A DNA stretch of 64,000 nt, from assembly GCF_010686685.1 (NCBI RefSeq), contig NZ_JAAGWD010000006.1:124001-188000 (forward strand), given 5' to 3'. A program made the translations under genes and the position numbers. The DNA is from Pontibacter burrus (GTDB taxonomy: Bacteria; Bacteroidota; Bacteroidia; Cytophagales; Hymenobacteraceae). The notes below the pieces were generated by a model that was given only the letters and a program-made list of their open reading frames with translations, did not search any database and was not told the origin of the DNA. Of the stretch, positions 1 through 64,000 are shown one piece after another. Every line of letters starts with the position of its first letter. Positions within the stretch are counted from its first letter, which is position 1.

Positions 1-1303
1 TACTACGCTGGTGCAGGCCATTCTGCATACGCTTAAAACGCAGAAGCGCCTGCTGGTTACTGCGCCATCCAACACGGCTGTAGATTTACTGACTGAAAAG
101 CTGGCCAATGAAGGCGTTAATGTGATCCGGATAGGTAATCCGTCGCGCGTGTCGGATGTGCTGCTGGAGCACACCCTGGATGCACAAATTATGGATCATA
201 AGGCTTATAAGGATCTGAAAACCGTGCGTAAAACGGCTGAGGAGTATAAGCGTATGGCCTTCCAGTATAAACGCAAGTTCGGACACGAGGAGCGCTTGCA
301 GCGCCAACTATACAAAGCGGAAAGCAACCGCCTGCTGGATGAAGCCGATAACATTGAACATTACATCACCGAAGACTTGCTGGAGAATGTGCAGGTAATT
401 ACCTGTACGCTGGTAGGAGCTGCCAATAAGGCTATCCGCCACCTGACTTATGACACTGTTTTTATAGACGAAGCTGCCCAGGCATTGGAGCCGGCATGCT
501 GGGTTCCTATTTCTCGCGCCAACAAGGTTGTATTAGCCGGCGACCATTGCCAGTTGCCGCCAACTGTAAAGTCTTACCTGGCCGAGCAGAAAGGGTTGGG
601 CAAGACTTTATTCGAGAAATGTATCGAGCGTCAGGCTAATGTTTCGGTGATGCTGAAAACGCAGTACCGTATGCACCACCACATCATGCAGTTCTCGAAC
701 GAGCAATTTTACAATGGCGAGCTAATGGCGCACGAAAGCGTACACAGCAGCGACCTGCATGGCTACGATACCTTTTTTAAACCCGGCATGGCCGTTGAAT
801 TTGTTGACACTGCCGGCTGTGGCTACAACGAAGTGGTAAATCCGGAAGCACAAAGCTCAGCGAACCCCGAAGAGGCAGATCTGTTACTGAACCACCTGCA
901 ATTGCTGCTGAAAGATTACGAGCAGGACGAAGAAGTGGCCCCGCTTAAGATTGGTGTAATTGCGCCGTATCGTGCTCAGATCAATTACCTGCAGGACCGC
1001 GTCGAGCACATGCCGCAACTGCACGAACTATACCAGAAACGTGAGCTATCAATTGGTACGGTAGACAGTTTCCAAGGGCAGGAACGCGACATTATCTATA
1101 TCAGCATGGTGCGCAGCAACGAAATCGGTGAGATCGGTTTCCTGAGTGATATCAGGCGCATGAACGTAGGCATGACCCGTGCTAAAAAGAAACTGGTTAT
1201 AGTTGGCGACAGCGCCACGCTTTCGCATCATCCGTTTTACGAAGCTTTCCTGAAGTACACCGAGCGCATAAATGCCTACCGTAGCGCCTGGGAGCTTACT
1301 TAG
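1..1303 (+). CDS. Superfamily 1 DNA/RNA helicase (UPF1/IGHMBP2-like), 5'-truncated by the window edge
   Basis: ATP-dependent helicase of the UPF1/IGHMBP2 type. The frame is open from base 2, where the first codons read TTLVQAI, the usual continuation of the Walker A motif, so the true start and the P-loop lie left of the window. Visible motifs are TAPSNTAVD (Ia), a DEAAQALEP Walker B, GDHCQLPPT (III), QYRMH (IV), VDSFQGQERD (V) and NVGMTRAKKKLVIVGD (VI). These cover both RecA-like domains. Bacteroidota homologues carry an N-terminal beta-barrel domain that cannot be seen here. Its cellular role is not established; DNA repair or RNA metabolism are usual guesses. The identity is secure at superfamily level. 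Confidence 0.93.
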   Translation, partial: TTLVQAILHTLKTQKRLLVTAPSNTAVDLLTEKLANEGVNVIRIGNPSRVSDVLLEHTLDAQIMDHKAYKDLKTVRKTAEEYKRMAFQYKRKFGHEERLQRQLYKAESNRLLDEADNIEHYITEDLLENVQVITCTLVGAANKAIRHLTYDTVFIDEAAQALEPACWVPISRANKVVLAGDHCQLPPTVKSYLAEQKGLGKTLFEKCIERQANVSVMLKTQYRMHHHIMQFSNEQFYNGELMAHESVHSSDLHGYDTFFKPGMAVEFVDTAGCGYNEVVNPEAQSSANPEEADLLLNHLQLLLKDYEQDEEVAPLKIGVIAPYRAQINYLQDRVEHMPQLHELYQKRELSIGTVDSFQGQERDIIYISMVRSNEIGEIGFLSDIRRMNVGMTRAKKKLVIVGDSATLSHHPFYEAFLKYTERINAYRSAWELT

Positions 1304-1387
1304 TGCCTGCCATAACCGATAAATTGAACCGAACGCTACAATTGCAAGTATAAATACTTACCTTGTCGGCACCAAACACATAAACAT

Positions 1388-1903
1388 ATGAAAATAGAAA
1401 AAAATAAGGTGGTAACACTCACCTATGAACTGAGAATACAGAACGAAAATGGTGAGCAGAGCCTGGTAGAAGTTGCCAATGAAGAGCAGCCAATGGCCTT
1501 TATCTTCGGCATGAGTGGTTTGCCAGATCAGTTTGAAGATAACCTGAACGGCCTGAGCGAAGGCGACAACTTCGAGTTTAAGCTGGATGCTGAAGAAGGC
1601 TACGGCGAATTTGACGAAAACGCTGTTGTGGAACTGCCTAAGAATGTGTTTGAAGTAGAAGGTGCTGTTCCGGATAACATGTTGGAAGTAGGCAACTTTA
1701 TACCCATGACCGATAGTGAAGGTAATCAGTTACAAGGCCGTGTAGCTAAAGTGTCTGACTCTGCCGTAACAATGGATTTTAACCACCCGCTTTCTGGTAA
1801 GGAGCTATACTTTAAAGGAAAAGTTTCGCAGGTACGTGAGGCTACGAAAGAAGAGTTAGATCATGGTCACGTGCATGGTCCGGGCGGCCATCACCATCAT
1901 TAA
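1388..1903 (+). CDS. slyD: FKBP-type peptidyl-prolyl cis-trans isomerase, SlyD family
   Basis: Cytosolic prolyl isomerase/chaperone of 171 residues. The N-terminal FKBP half has the SlyD signature (FIFGMSGLPDQFEDNLNGL), followed by an EGYGEFDENAVVELP segment leading into the insert-in-flap chaperone domain at roughly residues 70-125. The protein ends in a histidine-rich tail (HGHVHGPGGHHHH), as in SlyD proteins that bind nickel or zinc, so metal binding is likely. The gene lies 84 bases after the helicase and is followed at once by a strong hairpin terminator, so it is probably transcribed alone or as the last gene of a unit. Confidence 0.93.
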   Translation: MKIEKNKVVTLTYELRIQNENGEQSLVEVANEEQPMAFIFGMSGLPDQFEDNLNGLSEGDNFEFKLDAEEGYGEFDENAVVELPKNVFEVEGAVPDNMLEVGNFIPMTDSEGNQLQGRVAKVSDSAVTMDFNHPLSGKELYFKGKVSQVREATKEELDHGHVHGPGGHHHH

Positions 1904-1925
1904 TAGTATCTGAACATTCGTTCCT

Positions 1926-1957
1926 AAAGCAGCATAGGTAATTCTTATGCTGCTTTT
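1926..1957 (+). terminator. Rho-independent terminator of slyD
   Basis: An 11-bp perfect stem AAAGCAGCATA / TATGCTGCTTT with a 9-base loop, followed by a T run, starts 22 bases after the slyD stop. Confidence 0.9.
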
Positions 1958-1975
1958 TTGTTTATATTTCTTCGA

Positions 1976-2530
1976 TTTGTCATCCTGAGTATTCTTGAGA
2001 CGAGAGTCGAAGAGAGCCAGTATAGTTGTGAAGGATCTTATGTGTCCATTACATTATTTTCATTTCGAATACAGTGAGGAATCTATTTCAAACTATAGTT
2101 GAAGCTATTATTCTATAGTAGGCTATAATTGGCATTGGACACAAGCAGTTCGTACTATAGTTTCTTTTTATCCTGGGAGCTCTACCAGCCTATCGTTTTA
2201 TAGTTGCTTTGGTGCGCTCACGGCCGCGAGGCCTCGTCTTTGGGCATCGCGCGGTGTACATTCCTTTTGCTCCTACGTCGCAATGCCTTGCGGCACCAGA
2301 AATCTACAAGGCGCTCAACCCAAAGACTGAAATCAATCAATAGCTAATCTATAGTTTAATGAACAGCTGTAGTTGCATCGCTTTTCCGTGGTAGTAGTTT
2401 CGTGGGGCAGGCGGCGCCTGCCTGTTCGTGGATTGTGACTATAGAACTATAGCAACAGCAAAATTCCCCTCTCGGGAGGGGCAGGGGTGGGTTGATTGGC
2501 AACTATAGAACTACAGCTCAAACTAGAGCA
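1976..2530. repeat. Mosaic intergenic repeat, copy 1 (inverted partner near 13330-13820)
   Basis: This gene-free stretch between slyD and the ACP phosphodiesterase is built from repeat modules. It opens with a TGTCATCCTGA-type module common in Bacteroidota intergenic DNA. A TTTCGAA...GTGAGGAATCT module follows, and then a core that matches the reverse complement of about 13330-13820 over roughly 470 bases with many substitutions. The core carries GTCTTTGGG (2236-2244) and its complement CCCAAAGAC (2319-2327), so it could fold as one long stem. A module with CCCCTCTCGGGAGGGG closes it. At least six CTATAG palindromes lie inside. No convincing gene is visible. Confidence 0.8.
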
Positions 2531-2633
2531 CTATCAGAAAACTTCCCTCTTTCGACTACAGAGAACGGGAGTTCAAAAGTAGCGCTGAGTGGTTAGTGTT
2601 GGTTCGACCTGCAGCAACTATAGTACTAAAGCT

Positions 2634-3227
2634 TTAACGCTTCAATAACTCGGTTTTCACCCCTTCTACATAAATTACTAACTCCGGGAAAAAGGCTTCG
2701 AAATCCTGCTGGTACAAACTATAGTTTAAGGCGAGCTCCTCTCCTGCCGTTTCCATGTTCGACTCGAAACTGGTGCGTCTGCTAAGGCCAGTTAAGGCAC
2801 GGCTGATCCCTTCAATTTCTGCATAACCGAGCAACCAGTTCTGCTCCTTCATATACGGGAAAAAGTGCTGCACTTTAGCCGGCAAGGCTGGCAGATAGCT
2901 GTTTATCAAACTATAGGTCCGGTCGGTGTAACTTTCTAGCGTTTCGTTGGCATATTGCTCAAAACTTGTGGCCAGAAAATGGTCGTAAAACAGGTCTGCT
3001 ACAACCGGGGCATATTTTTTATATTTTTCTCTGAGGCGGGCTTTGGTTTCGGCAACAATGGGGTGCGTGTCGGTGAAGCTGTCGATAAACCGGTGCAGGT
3101 AAATGCCGCGCGCAATACCGGAACTATAGTTGGCAGCCTGTTTCCCTTTAACAGCATCTGCAATAAAGTTACCGAGCATCAGTTCTTCGTTGTTACCGGA
3201 CAAGTATAAATGGGCGAGATAATTCAA
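2634..3227 (-). CDS. Acyl carrier protein phosphodiesterase (AcpH/DUF479 family)
   Basis: A 197-residue protein predicted to remove 4'-phosphopantetheine from holo-ACP. The N-terminus MNYLAHLYLSGNNEELMLGN and the downstream GNFIADAVKG, YLHRFIDSFTDTHP and FYDHFLA segments are typical of the family, which uses a metal-dependent HD-like fold. The start is TTG at 3227; it is preferred because family members begin exactly at MNYLAHLYL and no ATG lies nearby. It stands alone on the minus strand, divergent from the next gene. Several CTATAG palindromes fall inside, one encoding the NYS of AANYSSG. Function is inferred from the family. Confidence 0.85.
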   Translation of the reverse strand: MNYLAHLYLSGNNEELMLGNFIADAVKGKQAANYSSGIARGIYLHRFIDSFTDTHPIVAETKARLREKYKKYAPVVADLFYDHFLATSFEQYANETLESYTDRTYSLINSYLPALPAKVQHFFPYMKEQNWLLGYAEIEGISRALTGLSRRTSFESNMETAGEELALNYSLYQQDFEAFFPELVIYVEGVKTELLKR

Positions 3228-3357
3228 ATCAATAGAAATTAATATTGTACTTCAAACAACTTATACTGCGCTTTGTTCTAAAGGTATAAACTATAGGCTA
3301 TAAACCCTTTGTATTTAAGGCGCGTAAGCAAAACACAATTACAACAAACATAAAACT

Positions 3358-3852
3358 ATGAGCAACGACCAGAAAACCGACTTACAGAAACTGATAGATA
3401 AGATCAAAAATATTGATACGGCCATGATGACCACTGCCGATGATGAGGGCAGCCTGCGAAGCCGGCCGATGCGCAACATGCAGATAAAAGAGGATGGCGT
3501 GATCTGGTTCTTTACTGGATACGAATCCGAAAAAACACACGAACTGCAGAAAGACGCACATGTGAACCTGAGCTATGCCAAGCCCGACGATCAGTTATAC
3601 GTTTCGGTGTCGGGCAGAGCAGTTGTAAGCAGAGACAAGGCTAAGATAGACGAATTATGGAATCCGGCGCTGAAAGCCTGGTTTCCAGAAGGAAAAGAAG
3701 ATCCAAACATCGGTTTAATTAAAGTGACGATAGACAAAGCCGAATACTGGGACTCACCGAGCAGCGCCATGGTACATTTATATGGTGTGGTAAAAGCTGC
3801 CATTACCGGCGAGCGTGCCGACCCGGGTGAAAACAAAAAGATCAACCTGTAA
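3358..3852 (+). CDS. Pyridoxamine 5'-phosphate oxidase family protein (general stress protein 26-like)
   Basis: A 164-residue split-barrel flavin-binding protein. The MMTTADDEGSLRSRPM segment, IWFFTGYESEKTHELQKDAHVNLSYAKP and the closing WDSPSSAMVHLYGVVKAAITGE match the general stress protein 26 subgroup rather than true PdxH, which is longer and acts in vitamin B6 synthesis. Members bind FMN or F420-type flavins, and their substrates are mostly unknown. The ATG start is preceded by an A-rich leader. It is a single gene between two unrelated neighbours. Confidence 0.85.
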   Translation: MSNDQKTDLQKLIDKIKNIDTAMMTTADDEGSLRSRPMRNMQIKEDGVIWFFTGYESEKTHELQKDAHVNLSYAKPDDQLYVSVSGRAVVSRDKAKIDELWNPALKAWFPEGKEDPNIGLIKVTIDKAEYWDSPSSAMVHLYGVVKAAITGERADPGENKKINL

Positions 3853-3983
3853 GTATAAAAGAATACCTATAGCTTGAAAGCAACACCTGCCTTACTCCCG
3901 TTTGGCAGGTGTTTTTTTGCGTTTCATTTCGCATTTATTACCTTACTTACATTTAGTCACCAGGCACAAACAACTATATTCCT

Positions 3984-4718
3984 TTGCAGCCAACTATAGC
4001 TTCTTCTCCCCGACTCACCACGCTCACTTTGTTTGGCATAAAAAAAGGCCACATGCGTTGGGGACTGGCACAAATGGGTACATCTGGTTCTGAGCTGGCA
4101 AAAATACCCGGTTTGCTGTTTTATAAGTTATTGGGCAGCGGACGCGGCAGAGGCTTCAGTATAAAACCAAACTTTTACCGATACGGACTCATTTGTACCT
4201 GGGAAAGTGAATTTGCTGCTGAGGATTTTTTCAATAATTCTGGTCTGATGCAGGAATACAGAGAGCACACCTTTGAAAGCTGGACCTGCTATATGCAACC
4301 CATGCAAAGCCACGGACAATGGGACAAACAGGAACCTTTTTCGCCTATAGTTTCAGAAAAGAATTGTTCCGGCCCTATAGCGGTGCTAACACGGGCAAGT
4401 ATTAACCTACGGGCCCTGCCTAATTTCTGGCGGTTTGTGCCGCAGTCAAGTAAGGCGCTGGATGATGCCGCAGGCCTGATCTGCTCGATTGGCTTAGGAG
4501 AATTGCCGTTAGTTCGTCAGGCTACGTTTAGCATCTGGGAATCGGCGGAGGCTATGAAGAATTACGCTTACCGCAACCCCAAACACCAGGAAGTGATCAA
4601 AAGAACCCGATCTGAAAACTGGTACTCCGAAGAGTTGTTTGCCCGCTTTATAGTTACCAGAACCGAAGGCAGCTGGAATGGCACCGACCCGCTTAAAACA
4701 ACTATAGCTCAACTATAG
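3984..4718 (+). CDS. Spheroidene monooxygenase (CrtA)-like protein
   Basis: About 244 residues. The segments LTTLTLFGIKKGHMRWGLAQMG, KLLGSGRGRGFS, RYGLICTWE and the C-terminal NPKHQEVIKRTRSENWYSEELFARF are those of CrtA-type carotenoid oxygenases, which hydroxylate or ketolate carotenoids at C2. No other carotenoid gene is in the window, so the substrate is unknown. The start is uncertain: TTG at 3984 keeps the conserved N-terminal strand, while the first ATG, near 4053, would cut into it. The last codons ACT ATA GCT CAA CTA TAG contain two overlapping copies of the CTATAG palindrome, and the second supplies the stop codon. It is convergent with the DUF1003 gene with 2 bases between the stops. 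Confidence 0.75.
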   Translation: MQPTIASSPRLTTLTLFGIKKGHMRWGLAQMGTSGSELAKIPGLLFYKLLGSGRGRGFSIKPNFYRYGLICTWESEFAAEDFFNNSGLMQEYREHTFESWTCYMQPMQSHGQWDKQEPFSPIVSEKNCSGPIAVLTRASINLRALPNFWRFVPQSSKALDDAAGLICSIGLGELPLVRQATFSIWESAEAMKNYAYRNPKHQEVIKRTRSENWYSEELFARFIVTRTEGSWNGTDPLKTTIAQL

Positions 4719-4720
4719 CA

Positions 4721-5431
4721 TCAGCGCTTAAACCGGGCCATAATATCTTCCAGCAGGTCTACCTGTATTTGTTGTATCTCTATCAGGCGCTGGTTCTGGT
4801 TGATGATCAGGTGATCTATTTTTTCGTGCAGCAACCGTATCTCCAGTTCCGCTTTCAGGTTTACCTGGTAATCATATTCCGAGCGCTGCCGGTCTTTTGC
4901 CTCTTTCCGGTTCTGGCTCATCATAATAATAGGCGCCTGTATAGCTGCCAGGCAGGAAAGTATCAGGTTTAAGAGAATAAAAGGATAAGGATCGAATGGC
5001 CGGGTGGCTACAAAATATACATTAACAGCCATCCAAAGGAAAAGGAAAGAAAAGAAGATCAGAATAAACGTCCAGCTGCCGCCAAATGCAGCAATCTTAT
5101 CTGATACCCGCTCTCCTAATGTCAGTTTATCAGTTAGCTCTGTTTCGATGTTAGAAGACAGGACTTCATGTTCGTTTATGCTCTGGATCACCTCTTTTTC
5201 CAGTTCCGACAGTTCGCCCAGCTCTTTCGTGAGCATGTTTTCTAAGTACTTATTGCGGTACTGGTTTAGAACAGTCACAGAAATCAAACCCTTCTCATCA
5301 AAATCAGGATGATCTGCCTTGATAAGGTCCAGAATGTTTTTGCGTATGCCTGTGCCTGTGACCAGTTGCTGCATGGGCAGATGTTTCCCGGTAACCTGAC
5401 ATAAGCCGGTGCTGTTACGATGTGCTTTCAT
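4721..5431 (-). CDS. DUF1003 domain membrane protein
   Basis: A 236-residue protein. An N-terminal segment (residues 1-100) contains short CxxC-less motifs such as CQVTGKHLPMQQLV. It is followed by the DUF1003 core with two membrane helices, FILIFFSFLFLWMAVNVYFV and FILLNLILSCLAAIQAPIIM, and then MSQNRKEAKDRQRSEYDYQVNLKAE, the family signature, with a C-terminal coiled coil. Function is unknown. It lies tail to tail with the CrtA-like gene. The family identification is strong from the MMSQNRKEAKDR motif. Confidence 0.85.
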   Translation of the reverse strand: MKAHRNSTGLCQVTGKHLPMQQLVTGTGIRKNILDLIKADHPDFDEKGLISVTVLNQYRNKYLENMLTKELGELSELEKEVIQSINEHEVLSSNIETELTDKLTLGERVSDKIAAFGGSWTFILIFFSFLFLWMAVNVYFVATRPFDPYPFILLNLILSCLAAIQAPIIMMSQNRKEAKDRQRSEYDYQVNLKAELEIRLLHEKIDHLIINQNQRLIEIQQIQVDLLEDIMARFKR

Positions 5432-5493
5432 AAGGTATATTGCTTCACCTTATGTAGCCATACGCATAGGAGCTTTAATCGGTAAACTATAGT

Positions 5494-6150
5494 TTATTTA
5501 AACTGTTTATTGATCTGCTCTAGAGCGTTCTCGATCAGTTTGCTCATAGCTTCGTAGGTGCGGTAGCCACGGCTCAGCAAATTTACTTCATGGCCATTCA
5601 GGATATATACGCTTGGGAAAGCTACTGCCTGCAAATGGCGCGCAATCACAAAATCCTGCTGGCTTTTGGCAAGCATGTCTTCTGAGCTGAACTTCTCCAG
5701 AAAAGCATCCTCTTCAATTCCAAACGTACTTGCTATTTCGGCCAGCACAGTTGGGTTGGTTACATCATTGTTACCGGCATAAAAAGCGGTCTGTACTTTC
5801 TCAGCCATCTCCAGCTCTGCTTCCGGTTTCAGGTAACGCACGGTAATAACCGCGCGACAGGCAGGCTCGGTGTTATAGATAAAATCCGTTCTGTCGAAGA
5901 AACTATAGTTGAAAGGCTGGTTGGTTACCTGCTCCACGTCCTGCCAGTGCTGTTTTGTTTTGGCAATATTCTCGGCATCCATCGGCTCTGTATTGGCCCG
6001 CAATCCGCCCAGCACCAGTTTAAAATTCAGTTTGCCTTCCTGCTCCTGTTTTATGCGATGAAATACCGGCGCAAAACCGTAGCACCACGAACACATTGGG
6101 TCCATTACATAGATCAGGTGCGGCACATCCAGCAGATCGTATTTTTCCAT
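5494..6150 (-). CDS. DsbA family protein (thioredoxin-fold oxidoreductase, FrnE-like)
   Basis: 218 residues with a DPMCSWCYGFAPVF active site (Cys20-Ser-Trp-Cys23) at the end of the first strand. A helical insertion follows, then a cis-Pro loop (AFPSVYIL) near residue 180. This is the DsbA/2-hydroxychromene-2-carboxylate isomerase superfamily. No signal peptide is visible, so a cytoplasmic thiol-disulfide role is more likely than periplasmic disulfide formation. It is separated from leuS by an AT-rich repeat region and transcribed away from it. Confidence 0.87.
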   Translation of the reverse strand: MEKYDLLDVPHLIYVMDPMCSWCYGFAPVFHRIKQEQEGKLNFKLVLGGLRANTEPMDAENIAKTKQHWQDVEQVTNQPFNYSFFDRTDFIYNTEPACRAVITVRYLKPEAELEMAEKVQTAFYAGNNDVTNPTVLAEIASTFGIEEDAFLEKFSSEDMLAKSQQDFVIARHLQAVAFPSVYILNGHEVNLLSRGYRTYEAMSKLIENALEQINKQFK

Positions 6151-6340
6151 TTCTATAGTTCAATAGTAAAGCTGCAAAGTTACTATTGATTGTTGAATTG
6201 TTAAATTGTTGATGGCTGAATATAGTTTGGAGCCCAAATAGCCATTTAACCTTCAGCCATTTAAACATTTAACTAGTAAACCATCCAACAATTTAGCCAT
6301 TTAACAATCCAACAATTGACAATTAACAATTAACTTAGCG
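6151..6340. repeat. AT-rich simple intergenic repeat (AACAATT / CCATTTAAC words)
   Basis: The gap between the DsbA-family gene and leuS is filled with near-repeats of TTGTTGAATTGTTAAATTG on one side and CATTTAAC, CCAACAATTTAGCC, AACAATTGACAATTAAC on the other, so the two halves are partly complementary. Similar word clusters recur near 47110-47212. These are common in Bacteroidota genomes and have no known function. Confidence 0.6.
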
Positions 6341-6375
6341 GTTTAGGAAAGATTAAAGCGAATACACGATAAACT

Positions 6376-9141
6376 ATGTCAGAGTATAATTTCAATCAGA
6401 TTGAGAAAAAATGGCAGCGTTACTGGGAAGAGAACCAGACGTTTAAAGCCAACGAAAGCAACGATAAACCAAAGTACTACGCCCTGGATATGTTCCCGTA
6501 TCCGTCTGGCGCCGGCCTGCACGTTGGTCACCCGCTTGGTTACATTGCTTCTGATATAGTGAGCCGTTATAAGCGCCTGAAAGGATTTAACGTGCTGCAT
6601 CCGATGGGTTTCGACTCATTTGGTTTGCCAGCCGAGCAATACGCGATACAAACTGGTCAGCACCCAGCTATTACTACCGAGCAGAACATTGCGCGCTACG
6701 TAGAGCAGCTGAAAAACATTGGTTTTTCTTTTGACTGGGAACGCGAAGTGCGTACCTCCGATCCGAGCTACTATAAGTGGACGCAGTGGATCTTTATGCA
6801 GCTGTTCAACAGCTACTACAACTATAGCTCAAACAAAGCTGAAACGATTGATAAGCTGATAGCAGAGTTTGAAGCCAACGGTAACGCCAATATAAACGCT
6901 GCCTGTGACGAAGACACTCCTGCTTTTACTGCCGCAGAGTGGAATGCCATGAATAATCAGCAGCAGGCCGAAATGCTTTTAAAATACAGACTGACTTACG
7001 TTGCTGAAGCAGTTGTAAACTGGTGTCCTGCGCTGGGAACGGTACTGGCAAACGACGAAGTTGTTGGAGGTGTATCGGAGCGTGGCGGTTACCCGGTGGA
7101 GCGCAAGAAAATGCGCCAGTGGATGATGCGTATCACAGCCTATGCCGAGCGCTTACTGCAAGGCCTGGAAGAAATTGACTGGCCGGAGCCGGTAAAAGAA
7201 ATGCAGCGTAACTGGATTGGTAAATCAGTTGGTGCCGAGCTGGATTTTGCCATTGAAGGCCACGGTCATATTAAAGTATTCACAACCCGTATTGATACCA
7301 TTTTCGGGGCTTCGTTTGTAGTGCTTGCACCAGAGCATGACCTGGTTGCGCAGATCACCACAGACGAGCAGCGTGCTATAGTTGAAGACTATGTAAACGT
7401 AGCCAAAAACCGTTCGGAGCGCGAACGTATGACGGACGTTAAAACCGTAAGCGGTGTGTTTACCGGTGCCTATGCTATTAACCCGATTTCAGAAGAGCGC
7501 GTGCCGATCTGGATTGCCGATTATGTGCTGGCAGGTTATGGTACGGGTGCCGTAATGGCCGTTCCGGGTCACGACTCGCGTGACTATGCATTTGCCAAGC
7601 ACTTTAACTTGCCTATAAAAGAAGTGGTTGCTGGTGGTAACTTAGCAGAAGAAGCCTATGCAGCTAAAGAAGGTAAAATCATCAACTCCGGTTTCATGAA
7701 CGGATTAAATGTGAAAGATGCCATAAAAGCTGGTATTGCTAAAGCTGAAGAACTGGGCGTTGGTAAAGGCCGCGTGCAGTACCGTATGCGTGATGCTGTG
7801 TTCAGCCGTCAGCGTTACTGGGGCGAGCCGGTGCCGGTTTACTTTAAAGATTGTATTCCGCACTTACTGAAAGACGAAGAGTTGCCACTGGAGTTACCTA
7901 AAATTGATGCTTACCTGCCAACTGAAACCGGTGAACCGCCACTTGGCCGCGCCGTGGACTGGAAGTACGATAATCAGTATGAGTATGAGCTGAGCACTAT
8001 GCCGGGTTGGGCGGGAAGCAGCTGGTACTGGTACCGCTACATGGACCCGCAAAACAACAGCGAGTTTGCAGCTAAGAATAAGATCGACTACTGGCGCAAT
8101 GTAGACCTTTACATTGGTGGTTCAGAGCACGCAACCGGTCACCTGCTCTACTCCCGCTTCTGGAACAAATTTATGTTCGACCTGGGCTTAGTGGTAGAAG
8201 AAGAGCCTTTCAAGAAGCTCATCAACCAGGGCATGATTCAGGGCCGATCAAATTTCGTGTATCGCATCAATGGAACTAACAAGTATGTTTCTTATGGCCT
8301 GAAAGATCAGTATGAGACAACCCAGCTGCACGTAGACGTTAACATTGTAGAGAACGATGTGCTGGACCTGGAAGCTTTCAAAGCCTGGAGACCAGAGAAT
8401 GCCGATGCAGAATTTGTGCTGGAAGATAACAAATATAATGTAGGCGTCGAGATCGAGAAAATGTCGAAGTCGAAGTACAACGTGGTGAACCCAGATGACC
8501 TGGTGGAGAGAATGGGTGCCGACACGCTGCGTATGTACGAGATGTTCCTGGGGCCTCTGGAGCAGTTCAAGCCATGGAATACCAACGGCATGGACGGCGT
8601 GCACAAGTTCCTGAAGAAATACTGGAAGCTCTTCCACGACAAAGACGGTAATTTTATAGTTAGCGATGAGCAACCAACCGCCGAAGAACTCAAACTGCTG
8701 CACAAAACGATCAAAAAAGTAGAAGATGACATCGAGCGTTTCTCGTTCAACACGTCGGTTCCTACGTTCATGATCTGTGTGAATGAGCTAAGCCAGCTGA
8801 AGTCGAACAAGCGTGCCATTCTGGAGCCGTTAACGATTCTGTTATCGTCTTACGCGCCACACATTACCGAAGAGATCTGGAAAAAACTGGGGCACAGCGA
8901 AAGTATCAGTTACGCAGCCTTCCCTGAGTTTAAGGAAGAGTACCTGGTAGAGAACACGTTTGAGTACCCGGTATCAGTAAACGGTAAGACCCGTGCCAAG
9001 ATGACATTTGCGCTGGATGCTGCACGCGAAGACATGGAGAAAGCTGTACTAGCGGATGAGCAGGTAACGAAGTTTTTTGATGGAAAAGCACCAAAGAAAG
9101 TTATTATAGTACCTAACAAAATTATCAACGTGGTAGTATAA
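6376..9141 (+). CDS. leuS: Leucyl-tRNA synthetase
   Basis: Class I aminoacyl-tRNA synthetase, 921 residues, charging tRNA-Leu in the cytosol. The HIGH-type motif HVGHP is at residues 49-53, after PYPSGAGL, and KMSKS is at 695-699. The middle holds the CP1 editing domain ([21 protein letters not shown], and [19 protein letters not shown]) that clears mischarged Ile/Met. An [17 protein letters not shown] stretch follows the editing domain. The ATG start gives the family N-terminus. A strong terminator follows, so it is likely monocistronic. CTATAG palindromes are nearly absent beyond the first 340 codons. Confidence 0.98.
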
Positions 9142-9170
9142 GAGAACTCCATTTTACCAACTAACTTTTT

Positions 9171-9204
9171 AAAAGCCGCCAGCAACCCATCCTGGCGGCT
9201 TTTG
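9171..9204 (+). terminator. Rho-independent terminator of leuS
   Basis: Perfect stem AAAAGCCGCCAG / CTGGCGGCTTTT with a 9-base loop, 30 bases after the leuS stop. The trailing U tract is formed mostly by the stem end. Confidence 0.88.
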
Positions 9205-9284
9205 CATTTCAGGCAACTATCTTTTGAGCAACAAAAAAGGGGGCCTGTTTCCACTACCACCCTTTTGCTATAGTATAGGTTAGT

Positions 9285-9785
9285 TTAGTTTGTTTCTGCA
9301 GGTGTTGCCGCACGAATCCGCTTAGAAGCCGTTTTAATGGAGGCACGGACACGATTAAGTAGTTCACTCAATTGTTTTGCTTCTTCCTCGCTCAGACTAT
9401 GCATCAGGCTATCAAGCAAATCAAGTTCCGGCTCAATGGAAGCCATAAGCCGGTGCCCTTTCTCAGAGAGTACAATATTAACCAGGCGCTTGTCGTGCGG
9501 ATTTTGCTTTACATCAACAAACCCTTTGGCATTCAGACGGCTTACCAATCTGGATGTATCCGACATCTTATCGAGCATTTTGTCGCGCAGACCAGAAGTA
9601 GACAGTGGACTTGGGTAGTTGTCCCTTAAAATCCGAAGCGCATTATATTGCTGTGTGGTAAGGCCATAGCGTTTGAAGAAGCTCTCGTAGCCGTTAAAAA
9701 GGAATCCACACGTGTATAACAGGTTAAGACTTGCTTTCTGCCATTCGTTACGGATCTTAACCCCAACTTCATTTTCAAAATGCAT
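9285..9785 (-). CDS. MarR family transcriptional regulator
   Basis: 166 residues with a winged helix-turn-helix fold: FKRYGLTTQQYNALRILRDN, STSGLRDKMLDKMSDTSRLVSRLNAKG (recognition helix) and the wing VDVKQNPHDKRLVNIVLSEKG. MarR proteins are dimeric and often respond to small phenolic ligands or oxidation. One Cys (residue 26) is near the N-terminus. No obvious regulated neighbour is divergently placed: the upstream gene, a YjbR protein, is on the same strand 180 bases away. The target is unknown. Confidence 0.9.
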   Translation of the reverse strand: MHFENEVGVKIRNEWQKASLNLLYTCGFLFNGYESFFKRYGLTTQQYNALRILRDNYPSPLSTSGLRDKMLDKMSDTSRLVSRLNAKGFVDVKQNPHDKRLVNIVLSEKGHRLMASIEPELDLLDSLMHSLSEEEAKQLSELLNRVRASIKTASKRIRAATPAETN

Positions 9786-9965
9786 AAATAGATCTAAGGT
9801 GTGATGTAATGATAATTAAAAAACAGCAAACTACCAGATGAACGTACCAAAATTTACGACCAGCAACCGCATTCCCCCTACCAACTGCAATAAAATGTTT
9901 TTAGTTTCTATCTGATACGCCGCTTTACGTTGTACAACAGCTTATGTTATAGTTTTTACCCTGTA

Positions 9966-10319
9966 CTATAGATTATGCTCCCGCCTGACTTTTAAAGGCA
10001 GTTTAGCAACTACAAGCGCATACGATTCATCAATCATTTGTTGCAGCAAAGCATCATGCAAACCAGCTTCGGGAAGTACCGTATTCCAGTGTTGCTTGTT
10101 CATGTGATAGCCCGGCTTTACCTGCGGGTATTGCTCACGCAAAGCCACTGCTTTTTCCGGATCACATTTAAGGGCAATGCCGTTCTCAAATTCAGAAATA
10201 CTGCACAGTGCGTACATCTTGCCGGCTACTTTAAATACCAGCGTATCTTCATCAAAAGGCAGTTCTTCGGTGGTGGCCTGTTTGGTTAGGCAGTATTCCC
10301 TGAAAGCTTCTATGTGCAT
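9966..10319 (-). CDS. MmcQ/YjbR family DNA-binding protein (first of two in the window)
   Basis: 117 residues with the CyaY-like fold of the YjbR family: the N-terminal FREYCLTKQATTEELPFDEDTLVFKVAGKMYAL and the central GYHMNKQHWNTVLPEA are diagnostic. E. coli YjbR shows a double-wing DNA-binding fold, but the biological role is unsettled. A paralogue lies at 51480-51830; they share the fold but differ clearly in sequence. Confidence 0.85.
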   Translation of the reverse strand: MHIEAFREYCLTKQATTEELPFDEDTLVFKVAGKMYALCSISEFENGIALKCDPEKAVALREQYPQVKPGYHMNKQHWNTVLPEAGLHDALLQQMIDESYALVVAKLPLKVRREHNL

Positions 10320-10358
10320 TTGCCTGGTTTTAAATTTGTAAAGCGGGTTACAATGTAA

Positions 10359-10387
10359 TAAAAAAGGAGAACAAGTATGTTCTCCTT
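10359..10387 (-). terminator. Terminator of the small membrane-protein gene
   Basis: Perfect 10-bp stem AAGGAGAACA / TGTTCTCCTT with a 4-base loop. Read on the minus strand it is followed by six T residues, and it lies about 23 bases after the stop of the 54-codon gene. Confidence 0.82.
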
Positions 10388-10409
10388 AAAAATTTATCTG
10401 AACAGTAAA

Positions 10410-10574
10410 TTAAATATGCGTGATGATAAAGTAAATTATACCAGCCAGAAACATCAGAATCGATATTTTATTGATGGTGTGCATCGTCCGGATATTGAAG
10501 TTGGTTTTGCGGTTCGGGTCTTTTTTACGAAAAAAGTAGGTGGCTACTTCCGTGAAATCAAATAATCCCTTCAT
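10410..10574 (-). CDS. Small conserved membrane protein, DUF6728-like (54 residues)
   Basis: A 54-codon gene running from ATG at 10574 to TAA at 10410. The protein begins MKGLFDFTEVATYFFRKKD. The motif FFRKKDPNRKTNFNIRTMH is followed by a C-terminal membrane helix, INKISILMFLAGIIYFIITH. From memory this is the pattern of a tiny Bacteroidota-specific family (DUF6728), always a charged N-terminal segment plus one helix. The function is unknown. The gene has its own terminator and sits between ispG and the YjbR gene. The longer plus-strand frame in the same place (10377-10565) has no such features. Confidence 0.8.
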   Translation of the reverse strand: MKGLFDFTEVATYFFRKKDPNRKTNFNIRTMHTINKISILMFLAGIIYFIITHI

Positions 10575-10668
10575 ATATTTTCAGTTAACAGTTAGCATTG
10601 ATCAATTAGCAGAAACTATAGTTTGCTTTCCAGCCTTTATAATTTCTAATTAGCTATAGTTTGTTGTT

Positions 10669-12663
10669 TTAGTCCTCCAGTATAACAGGCTCAGTCCAGC
10701 GGTTGTCTTCCCGTATCAGCTCGATCAGTTCATCTACTGCCCTATCGGCAGGCACTGACTTTTTGATGACCGTCTGTCCGCGGTACAAGGCAATTTTATC
10801 TTTCCCAACCCCAACGTATCCATAGTCTGCATCGGCCATCTCGCCTGGTCCGTTCACAATACAACCCATTATACCAATCTTCACTCCTTTCAGGTGGTCG
10901 GTGCGTTTGCGGATCATGGCAGTAGTTTCCTGCAGGTCGAATAGTGTACGGCCGCAACTCGGGCAGCTGATGTACTCTGTTTTACTCATACGCGTACGTG
11001 CAGCCTGCAGTATACCAAAGCTAAGCTTATTCAGCGAATCTATCATTTGCAGCCACTCGGATTTCTCTTGCTCTGGTAACAGTTCAGTGCTTAGCATAAC
11101 GCCATCACCCAGGCCGTCAATCAGCAAACCACCTACATCTGTAGAGGCGTATAGTTGGATCTCATCGGATGTCAACTCACCGTAAGCACGCTTGATAATG
11201 CACGGCACCTGTACGCCATTGTTCATTAGCCTGAAAAAACATTTACGCAGTTCCGGCATGGCGTGGGCATTAGAGGTTTGCAACACCAGAACGGCAGTGC
11301 CATCTGTTTTAAGTTGATCCAGCAGCTGAGATGTAAGCTCGCTTATAGTTGCAAGTATAAAATTGAGCTTATGGTCGCGCGCTGTATTGGCCAGGTATTG
11401 TTCTGCTGATAACAGCGGATGCTTGTGCTCGCTTCTCTCTGACTTAAGCCACGAACTATAGTTTACGATCTCCTTCAGTCCATTTGGCAACATAAAGTTG
11501 ATCGGGTTATCGCCGGTGTAAATGTAATCAGCACCCAGATCGTTCATGTTAAACTTATCGAGCAGCATCGAGTACAAGTGGCCCACACATTTCAGGTCGG
11601 CGTACTGTACATCAGTTAATCTGCTCAGGTCTGCAATTACACGCGGTACGTTCTGCCCGCCCAGGTTTTCAGTTTCTATCGTTTCCCTGCGGTGGTACTG
11701 GAACGGATCAATCGGAACATTACAGATAGGTTTTATCGGGTCAGCTTGCTCTGCTCGGTTTGTATAGCGGTCGATCAGCGCTTTCGCTACCGGTGCTTCT
11801 GCTTCAGGAGCCTCTGTTAACGAAACTCGAACAGTATCGCCAAGGCCATCTTCCAGCAATGTACCAATACCTACAGCTGATTTAATGCGACCATCTTCTG
11901 CTTCGCCGGCTTCGGTTACGCCCAAGTGCAGTGGGTATGGCTGCAATTCTTCTTCATCAAGTTTCTGCACCAACAATCGATAAGCCTGCACCATTACCTG
12001 CGTGTTCGATGCCTTCATTGAGATCACCAGGTCATAGTACCCTTCCGCTTCACAGATCCGGATAAACTCCAGCGCACTTTCCACCATGCCCAGCGGTGTA
12101 TCGCCATAGCGGCTCAAAATTCTATCCGAAAGCGAGCCGTGGTTCGTACCAATGCGCATGGCAGTTCCGTGCTCTTTACAGATGCGTACCAGCGGCACAA
12201 AGCGGTCACGAATACGGTTTAGCTCCGCCTGATAGGTTTCGTCATTATATTCAATTAACTCGAACTTCTTCTTGTCAGCATAGTTACCCGGGTTCACACG
12301 CACTTTCTCAACTATACGGGCAGCAACTTCAGCGGCGTTAGGGGTAAAATGGATGTCCGCAACAAGGGGTACACTATAGCCACGCCTGCGCAGTTCTTCC
12401 TTAATATGCTTCAGGTTTTCAGCTTCCTTAATGCTTGGCGCCGTAATCCGGATATATTCGCAACCCGCCTCGATCATGCGGATACACTGCTCCACAGAGC
12501 CTATAGTATCCATCGTGTCCACGGTGGTCATCGACTGTACCCTGATCGGGTAATCGCCACCCATCGGAACGCCCCCAATATTAACAACGCGTGTTTTACG
12601 GCGCTTGTATTCCGTCAGGCTCGGGCAATAATTCTTGTTCATCTGGTCGATCTCGCAATTCAT
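10669..12663 (-). CDS. ispG: 4-Hydroxy-3-methylbut-2-en-1-yl diphosphate synthase, long form
   Basis: The penultimate enzyme of the MEP isoprenoid pathway, converting MEcPP to HMBPP with a [4Fe-4S] cluster. At 664 residues it is the long, plant/Chlamydia/Bacteroidota form, with an extra domain between the TIM barrel (about 1-290) and the reductase-like domain (about 560-664). Cluster ligands are visible as Cys567 and Cys570 (CPSCGRTLFDLQ), Cys601 and Glu608 (GCIVNGPGEM). The barrel starts with VGGVPMGGDYPIRVQSMTT. The insert domain is at about 290-555. The gene is monocistronic on the minus strand. Confidence 0.97.
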   Translation of the reverse strand: MNCEIDQMNKNYCPSLTEYKRRKTRVVNIGGVPMGGDYPIRVQSMTTVDTMDTIGSVEQCIRMIEAGCEYIRITAPSIKEAENLKHIKEELRRRGYSVPLVADIHFTPNAAEVAARIVEKVRVNPGNYADKKKFELIEYNDETYQAELNRIRDRFVPLVRICKEHGTAMRIGTNHGSLSDRILSRYGDTPLGMVESALEFIRICEAEGYYDLVISMKASNTQVMVQAYRLLVQKLDEEELQPYPLHLGVTEAGEAEDGRIKSAVGIGTLLEDGLGDTVRVSLTEAPEAEAPVAKALIDRYTNRAEQADPIKPICNVPIDPFQYHRRETIETENLGGQNVPRVIADLSRLTDVQYADLKCVGHLYSMLLDKFNMNDLGADYIYTGDNPINFMLPNGLKEIVNYSSWLKSERSEHKHPLLSAEQYLANTARDHKLNFILATISELTSQLLDQLKTDGTAVLVLQTSNAHAMPELRKCFFRLMNNGVQVPCIIKRAYGELTSDEIQLYASTDVGGLLIDGLGDGVMLSTELLPEQEKSEWLQMIDSLNKLSFGILQAARTRMSKTEYISCPSCGRTLFDLQETTAMIRKRTDHLKGVKIGIMGCIVNGPGEMADADYGYVGVGKDKIALYRGQTVIKKSVPADRAVDELIELIREDNRWTEPVILED

Positions 12664-12770
12664 CTATCTCTTAACTAAAGTTGCGTCTGCTTTGTTCAAA
12701 GGGTACTTCACGTAAAATTAGCTTTTATTCGGGACAACTATAAACGCCATAGTTTTAAAAATACGTATAC

Positions 12771-13169
12771 ATGTATATATGGAGTAAAATCATGATACAT
12801 ATGGGCGCGTTTATACCTGGCAACACCCAGCGTCAGCTCAAGGAGTTGCTGCAGTGGGGAAAAGTGCGGCACGAGCAACTCAGCCATGCCATTCTCATTA
12901 CCAAAGATTCGGTTTTGGGCTATCTGAAACGCCAGCTCCAGAAAGGCAATTTCGAGGCTGTGCTGGATGTGCTGGAAGGAAAGCCAATGACCTCAAGTGG
13001 ACGCGCTTTGCATCACGAGCTCCAGAACCATATTGCTGATAACCTTATGCTTCAACTACGGATCGGTAAAGTGCTAGCTGTGAGTATGTCCATTATTATT
13101 CTCCCGCTTATTCTCGCCAAACTTAGCGATGTGGTGCTGGATAAGTTTAAGGAAATAACAGAAGAGTAA
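12771..13169 (+). CDS. Hypothetical protein with C-terminal membrane helix
   Basis: I do not recognise this 132-residue protein. An amphipathic, mostly helical region (RQLKELLQWGKVRHEQLSHA and GYLKRQLQKGNFEAVLDVLEG) is followed near residues 100-120 by a single hydrophobic helix (VLAVSMSIIILPLILAKL) and a short charged tail. A start at the second ATG, near 12792 (MIHMGAFIPGN), is equally possible. Composition and codon use resemble the neighbours. It sits between ispG (divergent) and repeat copy 2 and might be an orphan gene. Confidence 0.5.
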   Translation: MYIWSKIMIHMGAFIPGNTQRQLKELLQWGKVRHEQLSHAILITKDSVLGYLKRQLQKGNFEAVLDVLEGKPMTSSGRALHHELQNHIADNLMLQLRIGKVLAVSMSIIILPLILAKLSDVVLDKFKEITEE

Positions 13170-13205
13170 CCGAACCCTTCAATTTATGATTACTTTCCGC
13201 TATTC

Positions 13206-13905
13206 TTGTTTGTCATCCTGAAAGGATCTTGTGGGCAAACCACAAAGGCTCATACTATAGTTTTATAGTTGCTGTAAGTCCAACCACCCCTAACCCCTCC
13301 TTGTCTAAGGCGGGGAGCTTTATAGACTTTGCTATAGTAGATTTATAGTTCTATAGTTTCTTTTTTAACCCACCCCTGCCCCTCCCAAGAGGGGAATTCT
13401 GCTACTGCTATAGTTTGTATGAACATTCTATAGTTACCGACCACGAGCAGGCAGGCGCAGCCTGCCCCACGGAACTACTACCATGGAAAAGCTACGAGCT
13501 ATAGTTGATCAATTAAACTATAGATTAGCTATCGATTGATTTCAGTCTTTGGGTTGAGCGCCTTGTAGATTTCTGGTGGCGCCAGGCATTGTGAGGCACG
13601 AGCAAAGGAAATGTACACCGCGCGATGCCCAAAGACGGGGCCTCGCGGCCGTGAGCGCACCAAAACGGGATTGAAATGATAGGTAAGTAAAGCTCTCAGG
13701 ATCAGTAGTAACTTTAGCACGAACTGCTTGTGTCAGGTAACAGGTAGTGGTAACTATAGAATGGTTGCTTCAACTATAATCTGAGATAGATTTCTCACGT
13801 TGTTCGAAATGACAATTCAGAAAAGGTCATATAAGATGCCTTGACTATCGCTCGACATGACAGCAAATAATCTATAATTCCTGAAACAACATCAACTATA
13901 GCATT
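13206..13905. repeat. Mosaic intergenic repeat, copy 2 (inverted relative to 1976-2530)
   Basis: This ~790-bp gene-free gap before glnN holds a TGTCATCCTGA module (near 13210) and a CACCCCTAACCCCTCC module. The core that matches the reverse complement of about 2058-2530 follows, then TTTCTCAC...GTTCGAAATGACA and CTATCGCTCGACATGACAG modules. The long-stem arms GTCTTTGGG (13545-13553) and CCCAAAGAC (13628-13636) are conserved. A 63-codon minus-strand frame spans the core (13529-13720) and a similar frame exists in copy 1, but I regard coding as doubtful. Seven CTATAG palindromes crowd into 13255-13520. Confidence 0.8.
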
Positions 13906-13910
13906 TAAAT

Positions 13911-13940
13911 AAAAAAGGACGTCCTTACAGACGCCCCTTT
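13911..13940 (-). terminator. Terminator of glnN
   Basis: An imperfect stem (AAAGGACGTC with GACGCCCCTTT) separated by about 6 bases. On the minus strand it ends in a run of T, and it lies 20-50 bases after the glnN stop. Confidence 0.7.
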
Positions 13941-13961
13941 CCAAGATAAAACTCAATATTA

Positions 13962-16151
13962 TTAGTTACGGAACATCAGTTCACGATACTTCACTAAAGG
14001 CCAATCCTCATCATCAACCATCAGTTCCAGCTTATCTACACTATTGCGGATAACATCGAAATAGGTGAAAACCTCTTCGCGGTACATGATCGCTTTATCG
14101 CGCACATCTTCCAGTTTATTAGCTACTTTACGGGTTTTAATCATGTCCACCACATTGCGCTGAATGAGGGATATATGACGGGAAATACGCTTGATACTCT
14201 CCAGGGTAGTCTCAATGTACTCATCCTCAAGCCCAAGTTCTTTTAAGCCGCGAATGTTCTGGATCAGTTTATTTTGATATGCGATTGCTGTCGGGATAAC
14301 GTGGTTCATGGCCACATCGCCCATTACACGCGATTCGATCTGAATTTTCTTGATGTAATCTTCCAGGAGAATCTCGTGGCGTGCCTCCAGTTCTATTGCC
14401 GTAAAAATACCGTGGCGGGCAAAAAGCTCAATTACTTCCGGACGGTGATATACATCCAGCGCTAACGGTGTCGACTTGATATTAGACAAACCACGGCGTG
14501 CTGCTTCTTCTTCCCACTCGCTGGAGTAACCATTTCCTTCAAAACGGATAGCCTTTGATGCAACCACATACTCGCGCAGCACCTGAATAATGGCCAGCTC
14601 TTTCTTCATTCCTTTCTCAATCAGTGCATCTACCTCTGTGCGGAACTCGATCAGCTGATCGGCAACGATCGTGTTTAGTACCGTCATGGATGAAGAACTG
14701 TTGGCTGAAGAACCTACCGCACGGAATTCGAATTTATTACCGGTAAAGGCAAATGGTGATGTGCGGTTACGGTCTGTGTTGTCACGAAGTACTTCTGGAA
14801 TGCGGTCGATACCCAGTTTCAGGTACATGTTGTCGCCTTTTTCCATTGGTACTTTAGAGGTACGCTCCAGTTCATCTAAAACCGCAGATAGCTGCTGCCC
14901 AACAAACACCGACATAATAGCTGGCGGCGCTTCATTAGCACCCAGGCGGTGGTCGTTGCTGGCCGAAGCTATACTTGCACGAAGCAGGTCGGCATGTTTA
15001 TGCACGGCCATTACCGTGTTAATGAAGAAAGTAAGGAACTGCAGGTTCTCTTTCGGCTTTTTGCCCGGGCTCAGCAGGTTAACGCCTGTATTGGTGCTAA
15101 GTGCCCAGTTGTTGTGCTTACCGCTGCCGTTTACGCCTTTATATGGTTTTTCGTGAAGTAAAACTTTAAAGTTATGACGTTCCGCAACACGGCCCATGAT
15201 ATCCATTAGCAACTGGTTGTGGTCTACGGCAAGGTTGGCGTCTTCGTAAGTTGGGGCGCACTCAAATTGGTTAGGAGCAACTTCATTGTGGCGGGTGCGC
15301 AGTGGTATACCCAGCTTCCAGGCAGATTTCTCAAAATCAACCATAAATGCATGCACACGGCTCGGGATAGCCCCGAAGTAATGATCTTCCAACTGCTGGC
15401 CTTTTGCCGGGGCGTGCCCAAATAAGGTACGGCCGGTAACCACCATGTCAGGGCGGGCTTCGTAAAGCGAGCGGTCCACCAGGAAGTACTCCTGCTCTAT
15501 ACCCAGCGTAGTATTTACTTTGGTTACGTCCTTATCAAAATACTGGCAAACCGGCAATGCAGCATTGCTCAGCAGGTTCAGTGATTTTAACAAAGGTGTT
15601 TTATAATCCAGGGCTTCGCCTGTGTAAGAAACAAATATAGTTGGGATACACAGCGTTTTAGCACCAGCGTTCTCGATCAGGAAGGCAGGTGAAGAAGGGT
15701 CCCAGGCACTATAGCCACGTGCCTCAAACGTATTACGGATACCACCGCTTGGGAAAGACGATGCATCAGGTTCCTGCTGTACCAGCGCGCTTCCTCTGAA
15801 ACTTTCAATAGCTTCTCCATCAGGCGTAAGATCAAAGAAAGAGTCATGTTTTTCGGCTGTAGCACCATTAAGTGGCTGAAACCAGTGCGTATAGTGTGTT
15901 GCACCCTTGCTCATGGCCCAGGTTTTCATGGCTGCGGCTACTGCATCAGCCAGGTTACGATCTACCTGTTCGCCTGCTTCAATTGTTCTGGCCAGTTTTT
16001 TATAGTACTCCGATGAAAGCGTTGCGCGCATTGCCTGCATGCTGAAGACGTTTTCTCCGAAATAATCAGAAATGATGTGGGAAGGAAGATTTACTTCACA
16101 GGGTTTGCGCTGGCTTACCAGCTCAAGTGCTTTAAAACGAAGTGTTGCCAT
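13962..16151 (-). CDS. glnN: Glutamine synthetase type III (GlnN)
   Basis: Assimilates ammonia into glutamine. About 729 residues, the size of type III enzymes and much longer than type I. Visible are HYTHWFQPLNGATAEKHDSF, the EQEYFLVD glutamate-binding strand, ANQFECAPTYEDANLA-like segment (NEVAPNQFECAP), the HEKPYKGVNGSGKHNNWAL ammonium/ATP site and NRTSPFAFTGNKFEFRAVGS. I place the start at ATG 16151 (MATLRFKALELVSQ) rather than the GTG at 16184, because a TAATTTTG -7 element overlaps that GTG. Two paired dyads upstream (16219-16240 and 16270-16293) suggest nitrogen-responsive control. Confidence 0.95.
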   Translation of the reverse strand: MATLRFKALELVSQRKPCEVNLPSHIISDYFGENVFSMQAMRATLSSEYYKKLARTIEAGEQVDRNLADAVAAAMKTWAMSKGATHYTHWFQPLNGATAEKHDSFFDLTPDGEAIESFRGSALVQQEPDASSFPSGGIRNTFEARGYSAWDPSSPAFLIENAGAKTLCIPTIFVSYTGEALDYKTPLLKSLNLLSNAALPVCQYFDKDVTKVNTTLGIEQEYFLVDRSLYEARPDMVVTGRTLFGHAPAKGQQLEDHYFGAIPSRVHAFMVDFEKSAWKLGIPLRTRHNEVAPNQFECAPTYEDANLAVDHNQLLMDIMGRVAERHNFKVLLHEKPYKGVNGSGKHNNWALSTNTGVNLLSPGKKPKENLQFLTFFINTVMAVHKHADLLRASIASASNDHRLGANEAPPAIMSVFVGQQLSAVLDELERTSKVPMEKGDNMYLKLGIDRIPEVLRDNTDRNRTSPFAFTGNKFEFRAVGSSANSSSSMTVLNTIVADQLIEFRTEVDALIEKGMKKELAIIQVLREYVVASKAIRFEGNGYSSEWEEEAARRGLSNIKSTPLALDVYHRPEVIELFARHGIFTAIELEARHEILLEDYIKKIQIESRVMGDVAMNHVIPTAIAYQNKLIQNIRGLKELGLEDEYIETTLESIKRISRHISLIQRNVVDMIKTRKVANKLEDVRDKAIMYREEVFTYFDVIRNSVDKLELMVDDEDWPLVKYRELMFRN

Positions 16152-16183
16152 TGGGTTTTTGGGTTGGGTGATGTTTGATGTCA

Positions 16184-16191
16184 CAAAATTA
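16184..16191 (-). promoter_or_regulatory. -7 element of the glnN promoter
   Basis: On the minus strand this reads TAATTTTG, matching the Bacteroidota TAnnTTTG consensus. A TTG about 18 bases further upstream could serve as the -33 element. It places transcription start about 25 bases before ATG 16151. Confidence 0.6.
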
Positions 16192-16218
16192 GGAGAAAAA
16201 TTTTATGCACAACTAAAG

Positions 16219-16240
16219 CACCCTATTTTTTTAAGGGGTG
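16219..16240. promoter_or_regulatory. Putative operator dyad 1 upstream of glnN
   Basis: The 22-bp inverted repeat has arms CACCCTA and AAGGGGTG around an all-T centre. It lies about 40 bp upstream of the glnN -7 element and is paired with a second similar dyad 52 bp away centre to centre. Confidence 0.55.
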
Positions 16241-16269
16241 TTTTGAAAATTTATATACATTTTCTAGAT

Positions 16270-16293
16270 CACCCCTATAATTAAGTAGGGATG
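16270..16293. promoter_or_regulatory. Putative operator dyad 2 upstream of glnN
   Basis: The arms CACCCCTA and TAGGGATG surround an 8-base AT-rich centre. Its architecture matches dyad 1, and the 52-bp spacing equals about five helical turns, so both would face the same side of the DNA. Confidence 0.55.
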
Positions 16294-16383
16294 TGTTTGA
16301 AAACACTCCACTTTCTTCAATAAACCCTATAGTTTATAACACCCTCCATTGATTTTTTCCTACGGAATCTACAATAGATAATT

Positions 16384-16418
16384 TTTGTTAGAAACGGGCA
16401 GCTAACTGCTTATCTTTG
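16384..16418 (+). promoter_or_regulatory. Promoter of the LTA-synthase-like gene (probably leaderless)
   Basis: TTTG at 16384-16387 and TATCTTTG at 16411-16418 fit the -33/-7 pattern of the Bacteroidota primary sigma factor, with 23 bases between them. The GTG start codon begins only 4 bases after the -7 element, leaving essentially no untranslated leader. Confidence 0.6.
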
Positions 16419-16422
16419 CACC

Positions 16423-18270
16423 GTGAAAAAAGACCTTTACTTTCAGCCCTTATATTTCCTGTTCTGGGTTTTCTTTTTTATAGTTTCCAGGGCGGCATTT
16501 TTATTATACCATGCCGATAACAGCGCAGAGCTAACTATAGCCGAACTGGCTGGTACTTTCTGGTATGGCTCTAAGCTTGATTTATCTTTTGCGTCTTACC
16601 TGAGCGCTATTCCCTTTATACTTGCTTTTGTAGGCTATTTATGGAAACGCTTTCCGGCTGCGGGCATTATTCGCTGGTATACTTTTGTGTTGCTGGGAAT
16701 TTTGTCTGTGATACTCGCTGCCGACCTGGAGCTATATTCTTACTGGGGCTTCCGGATTGATGCAACTCCCCTGCAGTATCTGAACACGCCTGCTGAAATG
16801 GCTGCATCAGCTGGATCTGCTCCACTCTTCCTGCTTTCCTTTGTAGCCCTGGCCTTAACGGGCGTATTTGTGCTTGTTTACAAGCTATTTTTTGATCTTA
16901 CTAAATTCAGAACACTGCATTTCAGCTGGCTAGCTGCCGGACTTGCTTTCTTTATGATTGCCCTGCTTATTTTGCCGATGCGTGGGGGCATACAGCAAAT
17001 CCCGATAAACCAGAGCATTGCCTACTTCTCCGACAGACCATTTACCAATCACGCCAGCCTGAATATGTCGTGGAATCTGATGCACTCTATGCTGAAATAT
17101 GGCGAGACTAGTGAGAACCCATATTTGTACCTGCCAGCCGATTCGGCAGAACAGAAAGTACAGCAACTATACGGATCTGTAGCTCCGGACTCAGCACAGC
17201 ATCAGGTGGTAAAGCCGGGTAAGCCCAATGTTCTTTTCATCATTCTGGAAAGCTATACTGCTAAACTGGTTGGTCATTTAGGCGGTGAAAAAGGAATTAC
17301 CCCTAACCTGGACAAGCTGGCAGCTCAAGGCGTAACGTTTACAAACTTTTATGCCAGCGGCGACCGAAGCCAGAAGGGCATGGTAGCGATCTTAAGCGGT
17401 TATCCGGTGCAGCCAGCCACATCTATCGTTAAAGTCCCTAAAAAATCTGAAAAACTTCCGCAACTAAGTCGCACGTTTGAAGCGCTGGGGTACAAGACGA
17501 GTTTCTTTTATGGCGGTGAGCTGGAGTTTGCCAACCTGAAATCTTATTTCGTGAATGGCGGCTACGATAAGCTGATAGATAAGTATGCTTTCCCTGCAGA
17601 GAGCTATAACAGCAAATGGGGCGCACACGACCATGTGCTGTTCGACAGGGTACTGCAGGATCTTAACGAAGAAAAAGAGCCGTTTTTCAGTACCGTTTAT
17701 ACCTTGAGCAGTCACGAGCCTTTTGAAATTCCGATTGAGCCTAAGTTTGCAGGGAATGATGTGCCGAATAAGTTCAGAAATAGCGTGTACTACACGGACT
17801 GGGCGCTGGGCCGTTTTGTGAAGGAAGCTAAGAAACAGTCCTGGTGGCAAAACACACTGGTAGTTATAGTTGCAGATCACGGTCACCCGCTTCCTGCCGA
17901 AGATCCGAACCATGCGCCATCTAAATTCAAAATACCGTTGATACTGACAGGTGGTGCCATGGCCGTACAGAACGAGCGAATAAATGCACTGGGCTCACAA
18001 ACTGATATTGCTGCTACTTTGCTGGCACAGCTACATATACCATATAAACAGGACTATGTTTGGAGCCGGAACTTACTCGCTCCTACCCAAAACCCATTTG
18101 CTTTCTATGTTTTTCAGGATGGCTTTGGATACATTACCCCGGCCGGCGAAGTGACTTTCGACAATGCATCTAAAAGAGTGATAACCCGCGATGAAGGTGT
18201 AACAGACGAGCAGCTCGAAATGGGTAAAGCCTACCTGCAATACTCATTCGCCGATTTTCTTACTAAATAA
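16423..18270 (+). CDS. LTA synthase family membrane sulfatase/phosphoglycerol transferase
   Basis: A 615-residue inner-membrane protein. Five hydrophobic segments in the first ~190 residues (for example FLFWVFFFIVSRAAFLLY) anchor a periplasmic sulfatase-fold domain. That domain starts at PNVLFIILESYTAKLVG, where Thr replaces the usual nucleophile region of arylsulfatases. It continues through TNFYASGDRSQKGMVAILSG and VVIVADHGHPLPAEDPNHAP. Gram-positive relatives polymerise glycerol phosphate; in Bacteroidota the substrate is unknown, perhaps a periplasmic glycan or lipid. The GTG start follows a promoter -7 element directly. Confidence 0.88.
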   Translation: MKKDLYFQPLYFLFWVFFFIVSRAAFLLYHADNSAELTIAELAGTFWYGSKLDLSFASYLSAIPFILAFVGYLWKRFPAAGIIRWYTFVLLGILSVILAADLELYSYWGFRIDATPLQYLNTPAEMAASAGSAPLFLLSFVALALTGVFVLVYKLFFDLTKFRTLHFSWLAAGLAFFMIALLILPMRGGIQQIPINQSIAYFSDRPFTNHASLNMSWNLMHSMLKYGETSENPYLYLPADSAEQKVQQLYGSVAPDSAQHQVVKPGKPNVLFIILESYTAKLVGHLGGEKGITPNLDKLAAQGVTFTNFYASGDRSQKGMVAILSGYPVQPATSIVKVPKKSEKLPQLSRTFEALGYKTSFFYGGELEFANLKSYFVNGGYDKLIDKYAFPAESYNSKWGAHDHVLFDRVLQDLNEEKEPFFSTVYTLSSHEPFEIPIEPKFAGNDVPNKFRNSVYYTDWALGRFVKEAKKQSWWQNTLVVIVADHGHPLPAEDPNHAPSKFKIPLILTGGAMAVQNERINALGSQTDIAATLLAQLHIPYKQDYVWSRNLLAPTQNPFAFYVFQDGFGYITPAGEVTFDNASKRVITRDEGVTDEQLEMGKAYLQYSFADFLTK

Positions 18271-18393
18271 TTCTGAAAGAGTGGTTTGGGAACTATAGAA
18301 GCAATTTACAACTATAGTTAAGCGTGTTGCTCTGAAAAGCTTGCTCACCAAATTCACACAAACACTCATTCTTACATTCAAAACTATATTTTG

Positions 18394-18401
18394 TACCTTT
18401 G
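18394..18401 (+). promoter_or_regulatory. -7 element of mtaB
   Basis: TACCTTTG lies 9 bases ahead of ATG 18411. It fits the TAnnTTTG consensus and explains why the in-frame TTG at 18399 is not the start. Confidence 0.65.
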
Positions 18402-18410
18402 CGATTGATT

Positions 18411-19730
18411 ATGAAAAAGGTAGCTTTTTATACATTAGGTTGTAAACTCAACTACTCAGAAACCAGCACCATTGGTAGAATTTTCCAGGAGCGTGGTTTT
18501 GAGAAGGTAGAGTTTACGGATACGCCTGATATTTATGTGATAAATACCTGCTCTGTTACCGATAACGCGGATAAAAAGTGCAGGAAAATTGTGAAGGAAG
18601 CCCAGAAGCACTCGCCTAACGCTTTTATAACGATACTAGGGTGCTATGCCCAGCTTAAACCGAAAGAAATTGCTGAAATTCCGGGAGTGGATGCCGTATT
18701 AGGTGCTGCCGAGAAATTTCAGTTGGTAGATATTCTGGAGGGTTTTACGAAAAAGGAGAAAGCTGAAGTTCACGCGAGTCCTATTTCAGAGGCTAACACG
18801 TTCCATAACTCCTACTCTTTCGGCGACCGTACCCGCACGTTCCTGAAAGTACAGGATGGCTGCGATTACTCCTGCTCGTTCTGCACCATTCCGTTAGCCC
18901 GCGGTAACAGCCGCTCCGATACGATAGAGAATGTGGTGCGCTCTGCCAATGAGATTGCAGAATCTGATGTGAAGGAAATTGTGCTGACAGGCGTAAATAC
19001 CGGCGACTTCGGACTGCAGGACGGCAAGCGCGTAGAAACTTTCTATGATCTGGTAAAAGAGCTGGATAAAGTAGAAGGTATTGAGCGCTTCAGGATTTCA
19101 TCTATAGAACCAAACTTACTTAAGGACGAGATCATTGAGTTTGTGAGCCAGAGCAACCGCTTCATGCCGCATTTCCATATTCCGTTGCAATCCGGTTCTA
19201 ACAAAATTTTGAAGCTAATGCGCCGCCGTTACCAGCGCGAACTATACGCTGACCGTGTTGCCAAAATAAAAGAACTGATGCCGCATTGCTGCATTGGCGT
19301 GGATGTTATAGTTGGCTTCCCGGGCGAAACGGAGGAAGACTTCCTGGAAACCTATAATTTTATAAATGGCCTGGATGTAAGTTACCTGCATGTTTTCCCA
19401 TACTCGGAGCGCGAAAACACGCTGGCTCCTGAAATGCCGGGCAAGGTAACTATAAAAGAACGTAACCGCCGTGCCGATATGCTCCGCATTCTGTCAGAAA
19501 AGAAAAAGCGTTTCTTTTACGAGCAGAATACAGGGCGCGAGTTTACAGTGCTTTTCGAAGATGATGTGAAGGATGGCGTCATGGAAGGCTGGACAGAGAA
19601 CTATGTGCGGGTTGCAGCCAAGTATGACCCAGTGCTGGTAAACGAGCTAAAGCATGTACGCCTTACCGGAATTAATGCCACTGGTTTAATGGAAGCAGAA
19701 GAAACTTATACCGAAGTTTTAAAACATTAA
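18411..19730 (+). CDS. mtaB: tRNA t6A37 methylthiotransferase MtaB
   Basis: A radical-SAM enzyme that converts t6A37 to ms2t6A37 in ANN-decoding tRNAs. About 439 residues. The N-terminal UPF0004 domain has Cys residues in LGCKLNYSE, NTCSVTDNAD and GCYAQ. The radical-SAM triad is Cys151, Cys155, Cys158 (DGCDYSCSFC), and a C-terminal TRAM domain ends the protein. MKKVAFYTLGCKLN is the family N-terminus, which fixes the start at 18411. The distinction from MiaB rests on the KKVAFYTLGCKLN start and shorter length; a true MiaB gene is at 33921. Confidence 0.93.
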   Translation: MKKVAFYTLGCKLNYSETSTIGRIFQERGFEKVEFTDTPDIYVINTCSVTDNADKKCRKIVKEAQKHSPNAFITILGCYAQLKPKEIAEIPGVDAVLGAAEKFQLVDILEGFTKKEKAEVHASPISEANTFHNSYSFGDRTRTFLKVQDGCDYSCSFCTIPLARGNSRSDTIENVVRSANEIAESDVKEIVLTGVNTGDFGLQDGKRVETFYDLVKELDKVEGIERFRISSIEPNLLKDEIIEFVSQSNRFMPHFHIPLQSGSNKILKLMRRRYQRELYADRVAKIKELMPHCCIGVDVIVGFPGETEEDFLETYNFINGLDVSYLHVFPYSERENTLAPEMPGKVTIKERNRRADMLRILSEKKKRFFYEQNTGREFTVLFEDDVKDGVMEGWTENYVRVAAKYDPVLVNELKHVRLTGINATGLMEAEETYTEVLKH

Positions 19731-19775
19731 TTATATTTACCAACTAACAACCTTTTTAACTTAATTAACCAACCT

Positions 19776-20405
19776 GTGAAATTAACAAAGCTTGCCCTTG
19801 GCTTATCTGTAGCCACGGTATCCCTGGCAGCATGCCAGCAGGAACCTGCTAAAAATGATGGCGCTGCCACTACAACTACAAGCGAAGCATCAGAAAAGAT
19901 TGGCGATGTAGTTTATGTAAATGCTGATACACTGCTTGCTAACTACGAACTGTTTAAAGATGTGCGTACACGTCTTCAGGCTCAGGCAACTAAGGCAGAA
20001 AGCGACCTGAAAACCAAAGCAACTGCTTTTGAAAGAGAAGTTGGCCAGTATCAGCAGCGTGCAGCTACTATGTCGCAGGATCAGCGTGCCGTTACAGAGC
20101 AGCGCCTGGCGCGTAAGCAGCAGGAAATTGCTAACCTGAACCAGTCTGAAAGCAACCGTTTGATGACACAAGAATCAGAAGAGCAGAAAAAAATCTACGA
20201 TAAGGTAGAAGCTTACCTGGAGCAGTATAGCAAAGATAAAGGCTATAAAATGGTGCTTTCTTATTCACGTGGCAACAGCGCCATCCTGTACAGTGACTCT
20301 ACACTGGATATTACCCAGGAAGTGCTGAAAGGTTTGAACGAAGCATACGCAAAGGAAAAAGAAGCTCCGAAAGCAGAAGCTAAAACAGAAGAGAAAAAGA
20401 AATAA
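19776..20405 (+). CDS. OmpH/Skp family periplasmic chaperone-like lipoprotein
   Basis: 209 residues with a lipoprotein signal (lipobox-like SLAAC at residues 15-19, Cys19 presumed lipidated). A Skp/OmpH helical hairpin follows: VVYVNADTLLANYELFKDV, a long coiled coil rich in Gln/Lys/Glu from about 65 to 145, and KGYKMVLSYSRGNSAILYSD. Skp-type proteins chaperone outer-membrane proteins. The lipobox and the Lys/Glu tail (AKTEEKKK) are unlike E. coli Skp. The GTG start at 19776 gives a clean signal peptide. It is followed by a strong terminator. Confidence 0.87.
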   Translation: MKLTKLALGLSVATVSLAACQQEPAKNDGAATTTTSEASEKIGDVVYVNADTLLANYELFKDVRTRLQAQATKAESDLKTKATAFEREVGQYQQRAATMSQDQRAVTEQRLARKQQEIANLNQSESNRLMTQESEEQKKIYDKVEAYLEQYSKDKGYKMVLSYSRGNSAILYSDSTLDITQEVLKGLNEAYAKEKEAPKAEAKTEEKKK

Positions 20406-20426
20406 GCTCTCTTAAGGCATAAAGCG

Positions 20427-20455
20427 AAAAAGGCGGGATTTCCCGCCTTTTTGTT
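20427..20455 (+). terminator. Terminator of the OmpH-like gene
   Basis: Perfect stem AAAAAGGCGGGA / TCCCGCCTTTTT with a 2-base loop, beginning 22 bases after the stop codon. Confidence 0.93.
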
Positions 20456-20606
20456 TGCCTTGTTATAAGACCTATAGTTTATAGTTTGCTAAGCTATAGT
20501 TTAAAAGATCATTTCAAATACTCAGTTCTTGACAAAAACTTCTTCGTGCTTATGGAGCTGATTATGAAACCCTTTAAACCAGAGCAAGTCTATCTAATTA
20601 ATGATC

Positions 20607-21851
20607 TTACTCGTACCGGAGGGCCTCTATTGGATCCAGTTTTGACGCACGATAAGCTGGATATGAACCGGAAATAACACCAACTATAATACAGATCGAA
20701 AGCCCCACAAATACCCAAACCCACGGAACTATAAAGCCGCCATCTCCAATAAGCGCTGAGATACCATTCCCCATCAGGATACCAAGAAATACGCCCGTTA
20801 ACCCACCTAATAAACAAATCACGATCGACTCGATCAGGAATTGCTGGCGAATCTGATGCGAAGTAGCACCAAGCGCTTTTCGAACCCCGATCTCACGGGT
20901 CCGCTCATTCACTGAAACCAGCATGATGTTCATCAAACCTACAGATGCACCCAGGAGGGTAATAAAGCCGATCACAAAACCACCGACCTTCAGGTAGCCT
21001 GAGATTTCGTTTAAGCTCTGCAGCAGGGAGTCGCTGCGCCTGATCTCAAATGATTCTTCCTGTCCCAGGTTATCCTGCCTCACGGCGCGCATTACACCGG
21101 TGGCCTCACCCATCACATAATTCAGCTCATCAGGTTTCGGGATCACCGTCTTTATGGCATAGTTTAGAGTACCGTTTCCAGTTATTGGTATCTGGCGGCC
21201 GGTTGCAAGTGGAATAACAATCGTTCTGTCGCCTGCATTGCCTCCCATAGAGCTGCCCCGCTCTTCCAACATGCCAATTACTTTAAATCTGCGGCCCAGG
21301 AACGTAACATACTGTCCGATCGGGTTTGTGTTTTTGAAGATATTGTTCTTCACTTCGCTGCCGATTATCGCCACATTCACGCCGTTCTCCTGCTCAAAAT
21401 TCGAGAAATCACGGCCATCAGCCAAGTTCAGGTTCTGTGCCTGCAGGTAATTCTCGTCGCCGGCAACTATGTTAATGTTTGGGTTCGTTTTATCAGTCTG
21501 GCTTTTTACCACGGTGGCGCCGGAAACATAAGCTGATAAGCTAACTTTTGCCTTATCAGACATAAGGTCTTTGTACTTCTGCGCCTGCTCGTAGGTAATA
21601 ACCGGATATACTTTTTGTGCACGTCCGCCCTGGTTGCCGCGGTTATTGGCACCTTTGCGCTGTATATCAAAAGCATTTGCCCCAAGTGCAGAAAAAGTCT
21701 GGTCGAGCGAGTGTTTTATACCATCTACAGCCGTAAGAATACCTACCAACGACATAATACCAAACGAAATAATAAGCCCTGTAAGAACGGTGCGCAGTAA
21801 GTTACCTTGTATAGCACGCAGGCCTTCCAGTATATTTTCGATCAGGTTCAT
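20607..21851 (-). CDS. MacB-like ABC transporter permease
   Basis: 414 residues of the MacB/FtsX permease family. An N-terminal helix (LLRTVLTGLIISFGIMSLVG) precedes a periplasmic MacB_PCD domain (about 45-260). Three helices complete the C-terminal FtsX domain, with the cytoplasmic loop MLVSVNERTREIGVRKALGATSHQIRQQFL that contacts the ATPase. It ends AYRASKLDPIEALRYE, typical of the family. Members export peptides, lipids or antibiotics. No ATPase partner is adjacent, so it probably works with one encoded elsewhere. Confidence 0.93.
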   Translation of the reverse strand: MNLIENILEGLRAIQGNLLRTVLTGLIISFGIMSLVGILTAVDGIKHSLDQTFSALGANAFDIQRKGANNRGNQGGRAQKVYPVITYEQAQKYKDLMSDKAKVSLSAYVSGATVVKSQTDKTNPNINIVAGDENYLQAQNLNLADGRDFSNFEQENGVNVAIIGSEVKNNIFKNTNPIGQYVTFLGRRFKVIGMLEERGSSMGGNAGDRTIVIPLATGRQIPITGNGTLNYAIKTVIPKPDELNYVMGEATGVMRAVRQDNLGQEESFEIRRSDSLLQSLNEISGYLKVGGFVIGFITLLGASVGLMNIMLVSVNERTREIGVRKALGATSHQIRQQFLIESIVICLLGGLTGVFLGILMGNGISALIGDGGFIVPWVWVFVGLSICIIVGVISGSYPAYRASKLDPIEALRYE

Positions 21852-21978
21852 AGTTCAGGTTGTGCGGTTTTGTGGTTTTTCTCGTTATAGCTAACAACAG
21901 GCAGCAACTAAGTTAGCTGCTTTTATTTAAAAAAGATTCGTAATTTATACTTTTAGTAGGAATTTAACGGCAGACTCC

Positions 21979-23244
21979 ATGATTTTAAGGATTTTCTTTG
22001 CTATAGTTGGCGTGCTTATAGTTCAGCTTCAGGTGTTGGCCAGTACAGTGGTCATCCCCATGGATGAATCTCAGAAAGATCACCTAAAATCATATGGCGC
22101 TGCTTATTGGGTCTTGTCCAAGGATGTGCCAGTTGATTGGTTATTAAACTACCGTGATGGGAGTTTCGCATTCACACATGCCCCGCAACTGGAAAATGAA
22201 TTGATCGTGAGAGGCGTATCGTATCAAGTAATTTCTGAAGCCCAGTACAACTCTATTCTGAGCCAGATAGCTGATCCGGAAGCTAACATGGATATTATGA
22301 AGCTGGAGAAGGTACCTAAAATCGCTGTTTACTCTCCAAAATCAAAAATGCCCTGGGACGATGCCGTGACCCTGGTTCTTACATATGCCGAAATTCCTTA
22401 TGATGTGGTGTATGATGACGAGATCATGCGTGGAGATCTGCCTAAATATGACTGGCTACACCTCCATCACGAAGATTTTACGGGCCAGTATGGTAAGTTC
22501 TATGCCAGCTACCGTCATTATCCATGGTATCAGCAACAGCAACAGGAGTCAGAAGAATCTGCAGCACGGCATGGGTTCAAAAAAGTATCGCAATTGAAAA
22601 TGGCTGTTGTTACCAAAATCAGGGACTTTTGTGCCGGAGGCGGGTTTCTGTTCGCCATGTGTTCTGCCACCGATACCTATGACATTGCCCTGGCCGCCGA
22701 TGGAGTCGATTTTATAGAAGCGATGTACGACGGAGACGGCGCCGATCCGAATGCACAACAAAAGCTGGACTTCGGAAAAACATTCGCCTTCCGCGATTTT
22801 CAACTGGTAAGAAACCCGCTGGAATATGAGTACTCCAACATTGATATGCAGCCACAGGAGCGCCCGGTAACTGAAGCCAACGATTATTTCCAGCTTTTTA
22901 CTTTCTCAGCTAAATGGGACCCTATTCCGACGATGCTCTCGCAGAATCATGCAAAAACTATAAAAGGCTTTATGGGCCAGACCACCGCTTTCAGAAAAAG
23001 CCTGGTGAAACCGGAAGTAGTTGTAATGGGCGAAAATAAAGAACTGGGTGAGATACGTTACATGCATGGCACCTTCGGGAAAGGCACCTGGACCTTTTAT
23101 GGTGGACACGACCCGGAAGATTACCAGCACCTGGTTGGCGAAGACCCCACCGACCTGGCTCTGCATCCTAACTCACCAGGTTACAGACTGATACTGAATA
23201 ACATATTATTCCCGGCAGCCAAGAAGAAAAAGCAGAAAACCTAA
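21979..23244 (+). CDS. Secreted protein of unclear function (often labelled asparagine synthetase B)
   Basis: 421 residues with an N-terminal hydrophobic signal (ILRIFFAIVGVLIVQLQVLAS). The central part, KIAVYSPKSKMPWDDAVTLVL followed by VYDDEIMRG and YDWLHLHHEDFTGQYGKF, and then GGGFLFAMCSATDTYDIALA, suggests a class I glutamine-amidotransferase-like fold with Cys in AMCSATD. I recall related Bacteroidota proteins carrying the label asparagine synthetase B. That label is doubtful, since no PP-loop SGGIDS or N-terminal Cys2 is present. The true AsnB lies at 59429. Confidence 0.6.
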   Translation: MILRIFFAIVGVLIVQLQVLASTVVIPMDESQKDHLKSYGAAYWVLSKDVPVDWLLNYRDGSFAFTHAPQLENELIVRGVSYQVISEAQYNSILSQIADPEANMDIMKLEKVPKIAVYSPKSKMPWDDAVTLVLTYAEIPYDVVYDDEIMRGDLPKYDWLHLHHEDFTGQYGKFYASYRHYPWYQQQQQESEESAARHGFKKVSQLKMAVVTKIRDFCAGGGFLFAMCSATDTYDIALAADGVDFIEAMYDGDGADPNAQQKLDFGKTFAFRDFQLVRNPLEYEYSNIDMQPQERPVTEANDYFQLFTFSAKWDPIPTMLSQNHAKTIKGFMGQTTAFRKSLVKPEVVVMGENKELGEIRYMHGTFGKGTWTFYGGHDPEDYQHLVGEDPTDLALHPNSPGYRLILNNILFPAAKKKKQKT

Positions 23245-23257
23245 ACTATAGTTTGAG

Positions 23258-24046
23258 TCAGCCTATCTGCCTGTTTATTCTTTCAAGGGCCGCTTTTATC
23301 CCGGACTTGAAGCGCTTCAGCTGCCCCGTAACTCCTTCTGTATTCACAAAAATGGTATTATGTTCCGGCGCTGTTTCAATTGCAGGGCGTGAAGTGGTAT
23401 AGTAATAAGTCGCCAGCGATTTGCGTGTTATTCTGTCAGGTACATGTAGTTTCTGAGGATGTCCGTGAAAAGAGATTTCGTTCGTTTCAAAAATTACGCA
23501 GCGGTTAAATGCCGGCGAAATCTTGTGCATTAACCTCGGTTCTTTTTGGGTAAGGTCCCATAGTTCGAGATGCCCGCCATACTTTTCCTCCCAGTCTTTA
23601 TTCAGGTAAACAAGCACATTCAACCGCCTGTGGTACTTGGTAACCGGATGTACATTATAATCTACGTGTACATTCAGGAAGGCCCCGTTTGTTGACTGAT
23701 GCAGTCCACCGCCAAATAGTGAGTCGTCGGCAATCAGAGGTTGTTCAATACCTGTTAGTTCCTGCAACCACTCCAGAAAATGCGCTGAGTTAAGCTCCTG
23801 GAATACATCTTTAAAGATATCGCCCTCAGCAAAAACCCGTTTCTGGAATTTGTTACTCTGATCTATATACGTTGTGTTATCCCATACACCATCCGTAGTT
23901 TTCGGATATGCCTGCAGCAGCTCTTCGGCAGCCTCAGCATTCAGAAAGCACTCAACAACAAGGTACCGAAAAGGCTGCTGAGCCTGAAAATCCGCTTTAA
24001 GATGCTCGAGCTGCTGGTTTAGAAAGTTCAGGTTTATGTAGCGCAT
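23258..24046 (-). CDS. 2-Oxoglutarate/Fe(II)-dependent dioxygenase family protein
   Basis: 262 residues with the double-stranded beta-helix signature: His127 and Asp129 in LNVHVDYNVHPVTKYHRR bind iron, with a distal His (H194 or H196 in ISFHGHPQKL) and a basic residue after it (TRKSLA) for 2-oxoglutarate. These fit the 2OG-Fe(II) oxygenase superfamily; the substrate is unknown, possibly a protein or a sugar. It begins 50 bases inside the upstream acyltransferase gene, so the two are almost certainly co-transcribed and perhaps coupled. Confidence 0.83.
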   Translation of the reverse strand: MRYINLNFLNQQLEHLKADFQAQQPFRYLVVECFLNAEAAEELLQAYPKTTDGVWDNTTYIDQSNKFQKRVFAEGDIFKDVFQELNSAHFLEWLQELTGIEQPLIADDSLFGGGLHQSTNGAFLNVHVDYNVHPVTKYHRRLNVLVYLNKDWEEKYGGHLELWDLTQKEPRLMHKISPAFNRCVIFETNEISFHGHPQKLHVPDRITRKSLATYYYTTSRPAIETAPEHNTIFVNTEGVTGQLKRFKSGIKAALERINRQIG

Positions 24047-25136
24047 CTGATCTATGTTTTCTTAACCTCTCTATTAAACGAAGAGAAGGTTGTTCAGCCA
24101 GGTAATAAAGAATTATTGATACCAGGACTGCCAGTACAGTTCCAATATAATAATATACTCTGTCATAAAAGATGTACTCATTTAAATAAGATGCGATGCA
24201 TACATAAAATAGCAAGAGCACGGAAAGGTGATTCAGGTATAAGGTATAACTGATTTTACCCAGTAGAGCAAGCGCTTTAGGAGCCTTTGCTATAAAGTAA
24301 AGGGTGTAGTTGATTAACGTAAAGCTTAAAACTATAGCAAAGGCATCAGCCAGGTAAATATTCGATTTTAGAATAAACACATTTTGTAAAGCAAATAACA
24401 AAAGTAAGGTACAGAGGAATACTTTCTGGTTTGTAATTAAGGGCGCAACACCATAATGCTTGAAATACCGGTAAGTAAATATTCCGCAAAGAAAGAATAT
24501 CTGAAAGTAAACTATAGAAAACTGGAAGAAATAACTGCAAGTGAGGAATATAACGAATAACCCTAACAGGATATGGTTCTTCAACCTATGGTATACAGGA
24601 AATAACAGATAGAAGATAGCCTCGTGAAGTAATGACCAGTATGCAAAATTTGCTCCGGCATAGGTCTTATTCGGAATGAAAAACAAAGTCTTGAGAACTG
24701 TGACAAGTGACAGATCTTCCAGCGCAATCTTTATAGATTCATTGTACTCTCTGCCCTCAACATAGAATATTTTGCTGTTAAACTGATAGGCTAAAAGTAA
24801 ACTTCCTATGGACAGAACTAATGAAAAAAGGAAGGGAATGTAAATCCTAAGAGACCTGATCTTATAAAAACTACTTAGGCTATAGTTGTTTCGCTCAAAA
24901 GAATAGCTGATAACAAAAGCAGAAAGTATAAAAAAGAAAATAACGCATTGTTTGCCGGCAGAGCTTAGCATATCAAGCCCGAATGCCAAATAACCGTCCA
25001 GGCCATCTATGCCTACTTCTTCAATATACAAGGTTCCGCCGGACCATAAAATGAATTTGGCATGGAAGATAACAACTATAAGCGCTGCCAGCCCCCTCAG
25101 AATATGCAATGACTTTATATTCTCTTCTAAATTCAT
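23997..25136 (-). CDS. Acyltransferase 3 family membrane protein (OafA/YrhL-like)
   Basis: 379 residues with about ten membrane helices. LHILRGLAALIVVIFHAKFI carries the catalytic His of acyltransferase-3 proteins, and RSLRIYIPFLFSLVLS and SYTLYLNHLSVLLLF also fit. These enzymes O-acetylate or O-acylate surface polysaccharides and lipids in the inner membrane. It is lower in G+C than its neighbours and its 3' end overlaps the 2OG oxygenase by 50 bases. A transferred accessory pair is possible but not shown. Confidence 0.9.
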   Translation of the reverse strand: MNLEENIKSLHILRGLAALIVVIFHAKFILWSGGTLYIEEVGIDGLDGYLAFGLDMLSSAGKQCVIFFFILSAFVISYSFERNNYSLSSFYKIRSLRIYIPFLFSLVLSIGSLLLAYQFNSKIFYVEGREYNESIKIALEDLSLVTVLKTLFFIPNKTYAGANFAYWSLLHEAIFYLLFPVYHRLKNHILLGLFVIFLTCSYFFQFSIVYFQIFFLCGIFTYRYFKHYGVAPLITNQKVFLCTLLLLFALQNVFILKSNIYLADAFAIVLSFTLINYTLYFIAKAPKALALLGKISYTLYLNHLSVLLLFYVCIASYLNEYIFYDRVYYYIGTVLAVLVSIILYYLAEQPSLRLIERLRKHRSDALHKPELSKPAARAS

Positions 25137-25177
25137 TCAAACAAGCTGGTAGCTGCTATTTTCAGGAAAGCTCCTTT

Positions 25178-25789
25178 TTAATGCATCCTGTCAGGTCGGG
25201 GCTCCAGGTTGCGGATGATGTCAGCTTCTATGGCTAGCAGTTCATTCAGGCGAGCATCCACTTCTTCGGCAGGCATGTATTCTTTTGCCAGCTTTACAAA
25301 GCTCACATAGTGACCGGCCTCAGAAACCATTAGCTCATAGTAAAACTTTTGCAGCTCTTCGTCCTGAATATTCTTCCATAAAAGTTTAAACCGCTCACAA
25401 CTACGGGCTTCGATCAGTGCATTTACTAGTAAATGATCCATTAATTGACGCTCACGTTTATTGCCTTTACGGATGTGTTTGGAAAGTTCCACCACATACT
25501 CATCTGGTCGGTTGCGCCCCAGCCCGTAGCCACGCTTTTTTAACTGCTCCAGCACACGCTCAAAATGGCTCCACTCCTCTGCTACCAGGTCAGTCATTTC
25601 CTCTACCAGGCGCGTTTTGTCCGGGTACTTAACTATAAGCGAAATGGCAGAGGTAGCTGCTTTCTGTTCGCAATAGGCATGGTCAACCAGTATATCCTCA
25701 ATATTCTTTTCAGCAATGTTAACCCAGCGCGGGTCGGTTGGCAACTGCAGGCGAAGTATAGTTTTAGTAGGCTGATTTGTAGCAGACAT
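25178..25789 (-). CDS. miaE: tRNA-(ms2io6A)-hydroxylase MiaE
   Basis: 203-residue non-haem diiron enzyme that hydroxylates the isopentenyl side chain of ms2i6A37 to give ms2io6A. Ferritin-like helices with iron ligands are visible in VEEMTDLVAEEWSHFERVL and HLLVNALIEARSCERFKLL, plus a final YELMVSEAGHY helix. It acts after MiaA and MiaB; miaB lies 8 kb away on the other strand. The gene is alone, between the acyltransferase and the porin. Confidence 0.93.
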   Translation of the reverse strand: MSATNQPTKTILRLQLPTDPRWVNIAEKNIEDILVDHAYCEQKAATSAISLIVKYPDKTRLVEEMTDLVAEEWSHFERVLEQLKKRGYGLGRNRPDEYVVELSKHIRKGNKRERQLMDHLLVNALIEARSCERFKLLWKNIQDEELQKFYYELMVSEAGHYVSFVKLAKEYMPAEEVDARLNELLAIEADIIRNLEPRPDRMH

Positions 25790-25839
25790 ACAGAATAAAA
25801 AGTCAATAATTTAACAATAAGGCATATTCAACTAGCCTT

Positions 25840-27903
25840 TTAATCAAAGAACATCCACTTCAGACCGAAGGTAAAGCTGCGGCGCAGGCCAGGATAACCT
25901 GGTGTTTCGAAGTAGCCCGGCTCCCAGATGCCATAGTTCACGTGTGCCATTTTCAGGAAAACATTTACTGTTTTAATATCGGCATTCAGGAATACATCAA
26001 AAACCGGATAGTTCTTTGTAGTAAGGTCATTCTGCAGGTAAAACTGCTGTGTTACCGGCATGTATGCATCCGGCTGATAAGCCGAAGGAAGCGTCATCTC
26101 CAAGCCAATTTGGCTGAACAACGCTTTCTTGAATAAGAACCCCTGGAAGTATAGTTTAGAATTTACAAGCCACTCCGGAATGCGGATATACTGTGCTTTT
26201 TCAGCATTGGTATAGTGCAGGAAGTTTTCGAGATGGAAGCCGCCAAAACGCAGGTGCTGTGCCAACTGTGCTTCAAGCAATTGCTGATTGCCATTAAGCT
26301 GAATTGGCTCGGCATTAAAACCATATGTTACGTAGCGGTCAATATGGGTATATGCACCCATCAGGCGAAGATGCATTCTCTTACCAAACTGGTGGCGTAA
26401 TATGGCCTGACTTCTGGTAGTTATAATTGCATCAAAGTCGTTGTCCCAGTTAAAGTGGTTGCTGATAATGCGCTGCTGTATCAATGTAGGCGACTGACGT
26501 AAACGAGTCTGAGATAACTCCAGCCCCTTAAACCGGGCAGACGCAAGGAATCTATAGTTATCCGTCAGTTGATATTCACCTTCGCCATAAAGCAGGTATT
26601 TATCCTGGTAATTAAGCTGGAACTCCCCACCTAGCAATACCTGATTAATTGCATCGACACCTGTAACTAAGCCACCAATGGCAGATGAATCCATTGTTAC
26701 AGTCTTTACTGCGCTATAGTTCAGTTTGCTGTTACGGAGCTTGGCATAAGCTTTAAAGTAGGAAATACTGGATCTTCCGGTAAAGCCGAATTCATTTTCG
26801 AACTCGCGGAAGTTGGTCTCGTCATCTGTAAACCTGTTACTATACAGCGTGCGCGGGTAGAAAAGAAGACTGCTATCACCAGCAAAAGGAATAAGGTCGT
26901 CCTGGTAATTGGTGCGCTGGCTTCTCCAGTCCATGCGGTGGTAAATTTTCAGGTTATCGTTAATGAGCCTGAACATGTGCAACAGGTGATAGTTGTGGCG
27001 CATTTCCTGCGTACTTGCCTGATTCAGGAATACCAGGTCATTCTCGTATCGGAAAAGGCTATCTGTCGTATCATCCGGATCAGGCCGCACACCACCGCTC
27101 TCTATCTGTTCATGGTTTAAGTGTGTATAGTTAGCGAATAGCTCATATTTCTGATTCTTGGACTTATAATGGCTGAAAACTTTTATTGCCTGGTTATCAA
27201 TCAAGCCATCGTCGTATAAATCGGTAGAACCGATCTGTTTATCCGCTGAAATGATCTGGTAAGCAACGCCAAAATTAAAGTTCTGGGTAATGTTGCGTGC
27301 ATATATCCCCTCAAATATAGTTTCCCCCCGCTGTCCCTGCACATAATACAAATGCGAATAAGGCGACCGGGTATCGAAATAATTTATCTTTTGCGGATCA
27401 TAAGCATAGCGATCGAAGGCATTCTTGCCTAGACGCACGCCAATGCGCGTAGGCATATAAAACAGCAAAGGCTGCGACGCAGTACCTACGTTACCGAGGT
27501 GCTGGTAAAAAGCCGTATCCTGAAACCAGTAGCGCTGGTTGTGCATGTTATGGATGGCAGTATCTACCCGCTGCTCGCGGTAGCGCCCTTCCAGCACATC
27601 CCTTTCGAAAAGCTGTAAAGTAGTTTTTGGCCCGTACAGGTTTTGGGTAGTATCATCAAGAATAGCGCCGGGTCTGCCCCGTCGTAGCGAGTCCTGCGGA
27701 GTTGCATTTGGTAATTGCCCCTGCTGGCGTTGTTGCGGGTTATTTTGCTGGCGTTCCTGTCCCGGCCTGGTGCCCGAACGGGTGGGCTGACGCTGCCTTA
27801 CCTGACCGAAAGATTCGGTTACGATCAAGAACAGTAGAAAAAACAGGAATATAGATATGCTTTTTTGTCTCACAGGAGCAAAATTAGTTTTTTTATCCAA
27901 CAT
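25840..27903 (-). CDS. Putative porin (Porin_10 family)
   Basis: About 687 residues from ATG 27903 (MLDKKTNFAPVRQKS). A signal peptide, KSISIFLFFLLFLIVTESFGQ, precedes a Gln/Arg-rich linker and a large region of alternating beta strands. It ends in an aromatic residue followed by Asp (LKWMFFD). This matches Bacteroidota putative porins of the Porin_10 family. It is presumably an outer-membrane beta-barrel, but its substrate is unknown. It is followed, in transcription order, by the MiaE gene after 51 bases, and lies 25 bases downstream of lpxK. Confidence 0.85.
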   Translation of the reverse strand: MLDKKTNFAPVRQKSISIFLFFLLFLIVTESFGQVRQRQPTRSGTRPGQERQQNNPQQRQQGQLPNATPQDSLRRGRPGAILDDTTQNLYGPKTTLQLFERDVLEGRYREQRVDTAIHNMHNQRYWFQDTAFYQHLGNVGTASQPLLFYMPTRIGVRLGKNAFDRYAYDPQKINYFDTRSPYSHLYYVQGQRGETIFEGIYARNITQNFNFGVAYQIISADKQIGSTDLYDDGLIDNQAIKVFSHYKSKNQKYELFANYTHLNHEQIESGGVRPDPDDTTDSLFRYENDLVFLNQASTQEMRHNYHLLHMFRLINDNLKIYHRMDWRSQRTNYQDDLIPFAGDSSLLFYPRTLYSNRFTDDETNFREFENEFGFTGRSSISYFKAYAKLRNSKLNYSAVKTVTMDSSAIGGLVTGVDAINQVLLGGEFQLNYQDKYLLYGEGEYQLTDNYRFLASARFKGLELSQTRLRQSPTLIQQRIISNHFNWDNDFDAIITTRSQAILRHQFGKRMHLRLMGAYTHIDRYVTYGFNAEPIQLNGNQQLLEAQLAQHLRFGGFHLENFLHYTNAEKAQYIRIPEWLVNSKLYFQGFLFKKALFSQIGLEMTLPSAYQPDAYMPVTQQFYLQNDLTTKNYPVFDVFLNADIKTVNVFLKMAHVNYGIWEPGYFETPGYPGLRRSFTFGLKWMFFD

Positions 27904-27927
27904 ACAGCTAGCTATAGCCACACAGGT

Positions 27928-28974
27928 TTATAGTTTGTAATAACTCCTGACATGCTGCAGGATAAGCTCATTAAATGTATCGCCACCTTCCAGGAAACAA
28001 ACCTCTATAGGTATATAAAAAATTGGCAGCTCACTAACTATAGTTTGTAATGCTTTATCCATCAGCTTTACTGCATCTTTACGTGTGGTGAGAATAATGG
28101 TATCAGACGCATGTTTCTGCCACTGGTGCTTTACCTTTTCCAGATCCTCAATAGTATAACTATAGTGATCTGCGTATTCCAGGTGGTGCCGGATACTAAA
28201 ATTATGCTTATCCAGATAAGACTTCAATGGCTTGGCGTTGGCGATGCCGGTCAGCAATATAATGTGCTTATGAACTTGCTCGGAGTTTCCGAAGGGCACA
28301 AAATTAGCGTACCGGAAGCCGGTAAAAAAAATAGGCGCATTACGTCTGCTATATTTCCGGATCATGGAGGCAATATGCTTCATTTCGGGAGGCTGCAGCG
28401 TTAGCGGGCATTTTGTAACCAGAATAGCATCGGCACGCCTGGCCCCTTTCCTGGATTCGCGCAACAAACCGGATGGTAAAATACGATCCTTGTAAAATAA
28501 GCGGTTATAGTCGGTAAGCATCAGGTTAAATGAAGGCTGTATGGCACGGTGTTGCATGGCATCGTCCAGCACAATCACTTCTGGCGGGCGATCTAACTCC
28601 AGCAGCCGGGCCACACCCTCTACCCGCTTCTCGCAAACAGCGACCTGCACATCTGGAAAATCGCGATGATACTGATAAGGCTCGTCACCTATAGTTGCAG
28701 CAGTAGCTTTTTCGTCAGCCAAGATAAAGCCCGAGGTCTGGCGTTTATAACCACGGCTAAGTGCGGCAACCGTATAGTTGCGGAGCAGGCGAAGCAGGTA
28801 CTCCACATGCGGGGTTTTACCGGTTCCGCCTACCGTTAAATTACCAACTGCAATTACAGGAAGGTCAAACTTACGCGAAGCCAGCCAGCCTTTATTATAA
28901 GCTGTATTTCGCAACGACGTAATGCCGCCGTACAACGTAGCAAATGGCCAGAGCAACAGTTTCAGTTTATCCAT
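27928..28974 (-). CDS. lpxK: Tetraacyldisaccharide 4'-kinase LpxK
   Basis: Phosphorylates the 4'-position of the lipid A disaccharide at the inner membrane. The start ATG 28974 (MDKLKLLLWPFATLYGGITS) gives the family N-terminus and is preceded by a -7 element. The P-loop GNLTVGGTGKTPHVEYLL spans about residues 44-61. The segments LSRGYKRQTSGF, IGDEPYQYHRDF and VIVLDDAMQHRAIQP fit LpxK. It implies lipid A in the outer membrane. The gene is divergent from the nif3-like gene, with 79 bases between the start codons. Confidence 0.95.
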   Translation of the reverse strand: MDKLKLLLWPFATLYGGITSLRNTAYNKGWLASRKFDLPVIAVGNLTVGGTGKTPHVEYLLRLLRNYTVAALSRGYKRQTSGFILADEKATAATIGDEPYQYHRDFPDVQVAVCEKRVEGVARLLELDRPPEVIVLDDAMQHRAIQPSFNLMLTDYNRLFYKDRILPSGLLRESRKGARRADAILVTKCPLTLQPPEMKHIASMIRKYSRRNAPIFFTGFRYANFVPFGNSEQVHKHIILLTGIANAKPLKSYLDKHNFSIRHHLEYADHYSYTIEDLEKVKHQWQKHASDTIILTTRKDAVKLMDKALQTIVSELPIFYIPIEVCFLEGGDTFNELILQHVRSYYKL

Positions 28975-28992
28975 GTAAGTTTGTATCGGAAG

Positions 28993-29000
28993 CAAATTTA
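28993..29000 (-). promoter_or_regulatory. -7 element of lpxK
   Basis: TAAATTTG on the minus strand, ending about 19 bases before the lpxK ATG. It fits the TAnnTTTG consensus and supports the start at 28974 over the longer frame. Confidence 0.6.
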
Positions 29001-29053
29001 AAATTAATTTTAACCTCCTTACGTAAGGCACTATAAATTATACCCGATTAACG

Positions 29054-30154
29054 ATGCCACAGATCAAAGATATTGTAAAGGTGCTGGAACAATATGCGCC
29101 CCTGGCCTACCAGGAAAGCTACGATAATGCCGGCCTGCAGACCGGAAACCCTGATGACGAAGTAACCGGTGTACTCCTGTCGCTGGACTGCACCGAGGCT
29201 GTTCTGGCCGAAGCTATAGAAAAGGGATGTAACATGGTTGTTGCCCATCATCCAGTTATCTTTAAAGGAATTAAGTCGCTTACAGGCAAAAGCTATGTAG
29301 AGCGCACCATTATAAAAGCAATCCGTAACAACATAGCTATCTACGCCTCACACACCAACCTTGATAGCGTACATAACGGCGTGAATGCCAAAATTGCGGA
29401 AAAACTAGAGCTACAGAACGTGAAGATGCTGAGCAGCAAGCCACATACGCTTATGCAACTCGTGTTTTTTGTTCCGGTTGATGATACAGACAAGGTTTTA
29501 AATGCTATACATAAAGCCGGAGCCGGACAAATTGGCGAATACAGTAACTGTAGTTTTCAGGTGACAGGTACAGGCCGCTTTACACCATCCGAAAATGCCG
29601 ACCCAACTATTGGAGAAAAAGGCAAGCCAGAACAGGTGCAGGAAAACCGCATTGAGGTTGTATTCCCGGCCTATCTGAAGCAAAAAGTTATGAATGCATT
29701 GTTGGCTGCTCACCCTTACGAGGAAGTAGCACATTACCTGACGGAGCTCGAAAACCAGAACCAGGAAGTTGGCATAGGCATGGTAGGCGAGCTGAAAGAA
29801 AGCTTGTCAGAAGAACAATTTTTAGCTTATCTGAAAGAAAAAATGAACCTGCAGGGCCTGCGTTATACAACTATAGGTGATAAGCCGGTAAAAAAAGTTG
29901 CGGTTTGTGGTGGTGCCGGCAGTTTTCTGATAAAAGATGCTATCCGCTCAGGAGCAGACGCTTTTGTAACCGGTGACGTAAAATATCATGAATTTTTTGA
30001 TGCTGAAGACCGCCTGATGATTGCCGATATAGGCCATTATGAAAGCGAAGTATTTACAAAGGAGATTTTTTATGATACGATATCAAAAAACTTTCCTAAT
30101 TTTGCAGTCTATTTATCAAATGTAAACACAAACCCTATCAGATACACTTTTTAA
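29054..30154 (+). CDS. Nif3-like dinuclear metal centre protein (YqfO type)
   Basis: 366 residues. The N-terminal half has YDNAGLQTGNPDDEVTGVLLSLDCTEAVLAEA and CNMVVAHHPVIFKGIKSLTG, with His residues for the dinuclear metal site. The middle carries the YqfO insert (QLVFFVPVDDTDKVLNAIHKAG and the HPYEEVAHYL stretch), and the C-terminal half has VAVCGGAGSFLIKDAIRSGADAFVTGDVKYHEFFDAED, again metal-binding. Proteins of this family form hexamers; some act as GTP cyclohydrolase 1 type 2 homologues. The function is not settled. It leads the pair with the zinc-ribbon gene 3 bases later. Confidence 0.92.
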   Translation: MPQIKDIVKVLEQYAPLAYQESYDNAGLQTGNPDDEVTGVLLSLDCTEAVLAEAIEKGCNMVVAHHPVIFKGIKSLTGKSYVERTIIKAIRNNIAIYASHTNLDSVHNGVNAKIAEKLELQNVKMLSSKPHTLMQLVFFVPVDDTDKVLNAIHKAGAGQIGEYSNCSFQVTGTGRFTPSENADPTIGEKGKPEQVQENRIEVVFPAYLKQKVMNALLAAHPYEEVAHYLTELENQNQEVGIGMVGELKESLSEEQFLAYLKEKMNLQGLRYTTIGDKPVKKVAVCGGAGSFLIKDAIRSGADAFVTGDVKYHEFFDAEDRLMIADIGHYESEVFTKEIFYDTISKNFPNFAVYLSNVNTNPIRYTF

Positions 30155-30157
30155 TAC

Positions 30158-30889
30158 ATGGAAAGTACGGTAGCCAGTAAATTAGAAGCACTGCTTAAGC
30201 TTCAGAGCATCGATTCGCAGCTTGATGAAATTAGACGCGTTAGAGGAGACTTACCTGAAGAGGTTCGTGACCTGGAAGATGAAATAGAAGGCTATGAGGT
30301 ACGTGTTCGTAAGTTTGATGATGAAGTTGCAGCCCTGAACGATTCTATCGCACAGCGCAAGCAATCAATCAAAGATTCAGAGTCCCTGATCAACAAGTAT
30401 GAAGACCAACAGCAGAACGTTCGCAACAACCGCGAGTACGATGCTATCACGAAAGAGATAGAACTGCAAAAACTGGAAATTCAGGTTGCTGAGAAAAAGA
30501 TCAGAGAAGCACACTATCAGATCGAGCAGAAAATTGCTGAGATCGAAGGCACCAAGAACCGCCTGGAAGAGCGCAGAAAGGACCTGGACAACAAAAAGCA
30601 CGAGCTTGATCAGATCGTTTCTGAAAGCGAGGAAGAAGAAGGCAAGTTAACGCAGGAAAGAGAAGTAGCTTCTCATGATATTGAAGAACGTTTGCTTTCT
30701 GCTTACAACCGTATCCGCAAAAACGTACGCAATGGCCTTGCAGTAGTGCAGGTTAAGCGCGATGCTTGCGGTGGTTGCTTTAACACTGTTCCTCCGCAGC
30801 GCCAGGCTGATATTGCAGCTCAGAAGAAAGTTATCGTTTGCGAGCACTGCGGCCGTATCTTGGCTGGTGTTGAGCTGCGTGTATTCTAA
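30158..30889 (+). CDS. Zinc-ribbon coiled-coil protein (C4-type, CdsZ-like)
   Basis: 243 residues. A long coiled coil (roughly 1-190) precedes a C-terminal zinc ribbon whose ligands are Cys204, Cys207 (CGGCFN), Cys228 and Cys231 (CEHCGR). This is the widely conserved C4-type zinc ribbon protein family paired with Nif3-like proteins. A role in nucleic-acid or ribosome interaction has been suggested but is not established. It begins 3 bases after the nif3-like stop, so the two form one operon. Confidence 0.88.
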   Translation: MESTVASKLEALLKLQSIDSQLDEIRRVRGDLPEEVRDLEDEIEGYEVRVRKFDDEVAALNDSIAQRKQSIKDSESLINKYEDQQQNVRNNREYDAITKEIELQKLEIQVAEKKIREAHYQIEQKIAEIEGTKNRLEERRKDLDNKKHELDQIVSESEEEEGKLTQEREVASHDIEERLLSAYNRIRKNVRNGLAVVQVKRDACGGCFNTVPPQRQADIAAQKKVIVCEHCGRILAGVELRVF

Positions 30890-30934
30890 TCAAAGACTTT
30901 GCGCGTAGATCGCCTGCATAGTATCATAAAAAGG

Positions 30935-32410
30935 ATGGCTAAACCCCATCCTTTTTTTTTGTGGCTGGCCCTGTTTTGTCTGCCCCTGCCCCTCTTTGCC
31001 AGTTCGTACCTTAATGCACCCCTGCAAAAAGCGTATTCAGAATCGCTTAAACTCAAACTTACTGCAGGGAGAACTATAGTTCAGCAGGAGCTAAAACAGA
31101 ACGATAAAAATGCAGTAGCCCACCTGCTTGCCAACTATACCGATTTCATCCAGATCTGCACGGAACAAAACCAGGCAGAAGTTCCGGAGCTGATAGAAAA
31201 TCAAAAGGAACGCCTGGCGGCCCTTGATAAATTGAAAGAGAAATCGGTTTGGGTAGACTATGCAAAAGCAGAAATAAGGGCACAACTTGCCATGAGCCAA
31301 CTGCTTTTTGGTAGTCGTGTGGGGGCAGCATGGGATTTTAGAAAAGCCTACCAACAATTTCAGCAAAACGCCGAGAAGTACCCCGATTTTATCCCTAACC
31401 GCAAAACACTGGGTGTTATGCAGGTACTGCTGGGCTCTGTTCCGGATCAGTATAAATGGTTCCTGAATATAATCGGTTTAGGCGGTAACACCGAAACCGG
31501 ACTTGCCAATCTGCAACTGGCAGCCAATAAGCCAAATCCGTTTCGAAACGAAGCCATTCTGCTAAACGCCCTGTTGCTGCAACTACTGGATGAAGATAAT
31601 GCCAGATCTACCCTAAAGCAATTAACAGCTTTAACCAGCGAGCAGCCTGATAACCTCCTATTTAACTTTGTAGCAGTGGTGCTGCATAAAAAGGCCAAAA
31701 TGGGTGACAAAGCGCTGCAAATATACCGCGACCGACCTTCCGGCTCTGCCTATAGTTCGTTTCTGTACATGCACCACATGGCCGCTGATCTTTACCTTTA
31801 TCGTGGTGATTATGAGGCCTCCATTAGAGAAAACCGGTATTTTCTTCAGCAACACAAAGGCATTCATTACCTGAAAGCAGCAAATTTTAAACTCTACCTT
31901 GCTTACTGGCTTAGCAACCATCATCCGCAGGCAAAGTGGCATTACCAGCAGGTAAGGCAGGTGGGCAGTGCACTGACCGAAGAAGACAAGTATGCGGAGA
32001 ACTTTGTGAGCCGTAATGAGCAGCCCAATCGTTTTCTGTTAGCGGCAAGACTGCATTCTGATGGCGGGTATTTTGAGAAAGCGTTGCAGGAAGCCTCAAG
32101 ATTGGAAATTACACCAGAAACACCGGTACCGGTTAAGGCAGAATACTTTTACCGCAAAGGCCGTATTTACCAGGGCATGGGGCAGCCGGAACAGGCCATA
32201 AAATATTACGATGCAGCTATAGTTGCCAGCGGAGACGAATCTTTATATTTTGCCCCGCACGCGGCCCTGCAAAGCGGCTATATTTACCAGCAACAAAAAC
32301 AATACGATAAAGCAAGAGCCAGCTATCAGAAAGCTTTGAACTATAGCAACTATGCTTACAGAAACAGCATTCAGGCCAAGGCAAAGTTAGCTCTTACAAC
32401 GCTTCCGTAA
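30935..32410 (+). CDS. Secreted tetratricopeptide repeat protein
   Basis: About 491 residues from ATG 30935. A signal peptide, HPFFLWLALFCLPLPLFAS, precedes helical repeats with TPR spacing, for example YRKGRIYQGMGQPEQAIKYY and SGYIYQQQKQYDKARASYQK near the C-terminus. Central segments such as RVGAAWDFRKAYQQFQQNAEKYPDFIPNRKTLGVMQ are conserved in Bacteroidota relatives I recall but cannot name. Possible periplasmic scaffold. It stops 4 bases ahead of pabB, so both could be co-transcribed. Confidence 0.8.
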   Translation: MAKPHPFFLWLALFCLPLPLFASSYLNAPLQKAYSESLKLKLTAGRTIVQQELKQNDKNAVAHLLANYTDFIQICTEQNQAEVPELIENQKERLAALDKLKEKSVWVDYAKAEIRAQLAMSQLLFGSRVGAAWDFRKAYQQFQQNAEKYPDFIPNRKTLGVMQVLLGSVPDQYKWFLNIIGLGGNTETGLANLQLAANKPNPFRNEAILLNALLLQLLDEDNARSTLKQLTALTSEQPDNLLFNFVAVVLHKKAKMGDKALQIYRDRPSGSAYSSFLYMHHMAADLYLYRGDYEASIRENRYFLQQHKGIHYLKAANFKLYLAYWLSNHHPQAKWHYQQVRQVGSALTEEDKYAENFVSRNEQPNRFLLAARLHSDGGYFEKALQEASRLEITPETPVPVKAEYFYRKGRIYQGMGQPEQAIKYYDAAIVASGDESLYFAPHAALQSGYIYQQQKQYDKARASYQKALNYSNYAYRNSIQAKAKLALTTLP

Positions 32411-32414
32411 ACGC

Positions 32415-33698
32415 ATGCCAACTATAGAAATAAACTATACCGACTTACCTGTTACAGCAGAAGAGTTTCGCCTAAAAGCACTAGCCTGGGCCGATACGTT
32501 TCCGCTTGTTGCTTACTACTATGATCACCAACTCCCATATCCGCATCAGGGTTTTCGTCATATTTTGGCTGTTTCAAATGGAAGGCCATTAACTATAGAT
32601 CCGAAGAACCCCTTTGGAAGCCTGCGCCAGAAGTTGAATCAGGGCCAGATGTTGTGTGGCTATTTGGGTTACGATCTCAAAAACGACGTAGAGAAACTGA
32701 CCAGCCAAAACCAGGATGAGTTAAGCTTCCCTCCGATCTGTTTTTTTGTACCCGACTTCGTTATCAACTTTAATAACAAAGCCATAACTATATTATTACC
32801 TAAATCTTACGGCAAAACTATAATTCAGGATATACTTGCTACACGAGCCGCTAAACCTGCTAAACCCGGAACTATAGCTGTGCAGCAGCGGGTAGCTAAA
32901 GATGCATATGTACAGCAGGTAGAAAAGGTAAAACAGCATATTCTGGAAGGCGATGTTTATGAACTCAACTATTGCATGGAGTTTTATGCTGATAACGCAA
33001 CCATCCAACCTTTGCCGCTCTACCTGGCTTTGGCGGAGGCTTCGCCCACTCCTTTCTCAGGCTATTTGAAGTTAAATGATAACTACCTGCTTTGTGCGTC
33101 GCCGGAGCGGTTCCTGAAAAAGACAGGCACAACTATAGTTTCGCAGCCTATAAAAGGGACTATAAAACGTGGTAAAACGGCTGAAGAAGACGAGCAACTA
33201 CGCCACCAACTGCGTAACGATGAAAAGGAACTGGCCGAAAACATGATGATCGTGGACCTGGTGCGGAACGATCTGAGCCGCTCCTGCGCTACCGGCACAG
33301 TGAAAGTAGAGGAAATGTTTGGTATCTATGGCTTCAAACAGGTCTGGCAGATGATCTCAACTATAACCGGAACGATAAAACCTGATAATGACTTGGTAGA
33401 TGTGTTACTTGGCGCTTTCCCGATGGGTAGCATGACCGGAGCACCCAAGATTAGCGCTATGCAGCTTATTGAAGAACTGGAAGCGACCAAAAGAGGTCTC
33501 TACTCCGGTGCTTTCGGTTATATTACGCCCGAACAGGACTGCGATTTTAACGTGGTGATAAGAAGCCTGCAGTATAATGCCACAAAACAATACCTGAGCT
33601 TTATGGTAGGCAGCGCCATTACCTACGACTCTGACCCGGAACGCGAATACGAAGAATGTCTGCTGAAAGCGCAGGCCATGCTGAAGGTTCTAAGCTAA
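32415..33698 (+). CDS. pabB: Aminodeoxychorismate/anthranilate synthase component I (PabB-like)
   Basis: A 427-residue chorismate-binding enzyme. The C-terminal TIM-like chorismate domain shows NYCMEFYAD, FSGYLKLNDNYLLCASPERFL, SQPIKGTIKRG, VDLVRNDLSRSC, AFPMGSMTGAPKISAMQLIEELE and GLYSGAFGYITPEQDCDFNVVIRSLQY. These include the metal-binding and catalytic Glu/Asp residues. It supplies 4-amino-4-deoxychorismate for folate with PabA and PabC. The N-terminal ~110 residues are the less conserved half. TrpE cannot be fully excluded; the PIKGT motif favours PabB. Confidence 0.88.
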   Translation: MPTIEINYTDLPVTAEEFRLKALAWADTFPLVAYYYDHQLPYPHQGFRHILAVSNGRPLTIDPKNPFGSLRQKLNQGQMLCGYLGYDLKNDVEKLTSQNQDELSFPPICFFVPDFVINFNNKAITILLPKSYGKTIIQDILATRAAKPAKPGTIAVQQRVAKDAYVQQVEKVKQHILEGDVYELNYCMEFYADNATIQPLPLYLALAEASPTPFSGYLKLNDNYLLCASPERFLKKTGTTIVSQPIKGTIKRGKTAEEDEQLRHQLRNDEKELAENMMIVDLVRNDLSRSCATGTVKVEEMFGIYGFKQVWQMISTITGTIKPDNDLVDVLLGAFPMGSMTGAPKISAMQLIEELEATKRGLYSGAFGYITPEQDCDFNVVIRSLQYNATKQYLSFMVGSAITYDSDPEREYEECLLKAQAMLKVLS

Positions 33699-33719
33699 GA
33701 CTGTTATTGCGCTTCCAAT

Positions 33720-33850
33720 TATGAATTATGAATTAGAAATTATGAATTGTGGTTAAACAGGGTTCATAATCATCTGATCACTACAACTATAGCTTTATCT
33801 TTACTTCATTCTTACTCATAATTCAGCATTCATAATTCATAATTCAAAAA
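33720..33850. repeat. AATTATGAATTA simple repeat cluster
   Basis: Words such as AATTATGAATTA and TAATTCATAATTC occur on both sides of the miaB leader. The left set (33719-33752) is the reverse complement of the right set (33816-33847). Similar words occur near 45658-45690 and 61320-61350. These are short interspersed intergenic repeats seen in many Bacteroidota, with no known role. Confidence 0.6.
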
Positions 33851-33890
33851 TAGCTCTGCCATTCTGTCACGGTTTTAAAATGGAATGTAG

Positions 33891-33898
33891 TATATTTG
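33891..33898 (+). promoter_or_regulatory. -7 element of miaB
   Basis: TATATTTG lies 22 bases before ATG 33921. It fits the TAnnTTTG consensus. A -33 element is not clear. Confidence 0.55.
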
Positions 33899-33920
33899 CA
33901 GCTCTAAGCGTTTTATTAGC

Positions 33921-35360
33921 ATGAAGCCAATCCTTGATTTAGATTTTATAGATAACCGTACGCCTGAGCAGGCAGCCGCTGCCCCATCCTGCGATACGCA
34001 TATTTCAAAAGATACCAATACAGGTCGCACCCGCAAACTATACATCGAGAGCTATGGCTGCGCCATGAATTTCTCAGATAGCGAGATCGTTTCATCCATT
34101 ATGTTTGAACAGGGCTTTGATACCACTTCAGAAATCGATCAAGCTGACCTGGTATTTCTGAACACCTGTTCTATCCGTGAAAAGGCCGAACAGACCGTAC
34201 GTAACCGTTTGGGCCAAATAAACTACTATAAAAAGAAAAAACCTTCCATGATGATCGGTGTGCTGGGCTGCATGGCTGAGCGACTAAAGAAATCGTTGCT
34301 GGAAGAAGAAAAAATTGTAGACCTGGTAGTTGGTCCGGACGCATACCGCGACCTGCCAAACCTGATTAATGAAGTAGATGGTGGTCAGAAAGCAGTTAAC
34401 GTATTGCTTTCGCGTGAAGAGACTTACGCCGACATCAACCCTATTCGTTTGAACAGCAATGGAGTAAGTGCCTTTATCTCGATCATGCGTGGCTGCGACA
34501 ACATGTGTTCTTTCTGTGTTGTGCCGTTTACACGTGGCCGTGAGCGCTCCAGAGATGCACACTCTATAGTTCGTGAAGCGGAAGCGCTGGTGGCACAAGG
34601 CTATAAAGAAGTAACTTTACTTGGCCAGAATGTGGACTCATACAAATGGGCTTCTGAAGATGGCTCTGAAAGTGTGAACTTTGCTCAATTACTGGAAAAA
34701 GTAGCTTTGGTTTCGCCTGATCTGCGTGTACGTTTCTCTACGTCACACCCGAAAGATATTACAGACGAAGTGCTTTACACGATTAAAAAGTACGATAACA
34801 TCTGCAAATACATACACCTGCCAGCCCAAAGCGGTAACTCGCGCGTGTTGGAACTGATGAACCGCACTTACGACCGTGAGTGGTACATAAACCGTGTTGA
34901 TGCTATTCGTGCTATTCTTGGTGAAGACTGCGGTATTTCATCAGATATGATCGCCGGTTTCTGCACTGAAACAGAAGAAGAGCACCAGGATACGCTTAGC
35001 CTGATGGATTATGTACAGTATGATTACTCCTACATGTTCTTCTATTCTGAGCGCCCGGGCACGTTGGCTGCCCGCAAACTGGAAGATGATATTCCACTTG
35101 AAGTGAAGAAGCGCCGCCTGGATGAGATAATCAACAAGCAGCGCGAAACATCCCTTGCCCGCAACAAACGCGACATTGGTAAGGTGCATAAAGTGCTGGT
35201 AGAAGGTCCTTCCAAGAAATCAGAAGAGCAATTGAGTGGCCGCAACGACCAGAACAAAGTAGTGATCTTCGATAAGAAGCACTACAAAAAAGGCGACTAC
35301 GTAAATGTGCTGGTTACAGACTGTAGCGTAGGCACCCTGTTCGGCGAAGCGGTAGATTAG
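33921..35360 (+). CDS. miaB: tRNA i6A37 methylthiotransferase MiaB
   Basis: Radical-SAM enzyme that adds the 2-methylthio group to i6A37. 479 residues. The N-terminal UPF0004 cluster Cys residues are in [32 protein letters not shown] and VLGCMAERL. The radical-SAM triad is Cys192, Cys196, Cys199 ([10 protein letters not shown]). A TRAM domain ends the protein. The N-terminal ~30 residues before [10 protein letters not shown] are a typical Bacteroidota extension. It leads the conserved miaB / sigma-54 regulator / lptE / TPR / secG gene order. Together with miaE it completes ms2io6A synthesis. Confidence 0.95.
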
Positions 35361-35456
35361 ATTTGGAGATTTGGGAATGTGAAGATTTGATAATGATAAT
35401 CTTCGCATGATTCACCTTCAAACTTCCAAATTATCTAATCTTCAAATCTCAAAAAC

Positions 35457-36725
35457 ATGCGCAATATCGATATACAAAGCATAAAGCAACGATTCGGCAT
35501 AATTGGTAACTCACCCTTACTGAACTATGCCATACAGGTGGCCGTGCAGGTTGCCCCTACCGACATGACTGTGCTGATAACCGGTGAAAGCGGTAGTGGT
35601 AAAGAATCATTTTCGAAAATCATACACCAGCTGAGCCCGCGCAAGCATGGCCAGTTTATTGCCATCAACTGTGGCGCTATACCGGAAGGAACTATAGATT
35701 CGGAGTTGTTTGGCCACGAAAAAGGCTCATTTACTGGTGCCCATGATACCCGAAAAGGTTATTTTGAAGTAACTGATGGAGGTACCATTTTCCTGGATGA
35801 GATAGGCGAAATGCCACTTGGTACGCAGGCCCGTTTGTTGCGCGTGCTCGAAAACGGCGAATTTATAAAAGTAGGGTCATCTAAAGTACAGAAAACCGAT
35901 GTGCGTGTAGTGGCCGCAACTAACGTAAACCTGCTGAATGCAGTAGAAAAAGGCCGGTTCCGCGAAGACCTGTACTATAGACTGAATACTGTTCCGATCA
36001 CAGTGCCTCCCCTGCGCGACCGCGCTGATGATGTGTACCTGCTGTTCCGTAAATTTGCCAGCGACTTTGCAGAGAAATACAGAGTGAAGTCGGTTTCGCT
36101 TACTCCGGATGCCATTCCGGTGCTGCTGGATTTCCGCTGGCCGGGCAACATCCGTCAGTTAAAGAATATAGTGGAGCAGATCTCGGTGCTGGAATATGAC
36201 CGCGAAATTGATGCTGAAACATTGAAAAGATACCTGCCTCGTGAGCAGGCCAGTCATGTTCCGGCCCTGCTAAATGCTGAGAAATCATCTGACCAGGCGT
36301 TTTCGGAACGGGATATCCTATACAAAGTGTTATTTGATATGCGGCGTGATGTGTCGGATCTGAAAAAGCTGGTTTTTGAAATGCTGGCACACCAGCCTGC
36401 AGAAAACGACCTGCTGAAAGAGCACGGTCACCTGTTTGAAAACATCGGGCATTACGAGAGCAGACCGTACCAGCCAAAGGAGCCATCAGAAGGTTTTTAC
36501 CTGCCCATGAAGCAGATGCCGCCGGAAGAGTACGAGGACCAAAAAATAGAAGATATTCAGCATGAAACTGCTGAAGAAAGCCTATCTTTAGAAGATAAGG
36601 AGAAAGAATTGATTGTAAAGGCGCTCAAGAAACATAACAACAAGCGCAAGTATGCAGCCCAGGACCTGGGAATATCAGAAAGAACACTGTACAGAAAACT
36701 GAAACAGTATGAAATTGAAGACTAA
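35457..36725 (+). CDS. Sigma-54-dependent transcriptional activator without sensor domain
   Basis: 422 residues. The AAA+ domain begins almost at the N-terminus, with Walker A GESGSGKE at 43-50 and GSFTGA at 90-95 in place of the canonical GAFTGA that contacts sigma-54. TIFLDEIGEMPL is Walker B, and DLYYRLNTVPITVPPLRDR and FRWPGNIRQLKN follow. There is a long acidic linker and a Fis-type HTH at the end (KKHNNKRKYAAQDLGISERTLYRKLKQYEI). No receiver, PAS or GAF domain is present, so activity is probably set by expression or a partner protein. The groES leader downstream carries a sigma-54-like promoter. Confidence 0.94.
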   Translation: MRNIDIQSIKQRFGIIGNSPLLNYAIQVAVQVAPTDMTVLITGESGSGKESFSKIIHQLSPRKHGQFIAINCGAIPEGTIDSELFGHEKGSFTGAHDTRKGYFEVTDGGTIFLDEIGEMPLGTQARLLRVLENGEFIKVGSSKVQKTDVRVVAATNVNLLNAVEKGRFREDLYYRLNTVPITVPPLRDRADDVYLLFRKFASDFAEKYRVKSVSLTPDAIPVLLDFRWPGNIRQLKNIVEQISVLEYDREIDAETLKRYLPREQASHVPALLNAEKSSDQAFSERDILYKVLFDMRRDVSDLKKLVFEMLAHQPAENDLLKEHGHLFENIGHYESRPYQPKEPSEGFYLPMKQMPPEEYEDQKIEDIQHETAEESLSLEDKEKELIVKALKKHNNKRKYAAQDLGISERTLYRKLKQYEIED

Positions 36726-37239
36726 CCTGGCGAAACTATATACGTTACCTTTGCTGCTGATCATACTGCTATTGAGCGGTTGTGGAGTTTATTCTTTCAC
36801 CGGGACTACCATTTCATCGGATATCAAGTCAATCTCTATCCAGAACTTTGAGAACCCGACCGGTGAAGGTCCGGCCAACCTGACGCAGTTGATCACAAAT
36901 AACTTCAAGAACTACTACCGCCGCAACACAAACCTTACCATGCTGCAACAGGAAGGCGACCTGCAACTCGAAGGTCAGATTGTGAGCTTTACTGTTACCC
37001 CTGCCGCTATTCAGCGTGAGGGCGAAATAGACCGTGCTACCCTGAACAGACTTACGCTTGGCATACAAGTGCGCTTCACCAATACCGTTAATCCGGACGA
37101 AAACTTCGATCAGCTGTTTACCATTTCGCAGGATTTCCCGGAAGACCGTGACGTAACGCAGCTAACAGCCGCCGAAATTGAGCGGATGTCGGAGCAATTG
37201 GTATCACAGGTATTTAACAGAACCGTAGCCAACTGGTAA
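36709..37239 (+). CDS. lptE: LptE-like outer-membrane lipoprotein
   Basis: 176 residues. A lipoprotein signal (LLLIILLLSGCGVYSF, lipidated Cys) is followed by GTTISSDIKSISIQNFENPTGEGP, and FKNYYRRNTNLTML, the LptE pattern of Bacteroidota. It partners LptD to insert lipopolysaccharide in the outer membrane. The ATG lies 17 bases inside the regulator gene, so translation is probably coupled. Gene context (regulator, TPR, secG) is conserved in this phylum as I recall it. Sequence similarity to E. coli LptE is low. Confidence 0.85.
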   Translation: MKLKTNLAKLYTLPLLLIILLLSGCGVYSFTGTTISSDIKSISIQNFENPTGEGPANLTQLITNNFKNYYRRNTNLTMLQQEGDLQLEGQIVSFTVTPAAIQREGEIDRATLNRLTLGIQVRFTNTVNPDENFDQLFTISQDFPEDRDVTQLTAAEIERMSEQLVSQVFNRTVANW

Positions 37240-37268
37240 GCATCAAACTACAAGCACAGTACACCCTA

Positions 37269-38687
37269 ATGAATAAATCAGCTTTTCTTGAACTGATACA
37301 GAAAGCGTCGGGCATTACGGACCAGCAAACGGCTGAATTGGAGAAAGTGGCAAATGCTTTCCCCTACTGCCAGACCGCGCATCTGTTGCTCGCTAAATCT
37401 GCTTACGACAAGGGAAGCATGCTTTCGACGCAGCGCCTGCGCCGAGCAGCCTCTTATGCCACAGACAGGCAGCTTTTAAAACGCATTATTTATACTTCAG
37501 CCACCCTTGCTCCTGTTTTTGATGAAGCCGCAGTTGCTGAGCAGCAAACTATAGTTACGTCACAAACAGATCAAACTATAGTTACCCCGGAACCTGAGGC
37601 AAAAACCGAAACAATAGAAGAACCAACATCGGCAACTATAGCAGTATCTTCAGAAGCAGATGTTGAAACGGTTGAAACTCTAACAGAATCAGAACCTATA
37701 GTTGAGGTAACTCAGGACACAACGGATGCTGAATTTGAAACTATAACTGAACAGGAAGCTATAGTTGAACCAATCCAGGGAACAGCTGATGAGCAAGATG
37801 CAACTATAGTTTCTGAAATAAATGAGGAAGTAGCGATAGAGGCACTTTCTGATGAGGTTTCAAGCAGTTTTGAGCCTGCAGACTCGGTATGGCCGCAACC
37901 ACAGCCCACATCAGACTCTGAGTTAGCAGACCTGCTAACTATAAGCAGCCTGAGTTCTTCTTTTACAGATTTGCTTGCCCAAAAGCCGGACACAGAACCA
38001 GCCGTTACAGAACAAGTAGTCAGTACTGAAGCGAATCTGCATGAAACTGAAGAAGCATTAACAACAGTAAACTCAGAATTACCCGAAACGATAGTTCTGG
38101 AGCAGGAAGAGTTGGAAACTATAGTTACTGAGACTCCATCTGCAGCCTTTGTTGAAGAAGAAACATCAACTATAGTTACATCCACCAACCCCGAAGAAGC
38201 TGTTGTAAACTATAACTTCAGTGAAATTGACAGGATGTATGCCGAAGATGCCCTAGGCTATTGGATGGGCTCTAGTCGTTTAGGCGAGGTGTTACAACTT
38301 AAAAATGAATACACCAGGCCAAAACCGATTGCCTTCCATCCGGAGATGATCCTGGAATATAACAAGACCCATGAACTGGAGAAAGCTGTTCAGCCTGCAA
38401 CAAATTACCTGAGCGAGCAGCTCAATATCATAGACCAGTTCCTGAAGCTGAATCCCCGCCTTAAAACAATGGCTAACCTGAAGCTTAACCCCGAACCTCA
38501 GGAGGATTTATCACTGAAGAGTTCTAAGATAAAGAAAGGAATGGCCTCTGAGAACCTGGCAAATATCTTTATAAAACAGGGTAAAGTTAAAAAGGCCATT
38601 AAAATATATGAGCAACTCATTTTGAAAAATCCGGAAAAAAAGAGTTACTTTGCTGAACAGATAGAAAAATTACAAAACATAAACTAA
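37269..38687 (+). CDS. TPR-like protein with a low-complexity Thr/Ile/Val-Glu linker
   Basis: 472 residues. The N-terminal ~95 residues (ITDQQTAELEKVANAFPYCQTAHLLLAKS) and the C-terminal ~80 (MASENLANIFIKQGKVKKAIKIYEQLILKNPEKKSYFAEQIEKL, one TPR) are conserved-looking. The middle (about 90-320) is acidic low-complexity, with repeated TIV, ETI and EPIV units. Several TIV are encoded by the AACTATAGTT palindrome (37547, 37574, 37802, 38117, 38168), so the linker seems to have grown with the iterated palindrome. Function is unknown; it sits in the lptE-secG operon, 1 base before secG. Confidence 0.8.
   Translation: MNKSAFLELIQKASGITDQQTAELEKVANAFPYCQTAHLLLAKSAYDKGSMLSTQRLRRAASYATDRQLLKRIIYTSATLAPVFDEAAVAEQQTIVTSQTDQTIVTPEPEAKTETIEEPTSATIAVSSEADVETVETLTESEPIVEVTQDTTDAEFETITEQEAIVEPIQGTADEQDATIVSEINEEVAIEALSDEVSSSFEPADSVWPQPQPTSDSELADLLTISSLSSSFTDLLAQKPDTEPAVTEQVVSTEANLHETEEALTTVNSELPETIVLEQEELETIVTETPSAAFVEEETSTIVTSTNPEEAVVNYNFSEIDRMYAEDALGYWMGSSRLGEVLQLKNEYTRPKPIAFHPEMILEYNKTHELEKAVQPATNYLSEQLNIIDQFLKLNPRLKTMANLKLNPEPQEDLSLKSSKIKKGMASENLANIFIKQGKVKKAIKIYEQLILKNPEKKSYFAEQIEKLQNIN
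37545..38178. repeat. Dense array of CTATAG/AACTATAGTT palindromes inside a gene
   Basis: Eight CTATAG cores fall in about 630 bases. Five are exact 10-bp palindromes AACTATAGTT (37547, 37574, 37802, 38117, 38168). They are placed in the reading frame that gives Thr-Ile-Val, not in the frame that would give a TAG stop. Confidence 0.85.
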
Positions 38688-38688
38688 G

Positions 38689-39072
38689 ATGTACATCGCC
38701 CTTATCAGTATTATCGTTTTCATTTGCGTGTTGCTAATTCTGGTTGTGCTAGCACAAAACCCTAAAGGAGGCGGACTTTCAAGCCAGTTCGGAGGCAGCA
38801 CCAGCCAGCTTATGGGTGTAAAACGTACTGGTGACCTATTAGAGAAATTAACCTGGGGTTTTGCAATTGCCCTGGTGGTATTAACATTGGGTACACACAT
38901 GTTAGTTGGCTCTGCTAACGAAACATCTGTAGGATCAAGCGTGAACGAACAGCGTGCGCGTCAGTCTGCATTGCCAGGAGCCCCTGCTGCGCCAGCTATC
39001 TCTGATACAACAGCTGCTATTCCGGATGCTGCAGAGATCCCAACCATGATCGACACTGCTAATAACCAATAA
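38689..39072 (+). CDS. secG: Preprotein translocase subunit SecG
   Basis: 127 residues. Two membrane helices (ALISIIVFICVLLILVVLAQ and LTWGFAIALVVLTLGTHML) flank the GGGLSSQFGGSTSQLMG loop, the SecG signature. The protein is longer than E. coli SecG because of an Ala/Pro-rich tail of about 45 residues. It begins 1 base after the TPR-gene stop. SecG stabilises SecYE during export. A strong terminator follows. Confidence 0.93.
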   Translation: MYIALISIIVFICVLLILVVLAQNPKGGGLSSQFGGSTSQLMGVKRTGDLLEKLTWGFAIALVVLTLGTHMLVGSANETSVGSSVNEQRARQSALPGAPAAPAISDTTAAIPDAAEIPTMIDTANNQ

Positions 39073-39099
39073 GCAAAACCATAACAGCATATATCAAGT

Positions 39100-39128
39100 A
39101 AGCCAACCTGAATCAGGTTGGCTTTTTT
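39100..39128 (+). terminator. Terminator of the lptE-secG operon
   Basis: Perfect 11-bp stem AAGCCAACCTG / CAGGTTGGCTT with a 3-base loop and a T6 run, 28 bases after the secG stop. It separates secG from groES. Confidence 0.93.
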
Positions 39129-39182
39129 GTTTCCTATAGCTGCCACCCTTGCTCTGCTTCTATCTTAAAAAGTTCCCGGGTA

Positions 39183-39215
39183 TGTCATAAAATGACAGAT
39201 TTGTCAGGCCTGACA
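39183..39215. promoter_or_regulatory. Two adjacent TGTCA dyads upstream of groES
   Basis: TGTCAT-AAA-ATGACA (39183-39197) and the perfect palindrome TGTCAGGCCTGACA (39202-39215) lie about 55-75 bases upstream of a sigma-54-like -24/-12 sequence. This is the expected position for an activator binding site, though the second palindrome also resembles a common dispersed repeat. Confidence 0.5.
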
Positions 39216-39261
39216 GGTGCTTATACTGAAAAATTGGCTTGAAATGAGCTAAAAAGAGGCT

Positions 39262-39276
39262 TGGCACAGGAAATGA
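39262..39276 (+). promoter_or_regulatory. Sigma-54-like promoter of groES-groEL
   Basis: TTGGCACAGGAAATGA has GG at 39263-39264 and GA at 39275-39276, exactly 10 bases apart, as in -24/-12 promoters (consensus GG-N10-GC). The -12 has GA instead of GC. Transcription would start near 39288, leaving a ~50-base leader. No CIRCE element is visible. Confidence 0.5.
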
Positions 39277-39338
39277 TAGAACACATGCGGTTATAATTTT
39301 AAACTATAAACCATAAAACTAAATAACATTAACAAACT

Positions 39339-39629
39339 ATGTCAATCAGCATTAAACCATTAGCAGACAGAGTAATTGTAGCTCCTGCTGCAGCCGAAGA
39401 AAAGACCAAGTCTGGTATCATTATTCCGGATACTGCTAAAGAAAAACCACAGCGTGGTGAGGTAGTAGCCGTTGGCGAAGGTAAAGTATCTGAGCAAGGT
39501 ACCCTTATGAAGCCACAGGTTAAAGTAGGTGACCAAGTGTTGTATGGCAAATATGCAGGTACTGAAATCTCAGTAGACGGTGGCGATTACCTGATCATGC
39601 GCGAGTCTGATATTCTGGCAGTACTTTAA
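39339..39629 (+). CDS. groES: Co-chaperonin GroES
   Basis: 96 residues, the heptameric lid of the GroEL folding chamber. [41 protein letters not shown] and the C-terminal [14 protein letters not shown] are family features, with the mobile loop around [12 protein letters not shown]. It is 39 bases ahead of groEL, one operon, with heat-shock-type control suggested upstream. Confidence 0.98.
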
Positions 39630-39665
39630 TCTCAACCAATCTTTAAACTTAATCAGATCATATAA

Positions 39666-41303
<1,638 letters not shown>

Positions 41304-41331
41304 TCCGACATCCCATAGTATAAAATAGAAG

Positions 41332-41364
41332 AGCCCTTGTAGCATTTGCTGCAGGGGCTTTTTC
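41332..41364 (+). terminator. Terminator of groESL
   Basis: An imperfect 12-bp stem AGCCCTTGTAGC / GCTGCAGGGGCT with a 4-base loop and a T-rich tail, 28 bases after groEL. Confidence 0.85.
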
Positions 41365-41461
41365 TTTACTAAAGAATTATGATATAGGATGTAAGAAGTT
41401 AGAATTAAGTTGAACTATAGCTTAGTCAAAGGTCGTAGAGTTACAGTTCATGCTTTCAACT

Positions 41462-42082
41462 TTATAACTTACACTTTTCTAACTTTTTAACTCCTAACTC
41501 CTTAATGGCTATAGTTATATTATGTGGTGCTGTTTCATCTCCGCCAAAATAGGGATATAGTTGATAGCCAACAGCAGGCCTGCTGCAACCCCTTGGTAGC
41601 GTTACACTCTTATCGCCAAGCGTAAAGATATAGGTGCTCTCCTCCATCCTGATTCCGTAACTATAGGTTTTGTTTAACTCTACCACTCCTAACAGTTCAG
41701 ACCTCCTTTCTTTGTCCAGATAGGTATAGGCATGGATCTCCAGTTTATTGTTGTACCAACGCTAGCCAAAGCGTGCACTGTTATTATGGTGCTCTGTACC
41801 ACAGTCAGCAATGCCATAAAGCTTATTAATATCGGCCAGATTTGCCAGATTTCTTGTCTGATAAACAGCACTGCCATTAAAGGTCTCTTCAAATTTTAAA
41901 GTATTGGTTGATCGGATAACAAATGGCGCGACAGCACTATGTTTGCCTTTCTGAATTTTGTAAACTATAGTTTGAGGTTCCGGAAAAACAGGTCCGGCGA
42001 TTCGGCAGTACTCTGGCAGGAAAAGTACTGTACTAGAAAGCACAAGCAGTAACTGCTGACACTTTCGGGAAAAAGAAAACAT
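41462..42082 (-). pseudogene. Secreted hypothetical protein interrupted by one in-frame TAG
   Basis: The frame runs from ATG 42082 to a stop at 41462 (207 codons including the final stop) with exactly one interruption, TAG at 41764-41762, after SARFG. The next codons read RWYNNKLEIHAYTYLDKERR and continue in the same frame to the natural stop. TGG would give FGWRWYNN, so a single G-to-A change explains the break. The N-terminus is a signal peptide (QQLLLVLSSTVLFLP). Downstream YGIADCGTEHHNNSARFG and YQLYPYFGGDETAPHNITIAIKEL look like a conserved Bacteroidota domain I cannot name. It is either a recent pseudogene, a sequencing error, or readthrough. Confidence 0.75.
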
Positions 42083-42207
42083 TAATGAAAAGTAAAAATT
42101 AGGCTATAGACTAAATTTAAAATTGAAGTATTGCCAGACAAGAGCGGTGCATACAAGGAGTAAACGGCCTGTGTTATGAAGCTCCAACAGAAGGAAATTA
42201 GTCACAT

Positions 42208-42242
42208 AAAAAAGGCCCTGCTAACTAATAGCAGGGCCCTTC
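42208..42242 (-). terminator. Terminator of the peptide transporter gene
   Basis: AGGCCCTGCTA / TAGCAGGGCCCT stem with a 7-base loop; on the minus strand it is followed by a T run (the A run at 42208-42213). Confidence 0.85.
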
Positions 42243-42262
42243 TATAAAATATTTATGAATGG

Positions 42263-43678
42263 TTAGCCGCGGCCGTGCATCATGTACATCAGCTTTTTGG
42301 TAAGTGCGATCAGGATCAAACCTGCTAAGATAACAAAGCCACCGATTGCAGAGAAAATGGTTAAGGCACCAAGCTCTTCTACATATGAGGCAATGTAACC
42401 ACCGGCGATCTGAGCCACAAACGGCGCCAGGAACCAAACACCCATCAGCATCGATACCAGCGTAACAGGCGCTAAACGTGTCACCATCGACAGACCGATA
42501 GGAGAAAGACAAAGCTCACCGATAGTGTGGAAGAAGTAAGTTGCCAGCAACCACATAATGCTTGCTTTTATTGTATCGTCCTCTACGCCTCCGCGCTGCA
42601 TAACAGCACCTACCATAAAGAAGAAACCAACACCCAATAGAATCATACCCAGACCCATCTTAGTAGGGATGCTCAGGTCTTTGCCACGTTTACCCAGGTA
42701 TAACCAAATCTGCGCAGTAAGAGGAGCAAACATAACTATAAACAATGGGTTAACAGACTGGAACCACGAAGTCGGGATAAGGTAACCGAATACTTCACGG
42801 TCGATGTATTTGTCGGTGTAAACCGTTAACGAGCTACCGGCCTGCTCAAAACCAGCCCAGAAGAAGATAACAAAGATAGAAATGATGAAGATAACCGAAA
42901 CGCGATCGATCTCCTCTTTTGTTAGCTTGTCTTTTTTAACCGGCTTACCAGAGGCATCGTTTTCTGCTTTAACAGGTTTTAAGCCCAAGTCACCAAGTAA
43001 TTTAGGAGCTAACGCGTTAAACACAACCTGACCGATCACCATACCGATACCGGCAGCCAGGAAGCCGTACTGGAAACCATAGTTTGTTACTGTCTCTACA
43101 CCATTAACTACAGCCTTTGTTGCGAAGTAGTCTTCGGCAAGGAAACCGCACACTAACGGCGCGAAAAAGGCACCGATGTTGATACCCATGTAAAAGATGG
43201 TGAACGCTGAATCGCGGCGTGGGTCGCCTTGCGCATACAGGTTACCAACTATAGATGAAATATTTGGCTTAAAGAAACCGTTACCAATGATAAGGAGGAA
43301 CAGGCCTAGGTACGTCATCTCTACCATGCCTACATAAGGCGTAGAGAACAAGCTGAACTGGCCAAGTGCCATCAGCACCCCCCCTATTAAAATGGCTTTG
43401 CGGTGCCCCAGGTATTTATCGGCCAACCAACCACCTATGATAGGCGTAAAATATACGAAACCGGTAAAGTACCCGTAAATTAATGCTGCGTCGGCTACAC
43501 TGTACCCCAAACCGCCTTCCAAGGCAGTTTTTGTCAGATATAGCATCAAAAGGCCGCGCATACCGTAGTAGCTGAAGCGTTCCCATAGCTCTGTAAAGAA
43601 CAACAGGTACAGCCCTTTAGGATGTTTTAGATTCTCTTTATCCACCGCAGCATCGGTAGGTTGAAGGTTAACAGACAT
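42263..43678 (-). CDS. Proton-dependent oligopeptide transporter (POT/PTR2 family)
   Basis: 471 residues with about 12-14 helices. The FYGMRGLLMLYLT segment (residues ~35-50) and FTGFVYFTPIIGGWLADKYLGHRKAI are POT signatures, and GNGFFKPNISSIVGNLY and AFTIFYMGINIGAFFAPLVCG also fit. It imports di- and tripeptides using the proton gradient in the inner membrane. The C-terminal GELCLSPIGLSMVTRLAP is conserved. Strand opposite to pckA, with 160-220 bases of shared upstream region. Confidence 0.95.
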   Translation of the reverse strand: MSVNLQPTDAAVDKENLKHPKGLYLLFFTELWERFSYYGMRGLLMLYLTKTALEGGLGYSVADAALIYGYFTGFVYFTPIIGGWLADKYLGHRKAILIGGVLMALGQFSLFSTPYVGMVEMTYLGLFLLIIGNGFFKPNISSIVGNLYAQGDPRRDSAFTIFYMGINIGAFFAPLVCGFLAEDYFATKAVVNGVETVTNYGFQYGFLAAGIGMVIGQVVFNALAPKLLGDLGLKPVKAENDASGKPVKKDKLTKEEIDRVSVIFIISIFVIFFWAGFEQAGSSLTVYTDKYIDREVFGYLIPTSWFQSVNPLFIVMFAPLTAQIWLYLGKRGKDLSIPTKMGLGMILLGVGFFFMVGAVMQRGGVEDDTIKASIMWLLATYFFHTIGELCLSPIGLSMVTRLAPVTLVSMLMGVWFLAPFVAQIAGGYIASYVEELGALTIFSAIGGFVILAGLILIALTKKLMYMMHGRG

Positions 43679-43904
43679 AGAGTTAGATTAGTTGATTGTT
43701 TAGTTAACAATAGATAAGCTTACTTACAAAGAAGGTAAATATATTAGATTAGCGACAAACAGCAAAATATTTTCGTTTTATAGTGTGTCGGGTGCACCGC
43801 GCAGATATAAATATCGTAACACTTATGTAGATATATAATTTTTGATATTTTTGTACCTTTATAAGCAAAACACCACCTTATTTCAATTAACCCAAAAAAT
43901 TCAA

Positions 43905-45521
43905 ATGAAAGAATCTGGACATAAATCTAATGCAGTAGGTTTAGACAGCTTAGGTATTAAGGAAGCGAAGGAAGTGCTATGGAACCTGAGCCCGGCTGAG
44001 CTGGTAGAAGAAGCCGTTAAAAATGGCGAAGGTTACCTGACTGACACCGGCGCTTTAATGTGTGATACCGGCAAATTTACCGGCCGTTCTCCTAAAGACC
44101 GCTTCGTAGTAAAAGACGCTAAAACAGAAAACTCTGTTTGGTGGGGAGACATTAACATTGCTTTTGATCCGGAGAAATTTGACCAGCTACAAGCTAAAAT
44201 GGTCGATTTCCTGAAAGACAAAAAACTGTATGTACGTGACGCTTACGCAGGTGCTCACCCGGAATACCGTCTGAATCTGCGCATCGTTAACACACAGGCG
44301 TGGCAGAACTTATTCTGTAACAACATGTTCCTGCGCCTGACCGAAGAAGAGTTGGCAAATCACAACCCTGAGTTTACGATTATCTGTGCCCCTGAGTTTC
44401 AGGCCGATCCGGAAGTGGACGGCACCCGCCAGGCTAACTTCGCCATCATCAACTTCACCAAGAACATGATCCTGATCGGTGGTACAGGCTATGCCGGCGA
44501 AATGAAGAAGGGCATTTTTGGTGTGCTGAACTATATCCTGCCACACGAAAAGAACACCCTGTCGATGCACTGCTCTGCCAACGTAGGTAAAGACGGCGAC
44601 ACTGCTATTTTCTTCGGCCTGTCCGGTACTGGTAAAACAACCCTTTCTGCTGACCCTAACCGCGGCCTGATCGGTGATGACGAGCACGGCTGGGCTGCCG
44701 ACTCCGTATTCAACTTTGAGGGTGGTTGCTACGCGAAAGTAATCGACCTGACAAGAGAGAAAGAACCACAGATCTGGGATGCCATTAAATTCGGAGCTAT
44801 AGTTGAGAACACGCGTTTTGCTGAAGGCACCCGCACAGTAGACTATACAAACAGCGCTGTAACAGAGAATACACGTACTGCCTACCCTATCAACCACATC
44901 GATAACGCCATTGAGCCGTCGAGAGCTGATATTCCGAAAAACATCTTCTTCCTAACTGCAGATGCCTTTGGTGTGCTGCCTCCAATCTCTAAACTTAACG
45001 CAAGCCAGGCCATGTACCACTTCATTTCTGGTTACACAGCTAAAGTTGCCGGTACTGAGGTTGGTATTACAGAACCACAAACTACGTTCTCTGCCTGCTT
45101 CGGCGCCGCTTTCCTGCCACTGCACCCAACTAAATATGCGGAGATGCTTGGTAAGAAAATGGAAGAAAACAACGTAAATGTATGGCTGGTTAACACAGGC
45201 TGGACAGGTGGTCCTTACGGTGTTGGTTCGCGCATGAAGCTGCCTTACACCCGTGCCATGATCACAGCTGCCCTGAACGGCGAGCTGAATGATGTAAGCT
45301 TTACCAAGCACCCTATTTTTGGTGTAGAAATGCCGGATAGCTGCCCTAACGTACCTGCTGAGATCCTGAACCCACGTAACACCTGGGCTAACAAGGAAGA
45401 GTACGATGCCAAAGCAAGTGACCTGGCTTCTAAGTTCGTGAAAAACTTCAGCAAATACGCTGAGTATGCGAATGATGATATTTTAGCCGGAGCACCACAG
45501 GTAGCTGTGGCAACTAACTAA
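43905..45521 (+). CDS. pckA: Phosphoenolpyruvate carboxykinase (ATP)
   Basis: Converts oxaloacetate to PEP with ATP, the first gluconeogenic step. About 538 residues from ATG 43905. The longer frame extends into a promoter-like TACCTTTA sequence (43854) and is not used. ATP site GLSGTGKTTLSADPNRGLIGDD starts near residue 238. TGRSPKDRFVVKD, RFAEGTRTVDYTNSAVTENTRTAYP and NTGWTGGPYGVGSRMKLPYTRAMI are also typical. Terminator follows. Confidence 0.97.
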   Translation: MKESGHKSNAVGLDSLGIKEAKEVLWNLSPAELVEEAVKNGEGYLTDTGALMCDTGKFTGRSPKDRFVVKDAKTENSVWWGDINIAFDPEKFDQLQAKMVDFLKDKKLYVRDAYAGAHPEYRLNLRIVNTQAWQNLFCNNMFLRLTEEELANHNPEFTIICAPEFQADPEVDGTRQANFAIINFTKNMILIGGTGYAGEMKKGIFGVLNYILPHEKNTLSMHCSANVGKDGDTAIFFGLSGTGKTTLSADPNRGLIGDDEHGWAADSVFNFEGGCYAKVIDLTREKEPQIWDAIKFGAIVENTRFAEGTRTVDYTNSAVTENTRTAYPINHIDNAIEPSRADIPKNIFFLTADAFGVLPPISKLNASQAMYHFISGYTAKVAGTEVGITEPQTTFSACFGAAFLPLHPTKYAEMLGKKMEENNVNVWLVNTGWTGGPYGVGSRMKLPYTRAMITAALNGELNDVSFTKHPIFGVEMPDSCPNVPAEILNPRNTWANKEEYDAKASDLASKFVKNFSKYAEYANDDILAGAPQVAVATN

Positions 45522-45541
45522 GAACTATAAAATTACCTCCT

Positions 45542-45578
45542 GAAAGCCCCGTTGCCTTAAGTAGCGGGGCTTTCATAT
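45542..45578 (+). terminator. Terminator of pckA
   Basis: Perfect 10-bp stem GAAAGCCCCG / CGGGGCTTTC with a 13-base loop, 20 bases after the stop. Confidence 0.88.
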
Positions 45579-45696
45579 TTTTACATCGGCATCAGCATAA
45601 ATTTTATAGTTTCGTAACTATAGTTAGGATGCTGGAAGAAGGTCAGCAGAGAACTCAACTCATAATTCATCATTACTAATTCATAATTAAAGAAAC

Positions 45697-46416
45697 GTGC
45701 ACCTGTTTTATACACCCGATATCAGCTCAGAATTTTACACCCTTAGCGAGGAAGAGTCGAAACACTGCACACGTGTACTACGCCTGCAACAGGGCGATAC
45801 CGTTTATTTGATAGATGGTGTGGGCGGGCTATATACGGCCGTAATCCAGGATGCTAACCAGAAAAAATGCCAGCTGCAGGTTATAGATAAGCAGATCGAG
45901 TACGGGAAGCTGCCTTATGTCTCGCATATAGCTGTAGCCCCTACAAAGAACCTGGACCGCATGGAGTGGTTTGTAGAGAAGGCCGTTGAAATTGGCGTGA
46001 GTGAAATTACCTTCCTGCTATGCGAACATTCAGAGCGCAGGCAGCTGCGGCTTGACAGACTGGAGAAGATCGCGATAAGCGCTATGAAGCAGTCACAAAA
46101 GGGTTATTTACCGCTATTGCATGACCTGGCCCCGTTCCATAAATTCATTTCCAAAGCCCAACCTCAACATACATTTATTGCTCATTTAGAAGAAGATGCA
46201 ACTAAGTCTATTAAGCATTACTTTCAGGTAAATAAACCCCATTGCATTATGATCGGACCAGAGGGGGATTTTTCTGAAGCAGAAATTCAGGCAGCTTATA
46301 AGGCAGGCATCCGGCCGGTTACGCTTGGCGATAGCCGATTGCGCACCGAAACGGCAGCGCTAGTGGCTTGCCATACGTTACAGGTACTACACGAAATCTA
46401 TTCAGCGTTAGACTGA
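45697..46416 (+). CDS. rsmE: 16S rRNA (uracil1498-N3)-methyltransferase RsmE
   Basis: 239-residue SPOUT-type methyltransferase acting on the 30S subunit. FYTPDISSEFYTLSEEESKHCTRVLRLQQGD is the N-terminal PUA-like domain. VAPTKNLDRMEWFVEKAVEIGVSEI, IGPEGDFSEAEIQAAYKAG and LGDSRLRTETAALVACHTLQ form the knot and S-adenosylmethionine site. The GTG start at 45697 gives the family N-terminus. It is 19 bases ahead of the DUF4159 gene, so they are probably one operon. Confidence 0.94.
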   Translation: MHLFYTPDISSEFYTLSEEESKHCTRVLRLQQGDTVYLIDGVGGLYTAVIQDANQKKCQLQVIDKQIEYGKLPYVSHIAVAPTKNLDRMEWFVEKAVEIGVSEITFLLCEHSERRQLRLDRLEKIAISAMKQSQKGYLPLLHDLAPFHKFISKAQPQHTFIAHLEEDATKSIKHYFQVNKPHCIMIGPEGDFSEAEIQAAYKAGIRPVTLGDSRLRTETAALVACHTLQVLHEIYSALD

Positions 46417-46435
46417 TATACTACAACTATAGTTT

Positions 46436-47107
46436 ATGAAACGAACCCTGCTCCTGCTGCTTATAGTTTTACTTGCTATGCCTGCCATGGCGCAGCGCTA
46501 TAGTTTAAAAATTGCCAAATTAAAATATAATGGCGGTGGCGACTGGTATGCCAATAAAACCTCCCTGCCCAACCTGATCAAGTTTTGCAATCAGAACCTG
46601 AACATGAACATAAAGCCCGATGAGGATGTAGTAGAAGTTGGCAGCCCGGAACTGTTCACGTATCCCTTTGTGCATATGACAGGCCATGGAAATGTAGTTT
46701 TCTCAGATGCTGAAGCACAGAACCTGCGTAACTATCTGGTAAGTGGCGGCTTCCTGCACATAGACGATAACTATGGCCTGGACAAATACATCCGGAAAGA
46801 AATGAAAAAGGTATTTCCCGAATATGAGTTTGTTGAACTCCCCTTCGACCATCCGATTTATAAGCAGAAGTATACTTTCAAGAACGGCCTTCCCAAGATA
46901 CACGAGCATGATAACAAACCGCCACAGGGCTTTGGCATCATACACCAAGGGCGTTTAATATGTTTCTATAGTTACGAAACCGATTTAGGGAACGGCTGGG
47001 AAGATGCAGAAGTACACAACGACCCGGAAAACAAACGCCGCGAAGCCTTACAAATGGGTGCTAACATCCTAACGTTTGCCCTGACCCAAGGTAGCGGACT
47101 GCAATAA
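46436..47107 (+). CDS. DUF4159 domain secreted protein
   Basis: 223 residues. Signal peptide RTLLLLLIVLLAMPAMA, then YSLKIAKLKYNGGGDWYANKTSLPNLIKFCNQNLNMN, FTYPFVHMTGHGNVVFSDAEAQNLRNYLVSGGFLHIDDNYGLD and PFDHPIYKQKY, all DUF4159 traits with a class I glutamine-amidotransferase-like fold. Function is unknown. The ATG lies 4 bases after an AACTATAGTT copy, so that palindrome occupies the region where a ribosome binding site would be. Confidence 0.9.
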   Translation: MKRTLLLLLIVLLAMPAMAQRYSLKIAKLKYNGGGDWYANKTSLPNLIKFCNQNLNMNIKPDEDVVEVGSPELFTYPFVHMTGHGNVVFSDAEAQNLRNYLVSGGFLHIDDNYGLDKYIRKEMKKVFPEYEFVELPFDHPIYKQKYTFKNGLPKIHEHDNKPPQGFGIIHQGRLICFYSYETDLGNGWEDAEVHNDPENKRREALQMGANILTFALTQGSGLQ

Positions 47108-47210
47108 TTCAATGTTGATTGAATGAGTGTTTGAGTGAGTAGAATCTTGTTGAACAATTTTAGACATCCTGATTACTCATTGTAGCAATCAACAATTTAA
47201 CAATCAACAA

Positions 47211-47702
47211 TTAATATCTCCTGTTAAAGATTTCGGATAGAATAAATGCATCTCTTGCCGTTTGCGGATTGCGAAGAATGGAAGGGTCAAATCGGCGGAG
47301 TGTAGTGGTTGGCTTTATACTATAGGCTCCAAAAGAATCGTGGTTGGCAATATCCGGGCGTTTCTTTACAGTTCTCTCAAGCGATACAGCTTCCGGACGG
47401 CTGTGTTCATACTTGCTTACTTTGTAAACCGGCTCTGGTATAGGCACAGGTCGCTTGGGTTCAACTATAGTTTTGGTTACGGATTTAGCCTGCTCCATTT
47501 TAGGCTGTAGTTCACGGAGAATGTCTTCGAAAGATGTAACCGGCACAGGTGGTCGTTGCTGCGGGCGCTGCACAGGCGGCGCATTTTCATCCCTAAACTT
47601 CTTTGGCTGGCTGTTATCTTCTTTAAAATTCTTTCTGTAGAAGTTAAAAATGAAATAGCCGATTGCCAGCAGTATATAAAATATGACCTTGAAATCTTCC
47701 AT
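47211..47702 (-). CDS. Hypothetical membrane-anchored protein
   Basis: 163 residues. One N-terminal membrane helix (VIFYILLAIGYFIFNFYR), then a Pro/Gln/Arg-rich linker (PPVQRPQQRPPVPVTSF), a short segment FEDILRELQPKMEQ and a conserved-looking C-terminus ILRNPQTARDAFILSEIFNRRY. I do not recognise the function. Proteins with this design are found in Cytophagales as I recall. It is convergent with the DUF4159 gene and divergent from smc. Confidence 0.7.
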   Translation of the reverse strand: MEDFKVIFYILLAIGYFIFNFYRKNFKEDNSQPKKFRDENAPPVQRPQQRPPVPVTSFEDILRELQPKMEQAKSVTKTIVEPKRPVPIPEPVYKVSKYEHSRPEAVSLERTVKKRPDIANHDSFGAYSIKPTTTLRRFDPSILRNPQTARDAFILSEIFNRRY

Positions 47703-47841
47703 CTGTTCGTAGTGTAATCAAATATAGCAATTTTATAGTATAAATCCTCCTCTACTAAACCTATAGTTTAGTAAACGATAGAAATCATAAAATCTATAGT
47801 TTAATCCGCACATACTCTGTCTTACATACGAGAAATAGTCT

Positions 47842-47849
47842 TATTTTTG
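47842..47849 (+). promoter_or_regulatory. -7 element of smc
   Basis: TATTTTTG fits the TAnnTTTG consensus and lies 32 bases before the smc ATG. Confidence 0.5.
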
Positions 47850-47881
47850 AGATTGGAATTCAGATTTTCGGCTTTTAGCGG

Positions 47882-50800
47882 ATGCAAGTATCAAGATTAG
47901 AAATTAAAGGCTTTAAGAGTTTTGGCGACCGCGTGGTCATCAACTTCGATGAAGGAATAACAGGAATTGTGGGCCCTAACGGCTGCGGTAAATCTAACGT
48001 AGTAGATGCCATTCGTTGGGTATTGGGTGAGCAGAAAACCCGTAACCTGCGCTCCGATAAAATGGAGAACGTGATATTCAACGGCTCCAAAACACGCAAA
48101 CCGGTGCAGATGGCCGAAGTTTCCATCACCTTTGATAACAACAAAGGCATTCTGCCTACTGAATACTCCCAGGTAACTGTTACACGCCGCTACCACCGCT
48201 CCGGCGATAGCGAATACATGCTGAACGGTGTTCCCTGCCGCCTGAAAGATATCAATGAACTCTTCCTAGATACTGGTATCGGCTCAGATAGCTATGCGAT
48301 CATAGAGTTGAAGATGGTGGACGAGATCCTGAACGATAAGGAAAACTCGCGCCGCCTGCTGTTTGAAGAAGCTGCCGGTATTTCCAAATTCCGTGTCCGT
48401 AAAAAACAGACGCTGAAAAAACTGGAAGAAACTGACGCCGACCTGGAACGCGTTGAAGACGTGTTGTTCGAGATCGGCAAGAACATGAAAACGCTGGAGC
48501 GCCAGGCCAAACAGGCGATAAAGTACTTTCAGTTAAAGGAAGACTATAAGAAGCATAGCCTGGAGTTTGCCCGTCGCAATATAAGCCAGTACCAGCAAAC
48601 CATGGAGCGTCTGGAGCAGGATGTGCAGCGCGAAACTACCCTGAAAGAGGAATATGTTGTTGCTGTAACTGAAGCAGAAGACGCCATTGCCGATCAGAAA
48701 GAAGAACTGAATCGCACGCAGGAACAGCTCGGCGAAATGCAGAAAACCATGCAGGTGCAGACTGCTAAACTGCGCCAGCTGGAAAACGATATTAAATTAA
48801 AAGCGGAAAGAAGCACCTACCTGAAAGAGCGCATCACGCAGCTTCGCCAACAGATAAGCCAGGATGCATCGAACGTAGAACATATACAGGACAGTATAGT
48901 GGAGCTACGTGAAGAACTGGAAGCTGTGCAGGAGCAGTTTGGTACTGCCGAAGAGCAGGTTCAGGCGCTAAGAGAGCAGCTGCAAGAGGCAAACGAACAG
49001 AAGCAAGCATTACAGGATTCTTTCCAAGACCTGAGCCTGCAGCACCGCGACAAGCAGAACGCTGTTTTCCAGCACCACAAGCAACTGGAGATAAGCAATG
49101 TGCAGATACAATCCATAGTTGCTGACCTGGAGCGCATGGAACAGCAACAGCTTACTGCCGATGAAGATGCGCAACTACTGGCAGAACAATTACAGGAAGC
49201 GCAGGAGCTTTTAGAAAATACAACTACTGAACTGGTAAACCTGCAAGCAAAAGAAGAAATACTGCTGCAAAACATTGAGAAAACGGAGCAGGAAATAGAG
49301 GCCCTAAAAGAGCAGCTTGTAAACCTGAACCGTACCCGAGATGCCAAGCAAAACCAGTATCAGCTGACCAAATCGCTTGTTGAGAACATGGAGGGCTTTC
49401 CAGAGGCGATCAAGTTTCTTGCGCAGTCCGGCGACTGGCAAAAGCCTGCTCCTCTCCTTTCGGATATTATAGTTTGTGAACCTGAGTATAAAGGGCTTGT
49501 AGAGAGCTACCTGGAGCCTTACATGAACTTCTTTGTAGTGGATGAGCTGCAGGATGCCTTGCATGCTGTGAAGCTGCTAAAGAGCCAGAATAAAGGCCGC
49601 GCAAACTTTATCATTCTTTCAGAGATTGAAGAATTGGAGCCAACAGCCACCTTTACGGAAGGCGAACTGAAGGCTGCATATGAGGTAGTAAAAGCCGACA
49701 AGAAATATAGCGACCTGTTGAAGTACATGCTCAACAATGTATACATCAGCGATGAAGTTGACCTGTACGATATCGACTATAAAACTATACTGCTGAAAGA
49801 CGGCTCAGCCATTAAAAAGCCGTTGAGCTTAACCGGTGGTTCGGTTGGCGTGCTGGACGGAAACCGTTTAGGCCGCAAAAAGAACCTGGAAGATTTAGCA
49901 GTTGAGGTTGCAGAGCTTGAGAAACAAACGGACCTGCTGCAAAGCCGCGTTAATACCCAGCAGCAAATTCTATTAAACTATAAGGGTGAGTCACAGAAGG
50001 ACCGTATAAAAGAACTGGAACGTGAAGTTGCCAAGCAACAACAGGAATTATTAACGATCCGCATCCGGCACGAGCAACACCAGCAGAACCGCCATAACTA
50101 TACCCAAAAGAAGGAAGAGTTACTACAGCGCAAAAGCGAACTCAGCAAACTTGCTTTAGAAATGTCGCCTGTGGCTGAAACAGACCAACTGGAACTGAAG
50201 CGCCTGGAAGAAGAGCTGGCCGTTTATACATCGCAACTGAACCGCCAGCAGGAACAGATTACCGTGATAAACGGCATGTATAACCAGGAGAATATCCAGT
50301 TTCACCATCTCAAAAACCGCTTTGCGAGCTTACAACAGGAGATCAGTTATAAGCAGAAAACGGTTGAAACAAACCAGGAGCGCATCGAAAACCTGAAGCA
50401 GGAAATGGCGAAGGCTGAGGATGAAATAACGATAGCCAACTCATTTATAGAGGAGAACGAAGCTATAGTTGAACAGATGATTGAAGCCCGCCGGGAGTTT
50501 GGCTACGAACTGGAGGAAATAGAAAAGAAATACTTCAGCCTGCGTGGGGAGTTGGATGAGAAAGACAAAATGATCCGCGAACTGCAGCGCAAACGCCAGA
50601 ACGCAGATGAACTCCTGATGCGCATGCAGCAAACCCTGAATGATACTAAAATCAAGCTGGTGTCGGTGCAGGAGCGTCTGGCAGTGGAGTTTAACATCGA
50701 AACCACCGACCTGCAACTGCCAGCCGATGAAACTATAGAAATGGTTACCGAAGACTTGGGTAAGTATATTTCTGAGCTGCGCACTGCGATAGATAAAATG

Positions 50801-51403
50801 GGCCCTGTTAATGCTATGGCCGCAGAAGCTTATGTGGAGATAGAAGAACGTAACAAGTTTATTACAGAGCAACGCAACGACCTGGTTAACGCTAAAAACA
50901 CGCTAATCGATACCATCAACGAAATCGATACGGTAGCTAAGGAGAAATTCCTAGAGTCGTTTAACCAGATCAAGAGCAACTTTATACGCGTGTTCCGCAG
51001 CCTGTTTACCGACGAAGACAACTGCGACCTGGTCATTACAGATCCAAGTAACCCGTTGGATTCGCGCATCGAGATCATGGCGCAACCAAAAGGCAAGCGT
51101 CCGTTAACTATAAACCAGCTTTCGGGTGGGGAGAAAACGCTGACGGCCATTTCACTGTTGTTTGCAATCTACCTGCTGAAGCCTGCTCCGTTCTGTATCT
51201 TTGATGAAGTGGATGCACCGCTGGATGATGCTAACATTGACAAGTTTAACAACATCATCCGTACTTTCTCCAACGACTCGCAGTTTATAGTTGTAACGCA
51301 CAACAAACGCACCATGGCCTCAACCGATGTAATGTATGGTATCACCATGATTGAAGCTGGTATCTCCAGAGTTATCCCGGTAGACTTGAGACAGATCGCT
51401 TAA
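47882..51403 (+). CDS. smc: Chromosome segregation protein SMC
   Basis: 1173 residues, a condensin ATPase. The N-terminal head has Walker A GPNGCGKSN at 31-39, and the C-terminal head has the LSGGEKTLTA signature and Walker B FCIFDEVDAPLDDAN. Long coiled coils flank a hinge at about 500-680 (FPEAIKFLAQSGDWQKPAPLLSDIIVCEPEYKGLVESYLE). With ScpA and ScpB it organises and segregates the chromosome. The first 2.6 kb contain no CTATAG palindrome, the last third contains two. A terminator follows. Confidence 0.98.
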   Translation: MQVSRLEIKGFKSFGDRVVINFDEGITGIVGPNGCGKSNVVDAIRWVLGEQKTRNLRSDKMENVIFNGSKTRKPVQMAEVSITFDNNKGILPTEYSQVTVTRRYHRSGDSEYMLNGVPCRLKDINELFLDTGIGSDSYAIIELKMVDEILNDKENSRRLLFEEAAGISKFRVRKKQTLKKLEETDADLERVEDVLFEIGKNMKTLERQAKQAIKYFQLKEDYKKHSLEFARRNISQYQQTMERLEQDVQRETTLKEEYVVAVTEAEDAIADQKEELNRTQEQLGEMQKTMQVQTAKLRQLENDIKLKAERSTYLKERITQLRQQISQDASNVEHIQDSIVELREELEAVQEQFGTAEEQVQALREQLQEANEQKQALQDSFQDLSLQHRDKQNAVFQHHKQLEISNVQIQSIVADLERMEQQQLTADEDAQLLAEQLQEAQELLENTTTELVNLQAKEEILLQNIEKTEQEIEALKEQLVNLNRTRDAKQNQYQLTKSLVENMEGFPEAIKFLAQSGDWQKPAPLLSDIIVCEPEYKGLVESYLEPYMNFFVVDELQDALHAVKLLKSQNKGRANFIILSEIEELEPTATFTEGELKAAYEVVKADKKYSDLLKYMLNNVYISDEVDLYDIDYKTILLKDGSAIKKPLSLTGGSVGVLDGNRLGRKKNLEDLAVEVAELEKQTDLLQSRVNTQQQILLNYKGESQKDRIKELEREVAKQQQELLTIRIRHEQHQQNRHNYTQKKEELLQRKSELSKLALEMSPVAETDQLELKRLEEELAVYTSQLNRQQEQITVINGMYNQENIQFHHLKNRFASLQQEISYKQKTVETNQERIENLKQEMAKAEDEITIANSFIEENEAIVEQMIEARREFGYELEEIEKKYFSLRGELDEKDKMIRELQRKRQNADELLMRMQQTLNDTKIKLVSVQERLAVEFNIETTDLQLPADETIEMVTEDLGKYISELRTAIDKMGPVNAMAAEAYVEIEERNKFITEQRNDLVNAKNTLIDTINEIDTVAKEKFLESFNQIKSNFIRVFRSLFTDEDNCDLVITDPSNPLDSRIEIMAQPKGKRPLTINQLSGGEKTLTAISLLFAIYLLKPAPFCIFDEVDAPLDDANIDKFNNIIRTFSNDSQFIVVTHNKRTMASTDVMYGITMIEAGISRVIPVDLRQIA

Positions 51404-51424
51404 CCTATAGGTAAACTATAAAAT

Positions 51425-51460
51425 AAAAAGGCTCCCGAACTATAGTTTGGGAGCCTTTTT
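51425..51460. terminator. Terminator of smc with AACTATAGTT in its loop
   Basis: A 12-bp stem AAAAAGGCTCCC / GGGAGCCTTTTT, whose 12-base loop is g-AACTATAGTT-t, itself a palindrome that extends the hairpin. It also serves the convergent YjbR gene on the minus strand. Confidence 0.9.
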
Positions 51461-51479
51461 AATGCAAGCAACTATAGTT

Positions 51480-51830
51480 CTAAACTATAGCATCAATCTC
51501 TTTCTGTGTTTTCTTAGGCAATTTTGCTTTTACTAAACCATAGCTCTGCTTAACATAATTATTCCACTCAGCATCAGTAAGAACACTCCACTCCTGCACA
51601 TTCACCCATTTGTTACGAGCCATATAAGGTGCTGGAATAATACCCGGCCTGGCTACCATTCCATCAAACTCTTCGTCAGTCACTTTAAACGAAACCGAGT
51701 GAGGCGGATCTATACTGGTTACACAGAACATCTTTTCACCAACTAAAAAGCAAAGGTCTGCCCCCCACTTAATATCTTCTGTTACACCCGGTAAAGCCAG
51801 GCACAGCGCACGCAGTTCTTCTATATTCAC
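51480..51830 (-). CDS. MmcQ/YjbR family protein (second in the window)
   Basis: 116 residues with the YjbR pattern: MNIEELRALCLALPGVTEDIKWGADLCFLVGEKMFCVTSI and YMARNKWVNVQEWSVLTDAEWNNYVKQSYGLVKAKL. It shares the fold of the protein at 9966-10319 but belongs to the other subtype (LALPGVTED). Its last codons before the stop (GAT GCT ATA GTT TAG) contain a CTATAG palindrome. Function unknown. Confidence 0.86.
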   Translation of the reverse strand: MNIEELRALCLALPGVTEDIKWGADLCFLVGEKMFCVTSIDPPHSVSFKVTDEEFDGMVARPGIIPAPYMARNKWVNVQEWSVLTDAEWNNYVKQSYGLVKAKLPKKTQKEIDAIV

Positions 51831-51862
51831 TTTCTAACTTTTTAACTTCCCAACTTTCTAAC

Positions 51863-52414
51863 TTACCGCACTCCGTTCTCCGGAAACTTGGCTGTTTTCG
51901 TACGATAGAATGCCATGATCTTCTCCAGATCAGCTTCAATATCGCCAGTAGGGTAAATAGTTGGGCCAACACCGGCTTCTTTCTTGGCATAATCCAGGTA
52001 ACCTAAAACTATAGGTACGCCTGCCCCTAAGGCAACATAATAAAAGCCACGGCGCCAGCGAGGTTGGTATTTACGCGTGCCTTCCGGTGTTACCAGCACA
52101 CACATATCGCCCGGCGTTTCATTGAAAATACGCACCATGGCATCAACCATTCTGGTATTTTTAGAACGGTCTATAGGCAGGGCTCCCATTGCCTTGAGCA
52201 ATGGCCCGAATGGGAAAGCCATGAATTCTTTTTTAATAGTGAAGCGGATCGGAGCTTCCATCAGGTAAAATGCAGCACGGGCGTAAATAAAATCCCAGTT
52301 ACTGGTGTGCGGTGCAGCCACCATTACACAGCGGCGATTCTCAGGAGTCAGGTTGCCATTCAGTTTCCAGCCGGCAACTTTAAAGATTAGTTTTGCTAAA
52401 AGTTTTCCAAACAT
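51863..52414 (-). CDS. 1-Acyl-sn-glycerol-3-phosphate acyltransferase family protein
   Basis: 183 residues of the PlsC/LPLAT fold. The catalytic HX4D motif is HTSNWD (about residue 35), and the GALPIDRSKNTRMVDAMV and CVLVTPEGTRKYQPRWRRGFYYVALGAGVPIVL segments are the other blocks. It would acylate lysophosphatidic acid or related lipids at the inner membrane. Smaller than PlsC, it belongs to a short subgroup of uncertain substrate. Minus-strand neighbour of the YjbR gene. Confidence 0.85.
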   Translation of the reverse strand: MFGKLLAKLIFKVAGWKLNGNLTPENRRCVMVAAPHTSNWDFIYARAAFYLMEAPIRFTIKKEFMAFPFGPLLKAMGALPIDRSKNTRMVDAMVRIFNETPGDMCVLVTPEGTRKYQPRWRRGFYYVALGAGVPIVLGYLDYAKKEAGVGPTIYPTGDIEADLEKIMAFYRTKTAKFPENGVR

Positions 52415-52504
52415 GTGGGTGTGTACAGATATGCAGCTGCTAATATAGCTGCAACAGCTTATTTAATAAAATCAAGCTGTATAAATACACACATTACGGC
52501 GCAA

Positions 52505-53137
52505 TTACAAACCAATTTTTATTACGTGCGCCCTCTTACGCAATAAATACGACTGAAAGCCTACACCTACCAATGGCCCCATGGTGGTATAAACTTTATC
52601 GTCCTTGCTCTGCCTGAAATACCGGAAAGATAACATTGGCTCAATGGAAAACTTTTCGTTGAAAAAGAAAGCATACCCAACCGATAGCGTTCCTTCTAGC
52701 AGGTTAGACTGAAAGCCATCAGAGAAGCTATGTTTACCTAAACCAACACCTGCCTCACCAAACACACCATTAATCAGGTAATAGCGCACAAAAGGGCCGC
52801 CCAGAAAATAAGTCTTCCTGAAAGGCTCCTGCTCCGGATCAGAAGTTATTTTTGTGCTTTCATGGTAGAGATTCAAATTCAGGCCAATGGCAAGATCGTT
52901 CATGATAAAATAGCCGTTTTTAGCATTCAGGTTCGCCTGTATTTTAAGCCCATCCTCCTTCACACCCGTCGTGTTATGCAGGTTATCAGATGTTTTGTAG
53001 GCAAAGCCGCTGGCTGATCCACCAAGTAATATAGAGCCATGTTTTACCTTAGCCCGGAACATAAAACTCTCATTCTCCTGTGCAAATACAAAAACCGTAA
53101 TTAGCAGAAAAAGTACCAGCAGTATAACTTGCTTCAT
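52505..53137 (-). CDS. Outer-membrane beta-barrel protein (hypothetical)
   Basis: 210 residues. Signal peptide QVILLVLFLLITVFVFAQ, then alternating strands (GSILLGGSASGFAYKT, YFIMNDLAIGLNLNLYH, GEAGVGLGKHSF, FSIEPMLSFRYFRQ) typical of an 8-stranded OmpA/OmpW-like barrel. No family name can be assigned. It is a single gene with AT-rich flanks. Confidence 0.7.
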   Translation of the reverse strand: MKQVILLVLFLLITVFVFAQENESFMFRAKVKHGSILLGGSASGFAYKTSDNLHNTTGVKEDGLKIQANLNAKNGYFIMNDLAIGLNLNLYHESTKITSDPEQEPFRKTYFLGGPFVRYYLINGVFGEAGVGLGKHSFSDGFQSNLLEGTLSVGYAFFFNEKFSIEPMLSFRYFRQSKDDKVYTTMGPLVGVGFQSYLLRKRAHVIKIGL

Positions 53138-53315
53138 AAAATGTAAGGTGATTTATGGATATACCCTTTTACGAAGCATAAATAATAAGATTCGAATTTT
53201 AACTATAATTTTTACAAATTAATATAATACAAACTATAGATAAGGATCTACTAATATTATAATTATATAATCAGCTATTGTTGCGGTTTAAAACTATAGA
53301 ACAACACGATAAGGT

Positions 53316-54080
53316 TTACTTTCCAAGTAAGTGCTTTAAGTGCCTTTCCAGGTGCAAAGTGTAGCGATATCCTATATCAAAGAGTTCGTCGGCCTTACGG
53401 TAGCTCATAAGCCGGTAATATTTCAATTCAGGTGGCTCAATCAGGAAATCACATAGGTGCAGGCGCATTTTAACGTTGTTAGTGATAGCAAGGTGTGCTG
53501 TGCGTTCTACTATGCTCCGGAGGGTGGTTACTTTTGCCTGATGATTGATCGGGTTAACGTGTACCCCAATCTTTATATCACAGTTCTGATGCAGCGGATC
53601 TAAGGGCAAGTTATTCAGTAAACCTCCATCGTTGAGTAGTTTACCCTGATAAGAGATTGGGTGGTATAGTATAGGCACTGCAGAGGATGCTATCAGTGGC
53701 TTGATAATTTCGCCGGTAGAGAAATAAACGGTAACCCCTTCGTTCATTTCTGTAGCACTAATGATAACCGGAATCTTAAGTTCTTCAAAAGTAATATGGG
53801 CGCCGAGGTATTTATTGTATAGTTTCTCTACTTCATCCAAATGCAGCAAACCAGCCTCACCAATTGCGGGGCGAATGATCTTAAAAATACTCAGCTCTTT
53901 TATAAGCTTCAGAATCTCAACAGGACTATAGCCCGCCGCATAAAACACCGAAACTATAGCCCCGGAACTTACTCCGGAAAATATGGATACTTTTATGCCA
54001 AGTTCATCAAAAGCTTTTAAGACGCCCAAGTGGGCAATTCCACGCGCTCCCCCACCCGATAATGCTAAGCCAACCTTCAC
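53316..54080 (-). CDS. Patatin-like phospholipase
   Basis: 254 residues. Oxyanion loop GGGARG at 9-14, nucleophile Ser38 in GVSSG (36-40) and catalytic Asp151 in DGG. These are the serine-aspartate dyad of patatins, which hydrolyse acyl chains from lipids. No signal peptide, so probably cytoplasmic. It is 3 bases after the MBL hydrolase gene and cotranscribed with it. Confidence 0.9.
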   Translation of the reverse strand: MKVGLALSGGGARGIAHLGVLKAFDELGIKVSIFSGVSSGAIVSVFYAAGYSPVEILKLIKELSIFKIIRPAIGEAGLLHLDEVEKLYNKYLGAHITFEELKIPVIISATEMNEGVTVYFSTGEIIKPLIASSAVPILYHPISYQGKLLNDGGLLNNLPLDPLHQNCDIKIGVHVNPINHQAKVTTLRSIVERTAHLAITNNVKMRLHLCDFLIEPPELKYYRLMSYRKADELFDIGYRYTLHLERHLKHLLGK

Positions 54081-54083
54081 AGG

Positions 54084-54929
54084 CTACAATTCGCTAAGGC
54101 TGAATGTTTCTTTCAGGCGCACGCCTTTCTCGGTGTGCTGTACAGTGCAGCATTCGTTAACTGCATCGTGCTCAAAAAAGAGGATATAATTCTCATCTGC
54201 CGCCTTGTTCATGAAAGCTGCTTTCTCATCCAGTGTCAGCAATGGCCTGGTATCATACCCCATTACATAAGGTAACGGAATATGCCCGATAGATGGCAGT
54301 AAATCGGCCATGTATACCAGTTTGTGTCCTTTATAGTTAAGTACTGGTAACATCATTTTATCGGTATGCCCATTCATATACAACACTTCATCAAACTGTG
54401 AGATACCTGAAGCCTGATTAGGTTCTAAAAACTTCAGATGCCCGCTTTCCTGCATCGGCAATATGTTTTCTTTCAGGAAAGAGGCTTTTTCACGTTGATT
54501 TGGTTCTGTTGCCCACTTCCAATGGTCAGCATTAGACCAATAGGTAGCGTTCGGGAAAACAAGTTCCAGGGCACCTTCTGTGTTTTTATACTGAACACCG
54601 CCACCACAATGGTCGAAGTGCAGGTGTGTCAGGAACATATCAGTAACATCTTCTGGAGCAAATCCGGCTTTTTTCAGCGAGCTTTTCAGGGAAGCCTCCC
54701 CGTGAAGGTAATAATGGCTGAAGAACCTGGCATCCTGTTTGTCTCCAATCCCGTTATCGATCAGGATCAGGCGGTCGCCATCTTCAATCAATAAGCAACG
54801 CATAGCCCAGGCACAAAGGTTATTCTCGTCTGCAGGGTTGGTGCGCTGCCAGATTGTTTTAGGAACAACACCGAACATGGCACCACCATCCAGCTTAAAA
54901 AATCCTGTATCAATAACGTGAAGCTTCAT
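54084..54929 (-). CDS. Metallo-beta-lactamase fold hydrolase
   Basis: 281 residues. Metal site HLHFDHCGG (His102, His104, Asp106, His107) and later NGHTDKM. The YMADLLP strand follows. MBL proteins with GAMFGVVPKTIWQ are often lactonase-like (AHL-lactonase subgroup). The exact substrate is unknown. It is the first gene of a two-gene operon with the patatin gene. Confidence 0.88.
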   Translation of the reverse strand: MKLHVIDTGFFKLDGGAMFGVVPKTIWQRTNPADENNLCAWAMRCLLIEDGDRLILIDNGIGDKQDARFFSHYYLHGEASLKSSLKKAGFAPEDVTDMFLTHLHFDHCGGGVQYKNTEGALELVFPNATYWSNADHWKWATEPNQREKASFLKENILPMQESGHLKFLEPNQASGISQFDEVLYMNGHTDKMMLPVLNYKGHKLVYMADLLPSIGHIPLPYVMGYDTRPLLTLDEKAAFMNKAADENYILFFEHDAVNECCTVQHTEKGVRLKETFSLSEL

Positions 54930-54930
54930 T

Positions 54931-55130
54931 GTTAGAAAGTTAAAAAGTTGGGAAGTTAGAAAGGTAGAAACGTGGAATAAAACCTATAGTTTGAAATGAA
55001 GAGACTATCTTTTTATGATTGCTTAAACTTATACAATCAACTGGGCCAATATATCAAAACAAAAAGAGGTAACAAAACCGGAGCTCCATTACCTCTTTAA
55101 CTTTCTAACTTCTAAACTTTTTAACTCTCC
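54931..55130. repeat. TTTCTAACTTTTTAACTTCC simple repeat and inverted copies
   Basis: The word AAAGTTAAAAAGTTGGGAAG at 54936-54955 is the reverse complement of 51834-51852, and CTTTCTAACTTCTAAACTTTTT recurs near 55098-55122. Such words also lie near 41475-41495. They flank gene ends and starts in this part of the window. Meaning unknown. Confidence 0.55.
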
Positions 55131-56071
55131 AACACCACTCCCATATCCGAGAATTTCTCGATACGCTGCATGATGCGCTCTTCCGTATCCAATGACTCCA
55201 ATTCATCGAGCAGCTTTATAATTTCGCGCTTCATGGTTTTCATCATTTTATCCGGCTCTGTGTGCGCACCGCCAAGTGGCTCTTTTATTATGCCATCAAT
55301 AAGCTTATGCTGCAGCATATCTTTAGCCGTTAGCTTAAGGGCTTCTGCTGCCTGCTCTTTATAGTTCCAGCTTCTCCAAAGTATAGATGAGCAAGATTCA
55401 GGAGAGATAACAGAGTACCAGGTATTCTCCAGCATCATCACTTTGTCACCTATGGCGATGCCCAACGCACCACCCGAAGCACCTTCGCCTATAATGATGC
55501 AGATAACCGGTACCTTCAGCATGAACATCTCTTTCAGGTTACGGGCAATTGCCTCTCCCTGCCCGCGCTCTTCAGCCTCCAAACCCGGAAATGCACCTGG
55601 TGTATCAATAAGCGTTACGATTGGTCTACCAAACTTTTCAGCCATTTTCATCAGGCGAAGCGCCTTACGATAGCCTTCTGGGTTAGCCATACCGAAGTTA
55701 CGTAGCTGGCGCTGCTTTGTATTACGGCCCTTCTGCTGACCGATAAACATGATGCTACGGCCATCTATTTCACCAAAACCTCCTACCATGGCTTTATCAT
55801 CACCTACAGTACGGTCACCATGAAGTTCAACAAACTTATCGGTGATGCCATTAATATAATCAAGTGTATAGGGTCTGTCTGGATGGCGGGAAAGTTGCAC
55901 GCGCTGCCAACGGGTAAGATTGGCATACGTCTCCTTTTTCAGGTTCTTTATTTTTTCTTCCAGAGCCTTTACCGCCTCCGAAACGTCTACCTGGCTCTCG
56001 CTGGCCAGCTTTTTCATTTCTTGCAGTTTTCCTTCTAAGGCGGCAATTGGTTGTTCGAAATCTAAAAGCAT
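55121..56071 (-). CDS. accA: Acetyl-CoA carboxylase carboxyltransferase subunit alpha
   Basis: About 316 residues from ATG 56071. Carboxyltransferase alpha half of acetyl-CoA carboxylase, making malonyl-CoA for fatty acid synthesis. [58 protein letters not shown] and [31 protein letters not shown] are family blocks. The ORF extends to 56098, but a TAAATTTG -7 element lies at 56096-56103 and ATG 56071 gives [16 protein letters not shown], the normal start. The partner accD is elsewhere. Confidence 0.96.
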
Positions 56072-56095
56072 ATTTTTATCGCTGATAATTCGGTA

Positions 56096-56103
56096 CAAAT
56101 TTA
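56096..56103 (-). promoter_or_regulatory. -7 element of accA
   Basis: TAAATTTG on the minus strand matches TAnnTTTG and sits about 25 bases before the ATG at 56071. Confidence 0.55.
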
Positions 56104-56227
56104 ACTAATTATCCAAACTCACGCAGCGAAGAATAAAAATATACTTGCTACTTTAAAATAAATGCAGTGTGTTACAGCAAATTAGGTTTTTTACATCAAA
56201 ATATAGTGCGAAAAATATGCTTAGGTG

Positions 56228-56258
56228 TTGCAGAATCCGAAATTACGCTATACATTTG
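56228..56258 (+). promoter_or_regulatory. Promoter of the tRNA-Asp genes
   Basis: TTG at 56228-56230, 20 bases, then TACATTTG at 56251-56258. This is a good match to the Bacteroidota -33/-7 consensus. Transcription should start near 56264, about 32 bases before the first tRNA. Confidence 0.7.
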
Positions 56259-56295
56259 CATCACTTTAACGAACAGCGTTAGGGAAAACAAAGTT

Positions 56296-56369
56296 GGTCC
56301 GGTAGTTCAGTTGGTTAGAATGCCGCCCTGTCACGGCGGAGGTCGCGGGTTCGAGTCCCGTCCGGACCG
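56296..56369 (+). tRNA. tRNA-Asp (anticodon GTC), copy 1
   Basis: 74-nt cloverleaf. The acceptor arms GGTCCGG and CCGGACC pair fully; D-arm contains AGTTCAGTTGGTTAGAAT, anticodon loop CTGTCAC flanked by CCGCC/GGCGG and T-loop GGTTCGAGTCCC with stem CGGG/CCCG. Discriminator G follows. CCA is not encoded, so it must be added. The sequence is identical to the second copy. Confidence 0.97.
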
Positions 56370-56425
56370 CAGATTATCTGCGGTAAACGCAAGTAGAGCA
56401 AAAGGCTCTTCTATTTCAAATTATT

Positions 56426-56499
56426 GGTCCGGTAGTTCAGTTGGTTAGAATGCCGCCCTGTCACGGCGGAGGTCGCGGGTTCGAGTCCCGTCCGGACCG
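56426..56499 (+). tRNA. tRNA-Asp (anticodon GTC), copy 2
   Basis: An identical 74-nt tRNA 56 bases after copy 1, in the same orientation, with the same discriminator base. The two probably form one transcript. The 56-base spacer has two short dyads (GCAGATTATCTGC and AGAGCAAAAGGCTCT). Confidence 0.97.
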
Positions 56500-56506
56500 C
56501 TCTTGC

Positions 56507-56544
56507 AAAGAGCCCTTGAATTGGTTTTCAAGGGCTCTTTTGTT
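56507..56544 (+). terminator. Terminator of the tRNA-Asp pair
   Basis: Perfect 14-bp stem AAAGAGCCCTTGAA / TTCAAGGGCTCTTT, a 6-base loop and a T-rich tail, 8 bases after copy 2. Confidence 0.9.
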
Positions 56545-56936
56545 TTACGCAGGATTTACGGGATTGAACGGATGAACAGGACTTCTCTCCTGTTGTCACT
56601 CCAGCTACTGACAACCTAGCTACTTTGCCCGTTGCATCAGATATTTGCCCGTAAAGCTATGTAGTGATCGTACTCTTCCGGCTCGGGAATTATTCCCGTC
56701 TCTTCTTATGAGGTCGTGTCTGTGACTTAGCCTGGCGAGCAAGCCAAACTTCTGCCGGCATATACGATTAGCTGCCCTATAGAACTATAGCCAGTTCCTG
56801 CTCACACTGAAATTCTTTCAATTTAGACTCAGCCAACTACAGCTAAAACTTCATCTCCCATCCCAACTAACAGATGAAGAGGTAGTGAGACAGGGATGGT
56901 TAGTGGCGACCATAGCAAAGACCTAGAAATCCTGGA
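56545..56936. other. Gene-free region between the tRNAs and the polysaccharide cluster
   Basis: About 390 bases with no supportable gene. It starts with a CAGGATTTACGGGATTGAACGG word, a dispersed Bacteroidota intergenic repeat type, and contains a doubled CTATAG (CCTATAGAACTATAGCC, near 56777). Otherwise unremarkable. It marks the boundary between housekeeping genes and the glycosyltransferase cluster. Confidence 0.6.
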
Positions 56937-57680
56937 TTATATAAACTGAACAAGTTTACGCAAGGGCTTCAGAAAGCGGGTATAGAATGGGGGATTTAAG
57001 CCATTGATGCGCCAGGCCCTGTAATCTTCCTGGTTTGCCCGGATACGGTTCTTTAATGTTACGTTGCTCTTGCCCCCTACCCGCATACGCACCAGAACCT
57101 CTGGAAGGTAAATGGTTGATATATTGTGCTTGTAAAGGTAGCGGAGCATAAGTTCGTAATCGGCAGCACTTTTAAAGCTTGTATTATATAAACCAAGCCG
57201 CTCGTATACTTCACGCTTTACATAGAAAGTAGGGTGCGGTGGCATCCAGCCCAACAGGAAGTTCTCACGCTTATAGTTTCCCGACACCCAGTTGCGCACA
57301 ACCTTAGCTATATTGGCTTTCTGCACATAAAGCAGATCAGCGTAAACACTATCAGTATGGTAATCCTGAAAGGCTCTGGCCACCTGCGCGATACTTTCCG
57401 TTGAATAGAAAATATCATCCGAATGCAGCAGGCCAATAACCTCACCCGTAGCCAGGCTTATTCCTTTATTGATGGCATCATACAGGCCATTGTCTCTCTC
57501 CGATATAAACTTGGAGATCCTGTTACCATAGCGCTGTATCACTTCTACTGTCCCGTCAGTCGACTGACCGTCAACTATAATATACTCCACATCCGGGTAC
57601 GTCTGCCCCAGCACCGATTCAATGGCATCGGCAATTGTTTCACGATTGTTATAGACGATGGTGATGATGGAGATCTTCAA
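56937..57680 (-). CDS. Glycosyltransferase family 2
   Basis: 247 residues with a GT-A fold: ISIITIVYNNRETIADAIESVLGQTYPDVEYIIVDGQSTDGTVEVI, then ISERDNGLYDAINKGISLATGEVIGLLHSDDIFY, where the DxD-like HSDD binds metal and nucleotide sugar. FKSAADYELMLRYLYKHN also fits. It resembles WcaE/WcaA-like sugar transferases. It is the last gene of the cluster in transcription order and adds a sugar to a surface glycan. Confidence 0.92.
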   Translation of the reverse strand: MKISIITIVYNNRETIADAIESVLGQTYPDVEYIIVDGQSTDGTVEVIQRYGNRISKFISERDNGLYDAINKGISLATGEVIGLLHSDDIFYSTESIAQVARAFQDYHTDSVYADLLYVQKANIAKVVRNWVSGNYKRENFLLGWMPPHPTFYVKREVYERLGLYNTSFKSAADYELMLRYLYKHNISTIYLPEVLVRMRVGGKSNVTLKNRIRANQEDYRAWRINGLNPPFYTRFLKPLRKLVQFI

Positions 57681-57725
57681 GGGTTGAACTGCTGGGTTGT
57701 TAAATGGATTGATTGTTACGCGTAG

Positions 57726-58307
57726 CTATGAATGTATCAGGCGTTCTCGCTTTGGAATGGCAGGGTTCCCCTGGTAAAGCATGTAGGGCTTGAGATCAGT
57801 AGTAGCCACCGAGCCGGCAGCCAGCACGCTATGCGAACCACACGTTATTGCCGGACAAACCATAGCCTTTGCTCCTATCCAACACCCCTCCTCCAGTATT
57901 ATTGTCCCTACTATCAGGTCAAAAGTAGGTCTTTTATAGTTGTGGCTCCCGGTAAGCAGTATAGCACCCTGCGAAAGGGTAACATTATCTTTTATAGTTA
58001 CCTGCGACAGATTATCGATCCAGACGTTCTCTCCTATCCATACATGGTTTCCTATCGTCAGCAGCCAGGGGTATTTGATGTTTACGGATGGCTTAATGAC
58101 CACTCCCTTCCCTATGTTGGCTCCGAACAGGCGCAGCAATGCTACTTTAAGGGAGCTAAGCGGGTTTATGGGATTTATAAAGAACAGCACGTTCACCACA
58201 AACCAGAGCAGCCGCTTTATACCGCCTGCACCAGGGTTGTACCAGTCGTTGTTGTATTTTGACAGGTCAACAGTAGCTTGTTGTTCTTCAGTCATGCGAA
58301 ACTCCAA
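57726..58307 (-). CDS. WcaF-like colanic-acid-type acetyltransferase
   Basis: 193 residues of the left-handed beta-helix acyltransferase family: LFGANIGKGVVIKPSVNIKYPWLLTIGNHVWIGENVWIDN, IKDNVTLSQGAILLTGSHNYKR and EEGCWIGAKAMVCPAITCGSHSVLAAGSV. The SLSSLKVALLRLFGA-type N-terminus is WcaF-like. It O-acetylates a sugar from acetyl-CoA. The start is MEFRM (58307) or MTEEQQ (58295). It overlaps the upstream GT4 by 20 or 8 bases. Confidence 0.88.
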   Translation of the reverse strand: MEFRMTEEQQATVDLSKYNNDWYNPGAGGIKRLLWFVVNVLFFINPINPLSSLKVALLRLFGANIGKGVVIKPSVNIKYPWLLTIGNHVWIGENVWIDNLSQVTIKDNVTLSQGAILLTGSHNYKRPTFDLIVGTIILEEGCWIGAKAMVCPAITCGSHSVLAAGSVATTDLKPYMLYQGNPAIPKRERLIHS

Positions 58308-59445
58308 ATAACGCTTTGTTCTGTTGTATGATTTCGTCTGTAATCACTCGTTGTTGCAGAAACCGTTGGGTGTTGCTGCTTAGTACCTGGTAAGTATTAT
58401 TGCCCATTCTCACACATTTCGTTAGCACTTCTATAAAGGCTTGTTTGTTATCCAACGCAAGGTCCCAGCCAACCTGTTCCTCCTCTAAGTTGCGCCATGG
58501 GGTCTGATCACTAATAATAACCGGGCAACCACTCGCCCAGGCCTCCACAATAACATGCCCGTAGTTCTCGCTATAGGTAGGCAACAGCATAAAATGGAAG
58601 CTCTTCAAAACCTCTGGTAGCTTGGGGTTTGGTATGGCTCCGTCATAGTGCACTACTATATTCTCGGGCAGCTTGCTTATCACCTCTTGGCATTTCTGCC
58701 AGTACTTCTCATCTTCCACAGGGCCAAGAATTGTAAAGTTTACAGATCTCTGCACCTGTAATGCTGCTAAAAGCTCCAGTGCTCCCAGCAGGTTTTTCTT
58801 GGGAGAAATACGGGATAAAAAGAAAAAAGCCGTGTTCTCTGCTGTTTTGATCTTATCCGTGCTGACAGTACCAGCGGAAGCAATGTTCGTAGCAACCTTG
58901 ACTTTAACCCTTCCTCCAAAAACAGCCCTGATTTCCTCAGCCTCCACGGAAGTTGAGGCATGCCAGGTAATACCCCGGAAAAGACCGGCGGACTTAGCTC
59001 CAAGTAAAAAGAGCCGCTTCTTATTCTTCTTCAGGTTTAATGCTCCTGGTCCCAGCATACCACGGGGTGCCAGCACTACCTCCGCGTTCCCCCCATTCAG
59101 TTTATTTGCAAGTAAAGGTAACAGCGTATAAGGTACAGAAAAAAGGCTGTTAAAGTACAAGGTTTGATAATTCTCTTCCTGCAGCAACTTCCGAAATACG
59201 TGTAACTTCTGGTGCGCCGCATCCAGGTACATTACCCGAAAGCCATCCTGCTGCAGCCAGGTGTTTGCCTGTATATGCTTATATGGCTCCGGTTCTCCGA
59301 AATCAATATTGCTTGTAATAATACTGAAATCTACGTGCTTACTGAGGCTTTGTACAATATTTGCAACGGACTTAATAGGCCCTCCAGCTTTGTAACCTGG
59401 TAGAAACCAGTCTACAAAAACCAGTACTTTAGGCTTCGATACCAT
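58288..59445 (-). CDS. Glycosyltransferase family 4 (first)
   Basis: 385 residues with GT-B fold. VFVDWFLPGYKAGGPIKSVANIVQSLSK is the N-terminal nucleotide-fold start and FFFLSRISPKKNLLGALELLAAL the C-terminal one. The SENYGHVIVEAWASGCPVIISDQTPW motif is the GT4 donor-binding EX7E region. It adds a hexose to a surface polysaccharide. It overlaps asnB by 17 bases and wcaF-like gene by up to 20, so all three are translationally linked. Confidence 0.92.
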   Translation of the reverse strand: MVSKPKVLVFVDWFLPGYKAGGPIKSVANIVQSLSKHVDFSIITSNIDFGEPEPYKHIQANTWLQQDGFRVMYLDAAHQKLHVFRKLLQEENYQTLYFNSLFSVPYTLLPLLANKLNGGNAEVVLAPRGMLGPGALNLKKNKKRLFLLGAKSAGLFRGITWHASTSVEAEEIRAVFGGRVKVKVATNIASAGTVSTDKIKTAENTAFFFLSRISPKKNLLGALELLAALQVQRSVNFTILGPVEDEKYWQKCQEVISKLPENIVVHYDGAIPNPKLPEVLKSFHFMLLPTYSENYGHVIVEAWASGCPVIISDQTPWRNLEEEQVGWDLALDNKQAFIEVLTKCVRMGNNTYQVLSSNTQRFLQQRVITDEIIQQNKALFGVSHD

Positions 59446-61312
59446 GTGCTTCTAACCAGTTTTCCAGTACAACAAGATACCATACCCTGGCCCAGGTAAC
59501 CGCCGGATCGCCTGCCAGGAAGCGTTGCCATAGTTGCTGCACTTCCTGCGGCACAAGTATACCACGCTTGCCAAGGCTATTCAGACGTTGTTCGGCAAAG
59601 GTATAAAGCTCCTGTCTCAGCCAGTTCTGCCAGGGCAGTATAAAGCCCATCTTCGGCCTGTTAATGATATCCATCGGCAGCAGATCTCCCAAGGCATCAG
59701 TCAGCAGCTTTTTAGGAGAGGTCGGATATTTATAGCTGTCAGGCACTCCCAGCACATACTCCACCAGCTCATAATCCAGGAAAGGGACGCGGACTTCAAG
59801 GGCATGCGCCATACTCATCTGGTCAGTGTCACGCAGCAGGGTATTCTGCATATAGCTCGTTATTTCCGCTACAGATACCTGGCTCAGCAGCGGCATGTTT
59901 ACTCCATGCTGTACCTGCCTGTTATTGCTTTCCCGCACAAGCTGCTGCACCCGGTTCTCCTCCAGCGATGTGCGTCCTGTCAGTTGCTGTAAAAATTCAT
60001 CCGTGTAAAACTGCCGAGTAATCGGGTAAGCACCACTAAGATCCCAGGAAGAAAGGTTGAGCAACTCACTTATCTTGGTGCTGGCTACAGAAGGCTTCAG
60101 CTTCCTGATCGTGAATCCTGCAGCTCTCCGGACTGCGAGCGGCAGCCTGGCAACCCACCGGTACTGCTGCAAAGCAGCCATCCGATTAAACACATCGTAG
60201 CCGGCAAACAGTTCGTCGCCGCCCAGCCCCGAGAGCGCCATCGTGATGCCTGCCTCTTTGGTGACCTTGGATACAACATAGGTATTGGGTCCATCTCCGC
60301 TCGGGTGGTCCATGGCCTGTAGCGCGGCGGGTATCAGTTCCAGGAAATTATCAGGTGTTAACCTGATCTCCGTGTGGTCGGTATTGAATTTCTTAGCGAC
60401 AGCGGCTGCATAGCGGGCTTCGCTGAAGGCTTCTTCCTCGAAGGTAACAGAAAAGGTTTTCACGCGCTGCGAGGCAACCCGGCTCATCAAGCCCACAATA
60501 GCGCTGGAGTCGATTCCTCCCGAGAGAAAAGCACCGAAAGGCACATCAGCCACCAGCCTGCGCTCCACGGCCCGCTGCAACAGGGTATACACCTCCTGTT
60601 TTATTTCTGTGTAGCTCTTCCCTTCGGAACGTCTGCTATAGTTTGTTTCCGGAGCCCAATAGCCGGCAATAGTTGCCCCGCCATCTTTGATATGCATATA
60701 ATGACCGGGCAGCAGCATGAGCACCCCCAGTACCATTGTTTCCGGGGCATGCACCGTCTGGTAACGCAGGTAATCTGCCAGTGCTGCCTTGTTTAGTTTG
60801 CGAGGCAACAGTCCGCTGGCAAGCAGCCCGCGGACCTCAGAGCAGAACAGTACTACTTCCCCGCTTTGATAATAGTATAGCGGCTTTATGCCCAGCCGGT
60901 CGCGGAACAGGTATACTTCGTTGCGTGCTTTGTCATGAATTGCGAAGGCAAACATGCCGTTAAAGCGATGAACGCATGCTGTTCCCCATTTCTGCCAGGC
61001 AGCAAGTATTACTTCCGTATCGGTTTGTGTCTGGTAAGGATAATCGTATAGTTCCTGACGCAGCTCTCTATAGTTGTAGATCTCACCGTTAAAGACCAGC
61101 ACAAGATTGCCATCGGCACTGTGCATGGGCTGGTGCCCGGCGCAGGACAGGTCAATAATGGAAAGCCTGCGTTGCCCCAGAGCTATGCCTGGCGTTACCC
61201 AACTGCCGCAATCGTCCGGCCCGCGGTGCGCAATAGCCCCGTTTATGACATTCAGAATGCCGGTAGCCCTCTCAGTTGCTGCTACCCCTATTACGCCGCT
61301 AATTCCGCACAC
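59429..61312 (-). CDS. asnB: Asparagine synthase (glutamine-hydrolysing)
   Basis: 627 residues. Cys2 (MCGISGVIG) is the glutaminase nucleophile. The second domain has SGGIDSSAIVGLM, the PP-loop that binds ATP. AHRGPDDCGSW, LVFNGEIYNYRELR, ALSGLGGDELFAGYDVF and PFLDYELVEYVL complete the family. In polysaccharide clusters such enzymes often modify sugars or amidate them rather than make free asparagine. Given the neighbours, that is the likely role here. Confidence 0.93.
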   Translation of the reverse strand: MCGISGVIGVAATERATGILNVINGAIAHRGPDDCGSWVTPGIALGQRRLSIIDLSCAGHQPMHSADGNLVLVFNGEIYNYRELRQELYDYPYQTQTDTEVILAAWQKWGTACVHRFNGMFAFAIHDKARNEVYLFRDRLGIKPLYYYQSGEVVLFCSEVRGLLASGLLPRKLNKAALADYLRYQTVHAPETMVLGVLMLLPGHYMHIKDGGATIAGYWAPETNYSRRSEGKSYTEIKQEVYTLLQRAVERRLVADVPFGAFLSGGIDSSAIVGLMSRVASQRVKTFSVTFEEEAFSEARYAAAVAKKFNTDHTEIRLTPDNFLELIPAALQAMDHPSGDGPNTYVVSKVTKEAGITMALSGLGGDELFAGYDVFNRMAALQQYRWVARLPLAVRRAAGFTIRKLKPSVASTKISELLNLSSWDLSGAYPITRQFYTDEFLQQLTGRTSLEENRVQQLVRESNNRQVQHGVNMPLLSQVSVAEITSYMQNTLLRDTDQMSMAHALEVRVPFLDYELVEYVLGVPDSYKYPTSPKKLLTDALGDLLPMDIINRPKMGFILPWQNWLRQELYTFAEQRLNSLGKRGILVPQEVQQLWQRFLAGDPAVTWARVWYLVVLENWLEAHGIEA

Positions 61313-61817
61313 CTTTTTTAGTAATTATGAATTAGAAATTATGAATTAGGAATGGGTAGTTTTTACATTTCTGTAAGTCTGCCCACTCCGGCTCTCCCTG
61401 ATACTAAGGATGCTTCATTCTCCTTTTGCTGGCGCAGGTCTGTAATCCATGACCTACCTATACTGTTGGATTTGTAATTCAACCGCGCCTGAAGCCTAAC
61501 TATAGTTTGTAGCGTGCCAGGGTACTTACTGCTCTTTATAATTTACATATCGCTCTTTCAGATTTGCAATCCGAAAGTACCTTACTCTTAGGATTTGTAA
61601 TCCGATCTTACCCGCAGGCTAGCTATAGGCAACGTAAAAGACTAAAATCGGATTACAAATCCTTATAATAATTGCTTCCGGATTGCAAATCCGGAAGAGC
61701 AGTAAGAGCAACGAAGTTATTAAATTAAACAACTTTCTTCTTTCCTATACATAGTAAAAAGCCGCTATGGCGTCAAGATATAACCTGTTTGCATAAGCTG
61801 CTTTAATGATTACCCTC
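61313..61817. repeat. Gene-free gap with nested GGATTTGTAATCC inverted repeats
   Basis: About 505 bases between asnB and the second GT4. AATTATGAATTA words come first (61320-61350). Four palindrome-like blocks follow: GATTTGCAATCCG (61561), GGATTTGTAATCCGAT (61592), ATCGGATTACAAATCC (61646) and CCGGATTGCAAATCCGG (61677). The first two are the reverse complement of the last two in nested order, giving a large possible hairpin. One exact AACTATAGTT is at 61499. No gene is visible. Confidence 0.7.
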
Positions 61818-62912
61818 TCAAAAGTCCGGATGATGCTGTGAAGTCGTGACAGGTTCCGGCTGCAGGAGCCCCATCAACTTTTCCGCCCAAATAGATGGCG
61901 TATTCTGCAAAGCAAATGCTGCACTTTTTTCCCCCATTTGCTGTAGTTCCTGTTCGCTCAAGGACACAACTTGCTGTATGGCACACTTTAAGGCACCTAC
62001 ATCTCCTGCCTTAAAATTATAGCCGTTCACTCCTTCCTTCAGAAAGGCTGTGGCAGCCCCTACGGCATTGCTGCAGAGCAACGGGAAACCGGCAGCTGCA
62101 AACTCGTGTACCACTACACCCCAGGGCTCAAAATGCGAAGGTAATACAAACACACCTGTCTGGCTAATGAACTGCGGCAAATCTGCAGGCTGCACAAAAC
62201 CGATGTGCCTGATCTTCGGGTGCTTCGCAGCTGTAGCTTCCAAAGGCCCTGTTCCCAGGCACCAGAGTTCCCATTCATTCGGCTGCTCTTCCTGCAATTG
62301 GATGAAAGCCTGCCACAAGTCTGTTATCCCTTTCTGCGGCACATAACGGCCTACATAGATAAAACGCTTCGGAAACACACTCCCTTTTACAGCATTTTCC
62401 TGCTTGTAAATAGCCTGGAAATATGGCACATCAGCAGAATAGTACCCTTGCAGAATATGCTGATCTTTAAAACCCAGTTTAAGTGCATACGCCTTTTGCG
62501 GAGCACCAGCCACAAAGGCATGTGTGAAAAGTCGTTGTAAGGTAAATGGTGCCACTACGCGCGCTAGTTGCTGTTTAAGGGTACCCTGCCAATGGTTGTC
62601 CATCCCTACCAGCACTGGTATCTGTTTTTTAAAAGACCGGACCACGGCCAGGTACTCCTTATCCATCCAGCCGCTGCAAAATACAAAGGCAGGGTTAATT
62701 GTGTGGCTTAGCTCGACCAGTTGCTCACGGCTATACACCTGCTTTTCGTACACCCGCACTCCATCAGGTATAGCAAACTGAAAAGGTGCCTCTCTGTTTA
62801 CCGGCCAGCGCACAAGATGCACTTCTACCGCATGTTCCTCCGTGAGCGCTCTAATGCAGGACAGAAAATACCCGGCAAGCTCGGTATATAGAAAAAGGAC
62901 TTTAGTCTTCAT
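61818..62912 (-). CDS. Glycosyltransferase family 4 (second)
   Basis: About 364 residues from ATG 62912 (MKTKVLFLYTELAGYFLSCI). GT-B fold with FIYVGRYVPQKGITDLWQAFIQLQ and SHFEPWGVVVHEFAAAGFPLLCSNAVGAATAF, the GT4 donor site with the catalytic Glu. Sequence is unlike the first GT4 and a different acceptor is likely. It is 38 bases from the O-antigen ligase gene, upstream of the asnB block. Confidence 0.9.
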   Translation of the reverse strand: MKTKVLFLYTELAGYFLSCIRALTEEHAVEVHLVRWPVNREAPFQFAIPDGVRVYEKQVYSREQLVELSHTINPAFVFCSGWMDKEYLAVVRSFKKQIPVLVGMDNHWQGTLKQQLARVVAPFTLQRLFTHAFVAGAPQKAYALKLGFKDQHILQGYYSADVPYFQAIYKQENAVKGSVFPKRFIYVGRYVPQKGITDLWQAFIQLQEEQPNEWELWCLGTGPLEATAAKHPKIRHIGFVQPADLPQFISQTGVFVLPSHFEPWGVVVHEFAAAGFPLLCSNAVGAATAFLKEGVNGYNFKAGDVGALKCAIQQVVSLSEQELQQMGEKSAAFALQNTPSIWAEKLMGLLQPEPVTTSQHHPDF

Positions 62913-62950
62913 TTTGTATGTTATTTCGCCACTTCTCACCCGGTTAGAAA

Positions 62951-64000
62951 CTATAGCTTGCTACTACGTGGCTGGAAAACAGGCAACCTTGGCTCACTAA
63001 TAGGTTCAGCCTCTGGTAAAACGGCCTGTTCATCTTTTACAATATAAATAAGCAGCGTGAGCAACATCAGTACCTGTATGGTAAACGGGTTTAGCGATGC
63101 CGCCAGCCAGGACTCTACCATGTTGGAAGCAATAACAGCAAAGGCAATAGGGAATGCCAGGTAAGAGTTTTTAGCTGCCTTCAGGAACAATGTTGCCCAC
63201 CCTACTATAAACAGGACCAGCCCTATAAGTCCGGTATCCAGCCACACCGTAAGGAAGGCATTGTGCGCGTTGCCTTCATGCCCCCGCATGCTGAGTTCCC
63301 AGAAGTGCTGGTGGTATATCCATTCTGTGAAGCTAAATCCCCTGCCAATCCAGAAATTCTTAGGTATTTGTTCCCAGGCAAATTCACGGGCCACCACCCT
63401 TCCCCCACCAGCCTCCAGAGTATCTACTCTTAAATAGTTCTCAAACCCTAAGGTGTGTGCAATGGCTACAATATCAATATCTATAGTTACCAGCATAATT
63501 CCGATTAGAGCAGAAATCAGCAGGCCCGCCGTTTTATTCCATTTAGATAAAAACATAGTAACCAGGAATACAATGACGGCAATAGTTTGCCCGCGGGAGC
63601 CGCTCCAGATAAGAGATGAAAAAATAAGCAGGTAGATGATGAGGTGCATTCTTTTAGAAGTAACCTCCGGGAAGTAATGCTTTATGGTAAAATATAGCAT
63701 AAAGAACAAGAAACAGAACATGCCGAGGCCATTTGGATTACCTAACGCACCTGACGAGCGTCCCCCTCCTGCATACATTACCAGCGATGGATTAACCAGG
63801 TACATGATGTAACCTGCTAGCAGCACGGCAGTGCCCAGGTAAACGATGGCTTTCAGGAAATCTGTTTGATGCGCTCTGTACAAACTATAGAACAGCACTG
63901 GCACAATCAGGAAAAGTAACAAGTAGGAAAACGTTTTCTGGAAAGCAGTGAAAGGAACCGGGCTAAAAATGATGCAGAAGAAAGCAAATATTGCAAAGGG
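62951..64000 (-). CDS. O-antigen ligase family membrane protein, truncated by the window edge
   Basis: At least 350 residues. The frame is open to the right edge; the codons beyond 63922 (FAIFAFFCIIFSPVPFTAF) belong to it, so the start lies outside. About ten membrane helices are seen. The long periplasmic loop with GRGFSFTEWIYHQHFWELSMRGHEGNAHNAFLTVWLDTGLIGLVLF is the O-antigen ligase/polymerase (Wzy/WaaL) signature. It ligates or polymerises surface glycan. It ends with a Pro/Arg-rich cytoplasmic tail. Confidence 0.9.
   Translation of the reverse strand, partial: PFAIFAFFCIIFSPVPFTAFQKTFSYLLLFLIVPVLFYSLYRAHQTDFLKAIVYLGTAVLLAGYIMYLVNPSLVMYAGGGRSSGALGNPNGLGMFCFLFFMLYFTIKHYFPEVTSKRMHLIIYLLIFSSLIWSGSRGQTIAVIVFLVTMFLSKWNKTAGLLISALIGIMLVTIDIDIVAIAHTLGFENYLRVDTLEAGGGRVVAREFAWEQIPKNFWIGRGFSFTEWIYHQHFWELSMRGHEGNAHNAFLTVWLDTGLIGLVLFIVGWATLFLKAAKNSYLAFPIAFAVIASNMVESWLAASLNPFTIQVLMLLTLLIYIVKDEQAVLPEAEPISEPRLPVFQPRSSKL

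Follow-up and report, generated by a model that had tools for sequence, protein, structure and literature searches.

A phased operator array upstream of glnN probably marks a nitrogen-assimilation regulon in Hymenobacteraceae

The two dyads upstream of glnN in Pontibacter burrus are probably units of a phased operator array. Comparison of DNA sequences suggests that arrays of this type mark a regulon for nitrogen assimilation in the Hymenobacteraceae and, in weaker form, in certain other families within the order and class. The original prediction described paired inverted dyads, 52 bp apart and at about −48 and −100 from the inferred start, as a binding site for a nitrogen-responsive regulator. 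Direct reading of the window (the whole stretch of DNA that was analysed, 64,000 nucleotides) confirms that both are present at that distance: the first consists of CACCCTA (16219–16225), N7, and AAGGGGTG (16233–16240), and the second of CACCCCTA (16270–16277), N8, and TAGGGATG (16286–16293). Their centres, 16229.5 and 16281.5, are separated by 52 bp, or approximately five helical turns, and counted from a predicted start near 16178 they lie at about −52 and −104, in close agreement with the positions claimed. The description as paired inverted dyads holds in that both exist but is incomplete, because the array has two to three units, with a repeat of about 54 bp, and half-sites that may also be in tandem. 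The weak third unit (Table 1), which was absent from the original prediction, fits the −138 and −154 positions of relatives, but its E value with the sequence profile R1 described below is only 1.3.

Table 1. Features of the glnN upstream region, in window coordinates
Feature	Position	Strand	Details
glnN, type III glutamine synthetase (GSIII), gene served by the array	13962..16151	-	PF12437, PF18318, PF00120
-7 box TAATTTTG (TAnnTTTG type), glnN promoter	16184..16191	-	sequence; aligned in relatives
-33 TTG element, glnN promoter	16210..16212	-	18 nt upstream of TAATTTTG
Array unit 1 (first dyad)	16219..16240	.	tracts CCC 16221-16223 and GGGG 16235-16238; relatives keep -31/-47 from -7 box
Array unit 2 (second dyad)	16270..16293	.	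tracts CCCC 16272-16275 and GGG 16288-16290; relatives keep -85/-101
Array unit 3, weak	16324..16345	.	tandem CCC 16325-16327 and CCC 16342-16344 on + strand (GG in glnN orientation)

The glnN product matches PF12437 (GSIII_N) with an E value of 1.4e-77, and its closest relative among the best 80 of 364, from Pontibacter sp. Tf4, is 93% identical; the conserved start is the ATG at 16151 and not the GTG at 16184 taken by the ORF finder. Between the dyads and the gene lies a Bacteroidota-type promoter, TTG-N18-TAATTTTG, from which transcription would begin near 16178; the available text of PMC9723704 gives TAnnTTTG as the −7 consensus of flavobacterial sigma-A. A structured RNA was ruled out as an explanation of the region, since the two Rfam matches between 15900 and 16600 are both far below the gathering score and the array at glnN is upstream of the promoter. 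When 123 loci were clustered, no regulator gene was found directly beside glnN in the top 25 clusters. The most widely shared neighbour was a divergent sulfatase, in 79 loci, followed by an MtaB-like gene, in 66. In the window, the sulfatase gene (16423–18270) is LtaS-like (PF00884), and a TATCTTTG box at 16411–16425 is located four bases ahead of its predicted GTG start, a placement that suggests either a leaderless sulfatase transcript or a wrong start call. The array occupies the intergenic region common to glnN and this gene and could affect the sulfatase as well.

In a single sequence the dyads do not exceed chance, and their significance comes from relatives. The pattern CACCC-N8..16-GGGTG occurs once in the window, compared with 0.26 expected (21 of 100 shuffles contain at least one), and 11 times in the genome as against 7 for the reversed control; a search with the 24-bp dyad allowing one mismatch found one match with 0.65 expected. 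Of the 80 glnN relatives kept, 77 gave a recognised start (L008, L012, and L027 were dropped), and after removal of L049 and L062, which have no −7 box, L019, whose box is odd, and L059, where the wrong box was taken, 74 promoters including that of the window were anchored on the −7 box. Tracts, defined as three or more C or G, were counted within 3 nt of a given position from this box. At −31, −47, −85, −101, −138, and −154, the Pontibacter-type group (the window and L001–L034) has tracts in 24, 26, 21, 20, 16, and 14 of 31 promoters (background mean 1.0, maximum 7), and loci L035–L080 have them in 31, 14, 31, 9, 21, and 15 of 43 (background mean 5.0, maximum 13). Absence of the dyads upstream of orthologous glnN genes had been named in advance as the observation that would count against the site; what was found is a set of fixed tract positions across the 74 Hymenobacteraceae promoters, with weak units or none in some relatives.

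The tracts are also regularly spaced. In the Pontibacter-type group, tract pairs 14–17, 36–39, and 51–55 bp apart number 53, 35, and 63, respectively, compared with shuffle means of 9.5, 8.5, and 9.8 (maxima 20, 16, and 19), and both in this group and at glnK all three spacings exceed every one of 200 shuffles. The 51–55 bp peak is found at glnK (29 versus 3.9, maximum 9) and at nirB-cobA (25 versus 4.9, maximum 12). In L035–L080 this peak is clear (62 versus 25.3, maximum 41) and the 14–17 bp spacing is in slight excess (41 versus 24.5, maximum 38), but there is no excess at 36–39 bp (20 versus 21.3, maximum 37). Each unit is built of an A/T-rich core with a C/G tract on either side, the two tracts being some 16 bp from each other, and the units repeat every 52–54 bp. 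Among the 126 tract pairs 14–17 bp apart in four promoter sets, the half-site orientations are CG in 46, GG in 42, CC in 33, and GC in 5, so that 75 pairs are tandem, the inverted arrangement (C..G) is also common, and the everted (G..C) is rare. A simple symmetric dimer would not usually have such a mixture of inverted and tandem half-sites, and this is the most peculiar feature of the element.

The genome of the window strain seems, from its predicted gene content, to assimilate ammonium without an AmtB transporter, PII, or GOGAT: although 99.99% complete, it contains no match to PF00909 (AmtB), PF00543 (PII), or PF04898 (GltB), and co-regulation of other nitrogen genes was therefore sought in relatives. 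Among 150 family genomes, sites are recognisable by eye at all 15 canonical glnK loci, although weak in four (L153, L154, L156, and L164); 10 of the 25 PII-like loci do not match the glnK start pattern and were left out of this reading. The expectation that the dyads would recur at amtB and glnB-type genes is thus borne out for glnK-amtB. At glnK, the distal dyad includes the −33 TTG and the proximal site is located between the inferred start and the ATG; upstream of one glnK (L161, in G024) the distal dyad belongs to a longer near-palindrome, AAGCGCTTACCCCCTATTGGCTATAAGGGGGTAAGCGCTT. The same expectation failed for gltB, which was rejected as a target after none of nine upstream regions gave a convincing match to R1 (best E 0.63). 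Nor was an array found at nine amtB loci that are not beside glnK (best E 0.14, not placed at the start), the exception being one in G182.

R1 is a sequence-only profile made from 31 arrays (19 at glnN, 10 at glnK, and 2 at nitrate-sensor operons). In a test on 60 loci it recognised 14 of 25 held-out glnN and 3 of 5 held-out glnK loci at E < 0.01, with none of 22 controls below E 0.5; the other two held-out glnK loci had E values of 0.08 and 1.1, glnN matches in L024, L034, and L035 were weak (E 0.94–3.7), and L030, L031, and L043 had no match upstream of glnN. Applied to 50 genomes of the genus Pontibacter, it found at least 68 separate places below E 0.01, spread over 48 genomes, in a scan that reached matches to about E 0.09 under stricter filters and may have missed weak places. 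These 68 comprise 44 at glnN, 10 at glnK, 8 at nirB-cobA, one at a nitrate-sensor operon, one at amtB (PF00909), one upstream of a TonB-receptor-like gene, and three that are unrelated, so that 64 of the 68 belong to nitrogen-assimilation genes. It should be noted that the matches at glnN and glnK are in part a product of the training set, whereas those at nirB-cobA, which was not included in it, are not. Including a ninth locus with E 0.02, the array lies between nirB and cobA in nine genomes. One locus (L330) was identified by matches of NirB to TIGR02374, through its N-terminal part only (256.5 bits, the cut-off of 578 being for the whole protein), and of CobA to TIGR01469, and the other eight were labelled by matching start sequences. 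In the window genome no site other than that at glnN falls below E 0.05, and six of the 50 genomes (G007, G014, G024, G161, G176, and G182) have no place at glnN below E 0.01.

Strict patterns were searched as well. The tandem one, with a single mismatch allowed, occurs at 26 places in the 50 genomes, 11 of them at glnN or glnK, 14 inside reading frames, and one in another intergenic region, and all seven of its exact matches are at glnN or glnK; a strict inverted pattern occurs at nine places, six at glnN or glnK, one at a nitrate-sensor operon, and two that are unrelated. In G002 the array precedes an operon with genes for a TrpD2/YbiB-like protein, a PilJ-domain sensor kinase, and a NarL-type regulator; in the array-linked operon at L230:5529–9000 a TrpD2/YbiB-like gene stands ahead of the nitrate sensor kinase and its NarL-type regulator, and in G182 a second TrpD2-like gene before such a nitrate sensor also carries an array. 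The same cis-element is thus present at several unlinked nitrogen genes, namely glnN, glnK-amtB, nirB-cobA, the nitrate-sensor operon, and amtB, of which nirB/cobA and the nitrate-sensor operon lie beyond the genes first listed for comparison. Its presence at the nitrogen-assimilation genes of relatives supports the original reading of the dyads as a site for a nitrogen-responsive regulator, to which a protein would bind. An array is also found upstream of TonB-dependent-receptor-like genes in two genomes, where the gene on its other side encodes an M20 peptidase (L336) or a Hint-module-like protein (L349).

Outside the family, matches to R1 below E 0.1 are placed at the start of glnN in 5 of 27 loci from the same order (L131, L137, L140, L141, and L144) and in 4 of 12 from the same class (L277, L279, L281, and L282). 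The match in L283 is weaker (E 0.32), and in L278 the array was recognised chiefly by eye (E 2.6; ACCCCTATTTTTTTAGGGGT). Most of the families tested in the order and class have no R1 match; L135 was left out of this comparison. In other classes, none of 14 loci (L285–L298) is matched at the start of the gene, and the stray match at E < 0.1 in L294 represents the chance level for them.

The geometry of the array bears on how it might act. A DNA-binding protein would bind each unit as a dimer, neighbouring dimers would join cooperatively along approximately the same side of the helix, and at glnN the bound dimers would contact RNA polymerase, most likely activating transcription when nitrogen is short. 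At glnN, where the promoter is of the housekeeping type, the nearest tract directly adjoins the −33 element, and tracts at the nitrate-sensor operons are at −33/−48 in G002 and −39.5/−55 in G182; these positions, adjoining or just upstream of −33, fit activation. The glnK array spans the promoter, an arrangement compatible with repression or tuning of expression by the same protein, and at nirB the tracts are 57–241 nt above candidate −7 boxes. Since the array is upstream of the promoter at glnN, across it at glnK, and differently placed at nirB, a single mode of action does not fit all. It is somewhat unlikely that the array is a repressor array, bound in nitrogen excess to shut off glnN, glnK-amtB, and nirB/cobA and released on limitation: this would agree with the distal dyad of glnK holding the −33 TTG, with the proximal site between its start and ATG, and with the way unit 1 abuts the glnN −33 element, but the glnN units extend to about −154 from the −7 box with none over the box, and the nearest tracts at the G002 and G182 nitrate-sensor operons are upstream of the −7 box.

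Among proteins that might bind the array, a NarL/FixJ-type response regulator, with half-sites tandem or inverted, is unlikely. The NarL-type heptamer consensus is TACYYMT, and heptamers are arranged as 7-2-7. Such a regulator would accommodate the predominance of CG, GG, and CC over GC pairs noted above, in G002 there is a NarL-type regulator gene downstream of the array, and heptamers in reverse orientation occur in 26 of the 74 promoters, compared with 13.2 in shuffles (maximum 20), those in the other orientation being found in 13 (7.2 in shuffles, maximum 13); however, the heptamer excess may follow from the tracts alone, and the 7-2-7 arrangement is found in none of the 74. The G002 sensor/NarL-type pair in particular was judged unlikely to be a universal regulator because the window genome has no close relative of its sensor, and such relatives occur in 12 of 150 family genomes, a count that includes one cut at a contig end. 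A MerR-type protein is quite improbable. In operators of MerR-family proteins such as CadR, the half-sites are ACCCT/AGGGT at a distance of about 16 bp, and the array shares both this distance and the ACCCT/AGGGT core, but the 75 tandem pairs of 126, beside 46 inverted C..G and 5 G..C, depart from a fixed two-fold symmetry and are ill-suited to a two-fold symmetric dimer. It is very improbable that the regulator is the MarR-family protein (PF01047, E 3.4e-8) encoded about 4 kb downstream of glnN (window 9285–9785, minus strand): 14 of 80 glnN loci have relatives of it on that side, and all 14 are Pontibacter records in which the retrieved flank stops close to the gene, but it is neither adjacent to glnN nor seen near other array genes, and has no array by it in the window. 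None of these three candidates is well supported. It is hardly credible that no nitrogen regulator is involved and that the dyads are A/T-rich palindromes that arose by chance or reflect a DNA shape conserved in strong promoters. The pattern in the window is not significant by itself, and the window alone could not rule out a chance palindrome, which conservation of tract spacing and positions in relatives did; tract positions are fixed across 74 promoters, the array recurs at nirB-cobA without training, and gltB has none.

It is quite possible, though put forward tentatively, that the array serves for the docking of a master regulator of nitrogen assimilation in Bacteroidota that has so far gone unrecognised. 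Such a regulator would act without NtrC-, NtcA-, or GlnR-type sites and, in the window genome, without PII; it would form a cooperative oligomer on a 54-bp repeat and accept half-sites that are inverted or tandem but rarely everted. A conserved cis-element with a short target list offers a bait for this regulator and a reporter with which to assay it, and the array provides a means of predicting which genes respond to nitrogen where a genome lacks PII and AmtB.

The original prediction knew of no such site in this group, and a literature search likewise found no description of one. The available portions of two Bacteroidota transcriptome papers (PMC9723704, PMC5552732) name no nitrogen-assimilation transcription factor; in the latter, glnK, amtB, and GSIII-2 transcripts of Prevotella ruminicola are reported to be higher on non-limiting ammonium, and the portion available names no regulator for them. 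Sensor/NarL-type pairs like that of G002 are called narHK/narRR in the available text of a study of nitrate sensing in Bacteroidetes (PMC8199190). The link with this system is that the array is upstream of the TrpD2-like gene preceding such a sensor gene in G002 and G182, but the pair is there a target of the array, unlike a universal regulator, and has the restricted distribution given above. Consensus sites of NtcA, Bacillus GlnR/TnrA, NtrC, and sigma-54 are absent from the 74 promoters or occur in them at shuffle level. The NtrC enhancer core is GCAC-N7-GTGC, and sigma-54 promoters have −24/−12 elements. The array resembles the NtrC/sigma-54 system in the presence of multiple dyads upstream of a glutamine synthetase gene and also at glnK-amtB and nitrate genes, but the glnN promoter here is of the TAnnTTTG type; neither the NtrC core nor a sigma-54 −24/−12 promoter is found in any of the 74, and a relaxed GG-N10-GC occurs at shuffle level (37 versus 34.3). 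The NAC protein, of the LysR family, recognises ATA-N9-TAT, which is in slight excess (17 of 74 promoters, compared with 9.8 in shuffles, maximum 16), possibly owing to the A/T-rich cores. NtcA, whose site is GTA-N8-TAC, controls a glnN in cyanobacteria, and its regulon has the same class of targets, including glnN and nitrate assimilation; its site is found in 2 of the 74 promoters (3.0 in shuffles). The GlnR and TnrA proteins of Bacillus belong to the MerR family, bind the operator consensus TGTNA-N7-TNACA, which is present in none of the 74, and govern small regulons centred on glutamine synthetase and glnK-amtB. The array is like their operators in having dyads just upstream of a glutamine synthetase promoter, and unlike them in its C/G tracts 16 bp apart and its 54-bp repeat.
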